NCBI RefSeq assembly: GCF_900607235.1
Contig: NZ_LR027852.1
Coordinates: 1-64,000, forward strand
DNA length: 64,000 bases
Direction of reading: 5' to 3'
From: Olivibacter jilunii
Lineage (GTDB): Bacteria; Bacteroidota; Bacteroidia; Sphingobacteriales; Sphingobacteriaceae
Numbering within the stretch: position 1 is the first letter of the stretch; every line of letters starts with the position of its first letter. Shown here piece by piece: positions 1-64,000 of the stretch. Under the pieces are notes generated by a model, which had not been told where the DNA came from, searched no databases, and saw only the letters and a program-made list of their open reading frames with translations. Position numbers and translations under genes: made by a program.

Positions 1-118
1 GTGTGGTAAAGAACAGAACGCCATATTCAAGAGATTATATATGTCTGGATCCGAGAGAAAAAAATGTAAACAGCTCCGAAAAAAATGTGGCCTGAAAACT
101 TGCAATTTAATAGAGTAT

Positions 119-228
119 ATGAGTGATGAGTTGCGAGTTGCCCGTTGTGAGTTGTGAGTTGTGAGAAAGGTTCGTTCGACTGAAAGCTGAAAAGGAATGA
201 TGAATGATGGGTGATGAGTGATGAACGG
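119..228. repeat. Degenerate short tandem repeats in leading intergenic region
   Basis: No gene is supported in the first 318 bases. This part is built from imperfect copies of GTGAGTTGTGA and of TGATGA(A/G) words, for example GAGTTGTGAGTTGTGAG and GATGAGTGATGAAC. The same word families recur after 3872, after 15748, after 33510 and after 39793, always between genes of the PUL. What they do is unknown; the period (7 to 11 bases) is irregular. Confidence 0.6.
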
Positions 229-251
229 TGGGAGAATAGGCTTTTTTACTT

Positions 252-270
252 CCTGCCTACCGCAGGCAGG
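252..270. repeat. REP-like palindrome, copy 1
   Basis: CCTGCCT and AGGCAGG form perfect 7-bp arms around the loop ACCGC. A close relative (same arms, loop GCCGGT) lies at 7210-7229, and a decayed form (CCTACCGTAGG) at 37158-37168. Short GC-rich palindromes of this kind are dispersed through many Bacteroidota genomes. Confidence 0.65.
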
Positions 271-272
271 TT

Positions 273-280
273 TACTTTTG
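273..280 (+). promoter_or_regulatory. Possible -7 box before the first glycosidase operon
   Basis: TACTTTTG fits the Bacteroidota -7 consensus TAnnTTTG and lies 39 bases before the start at 319. No convincing TTG lies 19-21 bases upstream because the REP palindrome occupies that place, so the call is weak. Confidence 0.3.
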
Positions 281-318
281 AATTTTTACTTTATCATACC
301 TAAGTCTTAATACAAAAA

Positions 319-1449
319 ATGGAAAAACACCTATATATTATTTTACTTTTTATTCTTCTCGGCAAGGGAGTTCCTCTTTATGCGCAAGCGGTAGCAGTGA
401 CACCCGAAGAGATGGAAAGCATCTACCGCGAGGTTAAAACACCGTATAAATATGGCTTGGTGATGGTGCCACCGAGTAATGATAAAAAAATGGATTGTCC
501 AACGGTTTTCAGAAAGGGCGATAAATGGTATATGACCTATTTAATCTTCGATGGGCGTGGATACGAGACTTGGCTGGCCAGCAGTAATGATCTATTGAAA
601 TGGACAACCTTAGGCAAGTTGATGTCATTTTCCGATCGTGAGACTTGGGATGCGCATCAAAAGGCCGGATATAATGCCTTACAGGATATAACTTGGGGAG
701 GTACTTATGAGCTAAAAAAATACAAAGGAAAATATTGGATGTCCTATTTTGGAGGCGATGGTAGAGGGTATGAAGCCGGTAATCTCTCCATTGGCATGGC
801 TTATACAAAAGGGAAACCTTGGATAGCCCATGAGTGGACACGTATGGAAAAACCTTTATTCACCGCAAAAGACGCGGATGTGCGATGGTGGGAAAACCGC
901 AAGTTGTTTAAAAGCACGGTGATCGAGGATAAAAAGCGATTAAGCGGTCATCGCTTTGTGATGTATTATAACGCCAATGGTGATTCAGCTCAAAATAATC
1001 TGAAAACACGGTGGTTTGAGCGGATCGGTATGGCCGTTTCAGACGATATGGTCCATTGGAAGCGCTATCTTCAGGAACCGATTGTCCATCATCCGGTAGG
1101 TATCACCGGTGATGCCGTCATTCAACAGATGGACGATACCTACGTTATGTTTTATTTCGGTGCTTTTTGGCAAGATCGTAAGGGCGCCTTTAATCGTTTT
1201 GCAGCTTCCAAAGATCTGGTCCACTGGACGGACTGGGAAGGTGAAAACTTGATCGAGCCCTCTGAACCCTTTGATGCTTTATATGCGCATAAATCTTTTG
1301 TGCTGAAGCACGAGGGCGTAGTCTATCATTTTTATTGCGCAGTGAATAAAGATGAGCAGCGGGGTATTGCAGTTGCTACGTCTAAAGACTTGGGAAAAAG
1401 TGGGCTGCAGTTTGTTGCTCCACCCGTAGGCCCAAAAAAACAACCATAA
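319..1449 (+). CDS. Secreted five-bladed beta-propeller glycosylase (GH43/GH117/GH130-like)
   Basis: 376 aa with an N-terminal signal peptide ending in LYAQ around residue 23. The mature part shows the repeating pattern of beta-propeller glycosidases: blade-like segments such as KWYMTY, KYWMSYFGGDGRG, YVMFYFG and VYHFYCAV, each followed by an S-x-D-L-x-x-W-type strand (SSNDLLKW, SDDMVHW, SKDLVHW). The acidic pair in KKMDCPTV, about residue 58, may hold the catalytic Asp as in clan GH-F and related families, but I cannot assign the family by eye. It is followed after 12 bases by a GH2 gene and is probably co-transcribed with it. The likely role is removal of terminal arabinose, galactose-type or modified sugars in the periplasm. 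The fold is fairly sure, the specificity unknown. Confidence 0.6.
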   Translation: MEKHLYIILLFILLGKGVPLYAQAVAVTPEEMESIYREVKTPYKYGLVMVPPSNDKKMDCPTVFRKGDKWYMTYLIFDGRGYETWLASSNDLLKWTTLGKLMSFSDRETWDAHQKAGYNALQDITWGGTYELKKYKGKYWMSYFGGDGRGYEAGNLSIGMAYTKGKPWIAHEWTRMEKPLFTAKDADVRWWENRKLFKSTVIEDKKRLSGHRFVMYYNANGDSAQNNLKTRWFERIGMAVSDDMVHWKRYLQEPIVHHPVGITGDAVIQQMDDTYVMFYFGAFWQDRKGAFNRFAASKDLVHWTDWEGENLIEPSEPFDALYAHKSFVLKHEGVVYHFYCAVNKDEQRGIAVATSKDLGKSGLQFVAPPVGPKKQP

Positions 1450-1461
1450 AATCTATCAGAA

Positions 1462-3891
1462 ATGTTTAAAACGATTACGTCATTCTTCTTCCTCTATTTA
1501 TTTGCCTTGACGCTGTATGGGCAGGAATGGGGTAAAACGCTCTTTAATGAACAATGGAAGTTTCATTTGGGCGATCGACCGGAAGCAAAATCAGTGGATT
1601 TTAACGATGCAGCATGGCGAGTACTGGATTTGCCACACGACTGGAGCATTGAAGGCACATTTTCGAAAGAACACCCGTCAACTAATCAAGGCGGCGCGCT
1701 TCCTGGAGGCATTGCATGGTACCGAAAGACCTTTCAATTAGCCGATACGATAGAGGGAAAGCAAGTATATATCGACTTTGACGGCATTTATCGAAATAGT
1801 GAGGTTTGGATTAACGGACATTATCTTGGAAAACGGCCTAGCGGATATACCTCCTTCCGCTATGATCTGACCCCTTATGTAAAAGGCGGCAAGCAAACAA
1901 ATGTAATTGCGATTCGGGTTGACAATAGCCAGCAACCTAATTCCCGTTGGTACTCGGGTTCCGGCATTTATCGGAATGTCTGGTTGGTAACCAAAAATAA
2001 GATTGCTGTGGATCATTGGGGTGCTTTTGTAAGGAGCCCATCGGTTCAAAAGGAGCGGGCTATTATCGAACAGCAGACTACTTTTAAAAACCTAGAAGGT
2101 AAAGCTGTATCGGCAGATATAGTGATTACGATATTTAATAAAGAGAGTAAGGCAGTTGTTAAAAAAAGCTTTCCTCAGCAACTGCCTTTGGGTACAAGTA
2201 AGGCAAACTTTGAAGTTGAAGTACCGCAGCCAATCCTTTGGAGTCCTGAAAACCCGTATTGTTATCAAGTAGAAACACAAGTTTACGTTGGAAAACAACT
2301 AGTAGATCAATATAGGGTACCGATGGGCATTCGCTACTTTTCTTTTGATGCTAAAGAAGGTTTTTCGCTCAATGGAGAGAGAAAAAGGATACTGGGTGTT
2401 TGCATGCATCATGATCTTGGTGCCTTGGGAGCGGCCATCAATAAGAAAGCTATGGAAAGACAACTTGTGCTGCTCAAAGAAATGGGTGCTAATGCCATTC
2501 GGATATCTCATAATCCACCGGCACAGGAGTTCCTGGATTTATGCGATAGTTTAGGCTTTTTGGTAATGGATGAAGCCTTTGATATGTGGCGGAAGAAAAA
2601 GAATAAGTTTGATTACTCCCTCGACTTTGATGAATGGCATCGACAAGATCTGATTGACCTGATCAAGCGCGACCGTAACCATCCGTCGGTTATCTTGTGG
2701 AGTATTGGGAACGAAATACGAGAGCAGTTCGACAGCACCGGTAGGGCGCTTACCCAAGAGCTGGTAGCTATTGTCCGTCGAGAGGACAATACCCGCCCGG
2801 TTACCGCTGCATTAACTGAAACTCATTTGGAAAAGAATTTCATTGCGCAGGCTAACGCATTGGATATTTTGGGATTCAATTATAAGTATGAACAATACGA
2901 TAGCCTGCCGATCAATTTTCCGGGACAAAAGTTCATCGCTTCGGAAACGACCTCTGCGTTAGCAGCTCGAGGTCATTATGATTTAGGACATGATACCTTG
3001 CGGTTTTGGCCGCCGAGTGCGAAGGAAAAATTTGTCAAGAACGGTAATCCGGATTTTACCGTATCAGCCTATGATCAGGTTGCAGCGTATTGGGGCACCA
3101 GCCATGAACAAGCATGGAAAGCCGTTAAGCAACGTGATTTTATGACCGGACTCTTTGTTTGGACTGGCTTTGATTATTTAGGTGAGCCGGTGCCTTATGA
3201 TTTCCCAGCGCGAAGCTCCTATTACGGTATTATTGATTTGGCGGGTTTTCCAAAGGACGTGTACTATATGTACCAAAGCGAATGGACTGATAAGCCTGTA
3301 TTGCATTTATTGCCACATTGGAACTGGCAAGCGGGGCAAACCATTGATGTATGGGCCTATTTTAACCAAGCTGATGAAGTGGAGCTTTTTCTGAACGGCC
3401 AATCCTTAGGAACTCGGCGAAAGCAAGGGGATGATATCCATGTTTCGTGGACGGTTCCTTTTCAAGCCGGAACGTTAAAAGCCGTTTCCAGCATAAATGG
3501 AAAGGAGGTTTTAGTAAAAGAAATTAAAACCGCTTCCACACCAGCCAGCATTCGGCTCACGGTAGATAAAAATAAATTGCGTGCAGGGATAAATGATCTA
3601 GCGTTTGTTACGGTGGACATCATGGACGACAAGGGAAATCCAGTACCTATAGCAGATAATGAAATTGTGTTTGATATACAAGGGCCAGGATTTATAGCAG
3701 GAGTTGATAATGGTTTTCAGGCGGATTTATCCTCGCTGAAAGGAAACCGAAAGAGAGCATATAATGGCAAATGCCTAGCTATTATCCAAGCTAAAGCGAA
3801 TACAGGAGAAATCATTTTAAAAGCAAGCGCAAAAGGGTTAAAAGGAGCGGCGTTGAAACTTAACGTGGTGAGAATGATGAGTGATGAATGA
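1462..3891 (+). CDS. GH2 glycoside hydrolase, beta-galactosidase type
   Basis: 809 aa, exported (signal peptide ending LTLYGQ around residue 21). Domain order is that of GH2: sugar-binding jelly roll (about 25-180, with LPHDWSIEG and GGIAWYRKTF), immunoglobulin-like domain (about 185-290), TIM barrel (about 295-590) and C-terminal beta domains resembling DUF4982. The acid/base is E418 in WSIGNE and the nucleophile is likely E495 in FIASETT. The G-x-DYLGEP motif follows near 550. Such proteins are mostly beta-galactosidases; beta-glucuronidase or beta-galacturonidase activity cannot be excluded. It follows the propeller gene by 12 bases. The last codons (R-M-M-S-D-E) are written in the ATGATGAGTGATGA repeat, so the C-terminus has drifted into repeat DNA. 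Confidence 0.85.
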   Translation: MFKTITSFFFLYLFALTLYGQEWGKTLFNEQWKFHLGDRPEAKSVDFNDAAWRVLDLPHDWSIEGTFSKEHPSTNQGGALPGGIAWYRKTFQLADTIEGKQVYIDFDGIYRNSEVWINGHYLGKRPSGYTSFRYDLTPYVKGGKQTNVIAIRVDNSQQPNSRWYSGSGIYRNVWLVTKNKIAVDHWGAFVRSPSVQKERAIIEQQTTFKNLEGKAVSADIVITIFNKESKAVVKKSFPQQLPLGTSKANFEVEVPQPILWSPENPYCYQVETQVYVGKQLVDQYRVPMGIRYFSFDAKEGFSLNGERKRILGVCMHHDLGALGAAINKKAMERQLVLLKEMGANAIRISHNPPAQEFLDLCDSLGFLVMDEAFDMWRKKKNKFDYSLDFDEWHRQDLIDLIKRDRNHPSVILWSIGNEIREQFDSTGRALTQELVAIVRREDNTRPVTAALTETHLEKNFIAQANALDILGFNYKYEQYDSLPINFPGQKFIASETTSALAARGHYDLGHDTLRFWPPSAKEKFVKNGNPDFTVSAYDQVAAYWGTSHEQAWKAVKQRDFMTGLFVWTGFDYLGEPVPYDFPARSSYYGIIDLAGFPKDVYYMYQSEWTDKPVLHLLPHWNWQAGQTIDVWAYFNQADEVELFLNGQSLGTRRKQGDDIHVSWTVPFQAGTLKAVSSINGKEVLVKEIKTASTPASIRLTVDKNKLRAGINDLAFVTVDIMDDKGNPVPIADNEIVFDIQGPGFIAGVDNGFQADLSSLKGNRKRAYNGKCLAIIQAKANTGEIILKASAKGLKGAALKLNVVRMMSDE

Positions 3892-3918
3892 TGAATGATG
3901 AGTTATGAGGGATGAGTG
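3872..3918. repeat. TGATGAA/TGATGAG heptamer repeat across a stop codon
   Basis: About six near-identical 7-base units run from the last codons of the GH2 gene through its TGA stop and into the spacer. The following spacer to 4008 also contains CTGATAACTAATAACTAAC-type words before the GntR gene. Confidence 0.6.
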
Positions 3919-4008
3919 TTTTTAAGTAGCAGTAGCACGAGCAGTGATGCCGAACGTTGACAGCTCTTAGCTGATAACTAATAACTAACAGCTAATAACT
4001 ATAATAAT

Positions 4009-5037
4009 ATGAACAACAGCATTTTTTTTGATCATATCCGTGTTGACAACTATTCTTCAACGCCAAAATACCTGCAACTCGCCTATGCGATATTAAGTGC
4101 CGTTAAAGAAGGAAAGTTTCAAAAGGACAATATATTACCTTCTTTGAATGAGCTTACCAATCATTTAGAGATTTCGAGGGAAACGGCCGATAGAGGATAT
4201 AAATACTTACGGTATTTAGGTATCCTAAAGGCCGTGCCGGGAAAGGGGCATTTTATATCAACCACGGAGATCAGTAGTCCTGGTCGTATTTGCTTGTTGG
4301 TTAACAAAATCAGCGAAGGGAAAAGTATTTTTTATCATGAACTGATAGCATCATTAGGTAACTATATTCCAATTGACTTTTATGTATATAACAACGATTT
4401 TTTCTTGTTTAAGCGTTTATTAAATCAGCGACGTGACTATAGCCACTATGTGATACTGCCTCATTTTTTTGATAACCAAGATGAAGCGGAGGCTTTGATC
4501 GACTCACTTCCAAAAGACAAATTAATCCTACTGGATAAGCGTCTGAAACGACTTAAAGGGAATCATAGTACGATTTATGAAGACTTTGAAGGGGATATTT
4601 ACCAGGCTTTGGAAAAAGCCTTACCTGCGCTCGAAAAATACCATACTTTAAAACTCATCCTTCATCGAAAGAGTTACCTCCCTAATGAAATTAAGCGCGG
4701 CTTTAATAAGTTTTGTCAGCAATATGCTTTTGAACGTGCTATTTTGGATAAGGTGGATCATGTTGAATTAAATAGCGGCGAGGTATATATCTGTGTAAAC
4801 GATGATGATATGGTGAATCTGTTGGATAAAGTTTCGACATCAGCTTTCGTGTTGGGTAAGGATTTGGGAATTATTTCTTACAATGAAGCACCATTAAAAA
4901 AATACATTGCCGGTGGTATTACGACCATCAGTACCGATTACAAACAGATGGCCTCCTTAACCGCTCAGTCGATTAAAGAGAATACGCCACAGCACATTGC
5001 TTTAAACTTTTGTTTACAGCTTAGGGGTTCTTTATAG
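4009..5037 (+). CDS. GntR-family transcriptional regulator with periplasmic-binding-type sensor domain
   Basis: 342 aa. Residues about 1-80 are a GntR winged helix (PKYLQLAYAILSAVKEG, ILPSLNELTNHLEISRETA, then a wing with VPGKGHFI). Residues about 85-342 look like a LacI/PBP1-type ligand-binding domain (GRICLLVNKIS, HYVILPHF, LILLDKR, DLGIISYNEAP, ITTISTDYKQM). In Bacteroidota, regulators of this architecture act on monosaccharide or PUL genes; the fucose regulator FucR of Bacteroides is a GntR example. It stands alone between the GH2 operon and the beta-helix gene and is the only transcription factor seen inside the PUL, so it is the natural local candidate. Its ligand (rhamnose, fucose or another released sugar) is inference. 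The palindrome at 7621-7642 is a possible operator. Confidence 0.85.
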   Translation: MNNSIFFDHIRVDNYSSTPKYLQLAYAILSAVKEGKFQKDNILPSLNELTNHLEISRETADRGYKYLRYLGILKAVPGKGHFISTTEISSPGRICLLVNKISEGKSIFYHELIASLGNYIPIDFYVYNNDFFLFKRLLNQRRDYSHYVILPHFFDNQDEAEALIDSLPKDKLILLDKRLKRLKGNHSTIYEDFEGDIYQALEKALPALEKYHTLKLILHRKSYLPNEIKRGFNKFCQQYAFERAILDKVDHVELNSGEVYICVNDDDMVNLLDKVSTSAFVLGKDLGIISYNEAPLKKYIAGGITTISTDYKQMASLTAQSIKENTPQHIALNFCLQLRGSL

Positions 5038-5109
5038 GTGAATGAAACGGATGCCAACGTGTTTACGTAAAATAAATCCTTAGGTAGGAACTGTTCGAGT
5101 CGATAAAAG

Positions 5110-5270
5110 TCCGGCCTTGAAATATCCGGGTAGTAGAGGCTAAGTAGAAGTAGAATCTTTCAAAGGAGATTTCCAGCCGGGAGTTTTTGGTTACTTTTTG
5201 CGGAAACCTCGAGCCTGTAGGCGAGAAGCTTGAATGCCTTAAAAACTGACAAATGATGAAAAAAAGTAAC
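5110..5270 (+). repeat. Two-hairpin repeat, copy 1 (upstream of beta-helix gene)
   Basis: Hairpin A has arms 5110-5127 and 5165-5182 (TCCGGC...GAAAT pairing with ATTTC...GCCGGGA). Hairpin B has arms GTTACTTTTT (5190-5199) and AAAAAGTAAC (5261-5270). The loop of B holds a 60-base insertion with its own small stem (CTCGAGCCTGTAGGCGAG) followed by AAGCTTGAATGCC, as in copy 3. The loop of A carries GGTAGT, the reverse complement of ACTACC found in the other copies. The element ends 60 bases before the next start codon. The rest of the 293-base gap shows no gene. Confidence 0.6.
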
Positions 5271-5330
5271 TCGGAATTAAAAGAAAAGCTTTCGGTTTAC
5301 ATTGAAAGTCGTTAAATAGATGATAACAAG

Positions 5331-7235
5331 ATGTTGAAAATCAAATACTTCATTCCAATTTACTTATTATTTACGCTGCTTTTTCAGGGAGTAAGCGGGG
5401 CAGAGATTTGGGTGTCTCCCAAGGGAAAGGACACCTACAGAGGCAGTATTGACTCACCCTTGGCTTCTATAAGTGCCGCATTAAGGAAGGCAAGGGAATG
5501 GAGGCGCTTACAGGCCAAGGAGGTATCCGGAGGGATTGACATTATTTTACAGGATGGAACCTATACATTACATGAAGCTATTTTTATCCGCCCGGAAGAT
5601 GCAGGAACGGCGGATAGTCCAACACATATTAAAGCCTCCGCTAATGCACATCCGATTATCAGCGGAGGCATCAGCTTGCCGCATGGCTGGAAAAAAGTAA
5701 ATAGAAGAATTGAAGGGCTACCCGCAGCAGCCCAGGGAAAAGTTTGGGAAATCGAAGCACCACTAATGGGTGATCAGGTACTTGACTTTAGGCAACTTTG
5801 GGTTAATAACCGGAAAGCGAAGCGTGCAAAGAGCACGGATGGTGATCGCATGGAAAGGATATTATCTTGGGATCATCAAGCCCAAACCTGCTGGATTCCC
5901 AAGCCTAAATCGACACGGTTCAGCTGGCAGCCGGGAATGGAGTTTTTCATTCATCAATGGTGGGCCATTGCTGTATTACGCGTAAAAGAAGCACTTGTAC
6001 AGGGGGATAGTGTGCGACTATCGTTTTTGCAACCGGAGAGTAAGATACAATCCGAGCACCCTTGGCCCGCACCATGGATATCGAAGGAGACCGGAAACTC
6101 TGCCTTTTACCTAAGCAATTCTATCCAATTTTTGGATGAGCCGGGAGAATGGTATCTTGATAAACTCCGTCGAAAGCTTTACTATTGGCCTCAAAAAGAT
6201 GAACATTTAGCTACCGCGAATGTTATTGTTCCGTATTTAGAAACCCTGCTCCGTATAGAGGGCACCCTAGATGTTCCTGTAAAGCATATCCATTTTTCCG
6301 GCATCAGTTGGCAACATAGTACATGGCTTCGGCCCTCACAGCAAGGACATGTCGCTTTGCAAGCCGGTATGTACTTATTGGACGCTTATAAACTAAAGAT
6401 TCCCGGAACGCCCGACAAAAAGGGGCTCGAAAATCAAGCTTGGATTGGTCGGCCACCGGCTGCGGTAAGTGTATCGCATGCGCAGCACACATCCTTTAAA
6501 GGGTGCCGATTTGAACATTTAGCCTCTACGGGTTTGGATTATCATAAAGCCGTTCAGTTCAATACGATCCAAGGAAATGTGTTTCATGATATAGGCGGAT
6601 CCGGTATATTGCTAGGTGTGTTTTCGGATGAGGCGTTTGAAACACACCTGCCTTATAACCCAACGGACAGGCGGGTTGTGGCCTCCCATAATAGCGTAGA
6701 GAATAACCTCATTAAAAATGTCACAACGGAAGATTGGGGATGTGTGGCTATAGGAGCAGGCTATGTCAACAATACCGATATCCGGCATAACGAAATCAGT
6801 GAGATCGCCTATACAGGTATTAGTTTAGGTTGGGGCTGGACGCCAACGGTGAATGTAATGGCTAATAATCGTGTTATTGCCAATAAAATTCACCATTACG
6901 CCAAGTACATGAATGATGTAGCCGGTATTTATACACTCTCTGCGCAACCAGGCTCTGTTATCGAAAATAACTATATCGATAGCATCTATGCTGCTCCTTA
7001 TGCCCATTTGCCGGAACATTGGTTTTACCTTTATACAGACGAAGGATCGGCCTATTTTACTGTTAAAAACAATTGGTGTCCGAAAGAGAAATTTTTGCAG
7101 AACGCGAATGGCCCCAACAATGTTTGGGAAAATAACGGCCCTATGGTATCAGAAGAGATAAAAAGAAAAGCAGGATTGGAGGACGCGTATGGTTGGTTAA
7201 GGAATGATGCCTGCCTGCCGGTAGGCAGGAATTAG
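5331..7235 (+). CDS. Secreted right-handed parallel beta-helix protein, GH141-like
   Basis: 634 aa with signal peptide (cleavage near VSGA, residue 24). It opens with IWVSPKGKDTYRGSIDSP and continues GGIDIILQDGTYTL, the usual start of Bacteroidota beta-helix glycosidases. From about residue 330 come rungs rich in N and I (HNSVENNLIKNV, NTDIRHNEISEI, NNRVIANKIHHYA, GSVIENNYIDSIY). Length and layout agree with GH141, whose founding member is the alpha-L-fucosidase BT1002 of rhamnogalacturonan-II degradation; a xylanase also exists in that family. I could not check catalytic residues. It probably has its own transcript, since it is 293 bases from the GntR gene and 441 from susC. The last residues, A-C-L-P-V-G-R-N, are encoded by a REP palindrome and are probably not part of the original protein. 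Confidence 0.6.
   Translation: MLKIKYFIPIYLLFTLLFQGVSGAEIWVSPKGKDTYRGSIDSPLASISAALRKAREWRRLQAKEVSGGIDIILQDGTYTLHEAIFIRPEDAGTADSPTHIKASANAHPIISGGISLPHGWKKVNRRIEGLPAAAQGKVWEIEAPLMGDQVLDFRQLWVNNRKAKRAKSTDGDRMERILSWDHQAQTCWIPKPKSTRFSWQPGMEFFIHQWWAIAVLRVKEALVQGDSVRLSFLQPESKIQSEHPWPAPWISKETGNSAFYLSNSIQFLDEPGEWYLDKLRRKLYYWPQKDEHLATANVIVPYLETLLRIEGTLDVPVKHIHFSGISWQHSTWLRPSQQGHVALQAGMYLLDAYKLKIPGTPDKKGLENQAWIGRPPAAVSVSHAQHTSFKGCRFEHLASTGLDYHKAVQFNTIQGNVFHDIGGSGILLGVFSDEAFETHLPYNPTDRRVVASHNSVENNLIKNVTTEDWGCVAIGAGYVNNTDIRHNEISEIAYTGISLGWGWTPTVNVMANNRVIANKIHHYAKYMNDVAGIYTLSAQPGSVIENNYIDSIYAAPYAHLPEHWFYLYTDEGSAYFTVKNNWCPKEKFLQNANGPNNVWENNGPMVSEEIKRKAGLEDAYGWLRNDACLPVGRN
7210..7229. repeat. REP-like palindrome, copy 2, inside a coding tail
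   Basis: CCTGCCT and AGGCAGG arms around GCCGGT. It lies within the last codons of the beta-helix gene and supplies the C-terminal C-L-P-V-G-R residues; the TAG stop follows at 7233. Confidence 0.7.
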
Positions 7236-7443
7236 GAGTTATGAGCGATGAATTTTGGAAATAGACCTTATCCTCTAAAGCTTATAGCTTATCGCTTAAG
7301 GCCTACAGCTTGATTGGAAGCTAATTCCTGAAAGTTGGCAGTGAACGGCGAAATTTAGTTGTTGGTTGCTAGTTGTGAGCGGTGAAGGCGAACCAAAAAT
7401 TGATACATTTGGTTAAAAGCACAGACTGTATGTCTTCGAAAAT

Positions 7444-7546
7444 GTCGCCTCCAAAATTTTACATCTTGCAGGTGAACGCACTACCGTTCTTGTAAAAGTT
7501 TGAAGCGACGAGCTTTTTGCTTACTTTTTTGCGGGAAAAAAGTAAG
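7444..7546 (+). repeat. Two-hairpin repeat, copy 2 (upstream of susC)
   Basis: Hairpin A has arms 7444-7463 and 7491-7509 (GTCGCCTCCAAAATTTTACA against TGTAAAAGTTTGAAGCGAC) with GCACTACC in the loop at 7478-7485. Hairpin B is perfect: CTTACTTTTTT (7520-7530), loop GCGGG, AAAAAAGTAAG (7536-7546). The preceding part of the gap (7236-7440) holds only short degenerate words such as AGCTTATAGCTTATCGC. No gene is seen between 7236 and 7676. Confidence 0.7.
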
Positions 7547-7559
7547 AAGAGCTTTGATA

Positions 7560-7642
7560 ATATCCTACACAAGCAAGCAAATATCTTACAAAACTTCAGT
7601 AGGTTTAAAACGTAAGTTTGACGCTTAAACCAATTTAAGCGT
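7560..7642 (+). promoter_or_regulatory. susC promoter: 21-bp-period direct repeat, -7 box and palindrome over +1
   Basis: ATATCCTACA (7560-7569) and ATATCTTACA (7581-7590) form a direct repeat with a 21-base period. Exactly 22 bases later comes the -7 box TAAGTTTG (7613-7620). The same arrangement occurs before the GH78 and GH2 genes. It suits an activator of AraC/HTCS type touching the -33 region. Directly after the -7 box is a perfect palindrome, ACGCTTAAA-CCAA-TTTAAGCGT (7621-7642), which would cover the expected start of transcription; a T-rich stretch follows it. The palindrome could be a repressor operator or a leader hairpin. Confidence 0.65.
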
Positions 7643-7676
7643 TGAATTTTTTTATTGTGAATATAAGCCTAATTCA

Positions 7677-10600
7677 ATGAAGTTAATCATGTTAATGACA
7701 AGCCTTTGGCTGTTGTCGGGGATAGCCTACAGCCAAGAACGTTCCTTGCAAGGAATGGTAACGAATGCCAAAACGAAGGAACCGCTTCCCGGAGTGGGGA
7801 TTAAGACGAAAGATGGCACCAAAAGCAGTGTGACGGATGCTGAGGGTCATTTTCGTATCGTGGTTTCCCAAAATACGAAAAGCCTTGTTATTTCATCCAT
7901 CGGTTATGAGACGAAAGAAGTACCTGTTCTGCAACAAGGTTTGCTTCGAATTGAGCTTGTGGAGCAAGAGCAAAGCCTTGATGAAGTCGTTGTAGTAGGC
8001 TACGGTACGCAAACCAAACGTGCGGTAACAGGGGCGGTAGCATCGATTAGTCACGAAAAATTCCAAGACCGTTCTTTCAGTAATGTAGCACAGTCGCTGG
8101 CAGGGCAGTTAGCGGGTGTAAATATTTCCCAATCTCAAGGAGCGCCGGGGCAGTCGCCGAACATTCGAATCCGGGGAACGAGTTCTATTACTGCCGGTAC
8201 CAATCCGCTCTACGTCGTAGACGGCATGCCTATAGAGAACTTTAATTTAAATAATATCAACCCACAAGACATCGAATCTGTGGAAGTACTAAAAGACGCC
8301 TCGTCAGCAGCTATTTATGGTTCAAGAGGAGCCAATGGCGTCGTATTGGTAACGACCAAATTGGGTAAAGCGGGTACAACTCATGTCGGTTTCAACTACG
8401 AGTATGGTATCCAAAAAGTGAGTCGACGGATTGATTTGATGGATGCACAACAGTACATCCAATATTATATCGATGCACACAACAACGGGTGGATCAACTC
8501 GGGAGAAGGTAGAAGTGCTAGCGATCCAAATAGTGTTCGAACCAAGCCTTTTCAAATCCCGGAAGACTTTACCGATCCAGTGAAACGAGCTGCTTTGGGT
8601 ACAGGCACCGATTGGCAGGACGTTATGTTTCGTACAGCCCCTTCGCACCAGGCGCAGTTATCCGTTTCAGGAGGTACGGAAAAAACACAATTTCTGTTTT
8701 CCGGCAATTACCTCGATCAAGAAGCGGTATTAGATCAGAATTATCTAAAGCGTTTAACCCTGCGCTCCAATATTCGGCAACAAGTATCGGATCGATTTGC
8801 TATTGGATTGAACTTAGGTGTGACGGGCGTTTACGATCGTACCGAAGGAACGGAAGGAAAGAGCGATGTCATCAGTCTAGGTTTGCAAAGTGCACCTATA
8901 TTTCCGGTGTATAACGAAAACGGTAACCTCGGATTTAAGGACCCGAATTCCAGCTGGTACCGTTTTGCGCAATATACGGATTTGCAGCTATGGCATCCCT
9001 ACTCGCTCACGAGAGAACTTTACAAGCAAAATAAATCGTTCAATACGCTTGGTAATGCCTTTGCTGAATACACAATTCTTGATGGACTCAAATTCAAAAC
9101 TAGCATCAATGCAAATTTGCTGAATACACGTTACGAAATGTTCTGGAATAAAGATCAGAAGTATGGGTATTCGTCGGCCCTTCCTGCACAGGGAAACGCT
9201 AACTCCCGATTTATGCTTAACTGGCTGTCGGAAAATACCTTAAATTATGATAAGCAGTTCAATGATCACGGTTTGGCTGTCTTATTAGGGTACACGGTGC
9301 AAAAGCAGCGAGATGAATACCAAGCGCTTTCTGCCGGCAACTTTCCCAACAATCTGGTACCGACATTAAATGCCGGAACCGTGAATGGAGGAACTTCACT
9401 TGCCTACGAATGGGCTATGATATCGTATCTCGGTCGCGTGAATTACAATTTCAAAAATCGCTATTTTTTATCAGCAGTATTGCGTCGGGATGGGAGTTCG
9501 CGTTTTGGAGCAAATAACCGCTTTGGCTATTTCCCTTCTATCTCGGGAGGTTGGGTGATATCGGATGAACAATTTTTCGAATCAGTAAAAGCAATTAATA
9601 ACCTGAAATTACGTGCAAGTTATGGGGCAACGGGTAACAATCAGATTCCAAACTACGGTCAGATTGGCCTATTGGGAGCGTCCAATTATGTTTATGGAAG
9701 TGAGCTGGCAACAGGTTTAATGTTGACCAATATTCCTAATCCGGATTTGCGGTGGGAAAGAACCAATATGCTAAACCTGGGTGTAGATGTCGCCTTCCTT
9801 CAAGACCGCTTCCGGTTGAGTGCCGAATTCTACCATTCTGTTACGAATGATCTTTTACTCAATGTACCCGTACCGGATATCACCGGTTTTGCGACACAGT
9901 TAACCAATGCGGGTAAATTAAGGAACCGGGGATTTGAGCTGAATATTAATAGTCGGAATATAGACCGTGATTTTAAGTGGAGTACCGATTTTAATTTGTC
10001 GTTGAACAGAAATAAGGTTCTGCAATTGGGTCCCGGTAATGCGCCTCTACTTTATACCGATTACGTTGTTCAGGTAAAAACGGAAGTCGGCCAGCCTATA
10101 TCAAACTTCTTTGGCTATATATATGATGGTGTTTACAAAAATCAGGCAGAAATAGAAGCGAGTCCAGCCAGAGGTGACGGCTTTACAAAACCCGGAGATC
10201 CAAAAATTAGGGATGTAGATGGCGATGGCCGTATTACAGAAGCCGATCGAACCATTATAGGCAATAACCAACCCGATTTTATTGTAGGTTTGAACAATAG
10301 CTTTTCGTTTAAAGGGATTGAGCTATCCTTTCTTTTCCAAGGTTCATTTGGCGGTGAGATTACCAATCAGCTGGTTCGATTTAATGGTATATGGAATGCC
10401 GGACGCAATGCCTTTGCTAAGGTAGCCAATTATTGGAAATCGGAAAGCGATCCGGGAGATGGCTGGCATTTTAAGCCAACGGTTGATCCCAAAGGTTATC
10501 AAGAACGCTTCTCCAGCTATTGGGTAGAAGATGCCACCTTTGTTCGACTGAAGAACATCCGAATTTCCTATGCCTTGCCACAACGTTGGGTGTCAAAAAC

Positions 10601-10841
10601 ACCGGCAAAAGGAATACGCATTTTTGCCAATGCAGAAAACGTTTATCTGTGGAGTAAATACACCAATTATGATCCGGAGAATACCACTTACCAATCGACA
10701 TCCTATAGCAATATATTTTCGAATGCGGTGCCGTCTGCAACATCAACTGTAAGTGTTCCATCCGGTGCATTTTTAGGAGTGGATTATGGCTCTTATCCGT
10801 TGCCGCGCGTTATTACGTTTGGCGCGAAAATCGATTTTTAG
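7677..10841 (+). CDS. susC: SusC-type TonB-dependent outer-membrane transporter (PUL 1)
   Basis: 1054 aa. Signal peptide to about residue 20 (GIAYSQ), a carboxypeptidase-regulatory-like domain (about 22-95, LQGMVTNAKTKEPLPGVGIKT), a TonB-box-like stretch (DEVVVVGYGTQ, about 102-112), the plug (IRIRGTSSITAGTNPLYVVDGMP, SAAIYGSRGANGVVLVTTK) and a long beta-barrel ending in ITFGAKIDF. Together with SusD it forms the lidded importer that brings oligosaccharides into the periplasm by TonB energy. It opens a four-gene operon with susD, the alpha-glucuronidase-like gene and the rhamnose-mutarotase-like gene, and has the direct-repeat promoter at 7560-7620. Confidence 0.95.
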   Translation: MKLIMLMTSLWLLSGIAYSQERSLQGMVTNAKTKEPLPGVGIKTKDGTKSSVTDAEGHFRIVVSQNTKSLVISSIGYETKEVPVLQQGLLRIELVEQEQSLDEVVVVGYGTQTKRAVTGAVASISHEKFQDRSFSNVAQSLAGQLAGVNISQSQGAPGQSPNIRIRGTSSITAGTNPLYVVDGMPIENFNLNNINPQDIESVEVLKDASSAAIYGSRGANGVVLVTTKLGKAGTTHVGFNYEYGIQKVSRRIDLMDAQQYIQYYIDAHNNGWINSGEGRSASDPNSVRTKPFQIPEDFTDPVKRAALGTGTDWQDVMFRTAPSHQAQLSVSGGTEKTQFLFSGNYLDQEAVLDQNYLKRLTLRSNIRQQVSDRFAIGLNLGVTGVYDRTEGTEGKSDVISLGLQSAPIFPVYNENGNLGFKDPNSSWYRFAQYTDLQLWHPYSLTRELYKQNKSFNTLGNAFAEYTILDGLKFKTSINANLLNTRYEMFWNKDQKYGYSSALPAQGNANSRFMLNWLSENTLNYDKQFNDHGLAVLLGYTVQKQRDEYQALSAGNFPNNLVPTLNAGTVNGGTSLAYEWAMISYLGRVNYNFKNRYFLSAVLRRDGSSRFGANNRFGYFPSISGGWVISDEQFFESVKAINNLKLRASYGATGNNQIPNYGQIGLLGASNYVYGSELATGLMLTNIPNPDLRWERTNMLNLGVDVAFLQDRFRLSAEFYHSVTNDLLLNVPVPDITGFATQLTNAGKLRNRGFELNINSRNIDRDFKWSTDFNLSLNRNKVLQLGPGNAPLLYTDYVVQVKTEVGQPISNFFGYIYDGVYKNQAEIEASPARGDGFTKPGDPKIRDVDGDGRITEADRTIIGNNQPDFIVGLNNSFSFKGIELSFLFQGSFGGEITNQLVRFNGIWNAGRNAFAKVANYWKSESDPGDGWHFKPTVDPKGYQERFSSYWVEDATFVRLKNIRISYALPQRWVSKTPAKGIRIFANAENVYLWSKYTNYDPENTTYQSTSYSNIFSNAVPSATSTVSVPSGAFLGVDYGSYPLPRVITFGAKIDF

Positions 10842-10862
10842 AAACAAGATTTAAGGATAAAA

Positions 10863-12299
10863 ATGATTATTATGACACGCTTATTTAAAGTATATATATC
10901 ACTGTCCATCATCTTCGTCCTGAATGGATGTGGAAAATCTTTTCTGGATCTGGCACCTATTTCCAATGCCAACCAGTCGAACTTCTATCAAACCATTGAG
11001 GATTTTGAATTAGCGGTTAACGCCGCATACGCCACGTTATATACCTTTTACGGTCCGACAAGCGCCGTGTCCTACTTTGCTGAACAACTATCGGACAATG
11101 CTACCCTGTATAATGTGGCAGGTATTCAGTCAGATCGTTGGGCTTTTAAAGACTATAATCTGAAGCCATCTAATACAGAAGTTTATCGCTTTTGGCAAGA
11201 GTGTTACAAAGCTTTGTATAATGTCAATATTGTATTGGATAAAATTGGATCCGCAGAACTCAACGAAACCTATAAAACAGAAGTAATCGCACAGATGCGT
11301 TTTCTCCGCGGCCTATATTATTTCAATATGGTGCAAATGTGGGGAGATATTCCGTTGGTGAGCCGGCCGATTTCCGTTGAAGAAAGCTATGCCACCCTGC
11401 GCTCACCGGAGTCGGAGGTATATGCCTTTGTGGTAGAAGATTTAACATATGCTGCGGCTAATTTACCCGAACCCGCTGCCATCACCTTAGCAGGCAAAGC
11501 TTCGAAATATGCTGCGTTGACCTTACTGGGGAAGGTTTATTTAGCTTTAAACCAAAAGGACAAAGCGGCGGAGAGTCTCTTGCAGGTTTATGGGAAGTTT
11601 AGCTTAATGCCACGGTATGAAGCTTTGTGGGGTGCAAATGTTAAAAATACAGCCGAATCCATTTTTGAAATCCAGTATCAGGGCGGAAGTCCCAATTTGC
11701 CTTTTAGTAGATACTGGCGGGAGTACGCGCCGACAGAGAATTTTGTGCTTACCTTGTATGGTGGCGGAATGAATCAGGTAACGGACGACTTGTATGGTGA
11801 GTTTGAGGAAGGCGATCCGCGAAGAGAACAAACCGTATCCCTGGGATATACCAATAAAGAAGGAACTTTTATTCCCATTAAATTTCAGAATAAATGGGTT
11901 GATAAAGAGGCCCCGGCTCCTGCGGGCGAAGAGTTGAGCAATAATAACTTCATGGTGCTGCGATATGCAGATGTTTTATTGATGTTAGCCGAGGCTACAG
12001 ACGACCCTCGTTATTTAAATGAAGTACGCGCACGTGTCAATTTGCCGCTTTACGGTAGCGACGCTTATCCAAGTAGCCAATATAATAGCCTGGCCCTGGC
12101 CATTGAGCATGAACGAAGGGTGGAGCTAGCCTTGGAGTTTCACCGATTCTTTGATCTGAAGCGGACGGACCGGGCGGTAGCGGTTGTAAGTAAGACGAAG
12201 CCGATCAAGAACGAAAACCAAACGGTATTACCTATTCCGCAAATAGTTATTCAGCAAAATCCGGCGATTACACAAAACCCGGCTTATCAAGGATTATAA
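10863..12299 (+). CDS. susD: SusD/RagB-type surface glycan-binding lipoprotein (PUL 1)
   Basis: 478 aa, slightly short for the family. The signal peptide ends in a lipobox (VLNGCGKS), so the protein is a lipoprotein, probably on the cell surface as the lid of the SusC partner 21 bases upstream. SusD features are visible: FLDLAPISNANQSNFY after the lipobox, a TPR-like helical part (EVIAQMRFLRGLYYFNMVQMWGD, KASKYAALTLLGKVYLAL), and the C-terminal RagB part (NNNFMVLRYADVLLMLAEA, ERRVELALEFHRFFDLKR, LPIPQ near the end). An internal ATG at 10872 (M-T-R-L-F) is an equally possible start. Its glycan ligand is not readable. Confidence 0.93.
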   Translation: MIIMTRLFKVYISLSIIFVLNGCGKSFLDLAPISNANQSNFYQTIEDFELAVNAAYATLYTFYGPTSAVSYFAEQLSDNATLYNVAGIQSDRWAFKDYNLKPSNTEVYRFWQECYKALYNVNIVLDKIGSAELNETYKTEVIAQMRFLRGLYYFNMVQMWGDIPLVSRPISVEESYATLRSPESEVYAFVVEDLTYAAANLPEPAAITLAGKASKYAALTLLGKVYLALNQKDKAAESLLQVYGKFSLMPRYEALWGANVKNTAESIFEIQYQGGSPNLPFSRYWREYAPTENFVLTLYGGGMNQVTDDLYGEFEEGDPRREQTVSLGYTNKEGTFIPIKFQNKWVDKEAPAPAGEELSNNNFMVLRYADVLLMLAEATDDPRYLNEVRARVNLPLYGSDAYPSSQYNSLALAIEHERRVELALEFHRFFDLKRTDRAVAVVSKTKPIKNENQTVLPIPQIVIQQNPAITQNPAYQGL

Positions 12300-12306
12300 A
12301 AAAATT

Positions 12307-15084
12307 ATGAGAAATATTGGATTTGCGTTATTGTTTTACTTTTCCTTTTTTTCGCTTTCATCAGCAGCTACGTCTGAACAAAAAAAGGAACTTGTTTTAG
12401 TAGTGCCAAAGAAAATGTCACCGCGCTTCACGTACGGCACAGATAGTTTGACGAAAACTTTGCGCTCTGCGGGTTATAAAGTGAACGTAGATTCCAGTGG
12501 TCTTAGGAAAAAGTATCAACAACGATCTCTGTTGATTGGTAAGTTTACTGATTTTCCCGATCGTTGGGACGTGCTTTCGAATAGTGAAGTGGAGGAAAGT
12601 TTCCGAATCAAACTGAATACGGGTGGCGGCTACGTCCGGGCAGTTGACGATAGCGGGATTTTATATGGCACGTTGAAATTAGCCGAGACTATCTTGGAAA
12701 ATGGTGGCGTGCTACCCACGGACTTAGTATGTGAAGACCATCCCGAAATGGTATTGAGAGGGACGGCCATCGGTATTCAAAAAACAAGCTATCTACCAGG
12801 AAGAACGGTATATGAATACCCCTATACCCAAGCGGAGTTCCCATGGTTGTATGATAAAAAGCAGTGGATACGGTATCTGGATATGCTTTTGGAAAATCGG
12901 TATAATTCGCTTTATCTGTGGAACGGCCATCCTTTTGCATCTTTAGTGCGCTTACCCGAATATCCTTACGCAGTAGAAGTGGATGAAGAGACATTCAAGA
13001 AAAACGAAGCCATCTTTAAGTTCATTACGGAGGAGGCAGATAAAAGAGGGATTTGGATTATTCAAATGTTCTACAATATTATTATATCCAAACCATTTGC
13101 TGAAAAACACCAACTCAAAACCCAGGATCGAAATCGCCCCATCATACCGATGATTGCGGATTATACCCGGAAGTCGATTGCCGCTTTTGTGGAGAAGTAT
13201 CCAAATGTGGGTTTACTGGTTACCCTTGGAGAAGCGATGGAAGGTGTAGGGCAAGATGACGTGGATTGGTTTACCAAAACCATTATTCCGGGTGTACAGG
13301 ACGGCTTAAAGCGCTTGGGATTACGTCAAGAACCGCCGATTGTTTTGCGGGCACACGACACGGATGCGCCTCGCGTAATGAAGGCGGCTCTTCCCCTTTA
13401 TAAGAACCTCTACACGATGGCTAAGTATAACGGTGAGGCTTTAACAACGTATACGCCGAGAGGGAAATGGGCCGATTTGCATCGTACATTGAGCAAGGCA
13501 GCACCCGTGCATATACAAAATGTACATATCCTGGCAAATTTAGAGCCCTTCCGTTATGGTTCACCGGATTTTATTCAGAAAAGCGTGCAAGCCATGCATC
13601 AGGTGTATCAAGCGAACGGATTGCATTTATATCCACAAGCGTCTTACTGGGATTGGCCTTATGCCGCCGATAAGATCGACAATATGGGGAATAAGCGACT
13701 ATTACAGGTTGATCGGGATTGGCTCTGGTATAAAGCGTGGGCACGCTACGCTTGGAAAGCCAATCGGGATAAAGTTGAGGAGAATGATTATTGGTCGGGT
13801 TTGTTTGCACGGCAATTTGGTGTCAATAAAGAAGCAGGGCTTGCAATAGTAAAAAGTTACGAAGAAATGGGAGAAATTGCCCCTAAGCTTTTGCGTCGTT
13901 ATGGCATTACTGATGGTAACCGCCAAACATTAAGTCTTGGCATGTTTATGACGCAGCTGATCAACCCTTACCGCTACGGACTTTTTACTTTACTCTATGA
14001 GTCGGAAGCACCCGAGGGAGAGATGATCATCGATTATGCCAAGAAAGAATGGAACGGAGAACCGCATATAGGCGAAACCCCAATACAAGTGGCGGATGAG
14101 GTAAAAGAACATGGTCGAAAAGCGGTTGAGTGGATCGAAGAAGTAGGGCATAGTGTGCAACACCATAAAGAGGAGTTTGAACGGATTCGCAATGATATGT
14201 ATTGCTATCAAGCCTTGGCCAACTTTTATGCCGAAAAGGCAAGGGCTGCAATTGCGGTATTGCGCTACAAATATTCAAATGATATAATTGATTTACAGCA
14301 AGCCTTACCCTATCTGGAACGGAGCGTGGAACATTATCGACAGTTGACGGAACTAACCCGTCACACTTATTGGTATGCAAACAGTATGCAGACTACGCAA
14401 CGTAAAATTCCCATTCGCGGCGTAGACGGAAAATATAAAACTTGGGAAGAGTTATTGCCGCTTTATGAAAAAGAGTTGGTCCACTTCAGGCAACAGATCG
14501 ATTCATTGAAAGGGGCACCTAGAAGAGCGGATGTTGCAGTCAATCAGCTTCAATCAGTAGAAGTGAAATTGGAAGATAAAGAGCTGGAATATTATTCGTT
14601 GACCAAGGGCGCGAGTCCATACGCTGACACGCCTGCTAGCCTGTCGGATTTAGCACCCGATTTAATTGGTTTGAAAGGCGTTCGTCTCCGTCAACGGAAA
14701 TTAATCGACACGCTGACAAGCATTCGTTTTAGTACAACAAAGCCTGTTAAATTATTGGTGGGATATTTTAGACAGAAAGACCTTGCCTTCGGAGCGGAGC
14801 ACAGTGAAAATTCATATGCACCGGCGCCTGATTTGGAACACGATGCATCTGCCAACGACTATGGTCAGTCGGAAGTCTTTATTGCCAATGCGATAGCCTT
14901 AGGCGATCAACCCGCTGTAGACATTCACACCTATTCCTTTGCTGCGGGCAAGCACAGCTTAACCCTGCCAAAGGGACAACTCTTGTTGTTGGGATTTATA
15001 GATGGAACTACAGAACTAAAAAATTATGACGCTAATATTGGTGTGCCACCTGATGAACGGAACATCGATTGGTTATTTGAGTAA
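12307..15084 (+). CDS. Secreted alpha-glucuronidase-like glycoside hydrolase (GH67-type N-domain and barrel)
   Basis: 925 aa with signal peptide (SLSSAAT, about residue 22). Residues about 28-145 resemble the alpha/beta N-terminal domain shared by GH67 and GH20 (KELVLVVPKKMSPRF, RSLLIGKF, VRAVDDSGILYGTLKLAETI). A likely TIM barrel follows (HPEMVLRGTAIGIQ, RYLDMLLENRYNSLYLWNG, GLLVTLGEAMEGV, LRAHDTDAP, LYPQASYWDWPYA), then a helical region (about 545-730) and a C-terminal beta domain. The Glu in TLGEA is a candidate catalytic residue. I do not recognise GH115 motifs. It begins 7 bases after susD and ends one base before the mutarotase-like gene, so it is a core enzyme of this operon. Uronic acid removal is the best guess; the family and bond are uncertain. 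Confidence 0.5.
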   Translation: MRNIGFALLFYFSFFSLSSAATSEQKKELVLVVPKKMSPRFTYGTDSLTKTLRSAGYKVNVDSSGLRKKYQQRSLLIGKFTDFPDRWDVLSNSEVEESFRIKLNTGGGYVRAVDDSGILYGTLKLAETILENGGVLPTDLVCEDHPEMVLRGTAIGIQKTSYLPGRTVYEYPYTQAEFPWLYDKKQWIRYLDMLLENRYNSLYLWNGHPFASLVRLPEYPYAVEVDEETFKKNEAIFKFITEEADKRGIWIIQMFYNIIISKPFAEKHQLKTQDRNRPIIPMIADYTRKSIAAFVEKYPNVGLLVTLGEAMEGVGQDDVDWFTKTIIPGVQDGLKRLGLRQEPPIVLRAHDTDAPRVMKAALPLYKNLYTMAKYNGEALTTYTPRGKWADLHRTLSKAAPVHIQNVHILANLEPFRYGSPDFIQKSVQAMHQVYQANGLHLYPQASYWDWPYAADKIDNMGNKRLLQVDRDWLWYKAWARYAWKANRDKVEENDYWSGLFARQFGVNKEAGLAIVKSYEEMGEIAPKLLRRYGITDGNRQTLSLGMFMTQLINPYRYGLFTLLYESEAPEGEMIIDYAKKEWNGEPHIGETPIQVADEVKEHGRKAVEWIEEVGHSVQHHKEEFERIRNDMYCYQALANFYAEKARAAIAVLRYKYSNDIIDLQQALPYLERSVEHYRQLTELTRHTYWYANSMQTTQRKIPIRGVDGKYKTWEELLPLYEKELVHFRQQIDSLKGAPRRADVAVNQLQSVEVKLEDKELEYYSLTKGASPYADTPASLSDLAPDLIGLKGVRLRQRKLIDTLTSIRFSTTKPVKLLVGYFRQKDLAFGAEHSENSYAPAPDLEHDASANDYGQSEVFIANAIALGDQPAVDIHTYSFAAGKHSLTLPKGQLLLLGFIDGTTELKNYDANIGVPPDERNIDWLFE

Positions 15085-15085
15085 T

Positions 15086-15766
15086 ATGAAAAAACTTACT
15101 TGTTGTTTCCTTTGGTTGTTGTTCGCCTGTTCTTCTTTTGCACAGCAGCATGGACAGCCTTATCAATTTGTACAGCTTGTATTGAACGATAGTGACACCT
15201 TATCTGCTGAGTTGATGGCTGATTTGCTGAATCAGTCTGGAAGTAAGGATGGTTTATACCATTGGAGAAATCGCCTTTTATTTTATGGAAAGGAGGAGGA
15301 GGCTATGGCCTTTTATGAGCAAAGTAAAATACGGTTTCCAAAAGCAGAAGTGATGTTAGTCCGCGAACCTTTTTATGTGTTTGATAGGACGCGATGTACA
15401 GACGGTAAGGAAAATAGTCGAAAGCGAGATCATCTAATTCTATCGGCCAATCTAGTGGCTGATAGTGCCAAGCAACAATCGTATCTTGATTATCACCGTC
15501 GGCAATTTGATGAATGGCCGGAAGTATCCGAGGGTTTTTGCAGAGCAGAATTTCAACAAGTGCAGCTATTTAAAACAGGTCGGCAGCTACTATTGGTTAT
15601 CGATATTCCGGAAGGAGCAAATTTTGAAGAACTCAATAAAAGAACGGTGGAAAACAATCCACGAGTCGATGAATGGAATCGTTTGATGTCCACTTATCAG
15701 GAAGGTTTATCCGGTACGAAAGCAAATGAGGTGTGGGTGCGGTTTGAAGTGATGAATGATGAATGA
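15086..15766 (+). CDS. Exported protein with L-rhamnose mutarotase-like domain
   Basis: 226 aa from the ATG at 15086, chosen because it gives a clean signal peptide (MKKLTCCFLWLLFACSSFAQ) and lies one base after the previous stop; the L-F-A-C could also be a lipobox. Residues about 125-226 match the RhaM fold: YHRRQFDEWPEV fits the family pattern Y-x-R-R-H-x-x-x-WPE, followed by QVQLFKTGRQLLLVIDI and WNRLMSTYQEGL. RhaM interconverts the anomers of L-rhamnose and is normally cytoplasmic. Here the position of the catalytic His (H22 in E. coli RhaM) is Gln, while the Tyr and WPE are kept. The N-terminal half (25-120) is unknown to me. It may bind rhamnose rather than mutarotate it. The C-terminal M-N-D-E comes from a TGATGAA repeat. 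Confidence 0.65.
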   Translation: MKKLTCCFLWLLFACSSFAQQHGQPYQFVQLVLNDSDTLSAELMADLLNQSGSKDGLYHWRNRLLFYGKEEEAMAFYEQSKIRFPKAEVMLVREPFYVFDRTRCTDGKENSRKRDHLILSANLVADSAKQQSYLDYHRRQFDEWPEVSEGFCRAEFQQVQLFKTGRQLLLVIDIPEGANFEELNKRTVENNPRVDEWNRLMSTYQEGLSGTKANEVWVRFEVMNDE

Positions 15767-16000
15767 TGAATGATGAGTGAATGTTGAATGATCAATGAGC
15801 TGAGAGTTGTGCGTTTTGAGAAAAGCTATAAGCGATAAGCTTTAGGCTCTAAGGTTTAAGGAATACGAAGCAGCATCCAATATCGATTTGCCGCTTTCTA
15901 CCAACGAATAGTTAATAACTAACAACCAACAACCAATAACTAATAACTAATAACTAATAACGAACAACGAACAACCAATAACAAACAACCAATAACGAAT
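15748..16000. repeat. Heptamer and TAACTAATAAC-type tandem repeats in intergenic region
   Basis: From the last codons of the preceding gene, GATGAATGATGAATGATGA runs through the stop. Then comes AAGCTATAAGCGATAAGC, and from about 15906 a long stretch of imperfect units TAACTAATAAC, CAACCAATAAC, AACAACGAAC up to the start codon at 16001. No promoter box is recognisable; no gene is present. Confidence 0.6.
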
Positions 16001-17077
16001 ATGTTAAAACTAGGAATTTTAGGTTTAGGTGAAGGCCGTAGTACGATTTCTGCGGCCTTGAACAGTTCAAAAATTGAACTGGTAAAAATGTGTGATCTGA
16101 ATGAGGCGCTGTGTAAACAAAGAGCTGAAGAGTTTAACTTTTACGCGTATACTACGCAATACAGCGACTTACTAGAAGACAAATCAATAGACGCTATCGC
16201 TGTTTATACACCTGATAAGTTTCATGCGGAACACGTAAAACTTGCGCTCATGCATGGAAAACATGTGGTTTGCACGAAACCCTTTATTGATAATTTGGCT
16301 GATGCAAAGCCCTTATTGGAGTTAGCGCAGTCGAGTGGAAAAAAAGTTTTTATCGGACAAAGTTCGCGTTTTTTTGAGCCCATGAAAAGGCAGCGTGCCG
16401 ATTTTGAAAAAGGTGTAATCGGAGAATTGATTACGATAGAGGCTTATTATCATGCCGATCATCGTTGGTTTTTAGCGAAACCGTGGTCTTTAGAATCTAA
16501 CTTCAAATGGTTGTATGGCGGCTTAAGCCATCCGGTAGATTTTATACGTTGGTATCTGCCCGATATTGAAGAGGTAATGGGGTACGGCATGTTAAGCAGT
16601 AACGGGAAAGCGGGAGGATTAAAAAACGAAGACACGATGCACTTCATTTTCAAAGCAAAAGATGGCCGTATAGCGAGGGTCAGCGGGGCCTACACGGGGC
16701 CAATTCAACCCGTAACGCGGGATAGCGAAATGAGCTGTATTCTGAGGGGAACAACAGGCTGCAGTCAGAGTGATTATATGGATTTGCGTTATGCCGTCAC
16801 CACCGCTGAGGGAGAGGAAAAGATAATCACTTGGGAACATAAGCTAAAACATTACTTTCGATTTGAAGGAAAAAGCCATCACGCCGGTGAATACCAAAAC
16901 TACCTCGAATACTTCGCCGATAATATAGCGGCCGGGACCACTGCTTATCCTGATATTACTGAAGGTATAGGTACCGTTATCTTATTACAAGCGATGGACC
17001 GTTCATTACGCCTTGGAACCCCTGTAAAGCTACAGGAACTATATGATGAATTCGGTTTAGAGAACCCAATTAGATAA
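16001..17077 (+). CDS. Gfo/Idh/MocA-family oxidoreductase
   Basis: 358 aa, no signal peptide, cytoplasmic. The N-terminal Rossmann fold starts at once (LGILGLGEGRS, residues 4-13), with VYTPDKFHAEHVKLALMHGKHVVCTKP holding the family K-P dipeptide (K93-P94; here CTKP rather than the usual EKP). The C-terminal alpha/beta domain has YGGLSHPVDFIRWYLPD, where H177 and D180 are likely substrate-site residues. Such enzymes use NAD(P) to oxidise or reduce sugars, inositols or sugar acids, or act as hydrolases through transient oxidation. It precedes the sodium symporter gene by 11 bases, so the pair probably imports and converts one released sugar. The substrate is unknown. Confidence 0.85.
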   Translation: MLKLGILGLGEGRSTISAALNSSKIELVKMCDLNEALCKQRAEEFNFYAYTTQYSDLLEDKSIDAIAVYTPDKFHAEHVKLALMHGKHVVCTKPFIDNLADAKPLLELAQSSGKKVFIGQSSRFFEPMKRQRADFEKGVIGELITIEAYYHADHRWFLAKPWSLESNFKWLYGGLSHPVDFIRWYLPDIEEVMGYGMLSSNGKAGGLKNEDTMHFIFKAKDGRIARVSGAYTGPIQPVTRDSEMSCILRGTTGCSQSDYMDLRYAVTTAEGEEKIITWEHKLKHYFRFEGKSHHAGEYQNYLEYFADNIAAGTTAYPDITEGIGTVILLQAMDRSLRLGTPVKLQELYDEFGLENPIR

Positions 17078-17088
17078 AGGATTGAAGG

Positions 17089-18666
17089 ATGGAAAGTATT
17101 GCATCAAAGTTGACCTGGGTTGATTATTCAATTATTGTCGGATATATTGCGTTATTGCTTATCATTGGACTTCGATCTAGTTTACTAGGTAAAGCAAAGC
17201 AGCAGGAATCGTTGTTTCTTGCTAACAAATCATTGGGTTGGGCAAGTATCGGCTTTAATATGTGGGCAACCAATGTTGGGCCTTCCATGCTTTTGGCCTT
17301 TGCTAGCATTGGATATACGACCGGTATCGTAGCGGTAAATTTCGATTGGTATGCTTTCGTGTTTTTATTGTTGTTAGCCCTTGTTTTTGCGCCTCGTTAC
17401 CTAGCAGCCGATGTGATGACTTTACCCGAGTTTATGGGGAAACGCTACGGCGATACAACGCGCAGTATATTGGCATGGTATTCATTGGTGAAAATGCTGA
17501 TCTCCTGGTTATCCCTCGGGCTTTTTGCCGGAGGTTTTCTGATTCGACAGGTACTGGGTGTTCCGATGTGGATTTCGGTGGTGGTGCTTGTCTTTTTTGC
17601 AGCCTTCTTTACCTACATTGGCGGATTGAAAACCATTGCCCGCATCAATATCTTTCAAATGCTGTTATTGATTGCGGTTTCCTGCCTGCTAACGGTATTA
17701 GGATTGCATCAAGTGGGCGGCTTTTCGGCTCTCTATAAAGGCGTACCGAGCGGGTTCTGGAACCTCATAAGACCGGCATCTGATCCAGATTACCCTTGGC
17801 ATGCCATTCTCCTAGGCTATCCGGTTGCTGCGATTGCTTTCTTTTGCACGGATCAAGCGATGGTACAATCCGTCTTAGGAGCGAAGAACTTGGAACAAGG
17901 ACAGCTAGGCGTCAATTTCATCGCTTGGTTAAAGATACTGTCGCTCCCTCTTTTTATTCTTACCGGCGTACTATGCGCCGTGTTATACCCAAATCTAGCC
18001 GATCCAACACAGGCCTACATGACGATGGTGACCAACCTATTTCCAACGGGGCTCAATGGATTGGTAATTGTGGTATTGATAGCGGTTTTAGTGGGTACGA
18101 TTGGTTCTTCCTTAAACTCATTGAGTACGGTTTTCACGATGGACATCTATGTCAAACGCCTGAATCCTACAGCTAGTAAAGCGCAAATTGTCCGGGTAGG
18201 GCGACTAACCATTCTTGTTGGCTGTCTCTTTGCTATTATGATGGCCTTGGCGATCGACCAGATTAAAGGGCTTAATCTCTTCGACGTCTTCCAATCGGTA
18301 CTCGGATTTATTGCACCGCCCTTATCGGTCGTCTTCCTTTTGACGGTATTTTGGAAACGGACAAGTCGTCTGGCCATTAATGTTGTACTTTCTTTGGGAT
18401 CTGCTTTCAGTTTGGGAGTAGGTGCCGCTTATCTATGGGTATTTACACCAGATAAATATACTTTTTGGCCGCATTATCTGCTGTTATCGTTTTATATTTT
18501 TGTTATCTTGATGGGAGCAGCGATCCTACTTTCATTTGTTGGGAGAAAGGAAGACTTAGCGGTGATACCTTATCTGGCCGTAAAAACAACGAAAACCGTG
18601 AAATGGGCGTGGGGAAGTTTAATAGTGGTCATGATGTTGCTTTATGCCATTTTCAGTGGGCATTAG
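17089..18666 (+). CDS. Sodium:solute symporter (SSS family)
   Basis: 525 aa with about 13-14 hydrophobic segments. Typical SSS features are DYSIIVGYIALLLIIGLRSS in the first helix, the loop NKSLGWASIGFNMWATNVGPSM, LAADVMTLPEFMGKRYGD, YTYIGG-like FFTYIGGLKTIARINIFQ, and GTIGSSLNSLSTVFTMDIY in the later core helix. The family couples inward solute transport to sodium. Members in Bacteroidota PULs usually carry monosaccharides, sialic acid or sugar acids across the inner membrane. It is co-directional with, and 11 bases after, the oxidoreductase gene, and is the last gene before the toxin-antitoxin pair. The solute cannot be read from the sequence. Confidence 0.9.
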   Translation: MESIASKLTWVDYSIIVGYIALLLIIGLRSSLLGKAKQQESLFLANKSLGWASIGFNMWATNVGPSMLLAFASIGYTTGIVAVNFDWYAFVFLLLLALVFAPRYLAADVMTLPEFMGKRYGDTTRSILAWYSLVKMLISWLSLGLFAGGFLIRQVLGVPMWISVVVLVFFAAFFTYIGGLKTIARINIFQMLLLIAVSCLLTVLGLHQVGGFSALYKGVPSGFWNLIRPASDPDYPWHAILLGYPVAAIAFFCTDQAMVQSVLGAKNLEQGQLGVNFIAWLKILSLPLFILTGVLCAVLYPNLADPTQAYMTMVTNLFPTGLNGLVIVVLIAVLVGTIGSSLNSLSTVFTMDIYVKRLNPTASKAQIVRVGRLTILVGCLFAIMMALAIDQIKGLNLFDVFQSVLGFIAPPLSVVFLLTVFWKRTSRLAINVVLSLGSAFSLGVGAAYLWVFTPDKYTFWPHYLLLSFYIFVILMGAAILLSFVGRKEDLAVIPYLAVKTTKTVKWAWGSLIVVMMLLYAIFSGH

Positions 18667-18671
18667 CAACG

Positions 18672-18702
18672 TTGAATATCCGACTAAAATTTGCTAACTT
18701 TG
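18672..18702 (+). promoter_or_regulatory. Promoter of the DUF433/DUF5615 pair
   Basis: TTG (18672-18674), 20 bases, then TAACTTTG (18695-18702): a textbook Bacteroidota promoter. It lies just after the symporter stop and 39 bases before the antitoxin start, so the pair has its own transcript. Confidence 0.7.
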
Positions 18703-18741
18703 AATAACATTTATTTGGTTGCATTAAATGAAAGTATAACT

Positions 18742-18984
18742 ATGGAAGCGAAGCAACAGGAACTATTAAATCGTATTACGCTGATACCAGGATTGATGGG
18801 GGGAAAACCCACCATAAGGGGGTTGAGATTTCCTGTAAGCGATATTTTGGAGTTGCTTGCGAGCGGACTTTCGGAAGAGGAGCTGTTGGAGCAACATCCT
18901 ATACTGGAAAAGTTGGATATACAGGCTGCGCTATTATACGCCTCATTAAAAGTTAAGAATACAGCTGTGATTTATGCCGCTTGA
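18742..18984 (+). CDS. DUF433-family antitoxin
   Basis: 80 aa from the ATG at 18742 (M-E-A-K-Q-Q), preferred over an upstream start inside the promoter. The DUF433 signature is clear: RITLIPGLMGGKPTIRGLRFPVSDILELLASGLSEEELLEQHPIL, a small DNA-binding fold with the conserved G-G-x-P-x-I-R-G. In toxin-antitoxin pairs such proteins bind both their promoter and a PIN-like DUF5615 toxin. The downstream gene is exactly such a toxin and overlaps by 11 bases. Autoregulation at the promoter just upstream is expected from the family, not shown here. Confidence 0.88.
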   Translation: MEAKQQELLNRITLIPGLMGGKPTIRGLRFPVSDILELLASGLSEEELLEQHPILEKLDIQAALLYASLKVKNTAVIYAA

Positions 18985-19324
18985 TTGGGAAATCTGGTTA
19001 GACACCAATATTTCTCCCGTCATCGCTAAATGGATGATGGCACACTTAAATGTAATTGTAAAATCGTCTTATAGCCTAGACCTACATTTCTTAGATGATT
19101 TAACAATATATAATCGGGCAAAGTCTGCGGGCAAAGTTGTGCTCGTTTCGAAAGATGCAGACTTTCCTGAATTAATCAGCAAGCTCGGTTCCCCACCAAA
19201 ATTGATCAATTTAAAGATAGGGAATTGCAGCAACCAAATACTTTGGGAAAAAATAAAACCGAGAATGAAGGAAGTGCTGACTATCTTAGCAGAAAGCGAT
19301 ATTGATATGGTGGAACTGCAGTGA
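18974..19324 (+). CDS. DUF5615 PIN-like toxin
   Basis: 116 aa. It starts with WEIWLDTNISPVIAKWM (D10 is the first acidic PIN residue), then SLDLHFLDDLTIYNRAKSAGKVVLVSKDADFPEL with the second acidic cluster (K-D-A-D, about residues 57-60), and ends with a NLKIGNCSNQILWEKIKP segment, all typical of DUF5615/Mut7-C-like putative RNases. The 11-base overlap with the DUF433 gene indicates translational coupling. The pair sits between two PUL transcription units and next to the largest repeat block of the window, so it may stabilise the locus or have come with it. Target RNA unknown. Confidence 0.85.
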   Translation: MPLDWEIWLDTNISPVIAKWMMAHLNVIVKSSYSLDLHFLDDLTIYNRAKSAGKVVLVSKDADFPELISKLGSPPKLINLKIGNCSNQILWEKIKPRMKEVLTILAESDIDMVELQ

Positions 19325-19502
19325 TGTAAATGAATACGCTTCGCTAAAATCAGAGCTAATAGGCTTAATTGCGGAGCTACAGAAGAACCTGACACAAGGG
19401 ACAAACCTCGGTAATAATTGTTTTAAAGTCCTACTTGCTGTTAAGAGTAAAGGCAAAAGTGAAAATCAGAGCAAACGCACTTAAAAGGAACGTTTCTTTT
19501 AA

Positions 19503-20036
19503 TCAACTTTTCTTGATAAAAGTTGAGCAAACCGAAGAACGTAGTGATGAGTTCATGAACTCATCTGAAAACAAACACATGTGAATAAATCAAGGCTGGT
19601 GTAGGCTACCTTGCAACTGATTGCAAAGCATCATTGGCGCGTATTGGAGCCGTTTCACTTCTTCAATCCGCTTGGGTACTGCAATATGAACAAACGTACA
19701 AATGCTTTGCTGCTCGTTGCTTCGGTATCCTCCAAGGCCATTCTTCCCACGCACAGGGCTATCCTAAGGCTGAAGATAATAATACGTTCGGTTAAAAGTA
19801 AAAACGCTCCGTTCTGCTAAAATATCGCCTAGGAAATTTGCGGTTTGCACGTTGATGCACTACCACTTGTAGCAAATTTCCAAGCGATGAGTTTATTCAC
19901 TACTTAGTTATTTTCAAGGTGTTCATGGGCTCCCTAAGGTCGGCTCTTTGACTACTTTCTTTGCGGAAACCTCGAGCCTCCTGGCGAGAAGCTTGAATGC
20001 CAATAAAAATAAACTCGTTATGAAAAATAAAGTAGT
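19503..20036 (+). repeat. Long composite repeat with two-hairpin element, copy 3 (upstream of GH78)
   Basis: The 848-base gap 19325-20172 holds no credible gene. A first palindrome TCAACTTTT-CTTGAT-AAAAGTTGA (19503-19526) opens a block of about 400 bases that recurs at 37236-37630. Shared words include GAGCAAACCGAAGAACGTAG, TGATTGCAAAGCATCATT, GCGTATTGGAGCCGTTTCAC and CGGTATCCTCCAAGGCC. Hairpin A follows (arms 19824-19841 and 19872-19888, GCACTACC at 19857-19864), then an extra segment and hairpin B (ACTACTTT at 19951-19958 with AAAGTAGT at 20029-20036), whose loop has the CTCGAGCC...GGCGAGAAGCTTGAATGCC insert also seen in copy 1. Confidence 0.65.
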
Positions 20037-20089
20037 TGGCGGTGTCGCTGCCAATAAGCGACAACGTAAACGTTCCATTTTTCTAGCTA

Positions 20090-20150
20090 ATATACTACAA
20101 AAGCTGGTTAACATCTTACAGTCGTAGAAGCTCGGAGAGTTTTATCTTTG
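20090..20150 (+). promoter_or_regulatory. GH78 promoter with 21-bp-period direct repeat
   Basis: ATATACTACA (20090-20099) and ACATCTTACA (20111-20120) repeat with a 21-base period. The -7 box TATCTTTG (20143-20150) follows after exactly 22 bases, the same geometry as at susC and GH2. There is no classical -33 TTG, in keeping with activator dependence. The start codon is at 20173. Confidence 0.65.
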
Positions 20151-20172
20151 AAGCTACTAACGCTTATAAATC

Positions 20173-22362
20173 ATGTCCGTATATCGTCCAAAAAACAGGA
20201 TCCAATTACTTGGCTGGCTTGTTCTAATACTTTCTTTGATTCATGCCACTTCATTTGCACAGAACAAAGCTACGTGGATTTGGTATCCGGGTGATTTTGA
20301 AATTTGGTTAAGTAATCAAATGCAGAATCGTCGAACAGAGCGCGCTACTTTCTTTCCTCCTTTTTGGCGAATGGACAATCCCTATGTGCTGGTGGATTTC
20401 CATAAGGTTTTCGATCTAAAAGAACCGGAAGATGTAAACATATATACAGAGGGGCAGTATAATGTAAAACTCGATGGAAAAATGCTGGAGGGCTATCCCA
20501 AAACCATTCATGTACCTGCCGGGAAACACAAGATCAATCTAAAAGTATATGCGCAGGATCGGGTGCCGGCCATCTATGTTCAGGGGAAGACCATCGTGTC
20601 GGATAGTACTTGGTTGGTTACTAACGAAGATAAGGAATGGATTGACGAAACAGGAAAGGCGTCCGATCAATCCGGTACTACCTGGCTGCAAGCAGGTTCA
20701 TGGAATTTCGAGAGTCCCGTGCAGCGTCCTTCACAGTTCCGTTTAACTACTACGCCTAGACAGGCAGTGTCACGGGCAGTCAAAGGAAAAGGCTTTCTCG
20801 TAGATTTCGGAAAGGAAACCTTTGGGTTTATAAAACTTCACGGACTGGAAGGTGAGGGCATTGTATCGCTTTACTATGGAGAATCGGAAGAGGAAGCCTT
20901 GTCGACCGAAAGCTGCGAGACCTTGGATCGCGTGCAAGTGAACAGCAAACAGTCCATTGACTCCACCTTAAACTTATCTAAAGCTTTCCGCTATGTGTAT
21001 GTAGAGCCTTCGGCGCAAACAAAAATTGATTCCATTTCCATGCTCTATGAATATCTGCCACTGGAAACAAAAGGAAGTTTTCGTTCATCCGACGAAGAGT
21101 TGAATCGCATCTGGGATGTGGGGAAATATACGATGGAGTTAACCACCCGCGAATTTTTTATTGACGGCATCAAACGCGATCGCTGGATCTGGTCGGGTGA
21201 CGCCTACCAGAGTTACCTCATGAATTATTACCTTTTCTTTGATAGTCCTTCCGTTAAGCGCACTACCTTGGCCCTTCGGGGTAAAGAACCGGTTAGTAGT
21301 CATATTAATACGATTATGGATTATACGTTTTACTGGTTCTTGGGTATTTATGATTACTACTTGTACACAGGCGATAAAACTTTTATTCAATTGGTTTATC
21401 CCAGAATGCAAAGTCTGATGGATTTTTGTTTAAGCAGGCGAAATAAGGAAGGTTTTATGGAAGGAATGGCTGGCGACTGGGTGTTTATCGATTGGGCGAA
21501 AAACCTCAGCAAAAAAGGGGCGCTTAGCTTTGAACAATTATTATTTTGTCGTAGTCTGGAAACAATGGCCTTATGTGCCGACTTGCTCGGTAATGAGGAC
21601 GCTTCGAAATATCGAGACGAAGCAAAACGACTGAAAAGCAAAATATTCTCACAATACTGGGATGCCGATAAGAACGCCTTTGTACATAGCAGCATAGATG
21701 GTAAGGCGAGCGATCATGTGACGCGTTATACCAATATGTTTGCTATATTTTTCGACTACCTGACCGAAGAGCAAAAGGAAGGTGTAAAAACAAATGTTTT
21801 ACTAAACCAATCCGTACCAAAGATTACCACCCCTTATATGCGTTTTTATGAATTGGAAGCGCTCTGCGCTATGGGCGAACAATCATACGTTCTACAGGAA
21901 ATGAAAAACTATTGGGGAGGGATGCTGCGCTTAGGTGCTACGTCCTTTTGGGAAGAATATAATCCCGATAAGAAAGGAGCGGAACATTACGCCATGTACG
22001 GTCGCCCTTTCGGAAAAAGTCTTTGTCATGCTTGGGGAGCAAGCCCCATTTATCTGCTCGGAAAGTATTACTTAGGTGTCAAACCCACAGCACCTGGTTA
22101 TGCAAGCTTTTTGATTGAGCCAAATTTAGGAGGACTGGATTGGATGGAAGGAAAAGTACCCACACCATCCGGGCATATTGAACTTTATTGCAGTAAAAAA
22201 GAGATAAAGGTAAAGGCTGACGCAGGAAATGGCATACTAAGGGTAAGAAGTAAGGTGATGCCTTACGGAAAAGGAATAAAAGCCGTTGAGAAAAGTAAAG
22301 GCCTTTATGAAATAGAAATTTTAAGTAACACGGATTACATTATTAATTATCAGGAGCAATAG
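20173..22362 (+). CDS. Exported GH78 alpha-L-rhamnosidase
   Basis: 729 aa with signal peptide ending HATSFAQ (about residue 30). N-terminal beta domains (about 31-290) include KGKGFLVDFGKETFGFIKL and FRYVYVEP. The (alpha/alpha)6 barrel (about 295-640) has the family motif DGIKRDRWIWSGDA (331-344) and SFWEEYNPD with E594/E595, one of which should be the general base. The general acid position of characterised GH78 enzymes is a Glu in R-E-R; here it is D336, a variant I believe occurs in a subgroup of Bacteroidota proteins, though I could not verify this. A C-terminal beta domain ends the protein. It removes terminal alpha-L-rhamnose. It has its own direct-repeat promoter and appears monocistronic. 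Confidence 0.88.
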   Translation: MSVYRPKNRIQLLGWLVLILSLIHATSFAQNKATWIWYPGDFEIWLSNQMQNRRTERATFFPPFWRMDNPYVLVDFHKVFDLKEPEDVNIYTEGQYNVKLDGKMLEGYPKTIHVPAGKHKINLKVYAQDRVPAIYVQGKTIVSDSTWLVTNEDKEWIDETGKASDQSGTTWLQAGSWNFESPVQRPSQFRLTTTPRQAVSRAVKGKGFLVDFGKETFGFIKLHGLEGEGIVSLYYGESEEEALSTESCETLDRVQVNSKQSIDSTLNLSKAFRYVYVEPSAQTKIDSISMLYEYLPLETKGSFRSSDEELNRIWDVGKYTMELTTREFFIDGIKRDRWIWSGDAYQSYLMNYYLFFDSPSVKRTTLALRGKEPVSSHINTIMDYTFYWFLGIYDYYLYTGDKTFIQLVYPRMQSLMDFCLSRRNKEGFMEGMAGDWVFIDWAKNLSKKGALSFEQLLFCRSLETMALCADLLGNEDASKYRDEAKRLKSKIFSQYWDADKNAFVHSSIDGKASDHVTRYTNMFAIFFDYLTEEQKEGVKTNVLLNQSVPKITTPYMRFYELEALCAMGEQSYVLQEMKNYWGGMLRLGATSFWEEYNPDKKGAEHYAMYGRPFGKSLCHAWGASPIYLLGKYYLGVKPTAPGYASFLIEPNLGGLDWMEGKVPTPSGHIELYCSKKEIKVKADAGNGILRVRSKVMPYGKGIKAVEKSKGLYEIEILSNTDYIINYQEQ

Positions 22363-22444
22363 AGACCGCTGCAGACAATAAGTCGATAAATATGTAGATT
22401 ATAGCGTTGTTAAGTTAAAGTACGAACCGTTGGTTTTCGAAAAT

Positions 22445-22543
22445 GTCGCCTCCAAAATTTATAGCTAGCACTGGGAAGCACTACCGTTCCTATAAATTTT
22501 GAAGCGACGAGCTTTTTGTTTCTTTTTTGCGGGAAAAAAGAAA
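22445..22543 (+). repeat. Two-hairpin repeat, copy 4 (upstream of GH2 operon)
   Basis: Hairpin A arms are 22445-22464 and 22490-22508 (GTCGCCTCCAAAATTTATAG against CTATAAATTTTGAAGCGAC), loop with GCACTACC at 22478-22485. Hairpin B is TTTCTTTTTT (22519-22528), GCGGG, AAAAAAGAAA (22534-22543). It is the closest relative of copy 2. The rest of the 286-base gap contains no gene. Confidence 0.7.
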
Positions 22544-22556
22544 ATATCAGATGATA

Positions 22557-22617
22557 ATATCCTATAACAGCTAGCCAATTTCTTACAGAAAAGATAAGCT
22601 CCCTACTTTTATTTTTG
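22557..22617 (+). promoter_or_regulatory. Promoter of the GH2/CoA-transferase operon with 21-bp-period direct repeat
   Basis: ATATCCTATA (22557-22566) and ATTTCTTACA (22578-22587) repeat with a 21-base period, and the -7 box TATTTTTG (22610-22617) follows after 22 bases. This places the CoA-transferase operon in the same regulon as susC and GH78. Confidence 0.65.
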
Positions 22618-22618
22618 A

Positions 22619-25963
<3,345 letters not shown>

Positions 25964-25996
25964 GGAATAAGACGAAGGTGCTTAAACAAAATAGGA

Positions 25997-27148
25997 ATGA
26001 AACGAATTGAACTGAAAGGAATTACTTGGAATCACAGCAGAGGGATTACACCTATGCATGCCACGGCGCAACGATTTAGCGAAATGCACGCCGGGATTGA
26101 GATAAAATGGGAAAAGCGCTCATTACAGGCCTTTGCCGATTTTTCAGTTCAGGAGTTGGCAGAGCGCTATGACTTATTGGTCATCGATCATCCATGGGCA
26201 GGTTTTGCGGCGCGTACTAAAAGCATTTTACCTTTAGACGACTATTTGTCATCCCATTTTTTAAAAGATCTCGAAGAAAATAGTGTAGGCCATTCTCATA
26301 AAAGTTATCAGTTTGATGGTCATCAATGGGCGCTGGCCATTGATGCAGCAACACCAGTTGCATCGAGTAGGCCTGACCTACTAAGAAAACATGGGTTAAC
26401 ACTTCCTGCGACCTACGAAGAGCTACTGGAAATTGCTGATCGTGGATTCGTCGGTTTCGCACTCATACCGATCGATACACTGATGAGCTTCTATATGTTT
26501 TGCTGCTCATTGGGTGAGGACCCCTGTCAGACAGACGAACACGTCGTCAGTGAGGTTATTGGCGTTCGAGCTTTACAGCTTTTTAAGCGACTTGCCGACA
26601 AAGTGCATAAGCGCTTTCACCATTTAAACCCGATTCAGGTATATGAGTATATGGCCAATACCGATGACATTGCCTATTGCCCTTTTGCGTATGGGTATTC
26701 GAATTATGCGCGTCATGGCTACGCCCCTCGCGTACTGGACTTTCATGATCTGGTAAGTCTCGATGGAAAGGAAAACATGCGGAGCACCTTAGGAGGCACA
26801 GGTTTAGCGGTTTCGGCTAAATGTCAATACTTGCAGGAAGCGATGGATTATGTACGCTATGTGGCTTCTCCGGCTTGTCAACTTGGGCTGTATTTCGATA
26901 ATGGCGGTCAACCCGGGCATCTGAAAGCTTGGCAGTCGGTACACACCAATAAAATGAGCGGAAATTACTTTTATAATACGCTGCCGGCATTGCAGCGTGC
27001 TTTTCTTCGTCCACGTTACCACGGCCATATGTTTTTTCAGGATCATGCAGGAGATGTGGTGCGCAATTTTATTATCGATGGCGGAAACGAACAAGCCGTA
27101 TTGCAAAAATTAAATGAACTCTATCAAGAGTCTAAAGCATTAGTATGA
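25997..27148 (+). CDS. Solute-binding-protein fold (family 1), no signal peptide; partner of CoA-transferase
   Basis: 383 aa. The chain looks like a family 1 ABC substrate-binding protein (LKGITWNHSRGITPMHATAQRF, YDLLVIDHPWAG, ILPLDDYL, HQWALAIDAATPVASSRPDLL, LPATYEELLEIADRG, GLAVSAKCQYLQEAMDYVRYV). It starts directly at the first beta strand: there is no signal peptide, and the reading frame is closed by TAA only 11 codons upstream with no hydrophobic stretch. The protein should therefore be cytoplasmic. No ABC permease or ATPase is in the window. Its last codon overlaps the CoA-transferase start (ATGA, 27145-27148), so translation is coupled. It may bind the CoA-transferase substrate or have become an enzyme or sensor; the function is unknown. 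Confidence 0.75.
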   Translation: MKRIELKGITWNHSRGITPMHATAQRFSEMHAGIEIKWEKRSLQAFADFSVQELAERYDLLVIDHPWAGFAARTKSILPLDDYLSSHFLKDLEENSVGHSHKSYQFDGHQWALAIDAATPVASSRPDLLRKHGLTLPATYEELLEIADRGFVGFALIPIDTLMSFYMFCCSLGEDPCQTDEHVVSEVIGVRALQLFKRLADKVHKRFHHLNPIQVYEYMANTDDIAYCPFAYGYSNYARHGYAPRVLDFHDLVSLDGKENMRSTLGGTGLAVSAKCQYLQEAMDYVRYVASPACQLGLYFDNGGQPGHLKAWQSVHTNKMSGNYFYNTLPALQRAFLRPRYHGHMFFQDHAGDVVRNFIIDGGNEQAVLQKLNELYQESKALV

Positions 27149-28290
27149 AGCCATTAGAAGGAATATTGGTGTTAGAGTTTGCCCAATTTATGGCCGGTCC
27201 AACGGCGGGTCTCAAACTAGCAGATTTGGGTGCCCGTGTTATTAAAATAGAGCGGCCGGGTAAGGGTGAGGGTGGAAGACAAATTGCTATTAAAAATTTG
27301 TTTGTTGACGGTGATAGCTTGGTTTTTCACACCATAAATCGAAATAAAGAATCCTATGCTGCCGACTTGAAAGACCCGAAAGACCTCAAAAAGGTTAAAC
27401 AGCTTATTGCCAAAGCCGACGTAATGACGCACAATTTCCGACCAGGTGTCATGGAGAAAATAGGACTAACGTATGATGCGGCCTGTAAGATTAATCCACA
27501 AATTATATATGGTGTGGTAACAGGCTATGGAAAGAAAGGCCCTTGGGCCAATAAACCTGGTCAAGACTTACTAATACAAGCCATGTCGGGGCTTAGCTGG
27601 CTTTCGGGTACTAAAAGCGATGGACCCGTACCATTTGGATTAGCAGTGGCGGATATGGCCTGCGGTGCGCACCTGACCCAAGGTATTTTGGCCGCCTTAT
27701 TAAAGCGTAATAAGACAAGAAAAAGCGCCTTGGTTGAAGTCAGCTTATTGGAATCTACTCTTGATCTACAGTTTGAGTTGCTTACCACCTTTTTAAATGA
27801 TGGCGGAAAGTTGCCGAAACGTAGCGCTATGCGGGGAAGCGGACATGCTTATTTAAGTGCTCCCTACGGTGTTTATCAAACAAGTGATGGTTACCTGACC
27901 TTGGCAATGGGCGACTTAATGAAAATAGGAACCAGCATGGGTTGCGACTTAACAGCTTATCAAGACCGATCTTCTTGGTTCGAAAAAAGAGATGCTATTA
28001 TTAGCAAGCTAGGAAAACATTTTCGCCATAATAGTACAGAATATTGGCGAGTTCGACTTGAAAAAGACGGCATTTGGTGTTCTTCGGTTCTCAATTATCG
28101 TCAAGCATTAGATCACGAAGCCTTCCGTGTTTTGGAGATGACACAAGAAGTGATATTGGCTGACGGAAAAAAGCTGACTACAACCCGAAATCCCATACGT
28201 ATCAATGGAGAGAAGTTATATGCCACTAAGGCAGCGCCGAAAGTAGGTGAGGACACCGACGATATTGTCAATGAGTTCAATATAGTATAA
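27145..28290 (+). CDS. Class III (CaiB/BaiF/Frc) CoA-transferase 1
   Basis: 381 aa, cytoplasmic. Family features: LEFAQFMAGPTAGLKLADLGARVIKIERPGKG at the N-terminus, NRNKESYAADLKDP, DVMTHNFRPGVMEKIGL, the G-Y-G loop, and the catalytic Asp as D170 in GLAVADMACGAH, matching D169 of formyl-CoA transferase. The small domain holds AYLSAPYGVYQTSDGYL. Such enzymes move CoA between carboxylic acids through an aspartyl-CoA intermediate. It overlaps the upstream solute-binding gene by 4 bases and is followed, one base after its stop, by a close paralogue. The acid used is unknown; nothing in a normal glycan-degrading locus needs it, which makes the context notable. Confidence 0.92.
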   Translation: MKPLEGILVLEFAQFMAGPTAGLKLADLGARVIKIERPGKGEGGRQIAIKNLFVDGDSLVFHTINRNKESYAADLKDPKDLKKVKQLIAKADVMTHNFRPGVMEKIGLTYDAACKINPQIIYGVVTGYGKKGPWANKPGQDLLIQAMSGLSWLSGTKSDGPVPFGLAVADMACGAHLTQGILAALLKRNKTRKSALVEVSLLESTLDLQFELLTTFLNDGGKLPKRSAMRGSGHAYLSAPYGVYQTSDGYLTLAMGDLMKIGTSMGCDLTAYQDRSSWFEKRDAIISKLGKHFRHNSTEYWRVRLEKDGIWCSSVLNYRQALDHEAFRVLEMTQEVILADGKKLTTTRNPIRINGEKLYATKAAPKVGEDTDDIVNEFNIV

Positions 28291-28291
28291 G

Positions 28292-29452
28292 ATGAAGCCA
28301 CTGGAAGGATATTTAGTTGTTGATTTTAGCCAATTTTTGTCTGGCCCCTCGGCTAGCCTTCGCCTAGCGGATTTGGGTGCACGTGTTATTAAAGTGGAGA
28401 AACCGATAACAGGCGATATTTGCAGAAGCCTGTATACGACGGACCTGATTATGAATGGCGAGTCTTCCGTTTTTCATGCCATTAACCGTAACAAGGAAAG
28501 TCTATCAGCTGATTTGAAGAATCCGGATGACATTGTTCTAATAAAGAAGTTGTTAAAGCAGGCCGATGTGATGATCCATAACTTTCGTCCAGGTGTTATG
28601 GAACGACTAGGGCTTGATTTCAACGAGATTATAAAGGTCAATCCGCGTATTGTGTATGGGGAGATATCAGGATACGGAAATGAGGGCCCGTGGAAGGACC
28701 GACCGGGGCAGGATTTGCTATTGCAATCGCTTACCGGATTAACCTGGCTCAGTGGAAACGCGGGTGACGGCCCAGTGCCTATGGGCTTGTCTATAGTCGA
28801 TATGTTGGCGGGAGCAAATCTTGTGCAGGGAATACTTGCCTGTTTAATTCAACAATCCCGCACGGAACAGGCGGCGCTGGTGCAGGTAAGCATGATGGAA
28901 ACAGCCTATGATTTTCAATTTGAAGCCATTACGACTTTTTATAGAGACGGAGGTGCTTTGCCTCAACGAACAAAAGTGAATAATGCACATGCCTATCTGG
29001 GTGCTCCTTATGGAATTTATCAAAGCTCTGACGGCTATATCGCCTTAGCAATGGGTTCCATTCCGGTTTTGGGCAAATTGTTAAAATGCCCTGATCTCGA
29101 AAACTACCCATTGGTGTCTGATGCGTTTGATAAGCGCGATGAGATAAAACAGATTATCGCTGTGCATTTAAAAGGAGGAAGCACCCAACAATGGTTAGAC
29201 CTTTTGGAACCAGCGGACATATGGTGTGCAGAGGTATTAACTTGGGATCGGCTGGTGACTCATGAAGGCTTCCAAACGTTGGAGATGATACAGGAGGTAA
29301 GAATGCAAGATGGTTATACCTACCGAACCACGCGATGCCCGATCCGAATTGATGGTGAATACCTGATTTCTCCGATTGGATCGCCGATGTTAGGACAGGA
29401 TAATGAGTCGATTTGGAAGGAATTCGGAGGGGAGGTGACTCGTGAGTCATAA
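28292..29452 (+). CDS. Class III (CaiB/BaiF/Frc) CoA-transferase 2
   Basis: 386 aa, plainly a tandem paralogue of the preceding gene: VVDFSQFLSGPSASLRLADLGARVIKVEKP, NRNKESLSADLKNP, IHNFRPGVMERLGLD and the catalytic D170 in GLSIVDMLAGAN line up position for position. Both copies keep the catalytic Asp, so both are probably active, either as a heteromer or on different acids. The start lies one base after the previous stop. The end overlaps the second solute-binding gene by 11 bases. Class III enzymes form interlocked dimers, so a heterodimer of the two products is a reasonable thought, though unproven. Confidence 0.92.
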   Translation: MKPLEGYLVVDFSQFLSGPSASLRLADLGARVIKVEKPITGDICRSLYTTDLIMNGESSVFHAINRNKESLSADLKNPDDIVLIKKLLKQADVMIHNFRPGVMERLGLDFNEIIKVNPRIVYGEISGYGNEGPWKDRPGQDLLLQSLTGLTWLSGNAGDGPVPMGLSIVDMLAGANLVQGILACLIQQSRTEQAALVQVSMMETAYDFQFEAITTFYRDGGALPQRTKVNNAHAYLGAPYGIYQSSDGYIALAMGSIPVLGKLLKCPDLENYPLVSDAFDKRDEIKQIIAVHLKGGSTQQWLDLLEPADIWCAEVLTWDRLVTHEGFQTLEMIQEVRMQDGYTYRTTRCPIRIDGEYLISPIGSPMLGQDNESIWKEFGGEVTRES

Positions 29453-30677
29453 ACCTCTACGTATAGCGGTGAGAAAGTTCGAACCCTTTGAACGGTCCAT
29501 GAAGCAAGCTTGGGAAGCTTATGCGAAGGCGACCGGCTGCTCCTTGGAAGTGGAGTTGGTGGCTATGGACTTACATGAGCTTTATAACGAAACTATTCAG
29601 CAACAGGGTTTAAAAAAAGGTGTTTGGGATATCGCTCATATTAATACGGACTGGGTCTGTGAAGCTTATACAGATAATGCGCTTTGCGATCTGGCGCCTT
29701 GGCTTCAAGCGAACCCACCGGAAGATTATCCTAATGGATGGAGCACATCACTCCTCAGCATGCAGCGTTTCGATGAGCAAGTGGTCGGTTTACCTTTTCA
29801 TGATGGGCCCGAATGCCTGATTTACAGAAAGGATCTATTCGAACAAGAAGAAAATAAATCAGCCTTTTACAAACAATATAAAAGAGAGCTGAAAGTCCCC
29901 CAAACGTGGGATGAATATGTGGAAGTGGCACAGTTCTTCCATCGGCCAATGGATAAATTGTACGGAAGTGTGATGGCGCTCTATCCTGATGGGCATAATG
30001 CTGTATTTGATTTTTGTCTGCAATTATGGAGTAGAGGGGGGAACTTAGTGGATGCGCTTGGAAAAATCCGATTAAATACAACAGAAGCGGAGAAAGCCTT
30101 GCAGTTTTATAAAGCCCTTGTATCGCAGTCGGACTGTATTCACCCCAACTCCTTTCAATATGAGTCGGTACAGGCAGGTGCTGCCTTTGCACGTGGGGAA
30201 GCGGCAATGATGGTGAATTGGTTTGGTTTTGCTTCGGTTTGCGAGGTAACAAAAGAAGGGGCATTAAGAGGGAAAATTGACATTGCATCGGTACCGGCAG
30301 GAAATAACGGCCAGGGAACGTCTCTGAATGTTTATTGGCTCTATACCATTGGCTCCGGTAGTAAGTATGCTTCTATCGCCTATGATTTTATACGTTTTGC
30401 CATTAGTAGGCAGATGGACAAACAGCTTACCTTAAACGGAGGGATTGGATGCCGTGTGTCTACCTGGAAGGATCCCTTTGTGAATCAAATGATCCCTTAC
30501 TATTATAAACTTGAGCTCTTGCATGAGCAATCGCAGACCTTGCCTCGGAAAAAGAATTGGGCAGCTATAGCTAATAGGATCGATCAGTTAATACAAGAAG
30601 TTCTTAATGGAGATGAGGTGATTGCCTCTTTATTGGAACAGGCACAAGAGGATATCAATATATTGGATCATGAATAA
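29442..30677 (+). CDS. Second solute-binding-protein fold (family 1) without signal peptide
   Basis: 411 aa from a GTG at 29442, placed after a strong GGAGGGGAGG ribosome binding site and lying inside the end of the CoA-transferase gene. The fold is clear (LRIAVRKFEPFERSMKQAWEAYAKATG, VWDIAHINTDWVCEAY, LAPWLQANPPEDYPNGW, VVGLPFHDGPECLIYRKDLFE, VPQTWDEYVEVAQFF, AAFARGEAAMMVNWFGFAS). It begins with the first core strand and lacks any export signal, like the first solute-binding gene of this operon, from which it is well diverged. Its start overlaps the CoA-transferase stop and its end overlaps the oxidoreductase start, so all are translated together. A cytoplasmic binding or enzymatic role is inferred. 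Confidence 0.78.
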   Translation: MSHKPLRIAVRKFEPFERSMKQAWEAYAKATGCSLEVELVAMDLHELYNETIQQQGLKKGVWDIAHINTDWVCEAYTDNALCDLAPWLQANPPEDYPNGWSTSLLSMQRFDEQVVGLPFHDGPECLIYRKDLFEQEENKSAFYKQYKRELKVPQTWDEYVEVAQFFHRPMDKLYGSVMALYPDGHNAVFDFCLQLWSRGGNLVDALGKIRLNTTEAEKALQFYKALVSQSDCIHPNSFQYESVQAGAAFARGEAAMMVNWFGFASVCEVTKEGALRGKIDIASVPAGNNGQGTSLNVYWLYTIGSGSKYASIAYDFIRFAISRQMDKQLTLNGGIGCRVSTWKDPFVNQMIPYYYKLELLHEQSQTLPRKKNWAAIANRIDQLIQEVLNGDEVIASLLEQAQEDINILDHE

Positions 30678-31752
30678 AGAAATACACATACCTTATCAAG
30701 CTGTTTTGCCGAAGCGTCCGTTGCCTATTATTGTAATAGGGGCGGGTGGAATTGTAGGAGACGCGCATTTACCAGCCTATAAGAAAGCCGGATTTGACGT
30801 TATCGGTATTACGAATCGCACCAAAGAAAAAGCAACACGATTGGCCAGACAGTTCGCCATACCACATGTATATCACTCTGTGGAAGCAGCTGTAGCTCAG
30901 GCTACGCCCAATGCGGTTTATGATATTACCATTATGCCCGATCAGTTTGTAGAGACCTTGAAGAAGCTGCCGGACGAAAGTGCGGTGCTTATTCAAAAGC
31001 CTATGGGAGACTATTTTCAGCAAAGCAAAGAGATTTTAGCGGTCTGTAGGGATAAAGGACTAGCCGCAGCCATTAACTGTCAGTTGCGCGTAGCACCTTA
31101 TATTAATGCTGCTCGCTATCTAATTGAAGAAGGGTTTATCGGTGAGCTATACGACATGGAAGTTAAGGTCACCGTACAAACACCTTGGGAGCTTTTTCCG
31201 TTAGTAAAGGTACATCCACGCTTGGAAATACAATATCACAGTATTCATTATATCGACCTAATTCGTTCCTTCCTTGGCGAACCGATAAGCGTATTCGCGA
31301 AGACCTTAAAGCACCCGGCGAAACAATTGTCTTCGTCCCGCTCTGCGATCATACTAGACTATGGGGACACCTTGCGGGCGATTATTAATACCAATCACGA
31401 CCATGATTTTGGTCCGCAACACCAAGAAAGTTATATCAAATGGGAAGGAACAAAAGGGGCAATAAAAGTTAAGATGGGCTTGTTAATGAATTACCCACAC
31501 GGTGTTCCTGACGCCTTTGAATATTGTATACACGTAAAAGGAGAGGAGCCGCAGTGGCAGTCTCTGGCAATCGAAGGGTCTTGGTTTCCTGATGCCTTTA
31601 TTGGAAGTATGGCCGCCCTTATGCGCTATAAAAATGGTGAGAGCGATGGGTTGAGCGCTCATGTAGAAGATGTTATCAAAACGATGGCTGTTGTCGAAGC
31701 GGCTTATCAGAGTAGTGATCAAGGAGGAATACCGATACAAACCGAATTTTAA
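30670..31752 (+). CDS. Gfo/Idh/MocA-family oxidoreductase 2
   Basis: 360 aa from the ATG at 30670, which overlaps the previous stop by 8 bases; an upstream ATG at 30622 lies deep inside the previous gene and is less likely. The Rossmann motif is VIGAGGIVGDAHLPA (G24-A-G-G), followed by GFDVIGITNR and the family K-P dipeptide in LIQKPMGDYF. The C-terminal domain carries VHPRLEIQYHSIHYIDLIRSFLGEP and EDVIKTMAVVEAAYQS. NAD(P)-dependent oxidation or reduction of a sugar, cyclitol or sugar acid is the family role. Here it is embedded between a solute-binding-fold gene and a MaoC gene, so it may act on the same compound as the CoA-transferases. Confidence 0.87.
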   Translation: MNKEIHIPYQAVLPKRPLPIIVIGAGGIVGDAHLPAYKKAGFDVIGITNRTKEKATRLARQFAIPHVYHSVEAAVAQATPNAVYDITIMPDQFVETLKKLPDESAVLIQKPMGDYFQQSKEILAVCRDKGLAAAINCQLRVAPYINAARYLIEEGFIGELYDMEVKVTVQTPWELFPLVKVHPRLEIQYHSIHYIDLIRSFLGEPISVFAKTLKHPAKQLSSSRSAIILDYGDTLRAIINTNHDHDFGPQHQESYIKWEGTKGAIKVKMGLLMNYPHGVPDAFEYCIHVKGEEPQWQSLAIEGSWFPDAFIGSMAALMRYKNGESDGLSAHVEDVIKTMAVVEAAYQSSDQGGIPIQTEF

Positions 31753-31767
31753 CATAAACCGGTCATT

Positions 31768-32211
31768 ATGTACTTTAAATCAATTTTTTTTGAAGACTAT
31801 CAGTTGGAAGATAAACGTGTTACATTGGGAAGGACGCTGACGGAGACAGACTTCGTTGTTCATGCGGGGCATACCGGAGACTTTTTTCCGCATCATTTAG
31901 ATGCAGAGTGGTGTAAAACGCAACCATTCGGTCAACGTATAGCACATGGAACGATGGTGTTTAGCATTGGTATTGGATTAACAGCCTCCGAGATAAATCC
32001 AGAAGCTTTCTCGAAAGGTTATGATCGTCTACGTTTTATCAAGCCTGTTTTTATTGGTGATACCATTCACGCGGAAGTGACGATAAGCAATAAAAGTGAG
32101 GCAAAAAATCCAGCCTATGGTACCGTAACGGAGCATGTAGAGATCATCAATCAACGTGGAGAGGTTGTGCTGGTTGCCGATCATATTCTATTGGCTAAAA
32201 AGAAACCTTAA
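31768..32211 (+). CDS. MaoC-family (R)-hydratase / dehydratase
   Basis: 147 aa, a single hot-dog domain of normal size. The hydratase motif is [12 protein letters not shown] with D38 and H43 at the spacing of the catalytic Asp and His of PhaJ-type (R)-enoyl-CoA hydratases; the usual Asn after the Asp is Phe. The following [38 protein letters not shown] and a final [16 protein letters not shown] complete the fold. It should add water to, or remove it from, a CoA thioester. Lying 15 bases after the oxidoreductase and in one operon with two CoA-transferases, it strongly suggests that a carboxylic acid is handled as its CoA ester. No dehydrogenase or thiolase is present in the window. Confidence 0.88.
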
Positions 32212-32225
32212 AACCCCATTGACCA

Positions 32226-33512
32226 ATGGAGATTTTAGTAAATGAGTCCTTAGCTCAATCAAAAACGGGACAATCAACGAAAAAATATTTACTGCCTTTT
32301 ATATTGGTAACAGGCCTGTTTTTCCTTTGGGGAATGGCCCATAATCTGGATTCTATCCTGATTCCTCATTTGAAAAAAGCATGTAATTTGACCAATAGTC
32401 AATCGGCACTTGTCGACACATCCGTGTTTCTCGCGTATTTTATCATGGCCATTCCTTCCGGGTTTTTATTGAAGCGTTTCGGATATAAACACTGCATTAT
32501 CATTGGTTTACTAGTTTTTGCCAGTGGGGCCTATCTATTCGTGCCGGCAGCAAACAATTTGAGCTATGAGATTTTTTTATTGGCACTTTTTATCATCGGT
32601 TGTGGTTTAGCTATCTTGGAAACCACGGCCAATCCTTATGCTGCCGTTTTGGGGAGTCCTGCTACAGCAGGACGTCGATTAAATTTAGCGGCCTCCTTTA
32701 ACGGTTTGGCTGCTATGGTAGCGCCCATAGTAGGAGCCAACTTTATATTGTCTGGAAAAGAATATAGTAAAGACGCCTTGGCAGCTATGCAGGAGACCGA
32801 ACGTTTGCATTATTTTATGGACGAAGCATCCTCGGTGAAACTACCCTATGTTATCTTAGGCACTGTACTTTTGCTAGTAGCAATTGCATTCCTTTTTGTC
32901 AAACTTCCGGAAGTTGGTCAACAACCGGAACATGTTGAAAAGAGCAACTTTTTTTCAGTGTGGAAATATCGGAATCTTAGTCTCGGTGTGGTAGCTCAAT
33001 TCTTTTATGTAGGGGCGCAAGTTTGTATCACGAGCTTTTTTATTCGCATGGCTCAGCAGGGTGCGAATGTAGACGAAAAGACAGCTGGTTATTACTTAGG
33101 TATCTATGGGTTCTTATTTATGCTGGGTCGATTTGTAGGAACTTTTTTATTACGCTTTCTTTCGTCGCGCAAACTGCTGATTCTTTTCACTGCGTTTGCC
33201 CTTCTTCTCTGTTTGGTGGCTATTTTAGGTGAAGGGATGTCGGTAGTATATGCATTGGGATCAATCGGGTTTTTTATGTCCATCATGTTTCCCACCATTT
33301 TTGCGCTGGGCATTGAAGGTTTAGGAGACCAAACAAAGACTGCCTCGTCCTGGCTTATTATGTCCATTGTAGGAGGCGCTATTTTGCCGTACGGTATGGG
33401 TAGCTTAATAGATTATGCCGGTGATAGTATACAGATCGGTTATATCGTGCCTTTAGTCTGTTTTGTAGTGGTGCTGGCTTATGGATGGAGAGGACGATCT
33501 GTTCGTTATTAG
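32226..33512 (+). CDS. FucP-family sugar:proton symporter (MFS)
   Basis: 428 aa, 12 predicted membrane helices. The FucP family is recognised by FILVTGLFFLWGMAHNLDSILIPHLKKA (D42 in helix 1), SVFLAYFIMAIPSGFLLKRFGYK and GCGLAILETTANPYAAVLG (E132 in helix 4); the equivalent Asp and Glu serve proton coupling in E. coli FucP. PGRRLNLAASFNG-type TAGRRLNLAASFNGLAAMVAPIVG follows. It imports L-fucose or a related sugar across the inner membrane; in this rhamnose-rich locus L-rhamnose or L-galactose are alternatives. It begins 14 bases after the MaoC gene and ends the CoA operon proper; an 81-base repeat-rich gap precedes GH106. Confidence 0.9.
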   Translation: MEILVNESLAQSKTGQSTKKYLLPFILVTGLFFLWGMAHNLDSILIPHLKKACNLTNSQSALVDTSVFLAYFIMAIPSGFLLKRFGYKHCIIIGLLVFASGAYLFVPAANNLSYEIFLLALFIIGCGLAILETTANPYAAVLGSPATAGRRLNLAASFNGLAAMVAPIVGANFILSGKEYSKDALAAMQETERLHYFMDEASSVKLPYVILGTVLLLVAIAFLFVKLPEVGQQPEHVEKSNFFSVWKYRNLSLGVVAQFFYVGAQVCITSFFIRMAQQGANVDEKTAGYYLGIYGFLFMLGRFVGTFLLRFLSSRKLLILFTAFALLLCLVAILGEGMSVVYALGSIGFFMSIMFPTIFALGIEGLGDQTKTASSWLIMSIVGGAILPYGMGSLIDYAGDSIQIGYIVPLVCFVVVLAYGWRGRSVRY

Positions 33513-33593
33513 TTGTTAGTTATTGGTTACTAGTTGTCGGTTATTCATTATTGGAGACGGATGGCAGCTAATTAGAAATAGGAATTATCAGAA

Positions 33594-36500
33594 ATGAATA
33601 TACAAGGTAAAGGAGCAAATATAAGGTATTTGCTTGTGTGTATGATGTTCATGCTCCCGTTTACATTGTTTGCGCAGCAAAAAAAACTTCCGATAAATGT
33701 GGTGCATACTACATCTGCCGATTCTTCGGAGGCGAAGCCTTGGGTCTTTTGGTATTGGATGCATTCTGCTTATTCCAAAGAAGGGATTACAGCTGATTTG
33801 GAAGCGATGAAAGAAATTGGGATTTCGGGCGCTTATTTAGCACCTATTAAGGGTAAAACGGATCCTCCTTTGTACGAACCGGTAATAGAAACGATGACAC
33901 CCGCTTGGTGGGATTTAATACGCTTTACGTTGGAAGAAGCTGATCGTGTTGGAATAAAGCTTGCATTATTGCCGGGAGACGGTTTCGCGACCGCCGGTGG
34001 AAGTTGGATAAGTCCGGAGCTGTCGATGCAGAAAGTGGTATGGGCGGATACCGTTATTGCTGGCGGGAAAGATGTGCGACTGGCATTGCCCCAACCGGAA
34101 GCCTACCAAGGTTATTACCGTGATATAGCGACTTTTGCTCTGCCAGTAAAGGATTATCAACGTGAAGATAATCAGCCCACCGTAAGCACCAGTACGCGCA
34201 CTGAAGCTCAATTTTTAACAATTAAGGGGAATAAGAAAAATTTTAGCAGTAAAGAACCCTGTTGGATTCAGTATACGTATAAGCAACCTTACACTTGTCG
34301 CGCTATCCAAATAGAAGTTGAAGGTTTTAACTATCAATCAGGCAGACTTATCATTCAAACAAGTAACGATGGTGTTCATTTTCAGGAAGTAAGCCGGCTC
34401 AAACCGCCGCGAGCGGGCTGGCTTGATTGGGATGTTGGACTGACGCATGCGATAGAACCGATTACGGCGCGATACTTTCGTTTTGTGTATGACCCTGAAG
34501 GCAGCGAACCGGGGGGAGAAGACCTGGACGCAGCAAAATGGAAGCCTAGCTTAAAGTTGTCGGGTATCCATTTATTGTCGACATCGCGTATCCATCAATA
34601 CGAAGGTAAATCAGGCGTAGCTTGGCGAATCAGTGAGCCAAGCACTTCTTTGCAAATTGCAGACACCGATTGCATCAAGAAAGACCAGCTGATTAATATC
34701 TCTTCTTCTGTACAGGCGGACGGCACATTGACTTGGAAGGCACCTTCGGGAGTATGGAAGATTTTGCGTATGGGGCATACATCAACGGGGCATATGAACG
34801 AAACTGCCGGAAACGGTAAAGGCTTGGAATGCGATAAGATGAACCCGAAAGCCGTTGAAATACAGTTGCAAGGCTGGTTACAAAAGGCAATTGATGTGGC
34901 GGGTGATAGCTTAGCCCGTCAAGTCTTAAAAATTTTTCATGTTGATAGCTGGGAATGCGGTAGCCAAAACTGGTCGCCCGTTTTTCGTAATGAATTTAAA
35001 AGAAGAAGGGGGTATGATCCAGTCGATTATTTACCGGCGATGGCCGGATATCCGATAGCGAGTGCCGATTTTTCAGAACGGTATCTGTATGACATTCGCC
35101 AAACGATTGCCGAAGTAGTAAATACCAATTTCTTTGAACCCATAAAAGCCTTTACACATAAGCACGGAGCTGTTTTCAGCGCAGAAACGACAGCGCCAGT
35201 AATGTTAACCGATGGTATGGCTCATTTTAAGACGGTGGACATACCCATGGGAGAATTTTGGTTAAGGAGTCCGTCGCACGACAAGTTCAACGATGTGCTC
35301 GATGCAGTATCCGGCGCTCATATCTATGGTAAACCCCTTGTGCAGGCCGAGGCTTTTACCCAAATACGGATGGAGTGGGATGAGCATCCCGGAAATCTCA
35401 AAACATTGCAAGATCGAAATTACGCCCTTGGCGTAAATCGGTTGGTCTATCATATTTACGTACATAATCCATGGCTGAATAGAAAACCTGGAATGACTCT
35501 TAGTAGTATTGGTCTGTATTTTCAGCGTGATCAAACTTGGTGGAAGCAAGGAAAAGCATGGGTTGACTATGCTACGCGTGTACAACAGCTGCTGCAGGCA
35601 GGGACGCCGGTTACCGATTTGGCTGTTTTTACCGGTGAAGAGCTCCCAAGAAGAGCCATTCTTCCTGATCGCATGGTCTCAACCCTACCGGGTATCTTTG
35701 GTGAAAAGCGTGTATTGACGGAGCGAGCCCGGTTAGCTAATAAAGGCTTACCCATACAAAAAATCGCTGGGGTAAGTACAAGTGCGAATATGGTGCAACC
35801 TGAAGATTGGATAAATGCATTGCGTGGTTATGCTTATGATTCGCTTAATCCTGACATATTGTTGCAAGCAAAAGTGGAGGACGGACGCATCGTACTTCCT
35901 ACCGGCGCAGCTTACGGAATATTAGTACTACCGGGTAGGCATGCTTTGCAGCCGAATGATCAAGCCATGAGCTTGGAAGTAGCGCGTAAACTGAAACAGC
36001 TTATCACTGAAGGTGCCAAAGTTGTACTAAGTAATAAACCACTGCGTACGCTGGGATTATCGGGTTTCCCGATGGCGGATACTGAATTGAATCGAATAAC
36101 AGCACTTATCTGGGACGGCTCTTTCGAGCAAATGGAAGAAGGCGATAAATCTGTGCTCTTTAAAAAGCTCGGGAAGGGTATGATTATCAAGGCACCTTAT
36201 TTGCTCTCTTCATTCAATCAATTCGGAGTGCAACCTGATGTTCATTTTAGTGAATTAGATGGCTCAGAAGCTACCGGCTTGGGCTTTAACCATCGGCGAA
36301 CCGATGAAAAAGATATTTACTTTTTGACCAATCAACGAGAGCAAGATCGGAAACTGCTCGTGTCATTCCGGGTAGCGGGTAAAGTTCCGTACCTATATGA
36401 TCCGGTAAGTAATATCGGGAAGCCCTTGGGCGAATGGCGTATCATAGGGGATCGCACGGAAATCCCGCTTCAATTTGCTCATAATGCTTCTTTATTTGTC

Positions 36501-37052
36501 CTTTTTAAGGAAGAAACCAACTTAAAAGAAGCTAAATCAGCAAGAAACTGGCCGCAGTTAAGCGAGACAAAGAAATTAATGGCCGCCTGGCATGTCGAAT
36601 TCAATCCTGATTATGGCGGACCAAAAAAAGCAATTACATTAAAAGAGCTAAAAAGCTGGAGCGAGTTTGAAGATACATCGATACGGAATTATTCGGGTAC
36701 GGCCCATTATCGGACGACTTTTCAATGGAAAGGAAACGCCCAGCACTCACCGGTTTGGTTACAGTTAGAAGAAGTGGCGAATATCGCTACCATTAAAGTA
36801 AACGGCGTAGATTGTGGGACACTTTGGACAGCGCCATACCGTGTTGATATTGGTAAAACGTTACGGAAAGGAGAGAACCAATTGGAGATAGCTGTAACGA
36901 ATACCTGGGCGAATCGACTGATCGGTGATCAGGCATTGCCAATGGAGAAACGCATTACGCAAACAACGGCACCCTTCCGTTTAGAAGGGCAGCCTTTGTT
37001 GAAGGCTGGCCTTATTGGGACGGTGCGTTTGATGGAAGAAGAAGTTAATTAG
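33594..37052 (+). CDS. Exported GH106 alpha-L-rhamnosidase
   Basis: 1152 aa with signal peptide ending LPFTLFAQ (about residue 28). The N-terminal barrel has the GH106 opening KPWVFWYWMHSAYSKEGI and TADLEAMKEIGISGAYLAPI, then LALLPGDGFATAGGSW. An inserted carbohydrate-binding-like beta domain lies at about 210-335. Further barrel motifs are IFHVDSWECGSQNW and FSAETTAPVM. The C-terminus is a galactose-binding-like domain with LQLEEVANIATIKVNGVDCGTLWTAPYRVDI, typical of the family. GH106 enzymes cut alpha-L-rhamnose from rhamnogalacturonans and related glycans, several of them from internal or decorated positions. A second rhamnosidase family beside GH78 supports a rhamnose-rich target. It follows the sugar importer by 81 bases and may be read from the same transcript. 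Confidence 0.9.
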   Translation: MNIQGKGANIRYLLVCMMFMLPFTLFAQQKKLPINVVHTTSADSSEAKPWVFWYWMHSAYSKEGITADLEAMKEIGISGAYLAPIKGKTDPPLYEPVIETMTPAWWDLIRFTLEEADRVGIKLALLPGDGFATAGGSWISPELSMQKVVWADTVIAGGKDVRLALPQPEAYQGYYRDIATFALPVKDYQREDNQPTVSTSTRTEAQFLTIKGNKKNFSSKEPCWIQYTYKQPYTCRAIQIEVEGFNYQSGRLIIQTSNDGVHFQEVSRLKPPRAGWLDWDVGLTHAIEPITARYFRFVYDPEGSEPGGEDLDAAKWKPSLKLSGIHLLSTSRIHQYEGKSGVAWRISEPSTSLQIADTDCIKKDQLINISSSVQADGTLTWKAPSGVWKILRMGHTSTGHMNETAGNGKGLECDKMNPKAVEIQLQGWLQKAIDVAGDSLARQVLKIFHVDSWECGSQNWSPVFRNEFKRRRGYDPVDYLPAMAGYPIASADFSERYLYDIRQTIAEVVNTNFFEPIKAFTHKHGAVFSAETTAPVMLTDGMAHFKTVDIPMGEFWLRSPSHDKFNDVLDAVSGAHIYGKPLVQAEAFTQIRMEWDEHPGNLKTLQDRNYALGVNRLVYHIYVHNPWLNRKPGMTLSSIGLYFQRDQTWWKQGKAWVDYATRVQQLLQAGTPVTDLAVFTGEELPRRAILPDRMVSTLPGIFGEKRVLTERARLANKGLPIQKIAGVSTSANMVQPEDWINALRGYAYDSLNPDILLQAKVEDGRIVLPTGAAYGILVLPGRHALQPNDQAMSLEVARKLKQLITEGAKVVLSNKPLRTLGLSGFPMADTELNRITALIWDGSFEQMEEGDKSVLFKKLGKGMIIKAPYLLSSFNQFGVQPDVHFSELDGSEATGLGFNHRRTDEKDIYFLTNQREQDRKLLVSFRVAGKVPYLYDPVSNIGKPLGEWRIIGDRTEIPLQFAHNASLFVLFKEETNLKEAKSARNWPQLSETKKLMAAWHVEFNPDYGGPKKAITLKELKSWSEFEDTSIRNYSGTAHYRTTFQWKGNAQHSPVWLQLEEVANIATIKVNGVDCGTLWTAPYRVDIGKTLRKGENQLEIAVTNTWANRLIGDQALPMEKRITQTTAPFRLEGQPLLKAGLIGTVRLMEEEVN

Positions 37053-37235
37053 CCAATTCATTAATTAGCTAATGTGATAATGGAAATAATGAACGATGAG
37101 TTATAAGTGAATGAGATAATGAATGAGAAGCAGTATCTTACAACGAGAGCCTAGCAGCCTACCGTAGGTAAGCTAAGGGATTTCGCTTTTAACATACAGA
37201 TGAAGGTATTTATATTAAAAGACTGTTTTTTTTAT

Positions 37236-37630
37236 TCAACTTTTCTTGATAAAAGTTGAGCAAACCGAAGAACGTAGTGATGAGTTCATGAACACCATTA
37301 AAAATAAACAAGAGTGAATAAATCAAGGCTTGTGTAGGCTACCTTGCACCTGATTGCAAAGCATCATTAGCGCGTATTGGAGCCGTTTCACTTCCTCAAT
37401 CCGCTTGGATACCGTAATATGAGCAGACATGCAAATGCTTTGCTGCTCGTTGCGTCGGTATCCTCCAAGGCCGTTTATCCGATACTCGGGGGCCATATGG
37501 CTGTCCGCAAAAGCTTTCCGTTCAGCTGAAATATCGCCTAGGAAGTTTGCGGCTTGCAGGTTGAAGCACTACCATCGTAGCAAAGTTCCAAGCGATGAGT
37601 CTTTGGTTACTTTCTGCGGAAGAAAGTAAC
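37236..37630 (+). repeat. Long composite repeat with two-hairpin element, copy 5 (upstream of GH127)
   Basis: The 701-base gap 37053-37753 has no credible gene. It starts with degenerate words and a decayed REP palindrome (CCTACCGTAGG, 37158-37168). The composite repeat then matches 19503-19888: palindrome TCAACTTTT-CTTGAT-AAAAGTTGA (37236-37259), shared middle part, hairpin A (37533-37550 with 37580-37596, GCACTACC at 37566-37573) and a perfect hairpin B, GTTACTTTC (37606-37614), loop TGCGGAA, GAAAGTAAC (37622-37630). A small stem AGGAA-AAACG-TTCCT followed by seven T comes next (37651-37672) and could end transcription from upstream. Confidence 0.65.
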
Positions 37631-37753
37631 ACAAATTAAAAAACCTGATTAGGAAAAACGTTCCTTTTTTTAAAAGCGAAACCGACCAACGGGAGTTCAT
37701 CGAGGTAATCCCGGTAGATAAGATGAAGATCTGCCTTTGATCAATTATTATGT

Positions 37754-39796
37754 ATGATGATATATAAAAATGCTATAAAAAGTCTTATTTGGTTAGGAGT
37801 ATGTGCTACTCTTAATTTAAAAGCGCAGGAAGCCGCCTTGGTAAACACCTCTGCCAGCCCCTATGCGAAATTAAAACCTGTGGGAATGGACCAGGTACAT
37901 TGGACGGAAGGTTTTTGGGCAAACCGATTCGAGGTGTGCAAAGAACGTATGGTTCCGCAACTATGGAGTGTTTATAACGATGAACATATCAGCCACGCCT
38001 ATAAGAATTTTGAAATAGCTGCAGGTTTGGACACGGGGAGTCATAGTGGGCCATCTTTTCATGACGGTGATTATTATAAGATGTTGGAAGCCGTTGCGAG
38101 TCTATATGCTGTTACGAAAGATCCGGCACTGGACAAGAAAATGGACGAAGTTATCAAGACCATTGCTCTATCGCAACGGGAAGACGGTTACATTTATACA
38201 TTGTCGATGATTCAGCAACGCAAAACTGGTGTAAAAAATCAATTTGAAGATCGCTTAAGTTTTGAAGCCTATAACATTGGGCATTTAATGACGGCCGCCT
38301 GCGTACATTATCGAGCTACCGGAAAACGTAATCTATTGGATGTTGCGATTAAGGCCACTGATTATCTCTATCGGTTTTACAAATCGGCTTCACCAACCTT
38401 AGCGCGAAATGCCATTTGTCCTTCTCATTATATGGGGGTAGTTGAGATGTATCGTACTTTAGGCGATAAACGATACCTGGAGCTGGCAAAACACCTAATT
38501 GATATAAAAGGCCAGATTGAGGACGGAACCGACGATAATCAGGATCGAATTCCCTTTCGGGAACAGCAAAAGGTAATGGGACACGCGGTGCGGGCAAATT
38601 ACCTCTATGCCGGTGTTGCGGACGTCTATGCAGAGACAGGTGATACCAGTCTTTTTAATCAACTCCATAAAATGTGGACAGACGTCACCTCTCATAAAAT
38701 GTATATAACCGGTGGTTGTGGTTCGCTATATGATGGAGTTTCGCCGGATGGCACTTCTTATGATCCCAAAGAGGTCCAGAAGATCCATCAAGCTTATGGA
38801 CGAGACTACCAATTACCTAACTTCACCGCTCATAATGAAACCTGTGCCAATATCGGAAATATGCTATGGAATTGGCGGATGCTACTACTAACAGGTAACG
38901 CAAAGTTTGCTGACGTTTTAGAGTTGGCACTTTATAATAGCGTTCTATCGGGTATTAGCTTAGATGGAGAACGGTTTTTATATACAAATCCACTGGCTTA
39001 CTCGGATAAATTACCCTTTAAACAGCGATGGTCGAAAGATAGAGTGCCATATATCGCATTGTCCAACTGTTGTCCGCCAAATGTAGTAAGGACCCTTGCA
39101 GAGGTACATAATTATTTTTATAGCGTTTCGGATGAGGGCATATGGATTAATCTATACGGTGGAAGTGAGTTAAAGACGTCATTGCCGAATGGGGGTACGG
39201 TTAAATTAAAACAGGAAACGGCTTATCCTTGGGATGGAGTGATCAAAGTTGTGGTAGAAGAAGCTGTTAAAGATGACTTTTCTTTGTTTTTGCGTATTCC
39301 CGGATGGGCGGACCAAGCCATGATTCAGGTAAACGGGCAGGACGTGAACAAAGTTTTGAAACCAGGCTCCTATACCATGATACGGAGAAAGTGGAAAAAA
39401 GGGGATGTTGTATTCTTGAAGATGCCCATGGAAGCTCATTTGATGCAAGCTAACCCATTGGTAGAGGAAAGCAGAAACCAAGTAGCCGTGAAACGTGGCC
39501 CTATTGTGTATTGTTTGGAATCTTCGGACTTGCCCCGAGGCAAGAGCATATTCGATGTAGCAATTCCTGCTGATATGACCTTTCAGACAGAAAACCAGTT
39601 GATTGACAACTGCCCTGTTACCTCTTTAACGGGGGAAGCAAAGGTAATCGACCAACAGCAGAATTGGGACGGTGTTCTTTACAGAAAAATAGACAAGGGC
39701 ATTAAGAAAACGATACCGCTCCGATTCGTGCCTTATTTTACCTGGGGTAATAGAGGACATACAGACATGACGGTTTGGATGCCTGTTAGTTATTAG
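37754..39796 (+). CDS. Exported GH127/GH146 beta-L-arabinofuranosidase (DUF1680)
   Basis: 680 aa with a signal peptide ending ATLNLKAQ (about residue 25); ATG 37754 and 37757 are both possible. The (alpha/alpha)6 barrel has GHLMTAACVHYRATGKRNLLDVA and YITGGCGS. The zinc site of the family is intact: E362 and C364 in NETC, and C439-C440 in SNCCPPNV, one of which is the cysteine nucleophile in HypBA1. The C-terminus is a beta-sandwich (SLFLRIPGWADQ, KRGPIVYCLESSD). It removes terminal beta-L-arabinofuranose as found in hydroxyproline-linked arabinans, pectic arabinan tips and rhamnogalacturonan-II. GH127 and GH146 share these residues, so I do not choose between them. It has no recognisable TAnnTTTG box upstream. 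Confidence 0.9.
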   Translation: MMIYKNAIKSLIWLGVCATLNLKAQEAALVNTSASPYAKLKPVGMDQVHWTEGFWANRFEVCKERMVPQLWSVYNDEHISHAYKNFEIAAGLDTGSHSGPSFHDGDYYKMLEAVASLYAVTKDPALDKKMDEVIKTIALSQREDGYIYTLSMIQQRKTGVKNQFEDRLSFEAYNIGHLMTAACVHYRATGKRNLLDVAIKATDYLYRFYKSASPTLARNAICPSHYMGVVEMYRTLGDKRYLELAKHLIDIKGQIEDGTDDNQDRIPFREQQKVMGHAVRANYLYAGVADVYAETGDTSLFNQLHKMWTDVTSHKMYITGGCGSLYDGVSPDGTSYDPKEVQKIHQAYGRDYQLPNFTAHNETCANIGNMLWNWRMLLLTGNAKFADVLELALYNSVLSGISLDGERFLYTNPLAYSDKLPFKQRWSKDRVPYIALSNCCPPNVVRTLAEVHNYFYSVSDEGIWINLYGGSELKTSLPNGGTVKLKQETAYPWDGVIKVVVEEAVKDDFSLFLRIPGWADQAMIQVNGQDVNKVLKPGSYTMIRRKWKKGDVVFLKMPMEAHLMQANPLVEESRNQVAVKRGPIVYCLESSDLPRGKSIFDVAIPADMTFQTENQLIDNCPVTSLTGEAKVIDQQQNWDGVLYRKIDKGIKKTIPLRFVPYFTWGNRGHTDMTVWMPVSY

Positions 39797-39855
39797 TTGT
39801 TGGTTATTAGTTATTAGTTGTTGGTTATTAGTTATTGGTTGTTAGTTATTAGGAG
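39793..39855. repeat. TTAGTTGTTGGTTATTAG tandem words
   Basis: Directly at the stop codon of the preceding gene, about six imperfect copies of TTAGTTGTTGG/TTATTAG follow one another. The same words occur at 33509-33555. The rest of the gap to 39980 holds ATCTTATGTC/GTCTTATGTC words and no gene. Confidence 0.55.
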
Positions 39856-39980
39856 TGATAGTAAGACGAAATCAACATCGCACCCTATGGGTCGACTTGG
39901 CAGCTGATCGCTGATAACTGAACATAAATCTTATGTCCTTTATCTTAAGTCTTATGTCTTGATAAAAATAATTTAGTAAA

Positions 39981-41396
39981 ATGAGAAGAGCACTTTTTAT
40001 ACTTTCTTTCCTCTTCATTTATGGCAGTGCTTTTGCCGAAATTAGGTTGGGAGCCATTTTTACGGATGGCATGGTACTTCAACGGCAGTCGGCCGTACCT
40101 ATTTGGGGATGGGCGTCTCCTGGTACAAACGTAACGATCGAGAGTTCATGGAACCATCAAAAATATAATGTAAAGGCCAACGAGAAAGGTAAATGGCTTG
40201 TTAAGGTGCAAACACCGGACGCTGGAGGGCCCTATTCACTGGCTTTAAATGACGGTACGCCGTATACAATAAAAGACATACTAATTGGTGAAGTATGGCT
40301 ATGTTCCGGTCAGTCAAATATGGAAATGCTATTAAAAGGCTTTAGAGGACAACCCATTATCGGGTCAAATGACGCAATTCTTCATTCGGCAAATAACCAC
40401 CTTCGTTTATATACCGTGCCTCGATCCTCTCAGTTACAGCCTCAGGACGATAGCAAACCGTCGGTTTGGAAGGAGGCGAATCCTGAAAATGTAGCTAACT
40501 TCAGTGCTACCGCCTATTACTTCGGGCGCTTACTGCAAGAGATTCTGCAAGTGCCTGTTGGACTGATTCACAGCAGCTACGGCGGATCAACCATTGAAGC
40601 TTGGATGGATCGTGAACTGTTGCAGGATTTTAAGGAGGTTTCCTTACCAAAAGACAGTATTCCGGTAAAGAATCGGACCCCAACAACCCTTTTTAACGGG
40701 ATGATTCACCCAATTGTTGGTTATACAATTAAGGGATGTATTTGGTATCAAGGTGAATCAAATTATGAAAACCCTGATCTATATGAACAGCTTTTTCCGG
40801 CCATGGTGAAGAGGTGGAGAGCTTTGTGGAATCAAGGGAATTTCCCTTTTTATTATGCGCAAATCGCACCGTATAATTATGCACAGCTGCCACCTTATCA
40901 TACAGGTGGTAAATATAATTCGGCCTTTTTGCGGGATGCGCAAAGAAAATCACTGGAGAAAATACCTAATAGCGAAATGATTTCTTTAATGGATGTAGGC
41001 GAAGAAAATTGTATCCACCCTGCTAACAAAAAAGTAGGCGGAGAACGCTTTGCTTTAATTGCCTTGTCAAATGTATACGGCAAAAAAGGTTTTGCCTGGG
41101 CTTCCCCTAGCTATGAATCAATGGAGGTGCAAGGAGGACAGGCGATTGTACATTTTAAGCATGCTACCCTTGGTCTAAGCGCTTTTGGCGGTGAATTACA
41201 TAATTTTGAAATAGCAGGCGAAGACAAAGTTTTTTACCCGGCGCAGGGATTGATTAAAGGCAATACCGTTATCCTAAGCTCGCCTTCCGTAGTGAAGCCG
41301 CTGGCAGTCCGTTACGCCTTTAAAGATTTTGCAAGAGGCGAACTATTTAGTACTGCCGGCTTGCCCGTTGCGTCCTTTAGAACGGATAATTGGTAA
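39981..41396 (+). CDS. Exported SASA-type (sialate O-acetylesterase-like) carbohydrate esterase
   Basis: 471 aa, signal peptide ending YGSAFAE (about residue 20). It opens with IRLGAIFTDGMVLQRQSAVPIWGWASPGTNVTI, the N-terminal beta domain usual in this family, then the SGNH core: EVWLCSGQSNMEM with catalytic S112, GLIHSSYGGSTIEAWM, CIWYQGESNYENPDLYEQLFPAMVKRWR, YYAQIAPYNYAQ and a late DVGEENCIHPANKKVGGERFAL with the catalytic Asp/His. Such esterases remove acetyl groups from sugars; members in pectin PULs act on rhamnogalacturonan. That indicates an acetylated substrate. A direct role on sialic acid is not implied by the name. Confidence 0.85.
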   Translation: MRRALFILSFLFIYGSAFAEIRLGAIFTDGMVLQRQSAVPIWGWASPGTNVTIESSWNHQKYNVKANEKGKWLVKVQTPDAGGPYSLALNDGTPYTIKDILIGEVWLCSGQSNMEMLLKGFRGQPIIGSNDAILHSANNHLRLYTVPRSSQLQPQDDSKPSVWKEANPENVANFSATAYYFGRLLQEILQVPVGLIHSSYGGSTIEAWMDRELLQDFKEVSLPKDSIPVKNRTPTTLFNGMIHPIVGYTIKGCIWYQGESNYENPDLYEQLFPAMVKRWRALWNQGNFPFYYAQIAPYNYAQLPPYHTGGKYNSAFLRDAQRKSLEKIPNSEMISLMDVGEENCIHPANKKVGGERFALIALSNVYGKKGFAWASPSYESMEVQGGQAIVHFKHATLGLSAFGGELHNFEIAGEDKVFYPAQGLIKGNTVILSSPSVVKPLAVRYAFKDFARGELFSTAGLPVASFRTDNW

Positions 41397-41541
41397 AATG
41401 GTTAAGTTGTTAAGTAGGGAAGTGGTTGAGAAGGTTATACGGAGATATTAGTCAATGTGATGATGTGATAATGGAAAGCCCTATAGCGATAGGAGCGAGC
41501 TGAAGGTGTATAGCCGATAGCTAAAAAAAATTGAAAAAATA

Positions 41542-43941
41542 ATGCAAAGATATTTTATCCTATTCTTTTTTTTTCTTTGGAAGTTTTCCGTTGGTCAAGA
41601 GGTAGATCTAAGTTCATATAATATTATATGGAACAGCCAAAGTAACAATTCGAGCGAATCCATGCCTTGTGGGGGAGGGGATGTGGGACTGAATGTATGG
41701 ACAGAGAAGGGCGACGTGCTATTTTATATTGCGCGCAGCGGAACCTTTGACGAAAACAATACGTTATTGAAATTAGGGCGCGTTAGATTGCGCTTATCTC
41801 CTAATCCATTTTATGGTGGCACCTTTAAACAGGAATTGAAGCTTCGGGAGGGGACCATATATATTGAAGCGAAGAACGAAGAGATTTCAGCAAAGATCAA
41901 CTTGTGGGTGGACGTGTTTGCACCTATCGTTCATGTAGACATTGCGGCTGATAAACCTCTGCAAGTAACAGCTACTTACGAAAATTGGCGGTACCAAGAT
42001 CGGGTCACAAAAGGTAAGGAAAACAATGCAAATTCCTATAAATGGGCGCCGCCTGGTGATGTTATTGCAAAAAAAGATATCGTAGGTTACGAAGGTAGTA
42101 GCGGAGTTTTATTTTATCATCGAAATAAGGAAAATACCGTTTTTGATGTAACTGTGAAACAACAAGGTCTGGATAGTGTTAAAAAGAAGTTATTCGATCC
42201 CTTGTCTGACCTGACCTTTGGTGGATTCCTGATCGGTGAAGGTATGCAACAAGCTGGTGAAACTTCAGGCAAATACCAAGATACAGATTATAAGGGGTGG
42301 CGTCTAACGACCGAAAAACCAACAAAAAAACAATCAATCAAAATTTACCTTCATACAAAACAAGAAAAATCGGTAGATACTTGGAAGAAGGAATTGTTGC
42401 TCTTAGCTAAAACGAAGAAGGATAAGGGGGCTACTGTTCATAACAAGGAATGGTGGGCGAATTTCTGGGATCGAAGTTATATCTGCATCAAGCCCGGGAG
42501 TAAAGACACCAGCGATATTGATTGGCAAATGGCCCGGAATTATCAGCTATTTAGGTATATGCTGGCTTGTAACGCTTACGGAGCATATCCGACAAAATTT
42601 AATGGCGGACTTTTTACCTATGATCCGTCGAGGATAGATACGGCAATGACCTATACCCCTGATTTCAGGAATTGGGGTGGAGGCACTCATACGGCTCAAA
42701 ATCAACGTTTGGTATACTGGCCCATGCTAAAGAGCGGAGATGTCGATTTGATGAAGCCCGCATTTGACTTTTACCGTAGGATATTAAGCAATGCTGAGTT
42801 GAGAACGCAAACCTATTGGGGCCACAAGGGCGCCAGCTTTACCGAGCAAATCGAAAACTTTGGCCTGCCGAATCCGGCCGAATATGGGTGGAAGCGGCCA
42901 GTGGATTTTGATCGGGGAATGGAGTATAATGCTTGGTTGGAATATCAATGGGATACCGTATTGGAGTTCTGCATGATGATATTGGAAAGCCATCGTTATA
43001 CCGGCGCTAATATTCGTCCATATATGCCTTTAATAGAAAGCTGTTTACAGTTTTTTGATGAACATTATCAATACCTAGCGAAGAAGAGAGGACGGAAGGC
43101 TCTGGATGGAGATGGACAGCTTGTGCTTTATCCCGGATCGGCTGCTGAAACCTATAAAATGGCTTACAATGCAAATTCCACCATAGCAGCTTTGAAAACC
43201 GTTACGGAGGGACTGTTGACGCTTCCTGATACATTATTGCCTTCTTCAAGAAAGGCCGAATGGAAAAAGATGCTATCCCGTATTCCTCCCTTAAGCTATA
43301 GAACGATAGATAATCGTATCTTACTGGCGCCGGCAAAACTGTGGGAACGGGTAAATAATGTCGAATCACCTCAATTATACCCTGTTTTTCCCTGGGGACT
43401 CTATGGGGTTGGGAAGCCGGGCTTAGATACGGCCCGTAATACCTATCAATTCGATCGGGATGCGTTGAAATTTAGAAGTCATATTGGCTGGAAGCAGGAT
43501 AACATATTCGCTGCCCGTTTAGGGTTAACAGATGAAGCTTTACGGTTAAATCGATTAAAATTAAGCAATGCACCTCGTCGATTTCCTGCGTTCTGGGGGC
43601 CGGGTTTTGATTGGGTGCCGGACCATAATTGGGGCGGCTCGGGTATGATCGGTTTGCAGGAAATGTTGTTGCAAACCGTAGGAGATAAAATCTATGTGCT
43701 TCCGTCGTGGCCGTTGGACTGCGATGTAGCTTTCAAACTGCATGCTCCTAAGCAGACGACCGTTGAGGTGGAGGTGAAGAATGGGAAAGTTAAAAAGCTA
43801 ATCGTTAAGCCGGCAAGCCGAAGAAATGATGTTATTTTACCCGAATCTACTAATATCTTGGAATCCTCAAACAATATCAATGAAGTTACGGTGTTTTTTC
43901 TGCTCCAGGAAAGTATATTCACAAAAAAAGCCCTACTGTAA
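41542..43941 (+). CDS. Exported DUF5703-type putative glycoside hydrolase, (alpha/alpha)6 barrel
   Basis: 799 aa, signal peptide ending WKFSVGQ (about residue 19). The N-terminal domain SSESMPCGGGDVGLNVWTEKGDVLFYIARSGTFDENNTLLKLGRVRLRL is the DUF5703 signature and resembles the first domain of GH95 fucosidases. A helical barrel (about 310-690) and a C-terminal beta domain (WPLDCDVAFKLHAPKQTTVEVEVKNGKVKKL) follow, as in GH95. The catalytic residues and substrate are unknown to me. It is the last gene of the PUL. Its final codons (K-K-A-L-L-stop) lie inside the terminator hairpin of the convergent ribosomal operon, and the tail VTVFFLLQESIFTKKALL looks like a weakly constrained extension. Confidence 0.75.
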   Translation: MQRYFILFFFFLWKFSVGQEVDLSSYNIIWNSQSNNSSESMPCGGGDVGLNVWTEKGDVLFYIARSGTFDENNTLLKLGRVRLRLSPNPFYGGTFKQELKLREGTIYIEAKNEEISAKINLWVDVFAPIVHVDIAADKPLQVTATYENWRYQDRVTKGKENNANSYKWAPPGDVIAKKDIVGYEGSSGVLFYHRNKENTVFDVTVKQQGLDSVKKKLFDPLSDLTFGGFLIGEGMQQAGETSGKYQDTDYKGWRLTTEKPTKKQSIKIYLHTKQEKSVDTWKKELLLLAKTKKDKGATVHNKEWWANFWDRSYICIKPGSKDTSDIDWQMARNYQLFRYMLACNAYGAYPTKFNGGLFTYDPSRIDTAMTYTPDFRNWGGGTHTAQNQRLVYWPMLKSGDVDLMKPAFDFYRRILSNAELRTQTYWGHKGASFTEQIENFGLPNPAEYGWKRPVDFDRGMEYNAWLEYQWDTVLEFCMMILESHRYTGANIRPYMPLIESCLQFFDEHYQYLAKKRGRKALDGDGQLVLYPGSAAETYKMAYNANSTIAALKTVTEGLLTLPDTLLPSSRKAEWKKMLSRIPPLSYRTIDNRILLAPAKLWERVNNVESPQLYPVFPWGLYGVGKPGLDTARNTYQFDRDALKFRSHIGWKQDNIFAARLGLTDEALRLNRLKLSNAPRRFPAFWGPGFDWVPDHNWGGSGMIGLQEMLLQTVGDKIYVLPSWPLDCDVAFKLHAPKQTTVEVEVKNGKVKKLIVKPASRRNDVILPESTNILESSNNINEVTVFFLLQESIFTKKALL

Positions 43942-43950
43942 GGTAGGGCT
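43929..43950 (-). terminator. Terminator of rpsF-rpsR-rplI, shared with the convergent PUL end
   Basis: AGCCCTAC (43929-43936) and GTAGGGCT (43943-43950) form an 8-bp stem with loop TGTAAG. On the minus strand the stem is followed by a run of seven T, a classical Rho-independent terminator for rplI. On the plus strand CTTCTTTGTT follows, so it may also stop the DUF5703 transcript. The DUF5703 stop codon TAA is in the loop. Confidence 0.8.
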
Positions 43951-43972
43951 CTTCTTTGTTCTTAGGAGGACG

Positions 43973-44416
43973 TTATTCTGCTACAACCACAAAAGGAACT
44001 TGTACTTTAACTTCCTTGTGTAAGTTTAAATTAGCAGTATATTCGCCAAGCTCTTTTGGCTCTACATCAAAAGTGATACGACGGCGATCAACTTCAAAAC
44101 CTTCTTTTTTCAAAGCATCAGCGATTTGAATCGTGTTAACCGAACCGAAGATCTTGCCGGTTTCTCCAGCTTTAGCGCCTATTGTTAATTTAACAGACTC
44201 TAATTTAGCTGCAAGATCGGTAGCATCCTTCTTGATTTTTTCTTGTTTAAATTGCGCTTGTTTAATGTTTTCTGCAAGCACTTTCTTGGCTGAAGGAGTA
44301 GCTAAAATCGCTAAACCTTGAGGAATTAAGTAGTTACGACCATAACCATTTTTTACGGTTACGATATCATCCTTCTCGCCAAGCTTCTTAATATCTTGTT
44401 TTAAAATAATTTCCAT
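43973..44416 (-). CDS. rplI: 50S ribosomal protein L9
   Basis: 147 aa, the normal length. MEIILKQDIKKLGEKDDIVTVKNGYGRNYLIPQGLA is the conserved L9 N-domain that binds 23S rRNA, followed by the long connecting helix (about 41-75, rich in K, E and A) and the C-terminal domain with LTIGAKAGETGKIFGSVN and a final VKVQVPFVVVAE. It is the last gene of the rpsF-rpsR-rplI operon, 18 bases after rpsR, and ends at the terminator 43929-43950. Confidence 0.98.
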   Translation of the reverse strand: MEIILKQDIKKLGEKDDIVTVKNGYGRNYLIPQGLAILATPSAKKVLAENIKQAQFKQEKIKKDATDLAAKLESVKLTIGAKAGETGKIFGSVNTIQIADALKKEGFEVDRRRITFDVEPKELGEYTANLNLHKEVKVQVPFVVVAE

Positions 44417-44434
44417 GTCGTTCTTACCTCCAGA

Positions 44435-44698
44435 TTATTTTAATGAATCAGTTACATAAGGTAATAAACCAATATGGCGTGCACGTTTCACAGCCTGTGC
44501 CACTTTACGTTGGAATTTTAAAGAAGTTCCTGTTAGGCGGCGAGGTAAAATCTTACCTTGATCATTTACAAACTTCAATAAAAAGTTTGCGTCTTTATAA
44601 TCGATATATTTAATACCGTTCTTTTTGAAACGGCAATACTTCTTACGGTTATCCTCTACTTTAGGGGCAGTAACGTATTGAATTTGCTCTTTTGCCAT
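44435..44698 (-). CDS. rpsR: 30S ribosomal protein S18
   Basis: 87 aa. [64 protein letters not shown] is unmistakable S18; the lone Cys in KYCRF is the remnant of the zinc-type site. S18 pairs with S6 on the platform of the small subunit. Its ATG overlaps the last base of the rpsF stop (TAATG), indicating coupled translation in keeping with equal amounts of the two partners. Confidence 0.98.
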
Positions 44699-45066
44699 TA
44701 TTTTGCTACCTCCTCAGTTTTCGTTTCAGGTTTCTTGTTAAAAGCACCGCTGCGCTTTTTCTCGTTATAAGCAATTGCATGCTTATCTAACGAAATGGTA
44801 AGGAACCGCATAACACGTTCATCACGTTTGTACTCAAGTTCCAGTTTGCTGATTAATTCACCTGGAGCCTTGAATTCTGTTAGGTGATAGAACCCTGTTG
44901 TTTTTTTCTCAATAGGGTACGCTAATTTTTTCAAACCCCAATTATCCTCGTGGATAATTTCGGCTCCGTTTTCAGTAAGAATGTTTTTGAATTTGGCAAT
45001 TACCTCTTTCGCAACCTCTTCTGATAACAACGGGGTAAGAATTACTACGGTTTCGTATTGTTGCAT
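44698..45066 (-). CDS. rpsF: 30S ribosomal protein S6
   Basis: 122 aa from the ATG at 45066 ([18 protein letters not shown]), which matches the usual S6 start; a longer frame reaching 45114 would begin upstream of the promoter and is rejected. [47 protein letters not shown] is the conserved core, and a Lys/Glu-rich tail follows. First gene of the rpsF-rpsR-rplI operon. Confidence 0.97.
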
Positions 45067-45111
45067 TTTGTTAAAAAGTTTGTTATTATAATGTCCGCAC
45101 AAAGCGGAGCG

Positions 45112-45142
45112 CAAAGATAGGTATATGTTTTTAGAATTGCAA
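45112..45142 (-). promoter_or_regulatory. Promoter of rpsF-rpsR-rplI
   Basis: Read on the minus strand: TTG (45142-45140), 20 bases, TATCTTTG (45119-45112). Expected transcription start near 45105 gives a leader of about 40 bases. Confidence 0.7.
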
Positions 45143-45270
45143 GCTTTGTTTCGCTTGTTGTTAAGTAGTTAAGTGGGGAAATAGTTAAGTAGGAGAGTAT
45201 TTGATGATCCAACAGAAACATAACAACTCAACGGCTCGACTACTTTTACTTCTCAACTAACAAAAGCCGA

Positions 45271-45301
45271 TTGGCTAATTCCGGCAAAATCCGTACCTTC
45301 G
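45271..45301 (+). promoter_or_regulatory. dnaX promoter placed for a leaderless transcript
   Basis: TTG (45271-45273), 20 bases, TACCTTCG (45294-45301; TAnnTTTG with one mismatch). The dnaX ATG is at 45307, five bases after the box, so transcription would start at or next to the ATG. Confidence 0.55.
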
Positions 45302-45306
45302 TGCCG

Positions 45307-47094
45307 ATGGATAATTTTATTGTTTCTGCGCGTAAATATCGGCCTTCAACCTTTGAAACGGTAGTGGGACAGCAGCACATTACCGGAACGCTTAAGAATG
45401 CCATTAAGAACAGTCAGTTAGCACAGGCCTTTCTCTTTTGCGGTCCACGTGGGGTGGGGAAAACGACTTGTGCACGCATTTTAGCAAAAACAATTAATTG
45501 TCAACATTTAAGTTCGGAAATAGAAGCTTGTGGTACCTGCGACTCCTGTAAGTCATTTCAAAACGGCAATTCCTTTAGTATTCACGAACTGGATGCAGCT
45601 TCTAATAACTCTGTTGATGATATAAGAAGTCTGATTGAACAGGTTAGAATTCCCCCGCAGACCGGTAAGTATAAAATTTATATTATCGATGAGGTGCACA
45701 TGCTTTCAACGCAGGCCTTCAACGCTTTCTTGAAAACATTGGAGGAACCTCCCGCTTATGCTATTTTCATTCTGGCGACTACTGAGAAGCATAAAATATT
45801 GCCTACGATTTTATCTCGTTGCCAGATTTTCGACTTTAACCGGATTAAAGTTGAACATATTGCCGGTCACCTGGCAAACATAGCGAATAAAGAAGGCGTT
45901 GCTTATGACCAGGACGGATTGCATCTCATTGCACAAAAAGCAGATGGGGGACTTCGGGATGCCTTATCCATGTTTGATCAGATTGTTAGCTTTTCCAATA
46001 AGAACGTTAGCTATCAAGCAGTTATTGATAACCTGAATATCTTAGATTATGACTATTATTTTAAGCTAACCGATGCGATCTTTTCCGAAAATTCGGTGAA
46101 TGCACTATTGGTTTTTGATGAGGTACTGTCCAATGGTTTTGATGGCAGCCATTTTATTTCGGGTTTAGCGTCTCACTTTAGAAACCTTTTAGTAGGAAAG
46201 GACGCCAGTACACTTAAATTATTGGAAGTAAGTGAAAATATTCGTCAACGCTATTTAGAGCAGGCACAACAAGCGGAGGTGGGCCTGTTGCTTTCGGCTT
46301 TAAATATCGCCAATCAATGCGAAATAAATTATCGAACGAGCAAAAACCAGCGACTGCAAGTAGAACTCGCTCTGTTAAAAATGTGCCACATCCGATCGGC
46401 CATTCAGTTTAATAAGCAAGCAATCGAAATGAATAACCGGCCTGAGTCGGTAAAAAAAAAACCTGATACTTTAGCAGTTAACGTGGTTTCAGCCCCTCCT
46501 CCTGTGACGGCGACGCCAAAGGAGCCGATGAAACCCACGTCTCCGGCAGCTATCCATCAAGACTCTTCGCCGAAATTGCAGGAGTCCACAGCCTCGGGAA
46601 AACTGAAGATTCCTAGTTTTAAGGATATCAAATTATCGTCCTCGATTCCCAGCTTAAGTGACGTTTTTAAAGATAAAAAGGAAACGGATCCTAACGCTGA
46701 TCCCGAATATATAACGGGATCGGACCAACAGCACTTTACCTATGACGATTTTTTAAAGGTTTGGCATGCTTTTGCAGATAAAGCGAAGGCCGAAAGCAAG
46801 ATTACGCTTTTTACCTTAATGACCGCTAATCCTCCTAAACTCAGGGATGATTTCAAGGTAGAGGTAATCGTAGAAAATGCCATTCAGGAAAATTTATTGT
46901 CCATATCTAAAATTGATATGCTAAATGAATTACGGGTCAGATTGAAAAATTTTTCTATAGACCTGATTCCCGTACAAGCCGAATCGAATGTCGTACGTAA
47001 ACCTTATACCAATCAAGAGAAGTATCAGGCAATGGTCGCTAAAAATCCTTTAGTGGATAAATTAAGACAAGAATTCAACCTGGGGTTTGAATAA
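45307..47094 (+). CDS. dnaX: DNA polymerase III subunit gamma/tau
   Basis: 595 aa from the ATG at 45307 (MDNFIVSARKYRP, the conserved DnaX start); an upstream frame from 45271 runs through the promoter and is rejected. Domain I has the Walker A motif GPRGVGKT (46-53), the zinc-binding Cys at C65, C75, C78 and C81, and Walker B IIDEVH (126-131); SRC with the arginine finger follows in LPTILSRCQIF. Domains II and III reach to about residue 375 (LALLKMCHIRS). Then come a Pro/Ser/Lys-rich linker and a C-terminal tau domain (about 470-595) that should contact DnaE. It loads the sliding clamp and organises the replisome. A run of ten A at residues 382-385, just after domain III, could yield a short gamma form. 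Confidence 0.97.
   Translation: MDNFIVSARKYRPSTFETVVGQQHITGTLKNAIKNSQLAQAFLFCGPRGVGKTTCARILAKTINCQHLSSEIEACGTCDSCKSFQNGNSFSIHELDAASNNSVDDIRSLIEQVRIPPQTGKYKIYIIDEVHMLSTQAFNAFLKTLEEPPAYAIFILATTEKHKILPTILSRCQIFDFNRIKVEHIAGHLANIANKEGVAYDQDGLHLIAQKADGGLRDALSMFDQIVSFSNKNVSYQAVIDNLNILDYDYYFKLTDAIFSENSVNALLVFDEVLSNGFDGSHFISGLASHFRNLLVGKDASTLKLLEVSENIRQRYLEQAQQAEVGLLLSALNIANQCEINYRTSKNQRLQVELALLKMCHIRSAIQFNKQAIEMNNRPESVKKKPDTLAVNVVSAPPPVTATPKEPMKPTSPAAIHQDSSPKLQESTASGKLKIPSFKDIKLSSSIPSLSDVFKDKKETDPNADPEYITGSDQQHFTYDDFLKVWHAFADKAKAESKITLFTLMTANPPKLRDDFKVEVIVENAIQENLLSISKIDMLNELRVRLKNFSIDLIPVQAESNVVRKPYTNQEKYQAMVAKNPLVDKLRQEFNLGFE
46450..46466 (+). promoter_or_regulatory. Putative slippage/frameshift site in dnaX
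   Basis: The codons V382-K-K-K are read from GT followed by ten A (46452-46461). A -1 shift, or one extra A in the mRNA, gives ACC TGA: one Thr and a stop. Loss of one A gives AAC CTG ATA CTT TAG, also a quick stop. Either way a gamma-like protein of about 386-389 aa results, cut right after domain III. Programmed dnaX slippage is established in E. coli (ribosomal) and Thermus (transcriptional); here it is inferred from sequence. Confidence 0.6.
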
Positions 47095-47182
47095 GTTATT
47101 AGCCGTGAGGCCTGAGCTATTGGCTGTTGCATTTATTTATATTAATTGCTACACCTAAAGGCTAAAGCCCCTATAAGCAGTC

Positions 47183-47596
47183 CTAATCTCGTTTTGGATA
47201 ACCCTCTTCATCTAAATCATCTCTTTCATCTTCAGGTGTTTCTGCTAATTTTTCATCCTCTTTACTTAAGCGTGTGATCCGTCCATTGTCGATATGCATA
47301 CCTAACTCTTCGACATCAGTTTCTAACGATTTGTCGGGGTCGTATTCATCGCCTACATACTGATTAGCTTCATCCCAATCCGAATTGTCATCTTCCCCCT
47401 GCGGCGCAGTAGTATCATAAGGATCTTCATGTTGATACTCTCTTTCTTCGTTCGGATAGTCCTTCGTGTCGGGATCAATATCGTACTCAAAGCTATCTTC
47501 CCGCTCATTATAACGTAAATTTTCTATATTACCACGATCGGCCTGATCATTTGGAATCTCTTCGTTCTTTTGAATATTCGGTTTATCCTTATTCAT
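47183..47596 (-). CDS. Small, very acidic, probably disordered protein of unknown function
   Basis: 137 aa, not recognised. About a third of the residues are Asp or Glu, with repeated short words (E-D-D-N-S-D-W-D-E, D-E-Y-D-P-D-K, E-D-E-R-D-D-L-D-E-E). There is no signal peptide, membrane segment or cysteine. The part VEELGMHIDNGRITRLSKEDEKLAETPEDERDDLDEEGYPKRD looks like the more conserved end. The frame is intact over its whole length with normal codon use, and it is the only open frame on either strand of this stretch that makes sense, so I take it as real. It converges on dnaX and diverges from the receptor gene at 47692. Confidence 0.65.
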   Translation of the reverse strand: MNKDKPNIQKNEEIPNDQADRGNIENLRYNEREDSFEYDIDPDTKDYPNEEREYQHEDPYDTTAPQGEDDNSDWDEANQYVGDEYDPDKSLETDVEELGMHIDNGRITRLSKEDEKLAETPEDERDDLDEEGYPKRD

Positions 47597-47680
47597 AATG
47601 CTTTTTCTTAAGTTCGTATTCTTCCTATGGAACAGTTGATTTTAAAATAGGTTTGTTAAAATGTGTTTAATCCGAAGCTG

Positions 47681-47688
47681 TATCTTTG
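47681..47688 (+). promoter_or_regulatory. -7 box directly before the DISM receptor gene
   Basis: TATCTTTG ends three bases before the ATG at 47692, implying a leaderless or nearly leaderless transcript. No TTG at 19-21 bases upstream is seen. Confidence 0.45.
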
Positions 47689-47691
47689 TTT

Positions 47692-49584
47692 ATGCTTAAT
47701 CGATGTGTAATCACATTTTTTTTCTTTATCGGTTTATCCGGAATATTGTTTTCGGTTCAGGCACAGCAGCCGGTTTTACTAACAGATAGCCTACATCAAC
47801 ATATGTTCACTTTTGGAGAACTCAAATCCATGGTAGATACGACAGATAGGTTAACATTCGAGCAGATTCAGCAAGCTCGCGGCGCGTCGTTATTTAAGAC
47901 CAATAAAAGCAGCACTCCTCAGAATACAGAAACCAACAAATACTATTGGTATAAATTACGCATTGATCACCGGGATACGCGGGAAAAGTTGTTTGTTCTA
48001 GAATTCTTTGACCAAACTATTGATGAGATTGAAGCTTATATTCCCACCCGGCAAGGTAGATATGCACAGGTCGTATTGGGTGATCAGTTAACGTTTTCTG
48101 CCCGTCCTTTTAGGCACAAAAACTTTGTGATTCCTTTGTATAACGAATTACAGGGAACGCATGACTACTACTTCCGTATTAAATCATCTCAGGTAGCAGA
48201 TGTTATCATCGTCCTTCGTTCCATTGATTATTTTATAGGATATGCCTTGGGAGAGTATTTTAGTTTCGGTATTTTCTACGGCATGATCTTTATATTCTGT
48301 TTTTATAATATGGTTATGTTCTTCGCCGTAAGACAGAGAGCCTATCTTTACTACGTTTGTTACCTGTTATGTGTTGCCCTATTTGAAATGTGTACAGACG
48401 GTATCGCCTATCATTATCTATGGCCCCGTCTGTCAAACTGGAATCAATTTGCTTTTGGGATTGTTCTATGTTTGATGAGCATATTCGCCTTATTATTTAC
48501 ACAGCGTTTATTGCTGCTGCACCGAAAGGCCCCTCGCTTGCATTTTTTTATTTCTGTTGTTATTGCTGCCAGATTATTGTTCTTTGCTTATTGCTTGCTT
48601 TTTGATAAAAGTCTTTTCAATTATAAATTTCTGGAAGCTGTGCCACTTCTTGTCGCGTTTGGTTCAGGAATTTATATATGGACGACAGGCTATCGCCCTG
48701 CTCGATATTTTGTTATTGGCTATGGCTTCCTATTCTTCGGCTATCTCGTAAAGTTTCTCATTATGTTAGGGTTCACTTGGCTGAATTTTGGGATCATTTC
48801 CTATTATATATTAAGCTTCTGTTTTATTATGGAAATGACCTTTTTGTCATTAGCCGTGGGTGACCGCGTGCGTGTGCTTAAATACAGTCGCGATCGCGCG
48901 CAACAGCGCATCATCAAACAAATGAAAATTAATCAGGAGCTTAAAGATAATATTAACCGAGAGCTGGAAGCAAAAGTGACGGAGCGCACCAAAGAACTTA
49001 TGGAAAAGTCCTCGATTATAGAGCAGCAAAACGAAGCGCTTTTTTCAGCCAATCATACCCTTCAGGAGCAGCGTGATGAAATAGCACGGATCAATGCGCT
49101 GCTTAATAAAGATAATGAAGAACTGAAAGAAAATGTAGAACAGGTTACTCGTGCGCGTGTGCTATCAACAGGTGTTCGGTTTGAGGAATTCAGTAAACTC
49201 TATCCCGATCAGGAGAGCTGCCTGAAATTTTTAGCAGAGCTTAAATGGAGGGAAGGTTATGAATGTAAGAAATGTGCAACCACCACTTATTATCCTGGGC
49301 ATTTACCTTATAGCAGGCGTTGTTCGAACTGTGGCTACGAAGAGTCGGCGACGGCCCATACGCTCCTGCAAAATATACGTATACCTATTAACAAATCTTT
49401 CTACCTTATCTATTTAATCTACTCTACCAAAGGAAAAATATCCTCACACAAGTTATCAGATATCTTATCGATTAGGCAGAGCACCTGCTGGGCATACAGT
49501 AAAAAAATTAAGCAGCAAATAGAAGAGAAAAAACTAACTTTTCGGAAATTGGGCGATAAAGGATGGAGTGAATTGCTTTTTTAG
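47692..49584 (+). CDS. 7TM-DISM receptor fused by a coiled coil to an IS1595-type transposase zinc ribbon and HTH
   Basis: 630 aa from the ATG at 47692; a TTG two codons upstream lies in the -7 box. Order: signal peptide (to about 25, SVQAQ); extracellular DISMED2-type beta domain (30-175, YYWYKLRIDHRD, VLEFFDQTIDEIEAYIP, HDYYFRIKSSQ); seven membrane helices (about 183-395); coiled coil (400-485, VTERTKELMEKSSIIEQQNEAL); then, unexpectedly, a domain like the N-terminus of IS1595 transposases: PDQESCLKFLAELKWREGYECKKC, zinc Cys C525, C528, C544, C547, and a following HTH-like part (FYLIYLIYSTKGKISSHKLSDILSIRQSTCWAYSKKI). No DDE nuclease domain follows. In usual DISM proteins the C-terminus is a kinase, cyclase or LuxR domain. 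The likely role is a membrane receptor whose DNA-binding output comes from a transposase. The ligand is unknown. Confidence 0.8.
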   Translation: MLNRCVITFFFFIGLSGILFSVQAQQPVLLTDSLHQHMFTFGELKSMVDTTDRLTFEQIQQARGASLFKTNKSSTPQNTETNKYYWYKLRIDHRDTREKLFVLEFFDQTIDEIEAYIPTRQGRYAQVVLGDQLTFSARPFRHKNFVIPLYNELQGTHDYYFRIKSSQVADVIIVLRSIDYFIGYALGEYFSFGIFYGMIFIFCFYNMVMFFAVRQRAYLYYVCYLLCVALFEMCTDGIAYHYLWPRLSNWNQFAFGIVLCLMSIFALLFTQRLLLLHRKAPRLHFFISVVIAARLLFFAYCLLFDKSLFNYKFLEAVPLLVAFGSGIYIWTTGYRPARYFVIGYGFLFFGYLVKFLIMLGFTWLNFGIISYYILSFCFIMEMTFLSLAVGDRVRVLKYSRDRAQQRIIKQMKINQELKDNINRELEAKVTERTKELMEKSSIIEQQNEALFSANHTLQEQRDEIARINALLNKDNEELKENVEQVTRARVLSTGVRFEEFSKLYPDQESCLKFLAELKWREGYECKKCATTTYYPGHLPYSRRCSNCGYEESATAHTLLQNIRIPINKSFYLIYLIYSTKGKISSHKLSDILSIRQSTCWAYSKKIKQQIEEKKLTFRKLGDKGWSELLF

Positions 49585-49637
49585 CCTTAGTAAAAGTAGA
49601 TTATGGGTGCTAATAAATTAAAAAATCGACGGTGTTA

Positions 49638-49740
49638 AAGCGTATCATAGTGTATTTAGTACACATGCTTCTATTTTAAAGGAAGGTGCTGAAACACAAG
49701 CATTGCGACCCGCTTTATATTCCGGTATTTAAGCGTATCA
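49638..49740. repeat. Direct repeat AAGCGTATCA upstream of second susC
   Basis: AAGCGTATCA occurs at 49638-49647 and again at 49731-49740, 93 bases apart, in the 295-base gap before susC. No gene lies in the gap. The pair could bind a regulator, but there are only two copies. Confidence 0.35.
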
Positions 49741-49786
49741 ATTAATTTGTAATTATCTATATATCAGTCATTTACATATAAAAATA

Positions 49787-49819
49787 TTTGTTTTTTTCCT
49801 GTTTTACCATCTATATTTG
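49787..49819 (+). promoter_or_regulatory. Promoter of the second susC-susD-GH30 operon
   Basis: TTTG (49787-49790), 21 bases, TATATTTG (49812-49819). A good constitutive-type Bacteroidota promoter, unlike the direct-repeat promoters of PUL 1. The leader would be about 55 bases. Confidence 0.7.
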
Positions 49820-49879
49820 TCCCGGAATAAATAGCCGGCTAACAAGTAAACAATTTTAATTACACCAATTTATTAAACT

Positions 49880-52828
49880 ATGTCGAGGAAGCTTTTACTA
49901 ATGATTTTCCTATTTTTCATCTGCATCTCAAGTTACGGGCAAGGGACCACTGTGAGAGGCGTGGTGAAGGATATATCCGGAGATGCCCTGCCCGGTGTAT
50001 CTGTTAAGGTGAAAGGAGGGACAGGGGGTACCACTACCGATGGAAATGGGCAATTTACGCTAAAGACACCAGACAATGCGGTATTGATTTTCTCTTATAT
50101 CGGTTATCAGGTAAAGGAAGAAGCCGTACAGGGAAGCAGTACACTTGAAATTACACTATTGCCCTCCAATCAAGAGCTAGATGAAGTAGTAGTTGTAGGT
50201 TATGGCACGCAACGTAAAGGAGATATCACGGGGGCTGTAGGTGTCGTCTCACAAGAAGCTTTTGAGTCTAGACCTAACACCCAATTTGGAAGTATCTTGC
50301 AAGGTAAAACGGCAGGGGTGCAAGTATCCTCCCCCGGCGGTAAACCTAATGCGGGGTTGAACATTCGTATCCGTGGAACGAGTTCCATTACCTCCAGCAG
50401 CGACCCACTGTATGTAGTAGATGGCGTACCGATAGCCGATACACGTTCGATTAATCCCGCTGATATCGAAAGTATGTCTATTTTGAAGGATGCCGCATCG
50501 GCTGCTATTTACGGTGCGCAGGGAGCAAACGGCGTTGTACTTATCACCACAAAGAAAGGCAAGGAGGGGAAGACTCGTGTTGACCTAAATGCCTATGCCG
50601 GGTTTTCTTCCGTATGGCGTAAACTCGATGTGCTAAATGCGAGTCAATATCGGGAGTTGATGACAGCGTTAGGAAGAAACACGGATTGGGATCGATACAC
50701 AGCCAACACGAACTGGCAAGATGAAGTTTTTCAACAAGGGGCATCCCAGAATTATCAATTAGCATTTTCGGGGAAAAGCAATAAAACAACTTATTACTTA
50801 TCCGGCGGTTGGACCAAGCAAAAGGGAGCTGTGAGAAGCGCCGAAATGGATCGTTATAACTTTAAGGTAAATTTGCAACAAGAAGTAAATAGTTGGCTGA
50901 CGTTAGGTACCAACTTAGGTTATACGCGTTACCATGATGTAGATGTGGCCGACAATCAAGCAGTTAATCAAGGAGGGGTCATTATGGGGATTTTATCTAC
51001 ACCTCCCAATATTGGAATTTACAATCCTAACGGTACCTTCACCAGTAACCCCTTTCAGGATTGGGAAAACCCCCTTGCATTTACAGATGGATCTGAACGG
51101 GGTTATAGAAATCAACGGGTCATAGGAAATGCCTATGCAGAAATCACTTTTCTTCCCGGATTAAAGTTCCGCAGTAATTTTGGTATTGATGCAGGAAGTG
51201 GTGTATATGAATATTTCCTGGATCCGATCCGTACAAGCTATGGTCGTGCGCAGGAAGGTATTGGACGTTACAATACCGATCAACGTAATTACTGGATTGC
51301 TGACAACACCTTAACTTATAACAAACAGCTTGAAAAACACAATTTCGGTGCTTTACTGGGGATGGTGGCACAAAAAACCCAGTGGGAAAACAGTGAAACC
51401 GAACGTACCGGTTTTTCCGGTACATCGATTACGACACCCAATGCAGGCTCCGTGATACGGATAGCAAATGTGTCGAAAAGGGAAAAAGCAAATGTTTCCG
51501 TTATCGGGAGAGTTAACTACGATTTTGATGGTAAGTATCTGTTTACCGCAAACTTTCGTGCAGACAATAGCTCCAATTTCGGTTCGGAAAACAAATGGGG
51601 TTACTTTCCATCGTTTTCTGCCGGATGGCGTTTGTCAAAGGAAAATTTCTTAAATGAAGTTTCCTGGTTGGATGATTTAAAGTTGCGCGCAGGTTGGGGA
51701 ATTGTTGGAAATGATAATGTAGGTGAATATGCTTATTGGGGGCGCGTAGCTAGTGATGCTAATTATCCCTTTGGAGGTGTTATATCCCCGGGAACCCGGC
51801 CATCTACTTTACAAAATGATAATTTGAAATGGGAGGAGACGAAGCAAACAAATATTGGCCTTGACATCAGTGTATTTAATGCTCGGTTAAATTTCAGTGC
51901 CGATGCCTATTTAAAGAAGACGAGCGACTTATTACTGAACGTTCCTGTACCTCGAGCAACGGGTTTTGATTATGTCTTACAAAATGCGGGAGCATTGGAA
52001 AATAAGGGTTTAGAATTTCAGGTAAATTCCCGAAACTTAGCGGGGGCGCTCAAATGGGAAACCGATTTAAATATTTCATTGAACCGTAACAAAGTAAGCG
52101 ATTTGGCAGGTACCACTATTTTCGGTGCCAATATATCCGGAAGGGGAGATTTGAGTTATACTACCGTAGGCAACCCCATCGGCATGTTTTATGGTTATGT
52201 GTTCACAGGAGTAGATCCGCAGACGGGAGATGCTCTATATTTAAGAAACGACGGAACAAGCTCCAACAATCCATCCCCGGATGATCGCCGAATTATTGGA
52301 AATCCTAACCCAGATTTCATTTATGGACTAACCAACACCTTTGGATACAAGAACTTTGGATTCAGTATTTTTCTACAGGGAAGCCAAGGCAACGATATTT
52401 ACAATGGTACGCGGGTAGAAACGGAAGGAATGATTGATGCTAAGAACCAAACGACGGCGGTGCTCGATCGTTGGACCAGTCCGGGGCAGCTTACCAATGT
52501 TCCGCGAGCTGTACCGGATAATACCAATAATTCACGGAACTCCACTCGTTTTGTTGAAAATGGTTCGTATCTGCGCGTAAAATCAGTAACCTTAAGCTAC
52601 AATTTGCCGGAAACATTATTGAGTAGGTTGAAACTAAGCAACGTAAAAGTATATGTAACGGGCGAAAACCTATTTACCGTTACAAATTATAAGGGCTTTG
52701 ATCCGGAAGTTAATGCTTTCACTAATACCAATGATGCTACGCAGAACAAAAACACTTTTGTGGGAATCGACTACGGAACGTACCCGCAAACGCGTAACTT
52801 AATCTTTGGCTTGAATGTTTCATTTTAA
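49880..52828 (+). CDS. susC: SusC-type TonB-dependent outer-membrane transporter (PUL 2)
   Basis: 982 aa. Signal peptide to about residue 21 (CISSYGQ), carboxypeptidase-regulatory-like domain (TTVRGVVKDISGDALPGVSVKVKG), TonB-box-like DEVVVVGYGTQRKGDITGAVG, plug (LNIRIRGTSSITSSSDPLYVVDGVP, SAAIYGAQGANGVVLITTKKGK) and a full barrel ending NLIFGLNVSF. It is followed by susD after 11 bases and by a GH30 gene, a minimal PUL. The predicted cargo is a beta-1,6-glucan oligosaccharide, judged only by the GH30 partner. It is clearly distinct from the PUL 1 SusC. Confidence 0.95.
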   Translation: MSRKLLLMIFLFFICISSYGQGTTVRGVVKDISGDALPGVSVKVKGGTGGTTTDGNGQFTLKTPDNAVLIFSYIGYQVKEEAVQGSSTLEITLLPSNQELDEVVVVGYGTQRKGDITGAVGVVSQEAFESRPNTQFGSILQGKTAGVQVSSPGGKPNAGLNIRIRGTSSITSSSDPLYVVDGVPIADTRSINPADIESMSILKDAASAAIYGAQGANGVVLITTKKGKEGKTRVDLNAYAGFSSVWRKLDVLNASQYRELMTALGRNTDWDRYTANTNWQDEVFQQGASQNYQLAFSGKSNKTTYYLSGGWTKQKGAVRSAEMDRYNFKVNLQQEVNSWLTLGTNLGYTRYHDVDVADNQAVNQGGVIMGILSTPPNIGIYNPNGTFTSNPFQDWENPLAFTDGSERGYRNQRVIGNAYAEITFLPGLKFRSNFGIDAGSGVYEYFLDPIRTSYGRAQEGIGRYNTDQRNYWIADNTLTYNKQLEKHNFGALLGMVAQKTQWENSETERTGFSGTSITTPNAGSVIRIANVSKREKANVSVIGRVNYDFDGKYLFTANFRADNSSNFGSENKWGYFPSFSAGWRLSKENFLNEVSWLDDLKLRAGWGIVGNDNVGEYAYWGRVASDANYPFGGVISPGTRPSTLQNDNLKWEETKQTNIGLDISVFNARLNFSADAYLKKTSDLLLNVPVPRATGFDYVLQNAGALENKGLEFQVNSRNLAGALKWETDLNISLNRNKVSDLAGTTIFGANISGRGDLSYTTVGNPIGMFYGYVFTGVDPQTGDALYLRNDGTSSNNPSPDDRRIIGNPNPDFIYGLTNTFGYKNFGFSIFLQGSQGNDIYNGTRVETEGMIDAKNQTTAVLDRWTSPGQLTNVPRAVPDNTNNSRNSTRFVENGSYLRVKSVTLSYNLPETLLSRLKLSNVKVYVTGENLFTVTNYKGFDPEVNAFTNTNDATQNKNTFVGIDYGTYPQTRNLIFGLNVSF

Positions 52829-52839
52829 AGAAGATAGAT

Positions 52840-54318
52840 ATGACACGACATATAATAAGAGGTATGGTCGTTTGCCTTGTTGCGACAACCATTATTTCCT
52901 GTAATAAATTTACCGATTTAACGCCGATTTCTGAGGCCACTAATGAAAATGCTTATACCACAGCAAAGGAAGCAGAAGCAGCATTGACAGGAGCTTATGA
53001 CGCGCTGCAGCAGGAATACTATGTTTGGGACAACATTATATTCAGCGATGTAATATCCGACAATTACTACGCAGGGGGAGATAACCCTGAGATTTTTGCT
53101 GTTGATAAATTACAAATTGTTCCTACAAATGGTCGCTTATTCACCAATTGGGGGCAGCTGTACGGAGGGATCGCCCGGGCAAATACCGTATTGGAAAAGG
53201 TGCCGGGTATTTCCGATCCGCAGTTGGACGAAAGCGGAAGACGGGATCAGATCCTGGGAGAGGCTTATTTTCTTAGAGCCTTTCATTATTTTAATTTAGT
53301 GAAACTTTTCGGTGGCGTGCCCTTGATCTTGGTGCCTGTGGAGGCGAGCAAAACAGAAGAATATATCATTTCCAAATCAACTGAAAGCCAGGTGTATGAT
53401 CAAATTATTGCTGACCTGGAACAAGCAGTGGCTTTGCTGCCGGATACTTTTTCCGATGAAAGCAGTATCAATAAGGCTCGGGCAACAAAAGGTGCCGCAA
53501 ATGCTTTATTGGCGAAAGTGCACGCCCAGAGACCAGATCGCGACTATAACCGCGTGTTAAGCTATTGCGATGCCGTAATAAACAGTCCGGCCAATTATCA
53601 ATTGTTGGCCAATTTTTCGGAATTATTTGATGGGGCGCATTACAATAATGCCGAGTCGATTTTGGAAGTGCAATATGTTGGCGCTCCCGAGGGTAATTTT
53701 GGTCCGCAGATGTTATTGCCACCGTCATTGAGTGGGGATACCTGGCGAAAATTTGTAACTCCGTCCCATGATTTGGTAAATGCTTTCGATAGCGAGGCAG
53801 ATGTGGTACGGAAAAATAGCAGCATTTTATTTGAAAAAGTAAATTGGTTGGATGAGTTCTGGGGAAATCGGGCCGATAGTGAAGTTCCTTTTGCCTATAA
53901 GTGGAAAAATGCGAGCGGTTGGGCCAGTTCCAATAGGCAGTATTTACTTCGTTTAGGGGATATTATTTTGCTGAAAGCAGAAGCTCTAAATGAATTGGGT
54001 AGAACGGCGGAAGCAAGGGAAATTTTAAATCAAATCCGACAGAGAGCAAAGATCAGTCCCTCCGAAGCCAACAGTCAATCAGCTCTACGAGCGGCCATCT
54101 TGAAAGAAAGAAGGCTGGAACTTTGTCAAGAAGCACAACGATGGGATGATTTAAAGCGCGCCGGTTTGGCGGTGGATGTAATGAATGAGCTGAATGAAAT
54201 CGACTTACGCACCAATCAGCCAGTGGATTATAATATGACGACGGAGAAATTGCTGTTGCCAATGCCGCAACAGGAATTAGACCGAAATGGGCAATTGACG
54301 CAAAATCCGGGATACTAA
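52840..54318 (+). CDS. susD: SusD/RagB-type surface glycan-binding lipoprotein (PUL 2)
   Basis: 492 aa. Lipobox in TTIISCNKFTDLTP (Cys at residue 21). SusD pattern: TPISEATNENAYTTAKEAEAALTGAYDALQ, GEAYFLRAFHYFNLVKLFGGVPLI, ARATKGAANALLAKVHAQ in the TPR-like half, then YLLRLGDIILLKAEALNELGR, ILKERRLELCQEAQRWDDLKR and LLLPMPQQELDRNGQLTQNPGY, the usual C-terminal end of the family. It sits 11 bases after its SusC and 2 bases before the GH30 gene, so the three are one operon. Confidence 0.95.
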   Translation: MTRHIIRGMVVCLVATTIISCNKFTDLTPISEATNENAYTTAKEAEAALTGAYDALQQEYYVWDNIIFSDVISDNYYAGGDNPEIFAVDKLQIVPTNGRLFTNWGQLYGGIARANTVLEKVPGISDPQLDESGRRDQILGEAYFLRAFHYFNLVKLFGGVPLILVPVEASKTEEYIISKSTESQVYDQIIADLEQAVALLPDTFSDESSINKARATKGAANALLAKVHAQRPDRDYNRVLSYCDAVINSPANYQLLANFSELFDGAHYNNAESILEVQYVGAPEGNFGPQMLLPPSLSGDTWRKFVTPSHDLVNAFDSEADVVRKNSSILFEKVNWLDEFWGNRADSEVPFAYKWKNASGWASSNRQYLLRLGDIILLKAEALNELGRTAEAREILNQIRQRAKISPSEANSQSALRAAILKERRLELCQEAQRWDDLKRAGLAVDVMNELNEIDLRTNQPVDYNMTTEKLLLPMPQQELDRNGQLTQNPGY

Positions 54319-54320
54319 TT

Positions 54321-55760
54321 ATGGTAGATATGCAGTTTGGGAAACTATATATGGCAATATTGGCCTTGATTATCTTTCTGTCTTGTAAACAAGGTCTTTC
54401 AAAGAAAGAGCGTAGCGAAGCACAAGCAAGCGATACCGGCAGCGAGATTACTTCTTATTTAACCAGAGGAGACCGTTCGGCTTTATTGCAAAAATCTTCG
54501 CTGTCTTTTGGCGGAAGTAAAGCCTCGAAAAATATCGTGGTAAACACGTTGGAAACTTATCAGGAGATTGATGGATTTGGATATACATTGACGGGGGGAA
54601 GTGCCGATCTTATCGCTTCTTTGTCGAACACCAAGCAGGATAGCTTGCTGGAAGAGCTTTTTGCTGATAAGGAGCAATCAATCCGAGTGAACTATCTCCG
54701 TATAAGCATTGGAGCATCTGATTTAAGTGCCACTACATTTACTTACGATGAAATGCCACCGGGTAAAACCGATCCGGACTTGAACTATTTTTCGATCGCC
54801 AAGGAAAAGGAGACGTTGATTCCGGTCCTGAAGAAGATACTGGCCATCAATCCTGATCTTAAAATACTGGGCTCCCCTTGGACGGCTCCTACATGGATGA
54901 AAACAAATGGAGCTTTTAAAGGTGGAAGCCTGAAAAAGGAGTACTACGCAAGTTATGCGCAGTATTTTGTTAAGTATATAAAGGAGATGGAAAAGGAAGG
55001 TATTACAATTGATGCGATTACCATTCAGAACGAACCCTTGCACCCGGGGAACACACCGAGTATGTACATGGAAGCAAAGGATCAAGCCGATTTTATTAAA
55101 ACGGCTTTAGGTCCTGCTTTTGAATCTGCGGGCATAAAAACCAAAATAATCGTATATGATCATAATGCAGATCGGCCCGACTACCCGCTGGAAATTTATG
55201 CAGATAAAGATGCAGCAAAATATGTAGATGGAGCTGCCTTCCATTTGTACGGTGGCAAAATTGAAGCATTGTCGAAAGTGCATGAGGCTTTTCCTGATAA
55301 AAGTCTCTACTTTACCGAACAATGGGTGGGCGGTCCTGGCAATTTTCCGGAAGATTTGAAGTGGCATGTGTCTACGCTTGTTATAGGTGCTACGCGTAAT
55401 TGGAGCAGGAATGTACTTGAATGGAATCTGGCAGCTGATGCCTCTTATAACCCGCATACACCCGACGGTGGTTGTACCAGCTGCCTAGGGGCTTTAACCA
55501 TAGATGACGACCGCGTAAGTCGTAATGTGGCTTATTACATTATAGGTCATGTCTCCAAGTTCGTTCCAACGGGATCCAAGCGTATAGCCTCTACATGGAT
55601 GGATAGTTTACCCAATGTGGCCTTCTTAACTCCTGAGGGAAAAAGGGTGTTGATTGTTGTCAATGTGGAAAGCGAGGAACAAGGCTTCACATTTGAAGAA
55701 TCGGAACGAAATGTACCGGTTGTCCTGCCAGGTGGATCGGTTGCCACCTTCGTTTGGTAA
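54321..55760 (+). CDS. GH30 lipoprotein, probable beta-1,6-glucanase / glucosylceramidase family
   Basis: 479 aa. The signal ends in a lipobox (IIFLSCKQG, Cys at residue 22), so the enzyme is a lipoprotein, probably surface-exposed. GH30 motifs: YQEIDGFGYTLTGGSADLI near the start of the barrel, LRISIGASDLS, ILGSPWTAPTWMK, acid/base E238 in ITIQNEPLH and nucleophile E333 in LYFTEQW; the final beta-sandwich ends with VPVVLPGGSVATFVW. Subfamily GH30_3 contains endo-beta-1,6-glucanases such as the one in the Bacteroides thetaiotaomicron yeast beta-glucan PUL, and that layout (susC-susD-GH30) is the same. Xylanase subfamilies are less likely. I infer use of fungal or other beta-1,6-glucan. Confidence 0.85.
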   Translation: MVDMQFGKLYMAILALIIFLSCKQGLSKKERSEAQASDTGSEITSYLTRGDRSALLQKSSLSFGGSKASKNIVVNTLETYQEIDGFGYTLTGGSADLIASLSNTKQDSLLEELFADKEQSIRVNYLRISIGASDLSATTFTYDEMPPGKTDPDLNYFSIAKEKETLIPVLKKILAINPDLKILGSPWTAPTWMKTNGAFKGGSLKKEYYASYAQYFVKYIKEMEKEGITIDAITIQNEPLHPGNTPSMYMEAKDQADFIKTALGPAFESAGIKTKIIVYDHNADRPDYPLEIYADKDAAKYVDGAAFHLYGGKIEALSKVHEAFPDKSLYFTEQWVGGPGNFPEDLKWHVSTLVIGATRNWSRNVLEWNLAADASYNPHTPDGGCTSCLGALTIDDDRVSRNVAYYIIGHVSKFVPTGSKRIASTWMDSLPNVAFLTPEGKRVLIVVNVESEEQGFTFEESERNVPVVLPGGSVATFVW

Positions 55761-55877
55761 AAAGGATTTCGGTTTACGTTTTATCGAAAAGTTTGCTTTT
55801 CATGCTACTTTTGAGTTATTTTACCGTTTGTTAGATGATGCTTTGCCTCATCCTGTTAAAAAATCAAATAACTATAG

Positions 55878-56387
55878 ATGAAACTTAACAAAATTGCTTT
55901 TATTGTTGCATTAGGAGCAGCTACGTTTTTCGTAAGTTGTAAAAGTAAAAAGCTGATTGTGAACGATGGTGCCGAAGTTGTCAATACAGGTGGTACGCCA
56001 GATCATATTGAAGGCGGTACCGTTTCCAGAACAGACGAAGGGGTGGTCCTTACTTTTGAATCCGATGTACTGTTTGCCACGAACTCTTCTTATCTGTCGG
56101 AAAAGGCGAAAGTAACAATGAAGAACATGGTGGCCTACATTAATAAGAATTACCCGAATGCACAAATTCAGATCAATGGCCATACCGACTCGACAGGTGA
56201 AGCGGATTATAACCAATGGTTATCCGAGAAACGTGCAGCATCGGTTAAGAACTATGCGGTATCCATAGGGCTTAATGGAAGCAACATCAAAACAAAAGGA
56301 TATGGTAAAAGTAAACCGGTAGCAACGAACAGTACTGCAGATGGTAGGCAAAAAAATAGAAGGGTAGAGGTGATTATATTGAAATAG
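55878..56387 (+). CDS. OmpA-family lipoprotein
   Basis: 169 aa. Lipoprotein signal (ATFFVSCKSKK, Cys at about residue 21), a short linker and an OmpA C-terminal peptidoglycan-binding domain: VLTFESDVLFATNSSYLSEKAK, IQINGHTDSTGEADYNQWLSEKRA and a final KSKPVATNSTADGRQKNRRVEVIILK, with the Asp and Arg of the diaminopimelate site in N-G-H-T-D and N-R-R-V-E. It anchors the outer membrane to the cell wall. A possible -7 box TACTTTTG lies at 55806-55813. It is 117 bases after GH30 and is a separate general envelope gene. Confidence 0.92.
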   Translation: MKLNKIAFIVALGAATFFVSCKSKKLIVNDGAEVVNTGGTPDHIEGGTVSRTDEGVVLTFESDVLFATNSSYLSEKAKVTMKNMVAYINKNYPNAQIQINGHTDSTGEADYNQWLSEKRAASVKNYAVSIGLNGSNIKTKGYGKSKPVATNSTADGRQKNRRVEVIILK

Positions 56388-56397
56388 CTTTTAGCCT

Positions 56398-56449
56398 TTA
56401 GCGATTAGGGGTTAGTCTTTTGAAATGAAGTGCTAAAACTAATCGCTAA
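56398..56449. terminator. Possible bidirectional terminator
   Basis: TTAGCGATTAG (56398-56408) and CTAATCGCTAA (56439-56449) are perfect 11-base arms with a 30-base loop, between the convergent OmpA and iron-sulfur genes. There is no strong T run, so termination is only inferred. Confidence 0.4.
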
Positions 56450-56462
56450 CAGCTAAGGACTT

Positions 56463-57257
56463 CTAAAGTTCATTCGCTCTGGCTGTTATCTCTGCGATAT
56501 CCAATACCTGCACTTCCTGCTCCTTATTGTAGTTTTTAACACCATCTTTGAGCATTGTCATACAGAAGGGGCATGCTGCTGCTATGATATGTGGATCGGT
56601 TTGCAGCGCTTCATCAATCCGTTCGATATTAATATCCTTTCTTCCTTTTTCGGGCTCTTTAAACATTTGGGCACCGCCGGCACCACAGCATAGTCCATTG
56701 CTTTTACATCGTTTCATCTCTACAAGCTGTGCATCAAGTACTTCGAGTGCTTTTCGAGGAGCCTCATATACGTTGTTTCCGCGACCTAAATAGCAAGGGT
56801 CATGAAAAGTTATTCTTTTACCCTTGAATGGTTTTCCCTCCGTTTGCTTGAGTTTTCCCTCATCAATTAATTGTTGGATCAATTGGCTGTGATGAACCAC
56901 TTCATATTGTCCGCCTAATGCAGGGTATTCATTTTTCAGCGTATTGAAGCAGTGCGGGCAAGCGGTTACGATCTTCTTTATCTCATACGTGTTTAATGTT
57001 TGGATATTCATTTGAGCCTGCATTTGAAATAGGAATTCATTGCCAGCCCGTTTAGCCGGGTCTCCGGTACAACCTTCTTCGGTTCCTAGTATGGCAAATT
57101 TAAGGCCCACATGATTCAAGATCTTACAAATGTCACGAGTGATGTGTTGAGCACGCTCGTCAAAGCTACCTGCACAACCTACCCAAAATAGTATTTCCGG
57201 ATTTTCCCCCTTGGCTGCCATTTCGGCCATAGTAGGGATATGTAGCGTGTTATCCAT
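56463..57257 (-). CDS. HdrB-like CCG-domain iron-sulfur protein
   Basis: 264 aa. Two cysteine-rich CCG-type domains: ILFWVGCAGSFDERAQ with VTACPHCFNTLKNEY, and HDPCYLGRGNNVYEAPRKAL with SNGLCCGAGGAQMFKEP and AAACPFCMTMLKDG. This is the fold of heterodisulfide reductase subunit B and of the GlpC/LldE type, which carry unusual iron-sulfur clusters for electron or thiol chemistry. It follows the membrane HdrC-like gene by 80 bases on the same strand, so the pair makes a membrane-bound complex that probably passes electrons to or from the quinone pool. The electron partner in Bacteroidota is not known to me. Confidence 0.85.
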   Translation of the reverse strand: MDNTLHIPTMAEMAAKGENPEILFWVGCAGSFDERAQHITRDICKILNHVGLKFAILGTEEGCTGDPAKRAGNEFLFQMQAQMNIQTLNTYEIKKIVTACPHCFNTLKNEYPALGGQYEVVHHSQLIQQLIDEGKLKQTEGKPFKGKRITFHDPCYLGRGNNVYEAPRKALEVLDAQLVEMKRCKSNGLCCGAGGAQMFKEPEKGRKDINIERIDEALQTDPHIIAAACPFCMTMLKDGVKNYNKEQEVQVLDIAEITARANEL

Positions 57258-57337
57258 TATTTTTATTTAAGTATCATGACTAAGTGTAAAGGATGTGCGT
57301 CCTCTTGATATATATTTATGCCTTGTATTTTCGATAA

Positions 57338-58633
57338 CTAAAGGCCTTCTCTCCAGTTTACGCGATCAGCTTGTGCATATTTCCATGGAGCTCCGTTATT
57401 TTCAACATTAGCAAACATTGTATTCAAGCTGGATGGTGCCAGTGATTCTTCCATGACAATATATCGTCTCATATCCATAATAATTTCCAAGGGATTAATA
57501 TTAACAGGGCAAGCTTCTGTGCAGGCGTTGCAGCTTGTGCAAGCCCAAAGTTCTTCCCGCGAAATATAATTATCTAATAGCGATTTCCCATCCTCTGTAA
57601 ATGAGCCGTTTTTATCTATTTGTTTTCCGACTTCTACCATACGGTCCCGAGTATCCATCATGATTTTCCGCGGTGAAAGTAATTTTCCGGTGATGTTCGC
57701 CGGGCATACTGAGGTACAACGACCGCATTCGGTACAAGTATACGCATCCAGTAAATTTTTCCAGGTGAGATCCGTAATGTCTTTTACACCAAAGCGTGCA
57801 GGTTGATCACTTACCGGCGGCGCATAGGAAGGATCGAGCATCGCTTTAACTTCGTGCGTCACAGCGTCCATATTTGTAAATTGACCCTTCGGTTTTAGGT
57901 TGGAAAAGTAAGTATTCGGGAAGGCCAATACAATATGTAAATGCTTTGAATAGGGAAGATAATTCAAGAAAACCAATACACCCACGATGTGAAACCACCA
58001 GCAACTGCGCTCAATGACCCGAAGCGAATCCGGATTTTCAGGCAATAAAGGAAGCAGCAGAGAACTCATCGGGAAAGAGCCGGTGATCGATGTGCTATGA
58101 ATTTGCAATTGCAATTTATAATCAGCGGCATTCATAGACAAGAATGCCGTCATTAAAGCTATCTCTGCAAGCAAAATAAGATTGGCATCGGTTCTTGGCC
58201 AACGGGTCATCTCCACTCCGAAGAAACGTTTTACATGTATAATGTTTCTTCGGATTAAGAAGATCACGCAGCCGAGTAGTACAGAGAGAGCCAACCACTC
58301 GAAGCATGCTATCAGTAAATTGTACAGAGCGCCCAAACCGGAAAAAGCACGATGGGTGCCCGCTAAGCCGTCAATAACGATCTCCAACATTTCTATATTG
58401 ATGATGATAAAACCTAAGTAAACAAAAAGATGCAATACGAAGGGAATGGGGCGCTTGGCCATTTTGCTTTGGCCGAAGGCAACACGAAGCATGGTTCGCC
58501 ATCGCACACCAGGCTGATCACTCCTATCTGTCGGTTTTCCTAACTTGATATTCCGGATAATCTTGCGCGCGTTATAAGTTACTAAAGCAATTGCCGTCAA
58601 TAAAATGATCGCAAAGATAATTTGGCCTATCAT
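57338..58633 (-). CDS. Membrane (Fe-S) oxidoreductase subunit, NarI-like helices plus HdrC-like ferredoxin
   Basis: 431 aa. The N-terminal half has about five membrane helices (1-20, 65-88, 103-127, 150-168, 210-225) with several His residues (HLFVYLGF, WWFHIVGVLVFLNYLPYSKHLHI) that may hold heme b. The C-terminal half carries two [4Fe-4S] sites: C300, C303, C306, C310 (CTECGRCTSVCP) and C365, C368, C371, C375 (CTSCNACTEACP). It is the first gene of the operon with the HdrB-like gene. A perfect palindrome lies upstream at 58667-58692. Role: electron transfer between the quinone pool and a soluble donor, inferred from the family. Confidence 0.85.
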   Translation of the reverse strand: MIGQIIFAIILLTAIALVTYNARKIIRNIKLGKPTDRSDQPGVRWRTMLRVAFGQSKMAKRPIPFVLHLFVYLGFIIINIEMLEIVIDGLAGTHRAFSGLGALYNLLIACFEWLALSVLLGCVIFLIRRNIIHVKRFFGVEMTRWPRTDANLILLAEIALMTAFLSMNAADYKLQLQIHSTSITGSFPMSSLLLPLLPENPDSLRVIERSCWWFHIVGVLVFLNYLPYSKHLHIVLAFPNTYFSNLKPKGQFTNMDAVTHEVKAMLDPSYAPPVSDQPARFGVKDITDLTWKNLLDAYTCTECGRCTSVCPANITGKLLSPRKIMMDTRDRMVEVGKQIDKNGSFTEDGKSLLDNYISREELWACTSCNACTEACPVNINPLEIIMDMRRYIVMEESLAPSSLNTMFANVENNGAPWKYAQADRVNWREGL

Positions 58634-58650
58634 AACAATATGGTTTTTTA

Positions 58651-58658
58651 CGAAGTTA
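58651..58658 (-). promoter_or_regulatory. Possible -7 box of the iron-sulfur operon
   Basis: TAACTTCG on the minus strand (58658 to 58651), the same TAnnTTCG variant as at dnaX, 17 bases before the start codon. The palindrome 58667-58692 occupies the -33 region. Confidence 0.4.
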
Positions 58659-58666
58659 CATAAAAC

Positions 58667-58692
58667 TATTTATTATGCTTGCATAATAAATA
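58667..58692. promoter_or_regulatory. Perfect 12-bp-arm palindrome, likely operator
   Basis: TATTTATTATGC, TT, GCATAATAAATA: both arms match perfectly over 12 bases with a 2-base centre. It lies 33-60 bases before the iron-sulfur start, overlapping where the -33 element should be. The short AT-rich dyad with a tight centre suits a dimeric winged-helix repressor. No regulator gene is next to it. Confidence 0.6.
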
Positions 58693-58872
58693 AAATTTAG
58701 AAAAGATTTAAATTGCCAGATATGATGCTAAAGGTGTTGCTTAGTACGCGATAAAAGAGGTCATGATTTTTTAAAACCACTCATGCAATACGGTACGATT
58801 TTGTAAAAAAACCAGGTACATGTCATGTTTTTTGCCTTTTTTATTTATTTTCCTCAAGTAATTCATTCGATT

Positions 58873-61035
58873 ATGGTTAAAAGACTACTCCTGCTTAAAT
58901 TATCTGTTTTTATCAGCTGTGCGGTAACGGCGCAGCAGTCTACCGAATCTATTCAGGTTACAGATATGCTTAACATACAACGTATCAATCAGCTTGAAAT
59001 TTCGCCAGATAAAAAACTGATCCTGTTTAATGTTCAAAAAATAAAGGGGCGAGAAAGTGACGTAGATAATTATGAATATGATAACCAGCTTTGGATGGCG
59101 AACAGGGAAGAACAATATAAGCTAAGGCAACTTACCTATAGTGAGCAGAATCCAAGTCAGCCTTCTTTCAGCCCGAAGGGAAGCGATATTCTTTTTGTTA
59201 GGACGATAAAAGGTAAACCGCAGCTGTTTTTAATGTCGTTATCCGGAGGAGAGCCGATGCAGCTTACCGATTTTAAATATGGTGCAAGCTCACCAAAATG
59301 GAGCCCTGACGGAAAGAAAATAGTATTTAGTGCCACCTTGAAATTGGAAGAGCTCCTGCAGGATTCGCTATTAAATCCGAAGCAACAATTGCCTTTATGG
59401 TTGAGTGAAAAACCCGGTTATCGAGATAATCATTATCTCGGAAAGTCGGATGCAAAAGCTAATCCAAATGGAAATCTTGCAGAAGTCAGGGCCTATCTGG
59501 CTCAGAATGAAAGGGAATATAAGGCAAAAGTAATCAATAAGCTACAGTTTCAGGGAGAAGCTGCTACCTCGAGTGAAATGCGCTTTACCCATTTATTCGT
59601 CATTGCGGTTTCAGATGGTGCACCGCAGACCGCGCCAAGGGCAATCACGACGGGTTTTAACAGTTATAGTGATCCTTATTTTTGCAACAACGACCAAATC
59701 GTCGTTAATGGGAGGCTTTCGGATACAATATTTCCGGATCGTGCATTAGAAAGCGCTGTCTATAAAATAAGCTTGAGTAGTCCTCTTCCTCAAAAAATAT
59801 TGGGAAAAAAAGAGCTGTCTTATAGAATCAACACGGTATCTCCATTCGGGAGCTATCTGATATATAGCGAATCCATGGTCGCTACACCGAATGTACCAAG
59901 TGTGCATGTGATGGATTTAACGGAATCTAAACACTTGTATCCAATTGACTTGGATCGAAATATGGGAAACTTCAAATGGGCTGAAAAAGAAGATCAGGTT
60001 TATTTTACCGCTCAAAGCAACGGAGGGATTCCACTTTATCGATTTTCATTAAGGGGAGCCAAGCTGGAGAAATTATCGAGTGAACATGTAGGAATTGAAG
60101 ACTACGTGATTGGAAAAAAAGTATTAGTTTATACCAAGACGAGTGTAAACAACCCGTGCGAACTGGAAATAGCCGATATGGATATGAAGCAAACCCAGAG
60201 AATCAGTTCTTTCAATGCAAGCTGGTTGAAGAACAGGAAACTCAGTTTGCCGGAAAAGCATGTTTTCAAGAACGAGGAGGGAATGGAAGTGGAGTATTGG
60301 GTAATGAAGCCCATTGGTTTTCAAGAGGGGAAGAAATATCCTTTATTGCTGGAGATTCATGGTGGACCGAGTGCCATGTGGGGACCGGGCGAGAATAGTA
60401 TGTGGCATGAATATCAGTTTTTCTGTGCAAAAGGTTATGGTATTGTCTATTGTAATCCGCGAGGATCGGGAGGGTATGGTGAAAGGTTCCTTCGGGCAAA
60501 TATGGATAATTGGGGAAAGGGACCTGCCAAAGATGTTTTGGAGGCTTTGGATCGAACAGTAGCGGAAGGTTGGGCTGATACGAGTAGACTGTTGCTGACA
60601 GGCGGTTCTTATGCCGGTTATCTGGTAAGTTGGATTATTGGGCACGACCAACGTTTTAAGGCAGCGTGTAGTCAACGAGGTGTGTATGATCTAAAGACCT
60701 TTTTTGGAGAAGGAAACGCGTGGCGGCTGGTGCCGAACTATTTCGGTGGTTATCCTTGGGAAGAGAAAACCAGACAAACGATCGAACGGGAATCGCCTAT
60801 TAATTATGTGTCAAATATAAAAACTCCGTATATCATCTTTCACGGTGAGAATGATCTACGTACGGGTGTTATACAGAGCGAAATGCTATATAAAAGCTTA
60901 AAGATATTAGGAAGGCCGGTTGAATATGTGAGGCATCCCGGTGCTACCCACGAAATTACACGTAGTGGAGATAATAGGCAACGTATAGACCAGATGTTGC
61001 GTACTTACGAGTTTTTTGAGCGTTTTATTAACTGA
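58873..61035 (+). CDS. Exported S9-family prolyl oligopeptidase / dipeptidyl aminopeptidase
   Basis: 720 aa from the ATG at 58873, which gives a clean signal peptide (CAVTAQ, about residue 20); an upstream ATG at 58825 would add a second hydrophobic stretch and is less likely. Residues about 25-460 form a WD/TolB-like beta-propeller (LEISPDKKLILFNV, QPSFSPKGSDILFVR, SPKWSPDGKKIVFSA). The C-terminal alpha/beta hydrolase has YPLLLEIHGGP, and the triad is S579 in GGSYAGY, D661 in HGENDLR and H693 in GATHEI. It trims peptides, often after proline, in the periplasm. It stands alone and is followed by a strong terminator hairpin. Confidence 0.92.
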   Translation: MVKRLLLLKLSVFISCAVTAQQSTESIQVTDMLNIQRINQLEISPDKKLILFNVQKIKGRESDVDNYEYDNQLWMANREEQYKLRQLTYSEQNPSQPSFSPKGSDILFVRTIKGKPQLFLMSLSGGEPMQLTDFKYGASSPKWSPDGKKIVFSATLKLEELLQDSLLNPKQQLPLWLSEKPGYRDNHYLGKSDAKANPNGNLAEVRAYLAQNEREYKAKVINKLQFQGEAATSSEMRFTHLFVIAVSDGAPQTAPRAITTGFNSYSDPYFCNNDQIVVNGRLSDTIFPDRALESAVYKISLSSPLPQKILGKKELSYRINTVSPFGSYLIYSESMVATPNVPSVHVMDLTESKHLYPIDLDRNMGNFKWAEKEDQVYFTAQSNGGIPLYRFSLRGAKLEKLSSEHVGIEDYVIGKKVLVYTKTSVNNPCELEIADMDMKQTQRISSFNASWLKNRKLSLPEKHVFKNEEGMEVEYWVMKPIGFQEGKKYPLLLEIHGGPSAMWGPGENSMWHEYQFFCAKGYGIVYCNPRGSGGYGERFLRANMDNWGKGPAKDVLEALDRTVAEGWADTSRLLLTGGSYAGYLVSWIIGHDQRFKAACSQRGVYDLKTFFGEGNAWRLVPNYFGGYPWEEKTRQTIERESPINYVSNIKTPYIIFHGENDLRTGVIQSEMLYKSLKILGRPVEYVRHPGATHEITRSGDNRQRIDQMLRTYEFFERFIN

Positions 61036-61040
61036 TTTTG

Positions 61041-61098
61041 TCCTTAGCTTTACCGCCCTCAGACGACATAGTAAAAAAGAGGGCGGTAAAGCTAAGGA
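61041..61098 (+). terminator. Long perfect terminator hairpin after the S9 peptidase
   Basis: Two perfect 20-base arms (61041-61060 and 61079-61098, TCCTTAGCTTTACCGCCCTC and its complement) with an 18-base loop, followed by TTTTATATAA. The stem is much longer than needed for termination. The rest of the 413-base gap to the tRNA shows no gene. Confidence 0.75.
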
Positions 61099-61419
61099 TT
61101 TTATATAACCAGGATGGTTTGTAAAAATAATTTTTGAAAGAATAGGCCGTACAATTGTTCTAAATTTATTATATTAAATTCAGCTTTGGAAAAAATAACG
61201 CCACCTTGGCAAAGGTAGAGAGATGAATGGTGACAAACAATCCCTGTTTTTCGGTATTTTTATTCTCTTTCATTAAAACCGATTTCCCATTTCCAAAGTT
61301 CAGAAGCCGGGACGCAAAATGCAAAAATATTCGACCAAATAACTATCTAATACGACAAAATGAGGTTGTATTGATATGCGTATTGGTTTGGTTCGTCACT
61401 TCGAGAATTGTGTAACAAA

Positions 61420-61445
61420 AAAGCCTCAGTGTTATCTGAGGCTTT
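61420..61445 (-). terminator. Terminator of tRNA-Phe
   Basis: AAAGCCTCAG and CTGAGGCTTT (10-base perfect arms, loop TGTTAT). On the minus strand the stem runs into TTTTTTGTTA, a standard Rho-independent terminator just after the tRNA. Confidence 0.8.
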
Positions 61446-61448
61446 CTG

Positions 61449-61521
61449 TGGTACCAACTGGATTCGAACCAGTGACACAAGGATTTTCAGTCCTTTGCTC
61501 TACCAACTGAGCTATGGTACC
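61449..61521 (-). tRNA. tRNA-Phe (GAA)
   Basis: 73 bases on the minus strand. The acceptor stem GGTACCA pairs with TGGTACC, the D arm contains AGCTCAGTTGGTAGAGC, the anticodon stem AAGGA/TCCTT encloses CTGAAAA with anticodon GAA, and the T arm is CTGGTTCGAATCCAG. The discriminator is A, and the 3' CCA is not encoded (C-A-G follows). A promoter lies just upstream and a terminator just downstream, so it is a single-gene unit. Confidence 0.97.
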
Positions 61522-61566
61522 GTCAAACGTTGGTTTTTTTATTTCCGTTCGTTTGTTTTGGGACTG

Positions 61567-61597
61567 CAAATGTAGTGTCTTTTTTGAATTCACCAAA
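61567..61597 (-). promoter_or_regulatory. Promoter of tRNA-Phe
   Basis: On the minus strand TTTG (61597-61594), 19 bases, TACATTTG (61574-61567). The tRNA begins 45 bases after the -7 box. Confidence 0.65.
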
Positions 61598-61684
61598 GTT
61601 TTCTTAAAAAAAAGATGCGTTTTTTTTAAGAATATGGTGCATAGGCCTGATTCACAGCTACAAAATTTTAAATGTAATTTAGGC

Positions 61685-62077
61685 TTACTTGAGTAGCCCC
61701 TTTTCTTTTAGATCTTCAAATATAATCTTATCAACCTCGGAAACTCTTGGCTTGTCATTGTACGATAGCCAAACGACTTCTTCAATTTCAGCCGACGCTT
61801 GCAAAATACCGTGAAAGGATGCTGTGTAGCAGCGCATGTTAACCATAATTCCTACTGGATGATCATGAGCTTGGGCGGAGAATTCTCCATAAAATCTGAT
61901 CGATTCAGGAATTATAGTCACTGTCAACTCTTCTGCGATCTCTCTAATTAGAGCTTCTATATCTGATTCGCCTGCCTCACGCTTACCGCCGGGAAGATAA
62001 TAGGTGTCTTTCCCTCTGCTGCGTGTCGATAGGATTCGGCCGTCTTTAATTTCAATGAGTGCAAGTTTGTCGATCAT
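61685..62077 (-). CDS. Nudix hydrolase
   Basis: 130 aa. The Nudix box is complete: G31-x5-E37-x7-R45-E46-x2-E49-E50 within PGGKREAGESDIEALIREIAEE. The N-terminal strand MIDKLALIEIKDGRILSTRSRGKDTYYLPGGK and the late VSEVDKIIFEDLKEKGLL are typical of small MutT-like enzymes that cut nucleoside diphosphate derivatives. The substrate cannot be read. It lies 48 bases after lspA on the same strand and may be co-transcribed with it. Confidence 0.93.
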   Translation of the reverse strand: MIDKLALIEIKDGRILSTRSRGKDTYYLPGGKREAGESDIEALIREIAEELTVTIIPESIRFYGEFSAQAHDHPVGIMVNMRCYTASFHGILQASAEIEEVVWLSYNDKPRVSEVDKIIFEDLKEKGLLK

Positions 62078-62125
62078 TCCCTTTATTATGATTGATAGCC
62101 TAAGGCATGTTTGCTCATGGCGATA

Positions 62126-62644
62126 TTAAGTGTTATGTTTAGTGTTTTGTTCAATTTCGGAAAGCGTTAATTCATTCTTTCTTTGAGCCCAAAAGCCAAT
62201 GATTATCAAAATCATTCCTGTCATAATCGATACATCCGCCATATTAAAAATACCTGTTTTAATGAAAAGGTAATCAATGTGCATAAAATCCGTGACCGAT
62301 CCATAGAGAATTCTGTCGTAAAGATTGCCTATTCCGCCACCAAGCGCAAAGGCAATACCTACCGATAGCCAGGCTGAGTTTTTGTCTTGCTGTATTAAGT
62401 AATAAAGGCCGAATAGTAAAATTAGGGCAGGAAGTATGGATAGAAATATGATTTTTACGATTCCGGGCAGGTTGTTGCCCAAGCTTAAAAAAGCACCGCT
62501 ATTTTCTACTTTAGTTAAGACAAAATACCTGTCGACAATCTTAATCTCTTCATAGTAATCAATTTTTTCACGAACGATGCGTTTTGATACTTGATCGCAG
62601 CCCACATTTATTAGTACCAATAGTAGGAGTAATATAGTTCTCAT
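62126..62644 (-). CDS. lspA: Signal peptidase II (prolipoprotein signal peptidase)
   Basis: 172 aa from the ATG at 62644 (M-R-T-I-L-L-L); a longer frame to 62722 lacks similarity and adds a charged stretch before the first helix. Four membrane helices. The conserved boxes are CDQVSKRIV, VENSGAFLSLG, GGGIGNLYDRILYGSVTDFMHI with catalytic D119, and FNMADVSI with catalytic D137. It cuts the signal peptides of lipoproteins after lipidation of the Cys; many such substrates (SusD, GH30, OmpA) are encoded in this window. Confidence 0.95.
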   Translation of the reverse strand: MRTILLLLLVLINVGCDQVSKRIVREKIDYYEEIKIVDRYFVLTKVENSGAFLSLGNNLPGIVKIIFLSILPALILLFGLYYLIQQDKNSAWLSVGIAFALGGGIGNLYDRILYGSVTDFMHIDYLFIKTGIFNMADVSIMTGMILIIIGFWAQRKNELTLSEIEQNTKHNT

Positions 62645-62832
62645 CTTCTCAATAACCTGTTGACCCTTTTTTTTTCGAAGTTCGGGCAATACCGATTTGC
62701 AAGATAATACTAAAACTTCCATTTAGCAAGACCATTCGTAGAAGAGAAGTATATTAGTTTAGGCGATGGTTGCGCTTTTATTGATACCATCTGGCAGCCT
62801 TTGCCTGCCAGATGGTTAGTAAATGACTTTGG

Positions 62833-63573
62833 CTAGGCGTTTAAACCGCCATCAATGGTAAGTGAAGTGCCGGTGATATACTTGCTTTCTTCACTTGCCA
62901 AGAACGCCACTAAATTGGCAATATCACTCCCGGTACCATAATCTGATAAAGCCATTCTGCTTCGTAAAAAATCTGCCAACTCGGTGTTTGCAGGATTCAT
63001 ATCTGTATCAATTGGACCTGGTTGCACAACATTAACGGTGATGTTTTTTGGTCCTAGGTCCCGAGCCAGCCCTCTAGTAAAACCGGTTAATGCAGATTTA
63101 CTCATTGTATAAAGTGTTGTTTGTGCACTCAGTGCATTCTCCGCCATATTGCTTCCAATATTAATAATCCGACCACCGTTGGGCATACTTTTTACTGTTT
63201 CCAATGCTGCTATAAACAAGGCCCGAACGTTAATATTCATAATTTGTTCATAATCTTCCAATGTATGCTCTTCAAAGGGCCTACCAATATAAATACCGGC
63301 ATTGTTAACAAGAATATCAATAGGACCAAAGGCAGATACAACCTGTTGAATAGCGCTTTGTATTGCCTGCGGATCCGCGCTATCTGCTTGTATGGCATTC
63401 ACTTGTTTGCCCGCTTTTTGAAGCCTATCACGGAGCTGTTCAGCTTTTTCCGGCGATTTTGCATAGGTAAATGAAACATGCGCTCCTTCTGTAGCGAGTT
63501 TTTCTACAATGGCGGCACCAATTCCTCTGCTGCCACCTGTAACCAAGACTATCTTGTTTTTCAATCTTTCCAT
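62833..63573 (-). CDS. SDR-family NAD(P)-dependent oxidoreductase
   Basis: 246 aa, classical SDR. TGGSRGIG (12-19) binds the cofactor, NNAG occurs at 90-93, and the catalytic residues are S141, Y155 and K159 (LYTMSK). The end, SKYITGTSLTIDGGLNA, is typical of the FabG-like group. The residue after the second strand (TYAKSPEK) leans to NADP. It is transcribed divergently from the HxlR regulator gene with 87 bases between, the usual arrangement in which an HxlR protein controls an oxidoreductase. The natural substrate is unknown. Confidence 0.92.
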   Translation of the reverse strand: MERLKNKIVLVTGGSRGIGAAIVEKLATEGAHVSFTYAKSPEKAEQLRDRLQKAGKQVNAIQADSADPQAIQSAIQQVVSAFGPIDILVNNAGIYIGRPFEEHTLEDYEQIMNINVRALFIAALETVKSMPNGGRIINIGSNMAENALSAQTTLYTMSKSALTGFTRGLARDLGPKNITVNVVQPGPIDTDMNPANTELADFLRSRMALSDYGTGSDIANLVAFLASEESKYITGTSLTIDGGLNA

Positions 63574-63589
63574 TGGTAATTTTTTTTAC

Positions 63590-63647
63590 CAAAAGTAGGT
63601 TCTTAACTTTATATTTGTAAGTACAGATTAAATTGTTAGGTACTAAC
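63590..63647. promoter_or_regulatory. Divergent SDR/HxlR promoter region with dyad
   Basis: For the SDR gene, TACTTTTG lies on the minus strand at 63597-63590. For the HxlR gene, TATATTTG lies at 63610-63617. Between the latter and the HxlR start is the dyad GTTAG-GTA-CTAAC (63635-63647), a plausible HxlR operator for autoregulation. Confidence 0.45.
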
Positions 63648-63660
63648 AAAAACGTAAGAA

Positions 63661-64000
63661 ATGAGAAAAGAAACATCTACCAATGCTTTGAATGAGAAGC
63701 AAATTAATGATACTTGCGGTATGGCATATTCATTATCTATTATTGGAGGCAGGTGGAAACCGGCCATACTTTGTCGACTTGCTTATGGGAAAATGCGTTA
63801 TAGTGATCTGAAGAACTCAATTGACGGCATTTCTGAGCGAATGTTGGTGGCTCAACTCCGAGAGTTGGAAAAGGATTATATTGTAAAACGTAATGTCTAT
63901 GCTGTGGTGCCACCTCGCGTTGAGTACGAATTGACAGACCTTGGCCTAACGATGCGGCCTATGTTGCAGGCAATGTCCGACTGGGGGAATATGCATCGTA
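63661..64000 (+). CDS. HxlR-family transcriptional regulator (cut by window end)
   Basis: 113 aa visible, open at the right edge. CGMAYSLSIIGGRWKPAILCRLAYGKMRYSDLKNSIDGISERMLVAQLRELEKDYIVKRNVYAVVPPRVEYELTDLG is the HxlR winged helix, with the conserved Cys (about residue 19) that in several members senses electrophiles or oxidants, and GGRWKPAIL. Only a few residues should be missing, as the family is about 110-130 aa. It is divergent from the SDR gene, its probable target. Confidence 0.93.
   Translation, partial: MRKETSTNALNEKQINDTCGMAYSLSIIGGRWKPAILCRLAYGKMRYSDLKNSIDGISERMLVAQLRELEKDYIVKRNVYAVVPPRVEYELTDLGLTMRPMLQAMSDWGNMHR

Follow-up and report, generated by a model that had tools for sequence, protein, structure and literature searches.

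Polysaccharide-utilization loci are regulated by hybrid two-component systems, SusR or ECF/anti-sigma pairs, and receptors of the 7TMR-DISM type usually deliver their signal through a kinase, cyclase, phosphatase or LuxR-type domain. In the window, by which is meant the whole 64,000-nucleotide stretch of Olivibacter jilunii DNA analysed here, a 7TMR-DISM receptor fused to the DNA-binding region of an IS1595 transposase is encoded ahead of genes for SusC, SusD and a glycoside hydrolase of family 30 (GH30), which raises the question of what such a receptor does at such a place. The likely answer, for which no binding, footprint or expression data exist, is that it is a membrane-tethered one-component regulator of the polysaccharide-utilization locus, built on a captured transposase DNA-binding domain and with an operator that can be predicted. 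Its architecture, homology, conservation, heptad phase and operon linkage, as well as the motif and its position, are established computationally. DNA binding by the tail, dimerisation, activation versus repression, the sugar ligand and looping between the operator copies are inferred, and nothing about them is experimental.

The receptor and its transposase-derived tail

The receptor gene (47692..49584, + strand) is an uninterrupted open reading frame with a product of 630 aa. The extracytoplasmic sensor 7TMR-DISMED2 (47821..48216, +; residues 44-175; Pfam PF07696, 1.6e-29), whose AlphaFold2 model resembles the fold of the RetS periplasmic domain (Foldseek, 3jyb, E 4.8e-5), is followed by the seven-helix membrane domain 7TMR-DISM_7TM (48253..48867, +; residues 188-392; Pfam PF07695, 2.7e-40), and both domains were present in all 25 homologues tested. 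Next comes a coiled-coil linker (48868..49176, +; residues 393-495) that varies among homologues by seven-residue steps; in the full-length AlphaFold2 model the last membrane helix runs into it as a single helix spanning residues 367-475, residues 464-493 being of low confidence. The tail comprises an IS1595 transposase zinc ribbon (49204..49338, +; residues 505-549; C525, C528, C544 and C547) and a helix-turn-helix (HTH) stretch homologous to the transposase region directly before the DDE domain (49378..49530, +; residues 563-613). No kinase, receiver or AraC HTH domain was matched in the 630-aa protein by Pfam or NCBIfam profiles, nor a winged helix by Pfam. Only one other 7TMR-DISM protein is encoded by the host genome (G000:C3:254211-255323, open frame of 749 aa), in which no match to an IS1595 tail was found.

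The IS1595 origin of the tail is indicated by modest profile matches, with two independent models hitting adjacent stretches in the right order, and is settled by direct comparison. The zinc ribbon was matched by Zn_ribbon_IS1595 (PF12760) with 3e-4 for the full-length protein and 4.5e-5 for the tail alone, at 21-24 bits, slightly below the cut-off of 25.4 bits, and reached 25.9 bits in a whole-genome search; 22 of 25 homologues matched the same profile (best 4.7e-10). The HTH stretch corresponds to positions 3-54 of the 215 in NCBIfam transpos_IS1595 (NF033547; 2.6e-5, tail alone; AlphaFold2 helices), with a score far under the full-length cut-off because the remainder of that profile is absent from the receptor tail. 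Against the N-termini of the closest IS1595-like open reading frames, the tail showed 36-42% identity over 104-116 residues (E down to 4e-35), and the similarity ended directly ahead of the DDE domain; the nearest frame has 296 aa and the catalytic motif DETYVGG. The nuclease itself, DDE_Tnp_IS1595 (PF12762), was not matched in the 630-aa protein, which ends 17 residues past the HTH region. Modelled alone, the tail (pLDDT 86) folds into a zinc ribbon with HTH-like helices after it; no significant match to it was found among solved structures, by fold or by profile, and the weak profile matches there include ribosomal zinc ribbons.

When 151 genomes of the family were searched with the tail, two classes of open reading frame were recovered besides fragments: one of ~620-700 aa matching the whole tail, and one of transposase size, mostly 250-350 aa, matching only its first ~115 residues. 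Fusions are also present in other families of the same class, and a scan of GTDB genomes found 168 loci encoding a tail relative, the best 80 being mostly from Mucilaginibacter, Pedobacter, Chitinophaga and Olivibacter, with Siphonobacter and a few others. Many Bacteroidota of soil carry the fusion. The 137 tail genes gathered comprise 135 full-length DISM fusions and two other forms, one of 1090 aa and one a stand-alone tail of 159 aa; relatives were sampled, not exhaustively collected, and the fusions therefore number at least 135. The models drew on 25 sequences. The four cysteines are invariant in all 70 homologues that were aligned first, an alignment in which no other region of the protein is as well conserved as the tail. 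In a tree with 19 transposase-type sequences, based on a short alignment and with long branches, the tails form one group apart from the transposases (support 94/82), a grouping compatible with a single capture, after which sensors were exchanged or lost. In the host genome the tail family has a single copy, and no further IS1595 zinc ribbon or IS1595-type tail, and no remaining IS1595 element, was found.

Receptor and tail are connected by a phase-locked coiled coil. The spacing from the conserved E381 to C525 is 122, 129, 136, 143 or 150 residues in 132 of 135 proteins; these differences are multiples of seven, the length having changed no fewer than 12 times along the tree, and linkers outside the coiled coil show no such seven-residue stepping. 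The first-pass annotation, made from sequence alone, had claimed a DISM sensor with a coiled coil, an IS1595-like zinc ribbon at the same four cysteines, an HTH-like stretch without DDE nuclease, and a coiled coil that keeps register with the receptor and so is no chance insertion; all of these claims held.

The tail also occurs in other settings. At L133:13109-16381 (-), a 1090-aa protein with a Reg_prop/Y_Y_Y sensor bears the same IS1595-type tail, with copies of the motif described below upstream of its gene, so that here the output module has been transferred to the second main kind of sensor found at polysaccharide loci. A stand-alone tail of 159 aa is encoded at L093:8981-9460 (-), with SusC/SusD genes in the neighbourhood, and another at L371; stand-alone tails of a shorter type are found at L369 (137 aa) and L370 (185 aa).

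Gene neighbourhood and predicted operator

In the window the regulator is followed by its presumed targets, a SusC-type TonB-dependent receptor (49880..52828, +), a SusD-type lipoprotein (52840..54318, +) and GH30 (54321..55760, +; PF02055, 5e-48), and no other regulator was seen in this short susC-susD-GH30 cluster. The linkage is common: the next co-directional gene encodes SusC for 70 of the 137 tail genes, compared with 7 of 974 control genes, the other genes of those loci, at a median regulator-SusC gap of 291 bp. Other loci examined open with GH30, GH16, GH2 or alginate lyase.

The regulator-SusC gap contains a directional motif, approximately TGGTATTNAAGCGTATCA, usually as two direct repeats ~90 bp apart. 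In the window, the distal copy of the predicted operator is CGGTGTTAAAGCGTATCAT (49630..49648, +), and the proximal copy, CGGTATTTAAGCGTATCAA (49723..49741, +), lies 93 bp after it in the same orientation. Among 65 non-redundant gaps the core AAGCGTAT occurs in 52 and AGCGTATC in 47, where 0.8 and 0.1 would be expected by chance; 101 of 102 core instances in SusC gaps are identically oriented, and many loci carry two copies, mostly spaced by 86-94 bp. A matrix was trained on the SusC gaps, which makes its counts there circular in part, and was applied to all loci; those with a non-SusC downstream gene served as a held-out test, in which the motif was detected in 27 of 51. Near genes, 167 of 171 matrix matches are directed toward the downstream gene, and at a score >=18 there were 146 matches in 1.86 Mb and 0 in shuffled sequence. 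An exact 16-base family-wide pattern was overly strict and of no use. Perfect matches to GGTRTTNAAGCGTATCA occur only twice in the 6.7-Mb host genome (49631-49647 and 49724-49740), both between the regulator gene and susC. Moreover, the tandem motif is present in 17 of 41 genomes with the regulator versus 9 of 110 without it (p 7e-6). Additional matches precede other genes of these loci by 100-260 bp and, in two loci (L133 and L231), apparently the regulator's own gene. About one third of regulator loci lack a strong motif immediately downstream, and no Rfam family was found in the regulator-susC intergenic region. The first-pass annotation had also suggested a one-component membrane-bound transcription factor, which is supported by the SusC/SusD linkage and the directional motif in the downstream promoter region, DNA binding being unproven by experiment.

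A candidate promoter of the Bacteroidetes -33/-7 type, TTTG-N21-TATATTTG (49787..49819, +), begins ~46 bp past the proximal operator and is conserved in Olivibacter relatives; such a promoter is recognisable only in Olivibacter and a few others and is less clear elsewhere. With the proximal operator ~46 bp before the -33 box, its position is activator-like. Between operator and promoter lies a second element of unexplained function (49751..49773, +), with the pattern AA-N4-CT-N4-ATCAG-N4-TT over 51 loci, in which CT-N4-ATCAG keeps a fixed distance of 34-44 bases, counted from where the proximal copy starts. The stretch separating the two motif copies additionally holds a palindrome, GCTGATNATCAGC, in several loci of the Pedobacter type.

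Diverged tail families are accompanied by diverged motifs, AAGCGTATA in f49, TTAARCGCAA in f12 and AATCGATTTCGGA in f15, each based on only three to five loci. In the f15 loci (L101-L105), which encode diverged DISM-tail regulators, the main motif is absent; downstream of three of these five genes AATCGATTTCGGA or a near-identical variant recurs, and this sequence could possibly be another operator.

Proposed mechanism and competing explanations

In the proposed mechanism, the periplasmic DISMED2 domain would sense a ligand, probably a carbohydrate freed by the locus's own enzymes, and the signal would pass through the 7TM bundle into a continuous, probably dimeric coiled coil that meets the tail at a constant phase of the helix. 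This tail, a zinc ribbon and HTH without nuclease, would bind TGGTATTNAAGCGTATCA, and paired tails on the operator would recruit polymerase at susC; looping of the DNA between the two operator copies may also occur. Since two direct-repeat copies lie upstream of the susC promoter, activation of susC-susD-GH30 is the most likely outcome. The presence of GH30, and of GH16 in relatives, hints at beta-glucan products as a possible ligand, which is a guess from family membership. A bolder reading, in which a widespread and undescribed class of regulators of Bacteroidota polysaccharide loci reads two direct-repeat operators ~90 bp apart through its transposase-derived tails as a coiled-coil dimer, pulls the promoter to the membrane, loops the intervening DNA and exchanges modules between DISM and Reg_prop/Y_Y_Y sensors, is plausible, but the balance tips slightly against it.

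The best surviving rival is that the same tethered DNA-binding protein is a repressor, blocking the promoter without ligand and releasing it upon ligand binding. Nothing about the anatomy rules this out, and some members (L133, L231) apparently have sites upstream of their own gene. However, wherever the -33 box is recognisable the proximal sites lie ~46 bp ahead of it, as expected of an activator, and it is harder for a tethered repressor to bind away from the membrane region; repression is thus considered unlikely.

Less probable still, indeed very unlikely, is that the protein is merely a signalling receptor of the locus, with the motif bound by a different, unlinked regulator and the tail binding protein or RNA. 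In its favour, the second conserved element indicates that two or more factors may be at work on these promoters, zinc ribbons are able to bind protein or RNA, and the weak structure-profile matches of the tail include ribosomal ones. Against it, motif and regulator occur together even at loci with a target other than SusC, no further regulator is seen in the window's susC-susD-GH30 cluster, the tail derives from a transposase DNA-binding region, and divergence of the motif accompanies divergence of the regulator, in few loci.

A recent chance fusion or a decaying, functionless insertion-sequence remnant is suggested only by the transposon origin of the tail and is all but excluded by 135 intact full-length members across several families with invariant cysteines, a heptad-constrained linker, a single clade and a host genome without any IS1595 element; chance insertion and pseudogene readings are ruled out by this conservation.

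Relation to known systems and origin of the operator

The tethered one-component regulator, as we prefer to read it, shares with 7TMR-DISM receptors (PF07695, PF07696) the DISMED2 sensor, the 7TM domain and a C-terminal intracellular output, and differs in that this output is an IS1595 transposase DNA-binding region. A precedent for a DISM-DNA-binding fusion is provided by proteins with the ChiS-family DNA-binding domain, some of which carry 7TMR-DISM (PMC8092284). That domain is the ChiS cryptic HTH, reported from proteobacterial genomes, for which no zinc ribbon or transposase origin was described (PMC8092284), whereas the tail of the window receptor is accounted for by IS1595 homology. Like other regulators of polysaccharide-utilization loci, it is a membrane sensor encoded beside susC/susD, and the L133 homologue even has their typical Reg_prop/Y_Y_Y sensor; unlike them, it has no kinase, receiver, AraC or sigma domain and joins a 7TM sensor and a transposase-derived tail in one polypeptide. 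Zinc ribbon and HTH stretch, with their order and spacing, are shared with IS1595-family transposases, from which it differs in being a conserved, receptor-fused host gene without DDE nuclease and in a fixed gene neighbourhood. ToxR/CadC-type regulators are membrane-bound one-component regulators with one membrane helix and an N-terminal winged helix; they too combine sensor and DNA-binding domain within one membrane protein, but the window protein has seven helices and a C-terminal zinc ribbon plus HTH.

No prior description of the fusion, its link to polysaccharide loci or the operator was found in the open-access literature searched. What appears to be new is the IS1595-derived output, the polysaccharide-locus link and the operator, while DISM receptors with a DNA-binding output were already known. 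If the proposal is true, a further regulator type for glycan use in Bacteroidota would be added, in which a transposase DNA-binding domain was converted, apparently once, straight into the output of a transmembrane receptor. Prediction of the operator down to single bases makes it directly testable, and a route would be opened to assigning both target genes and the sugars that induce them in many genomes of Pedobacter, Mucilaginibacter and Chitinophaga.

Derivation of the operator from transposon ends was considered but is not claimed. Ends of sister IS1595 elements were derived from repeated copies or 8-bp target duplications, that of the Persicobacter element being CGGTACCTAAGTGCATA. The ends resemble the operator by eye, and a single element alone gave 1/300 in shuffles, but the matrix comparison was not significant (permutation p ~0.15; distant controls overlap). 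No relative of the Persicobacter transposase was found on viral contigs, and phages yielded just two weak tail-like places. The sister elements at L385, L386, L388 and L375-L378 have ends of the form TAGAGGTCAGTA.../GAGGTCGGTA..., with 8-bp target duplications in L385, L386 and L388. Finally, genome G481 (L358-L368) encodes about eleven divergent full-length IS1595-like open reading frames in which another sequence, for example VEIMTCELGI, stands in place of the first catalytic motif, VDETYVGG, and which resemble what might be a separate domestication of the whole transposase.
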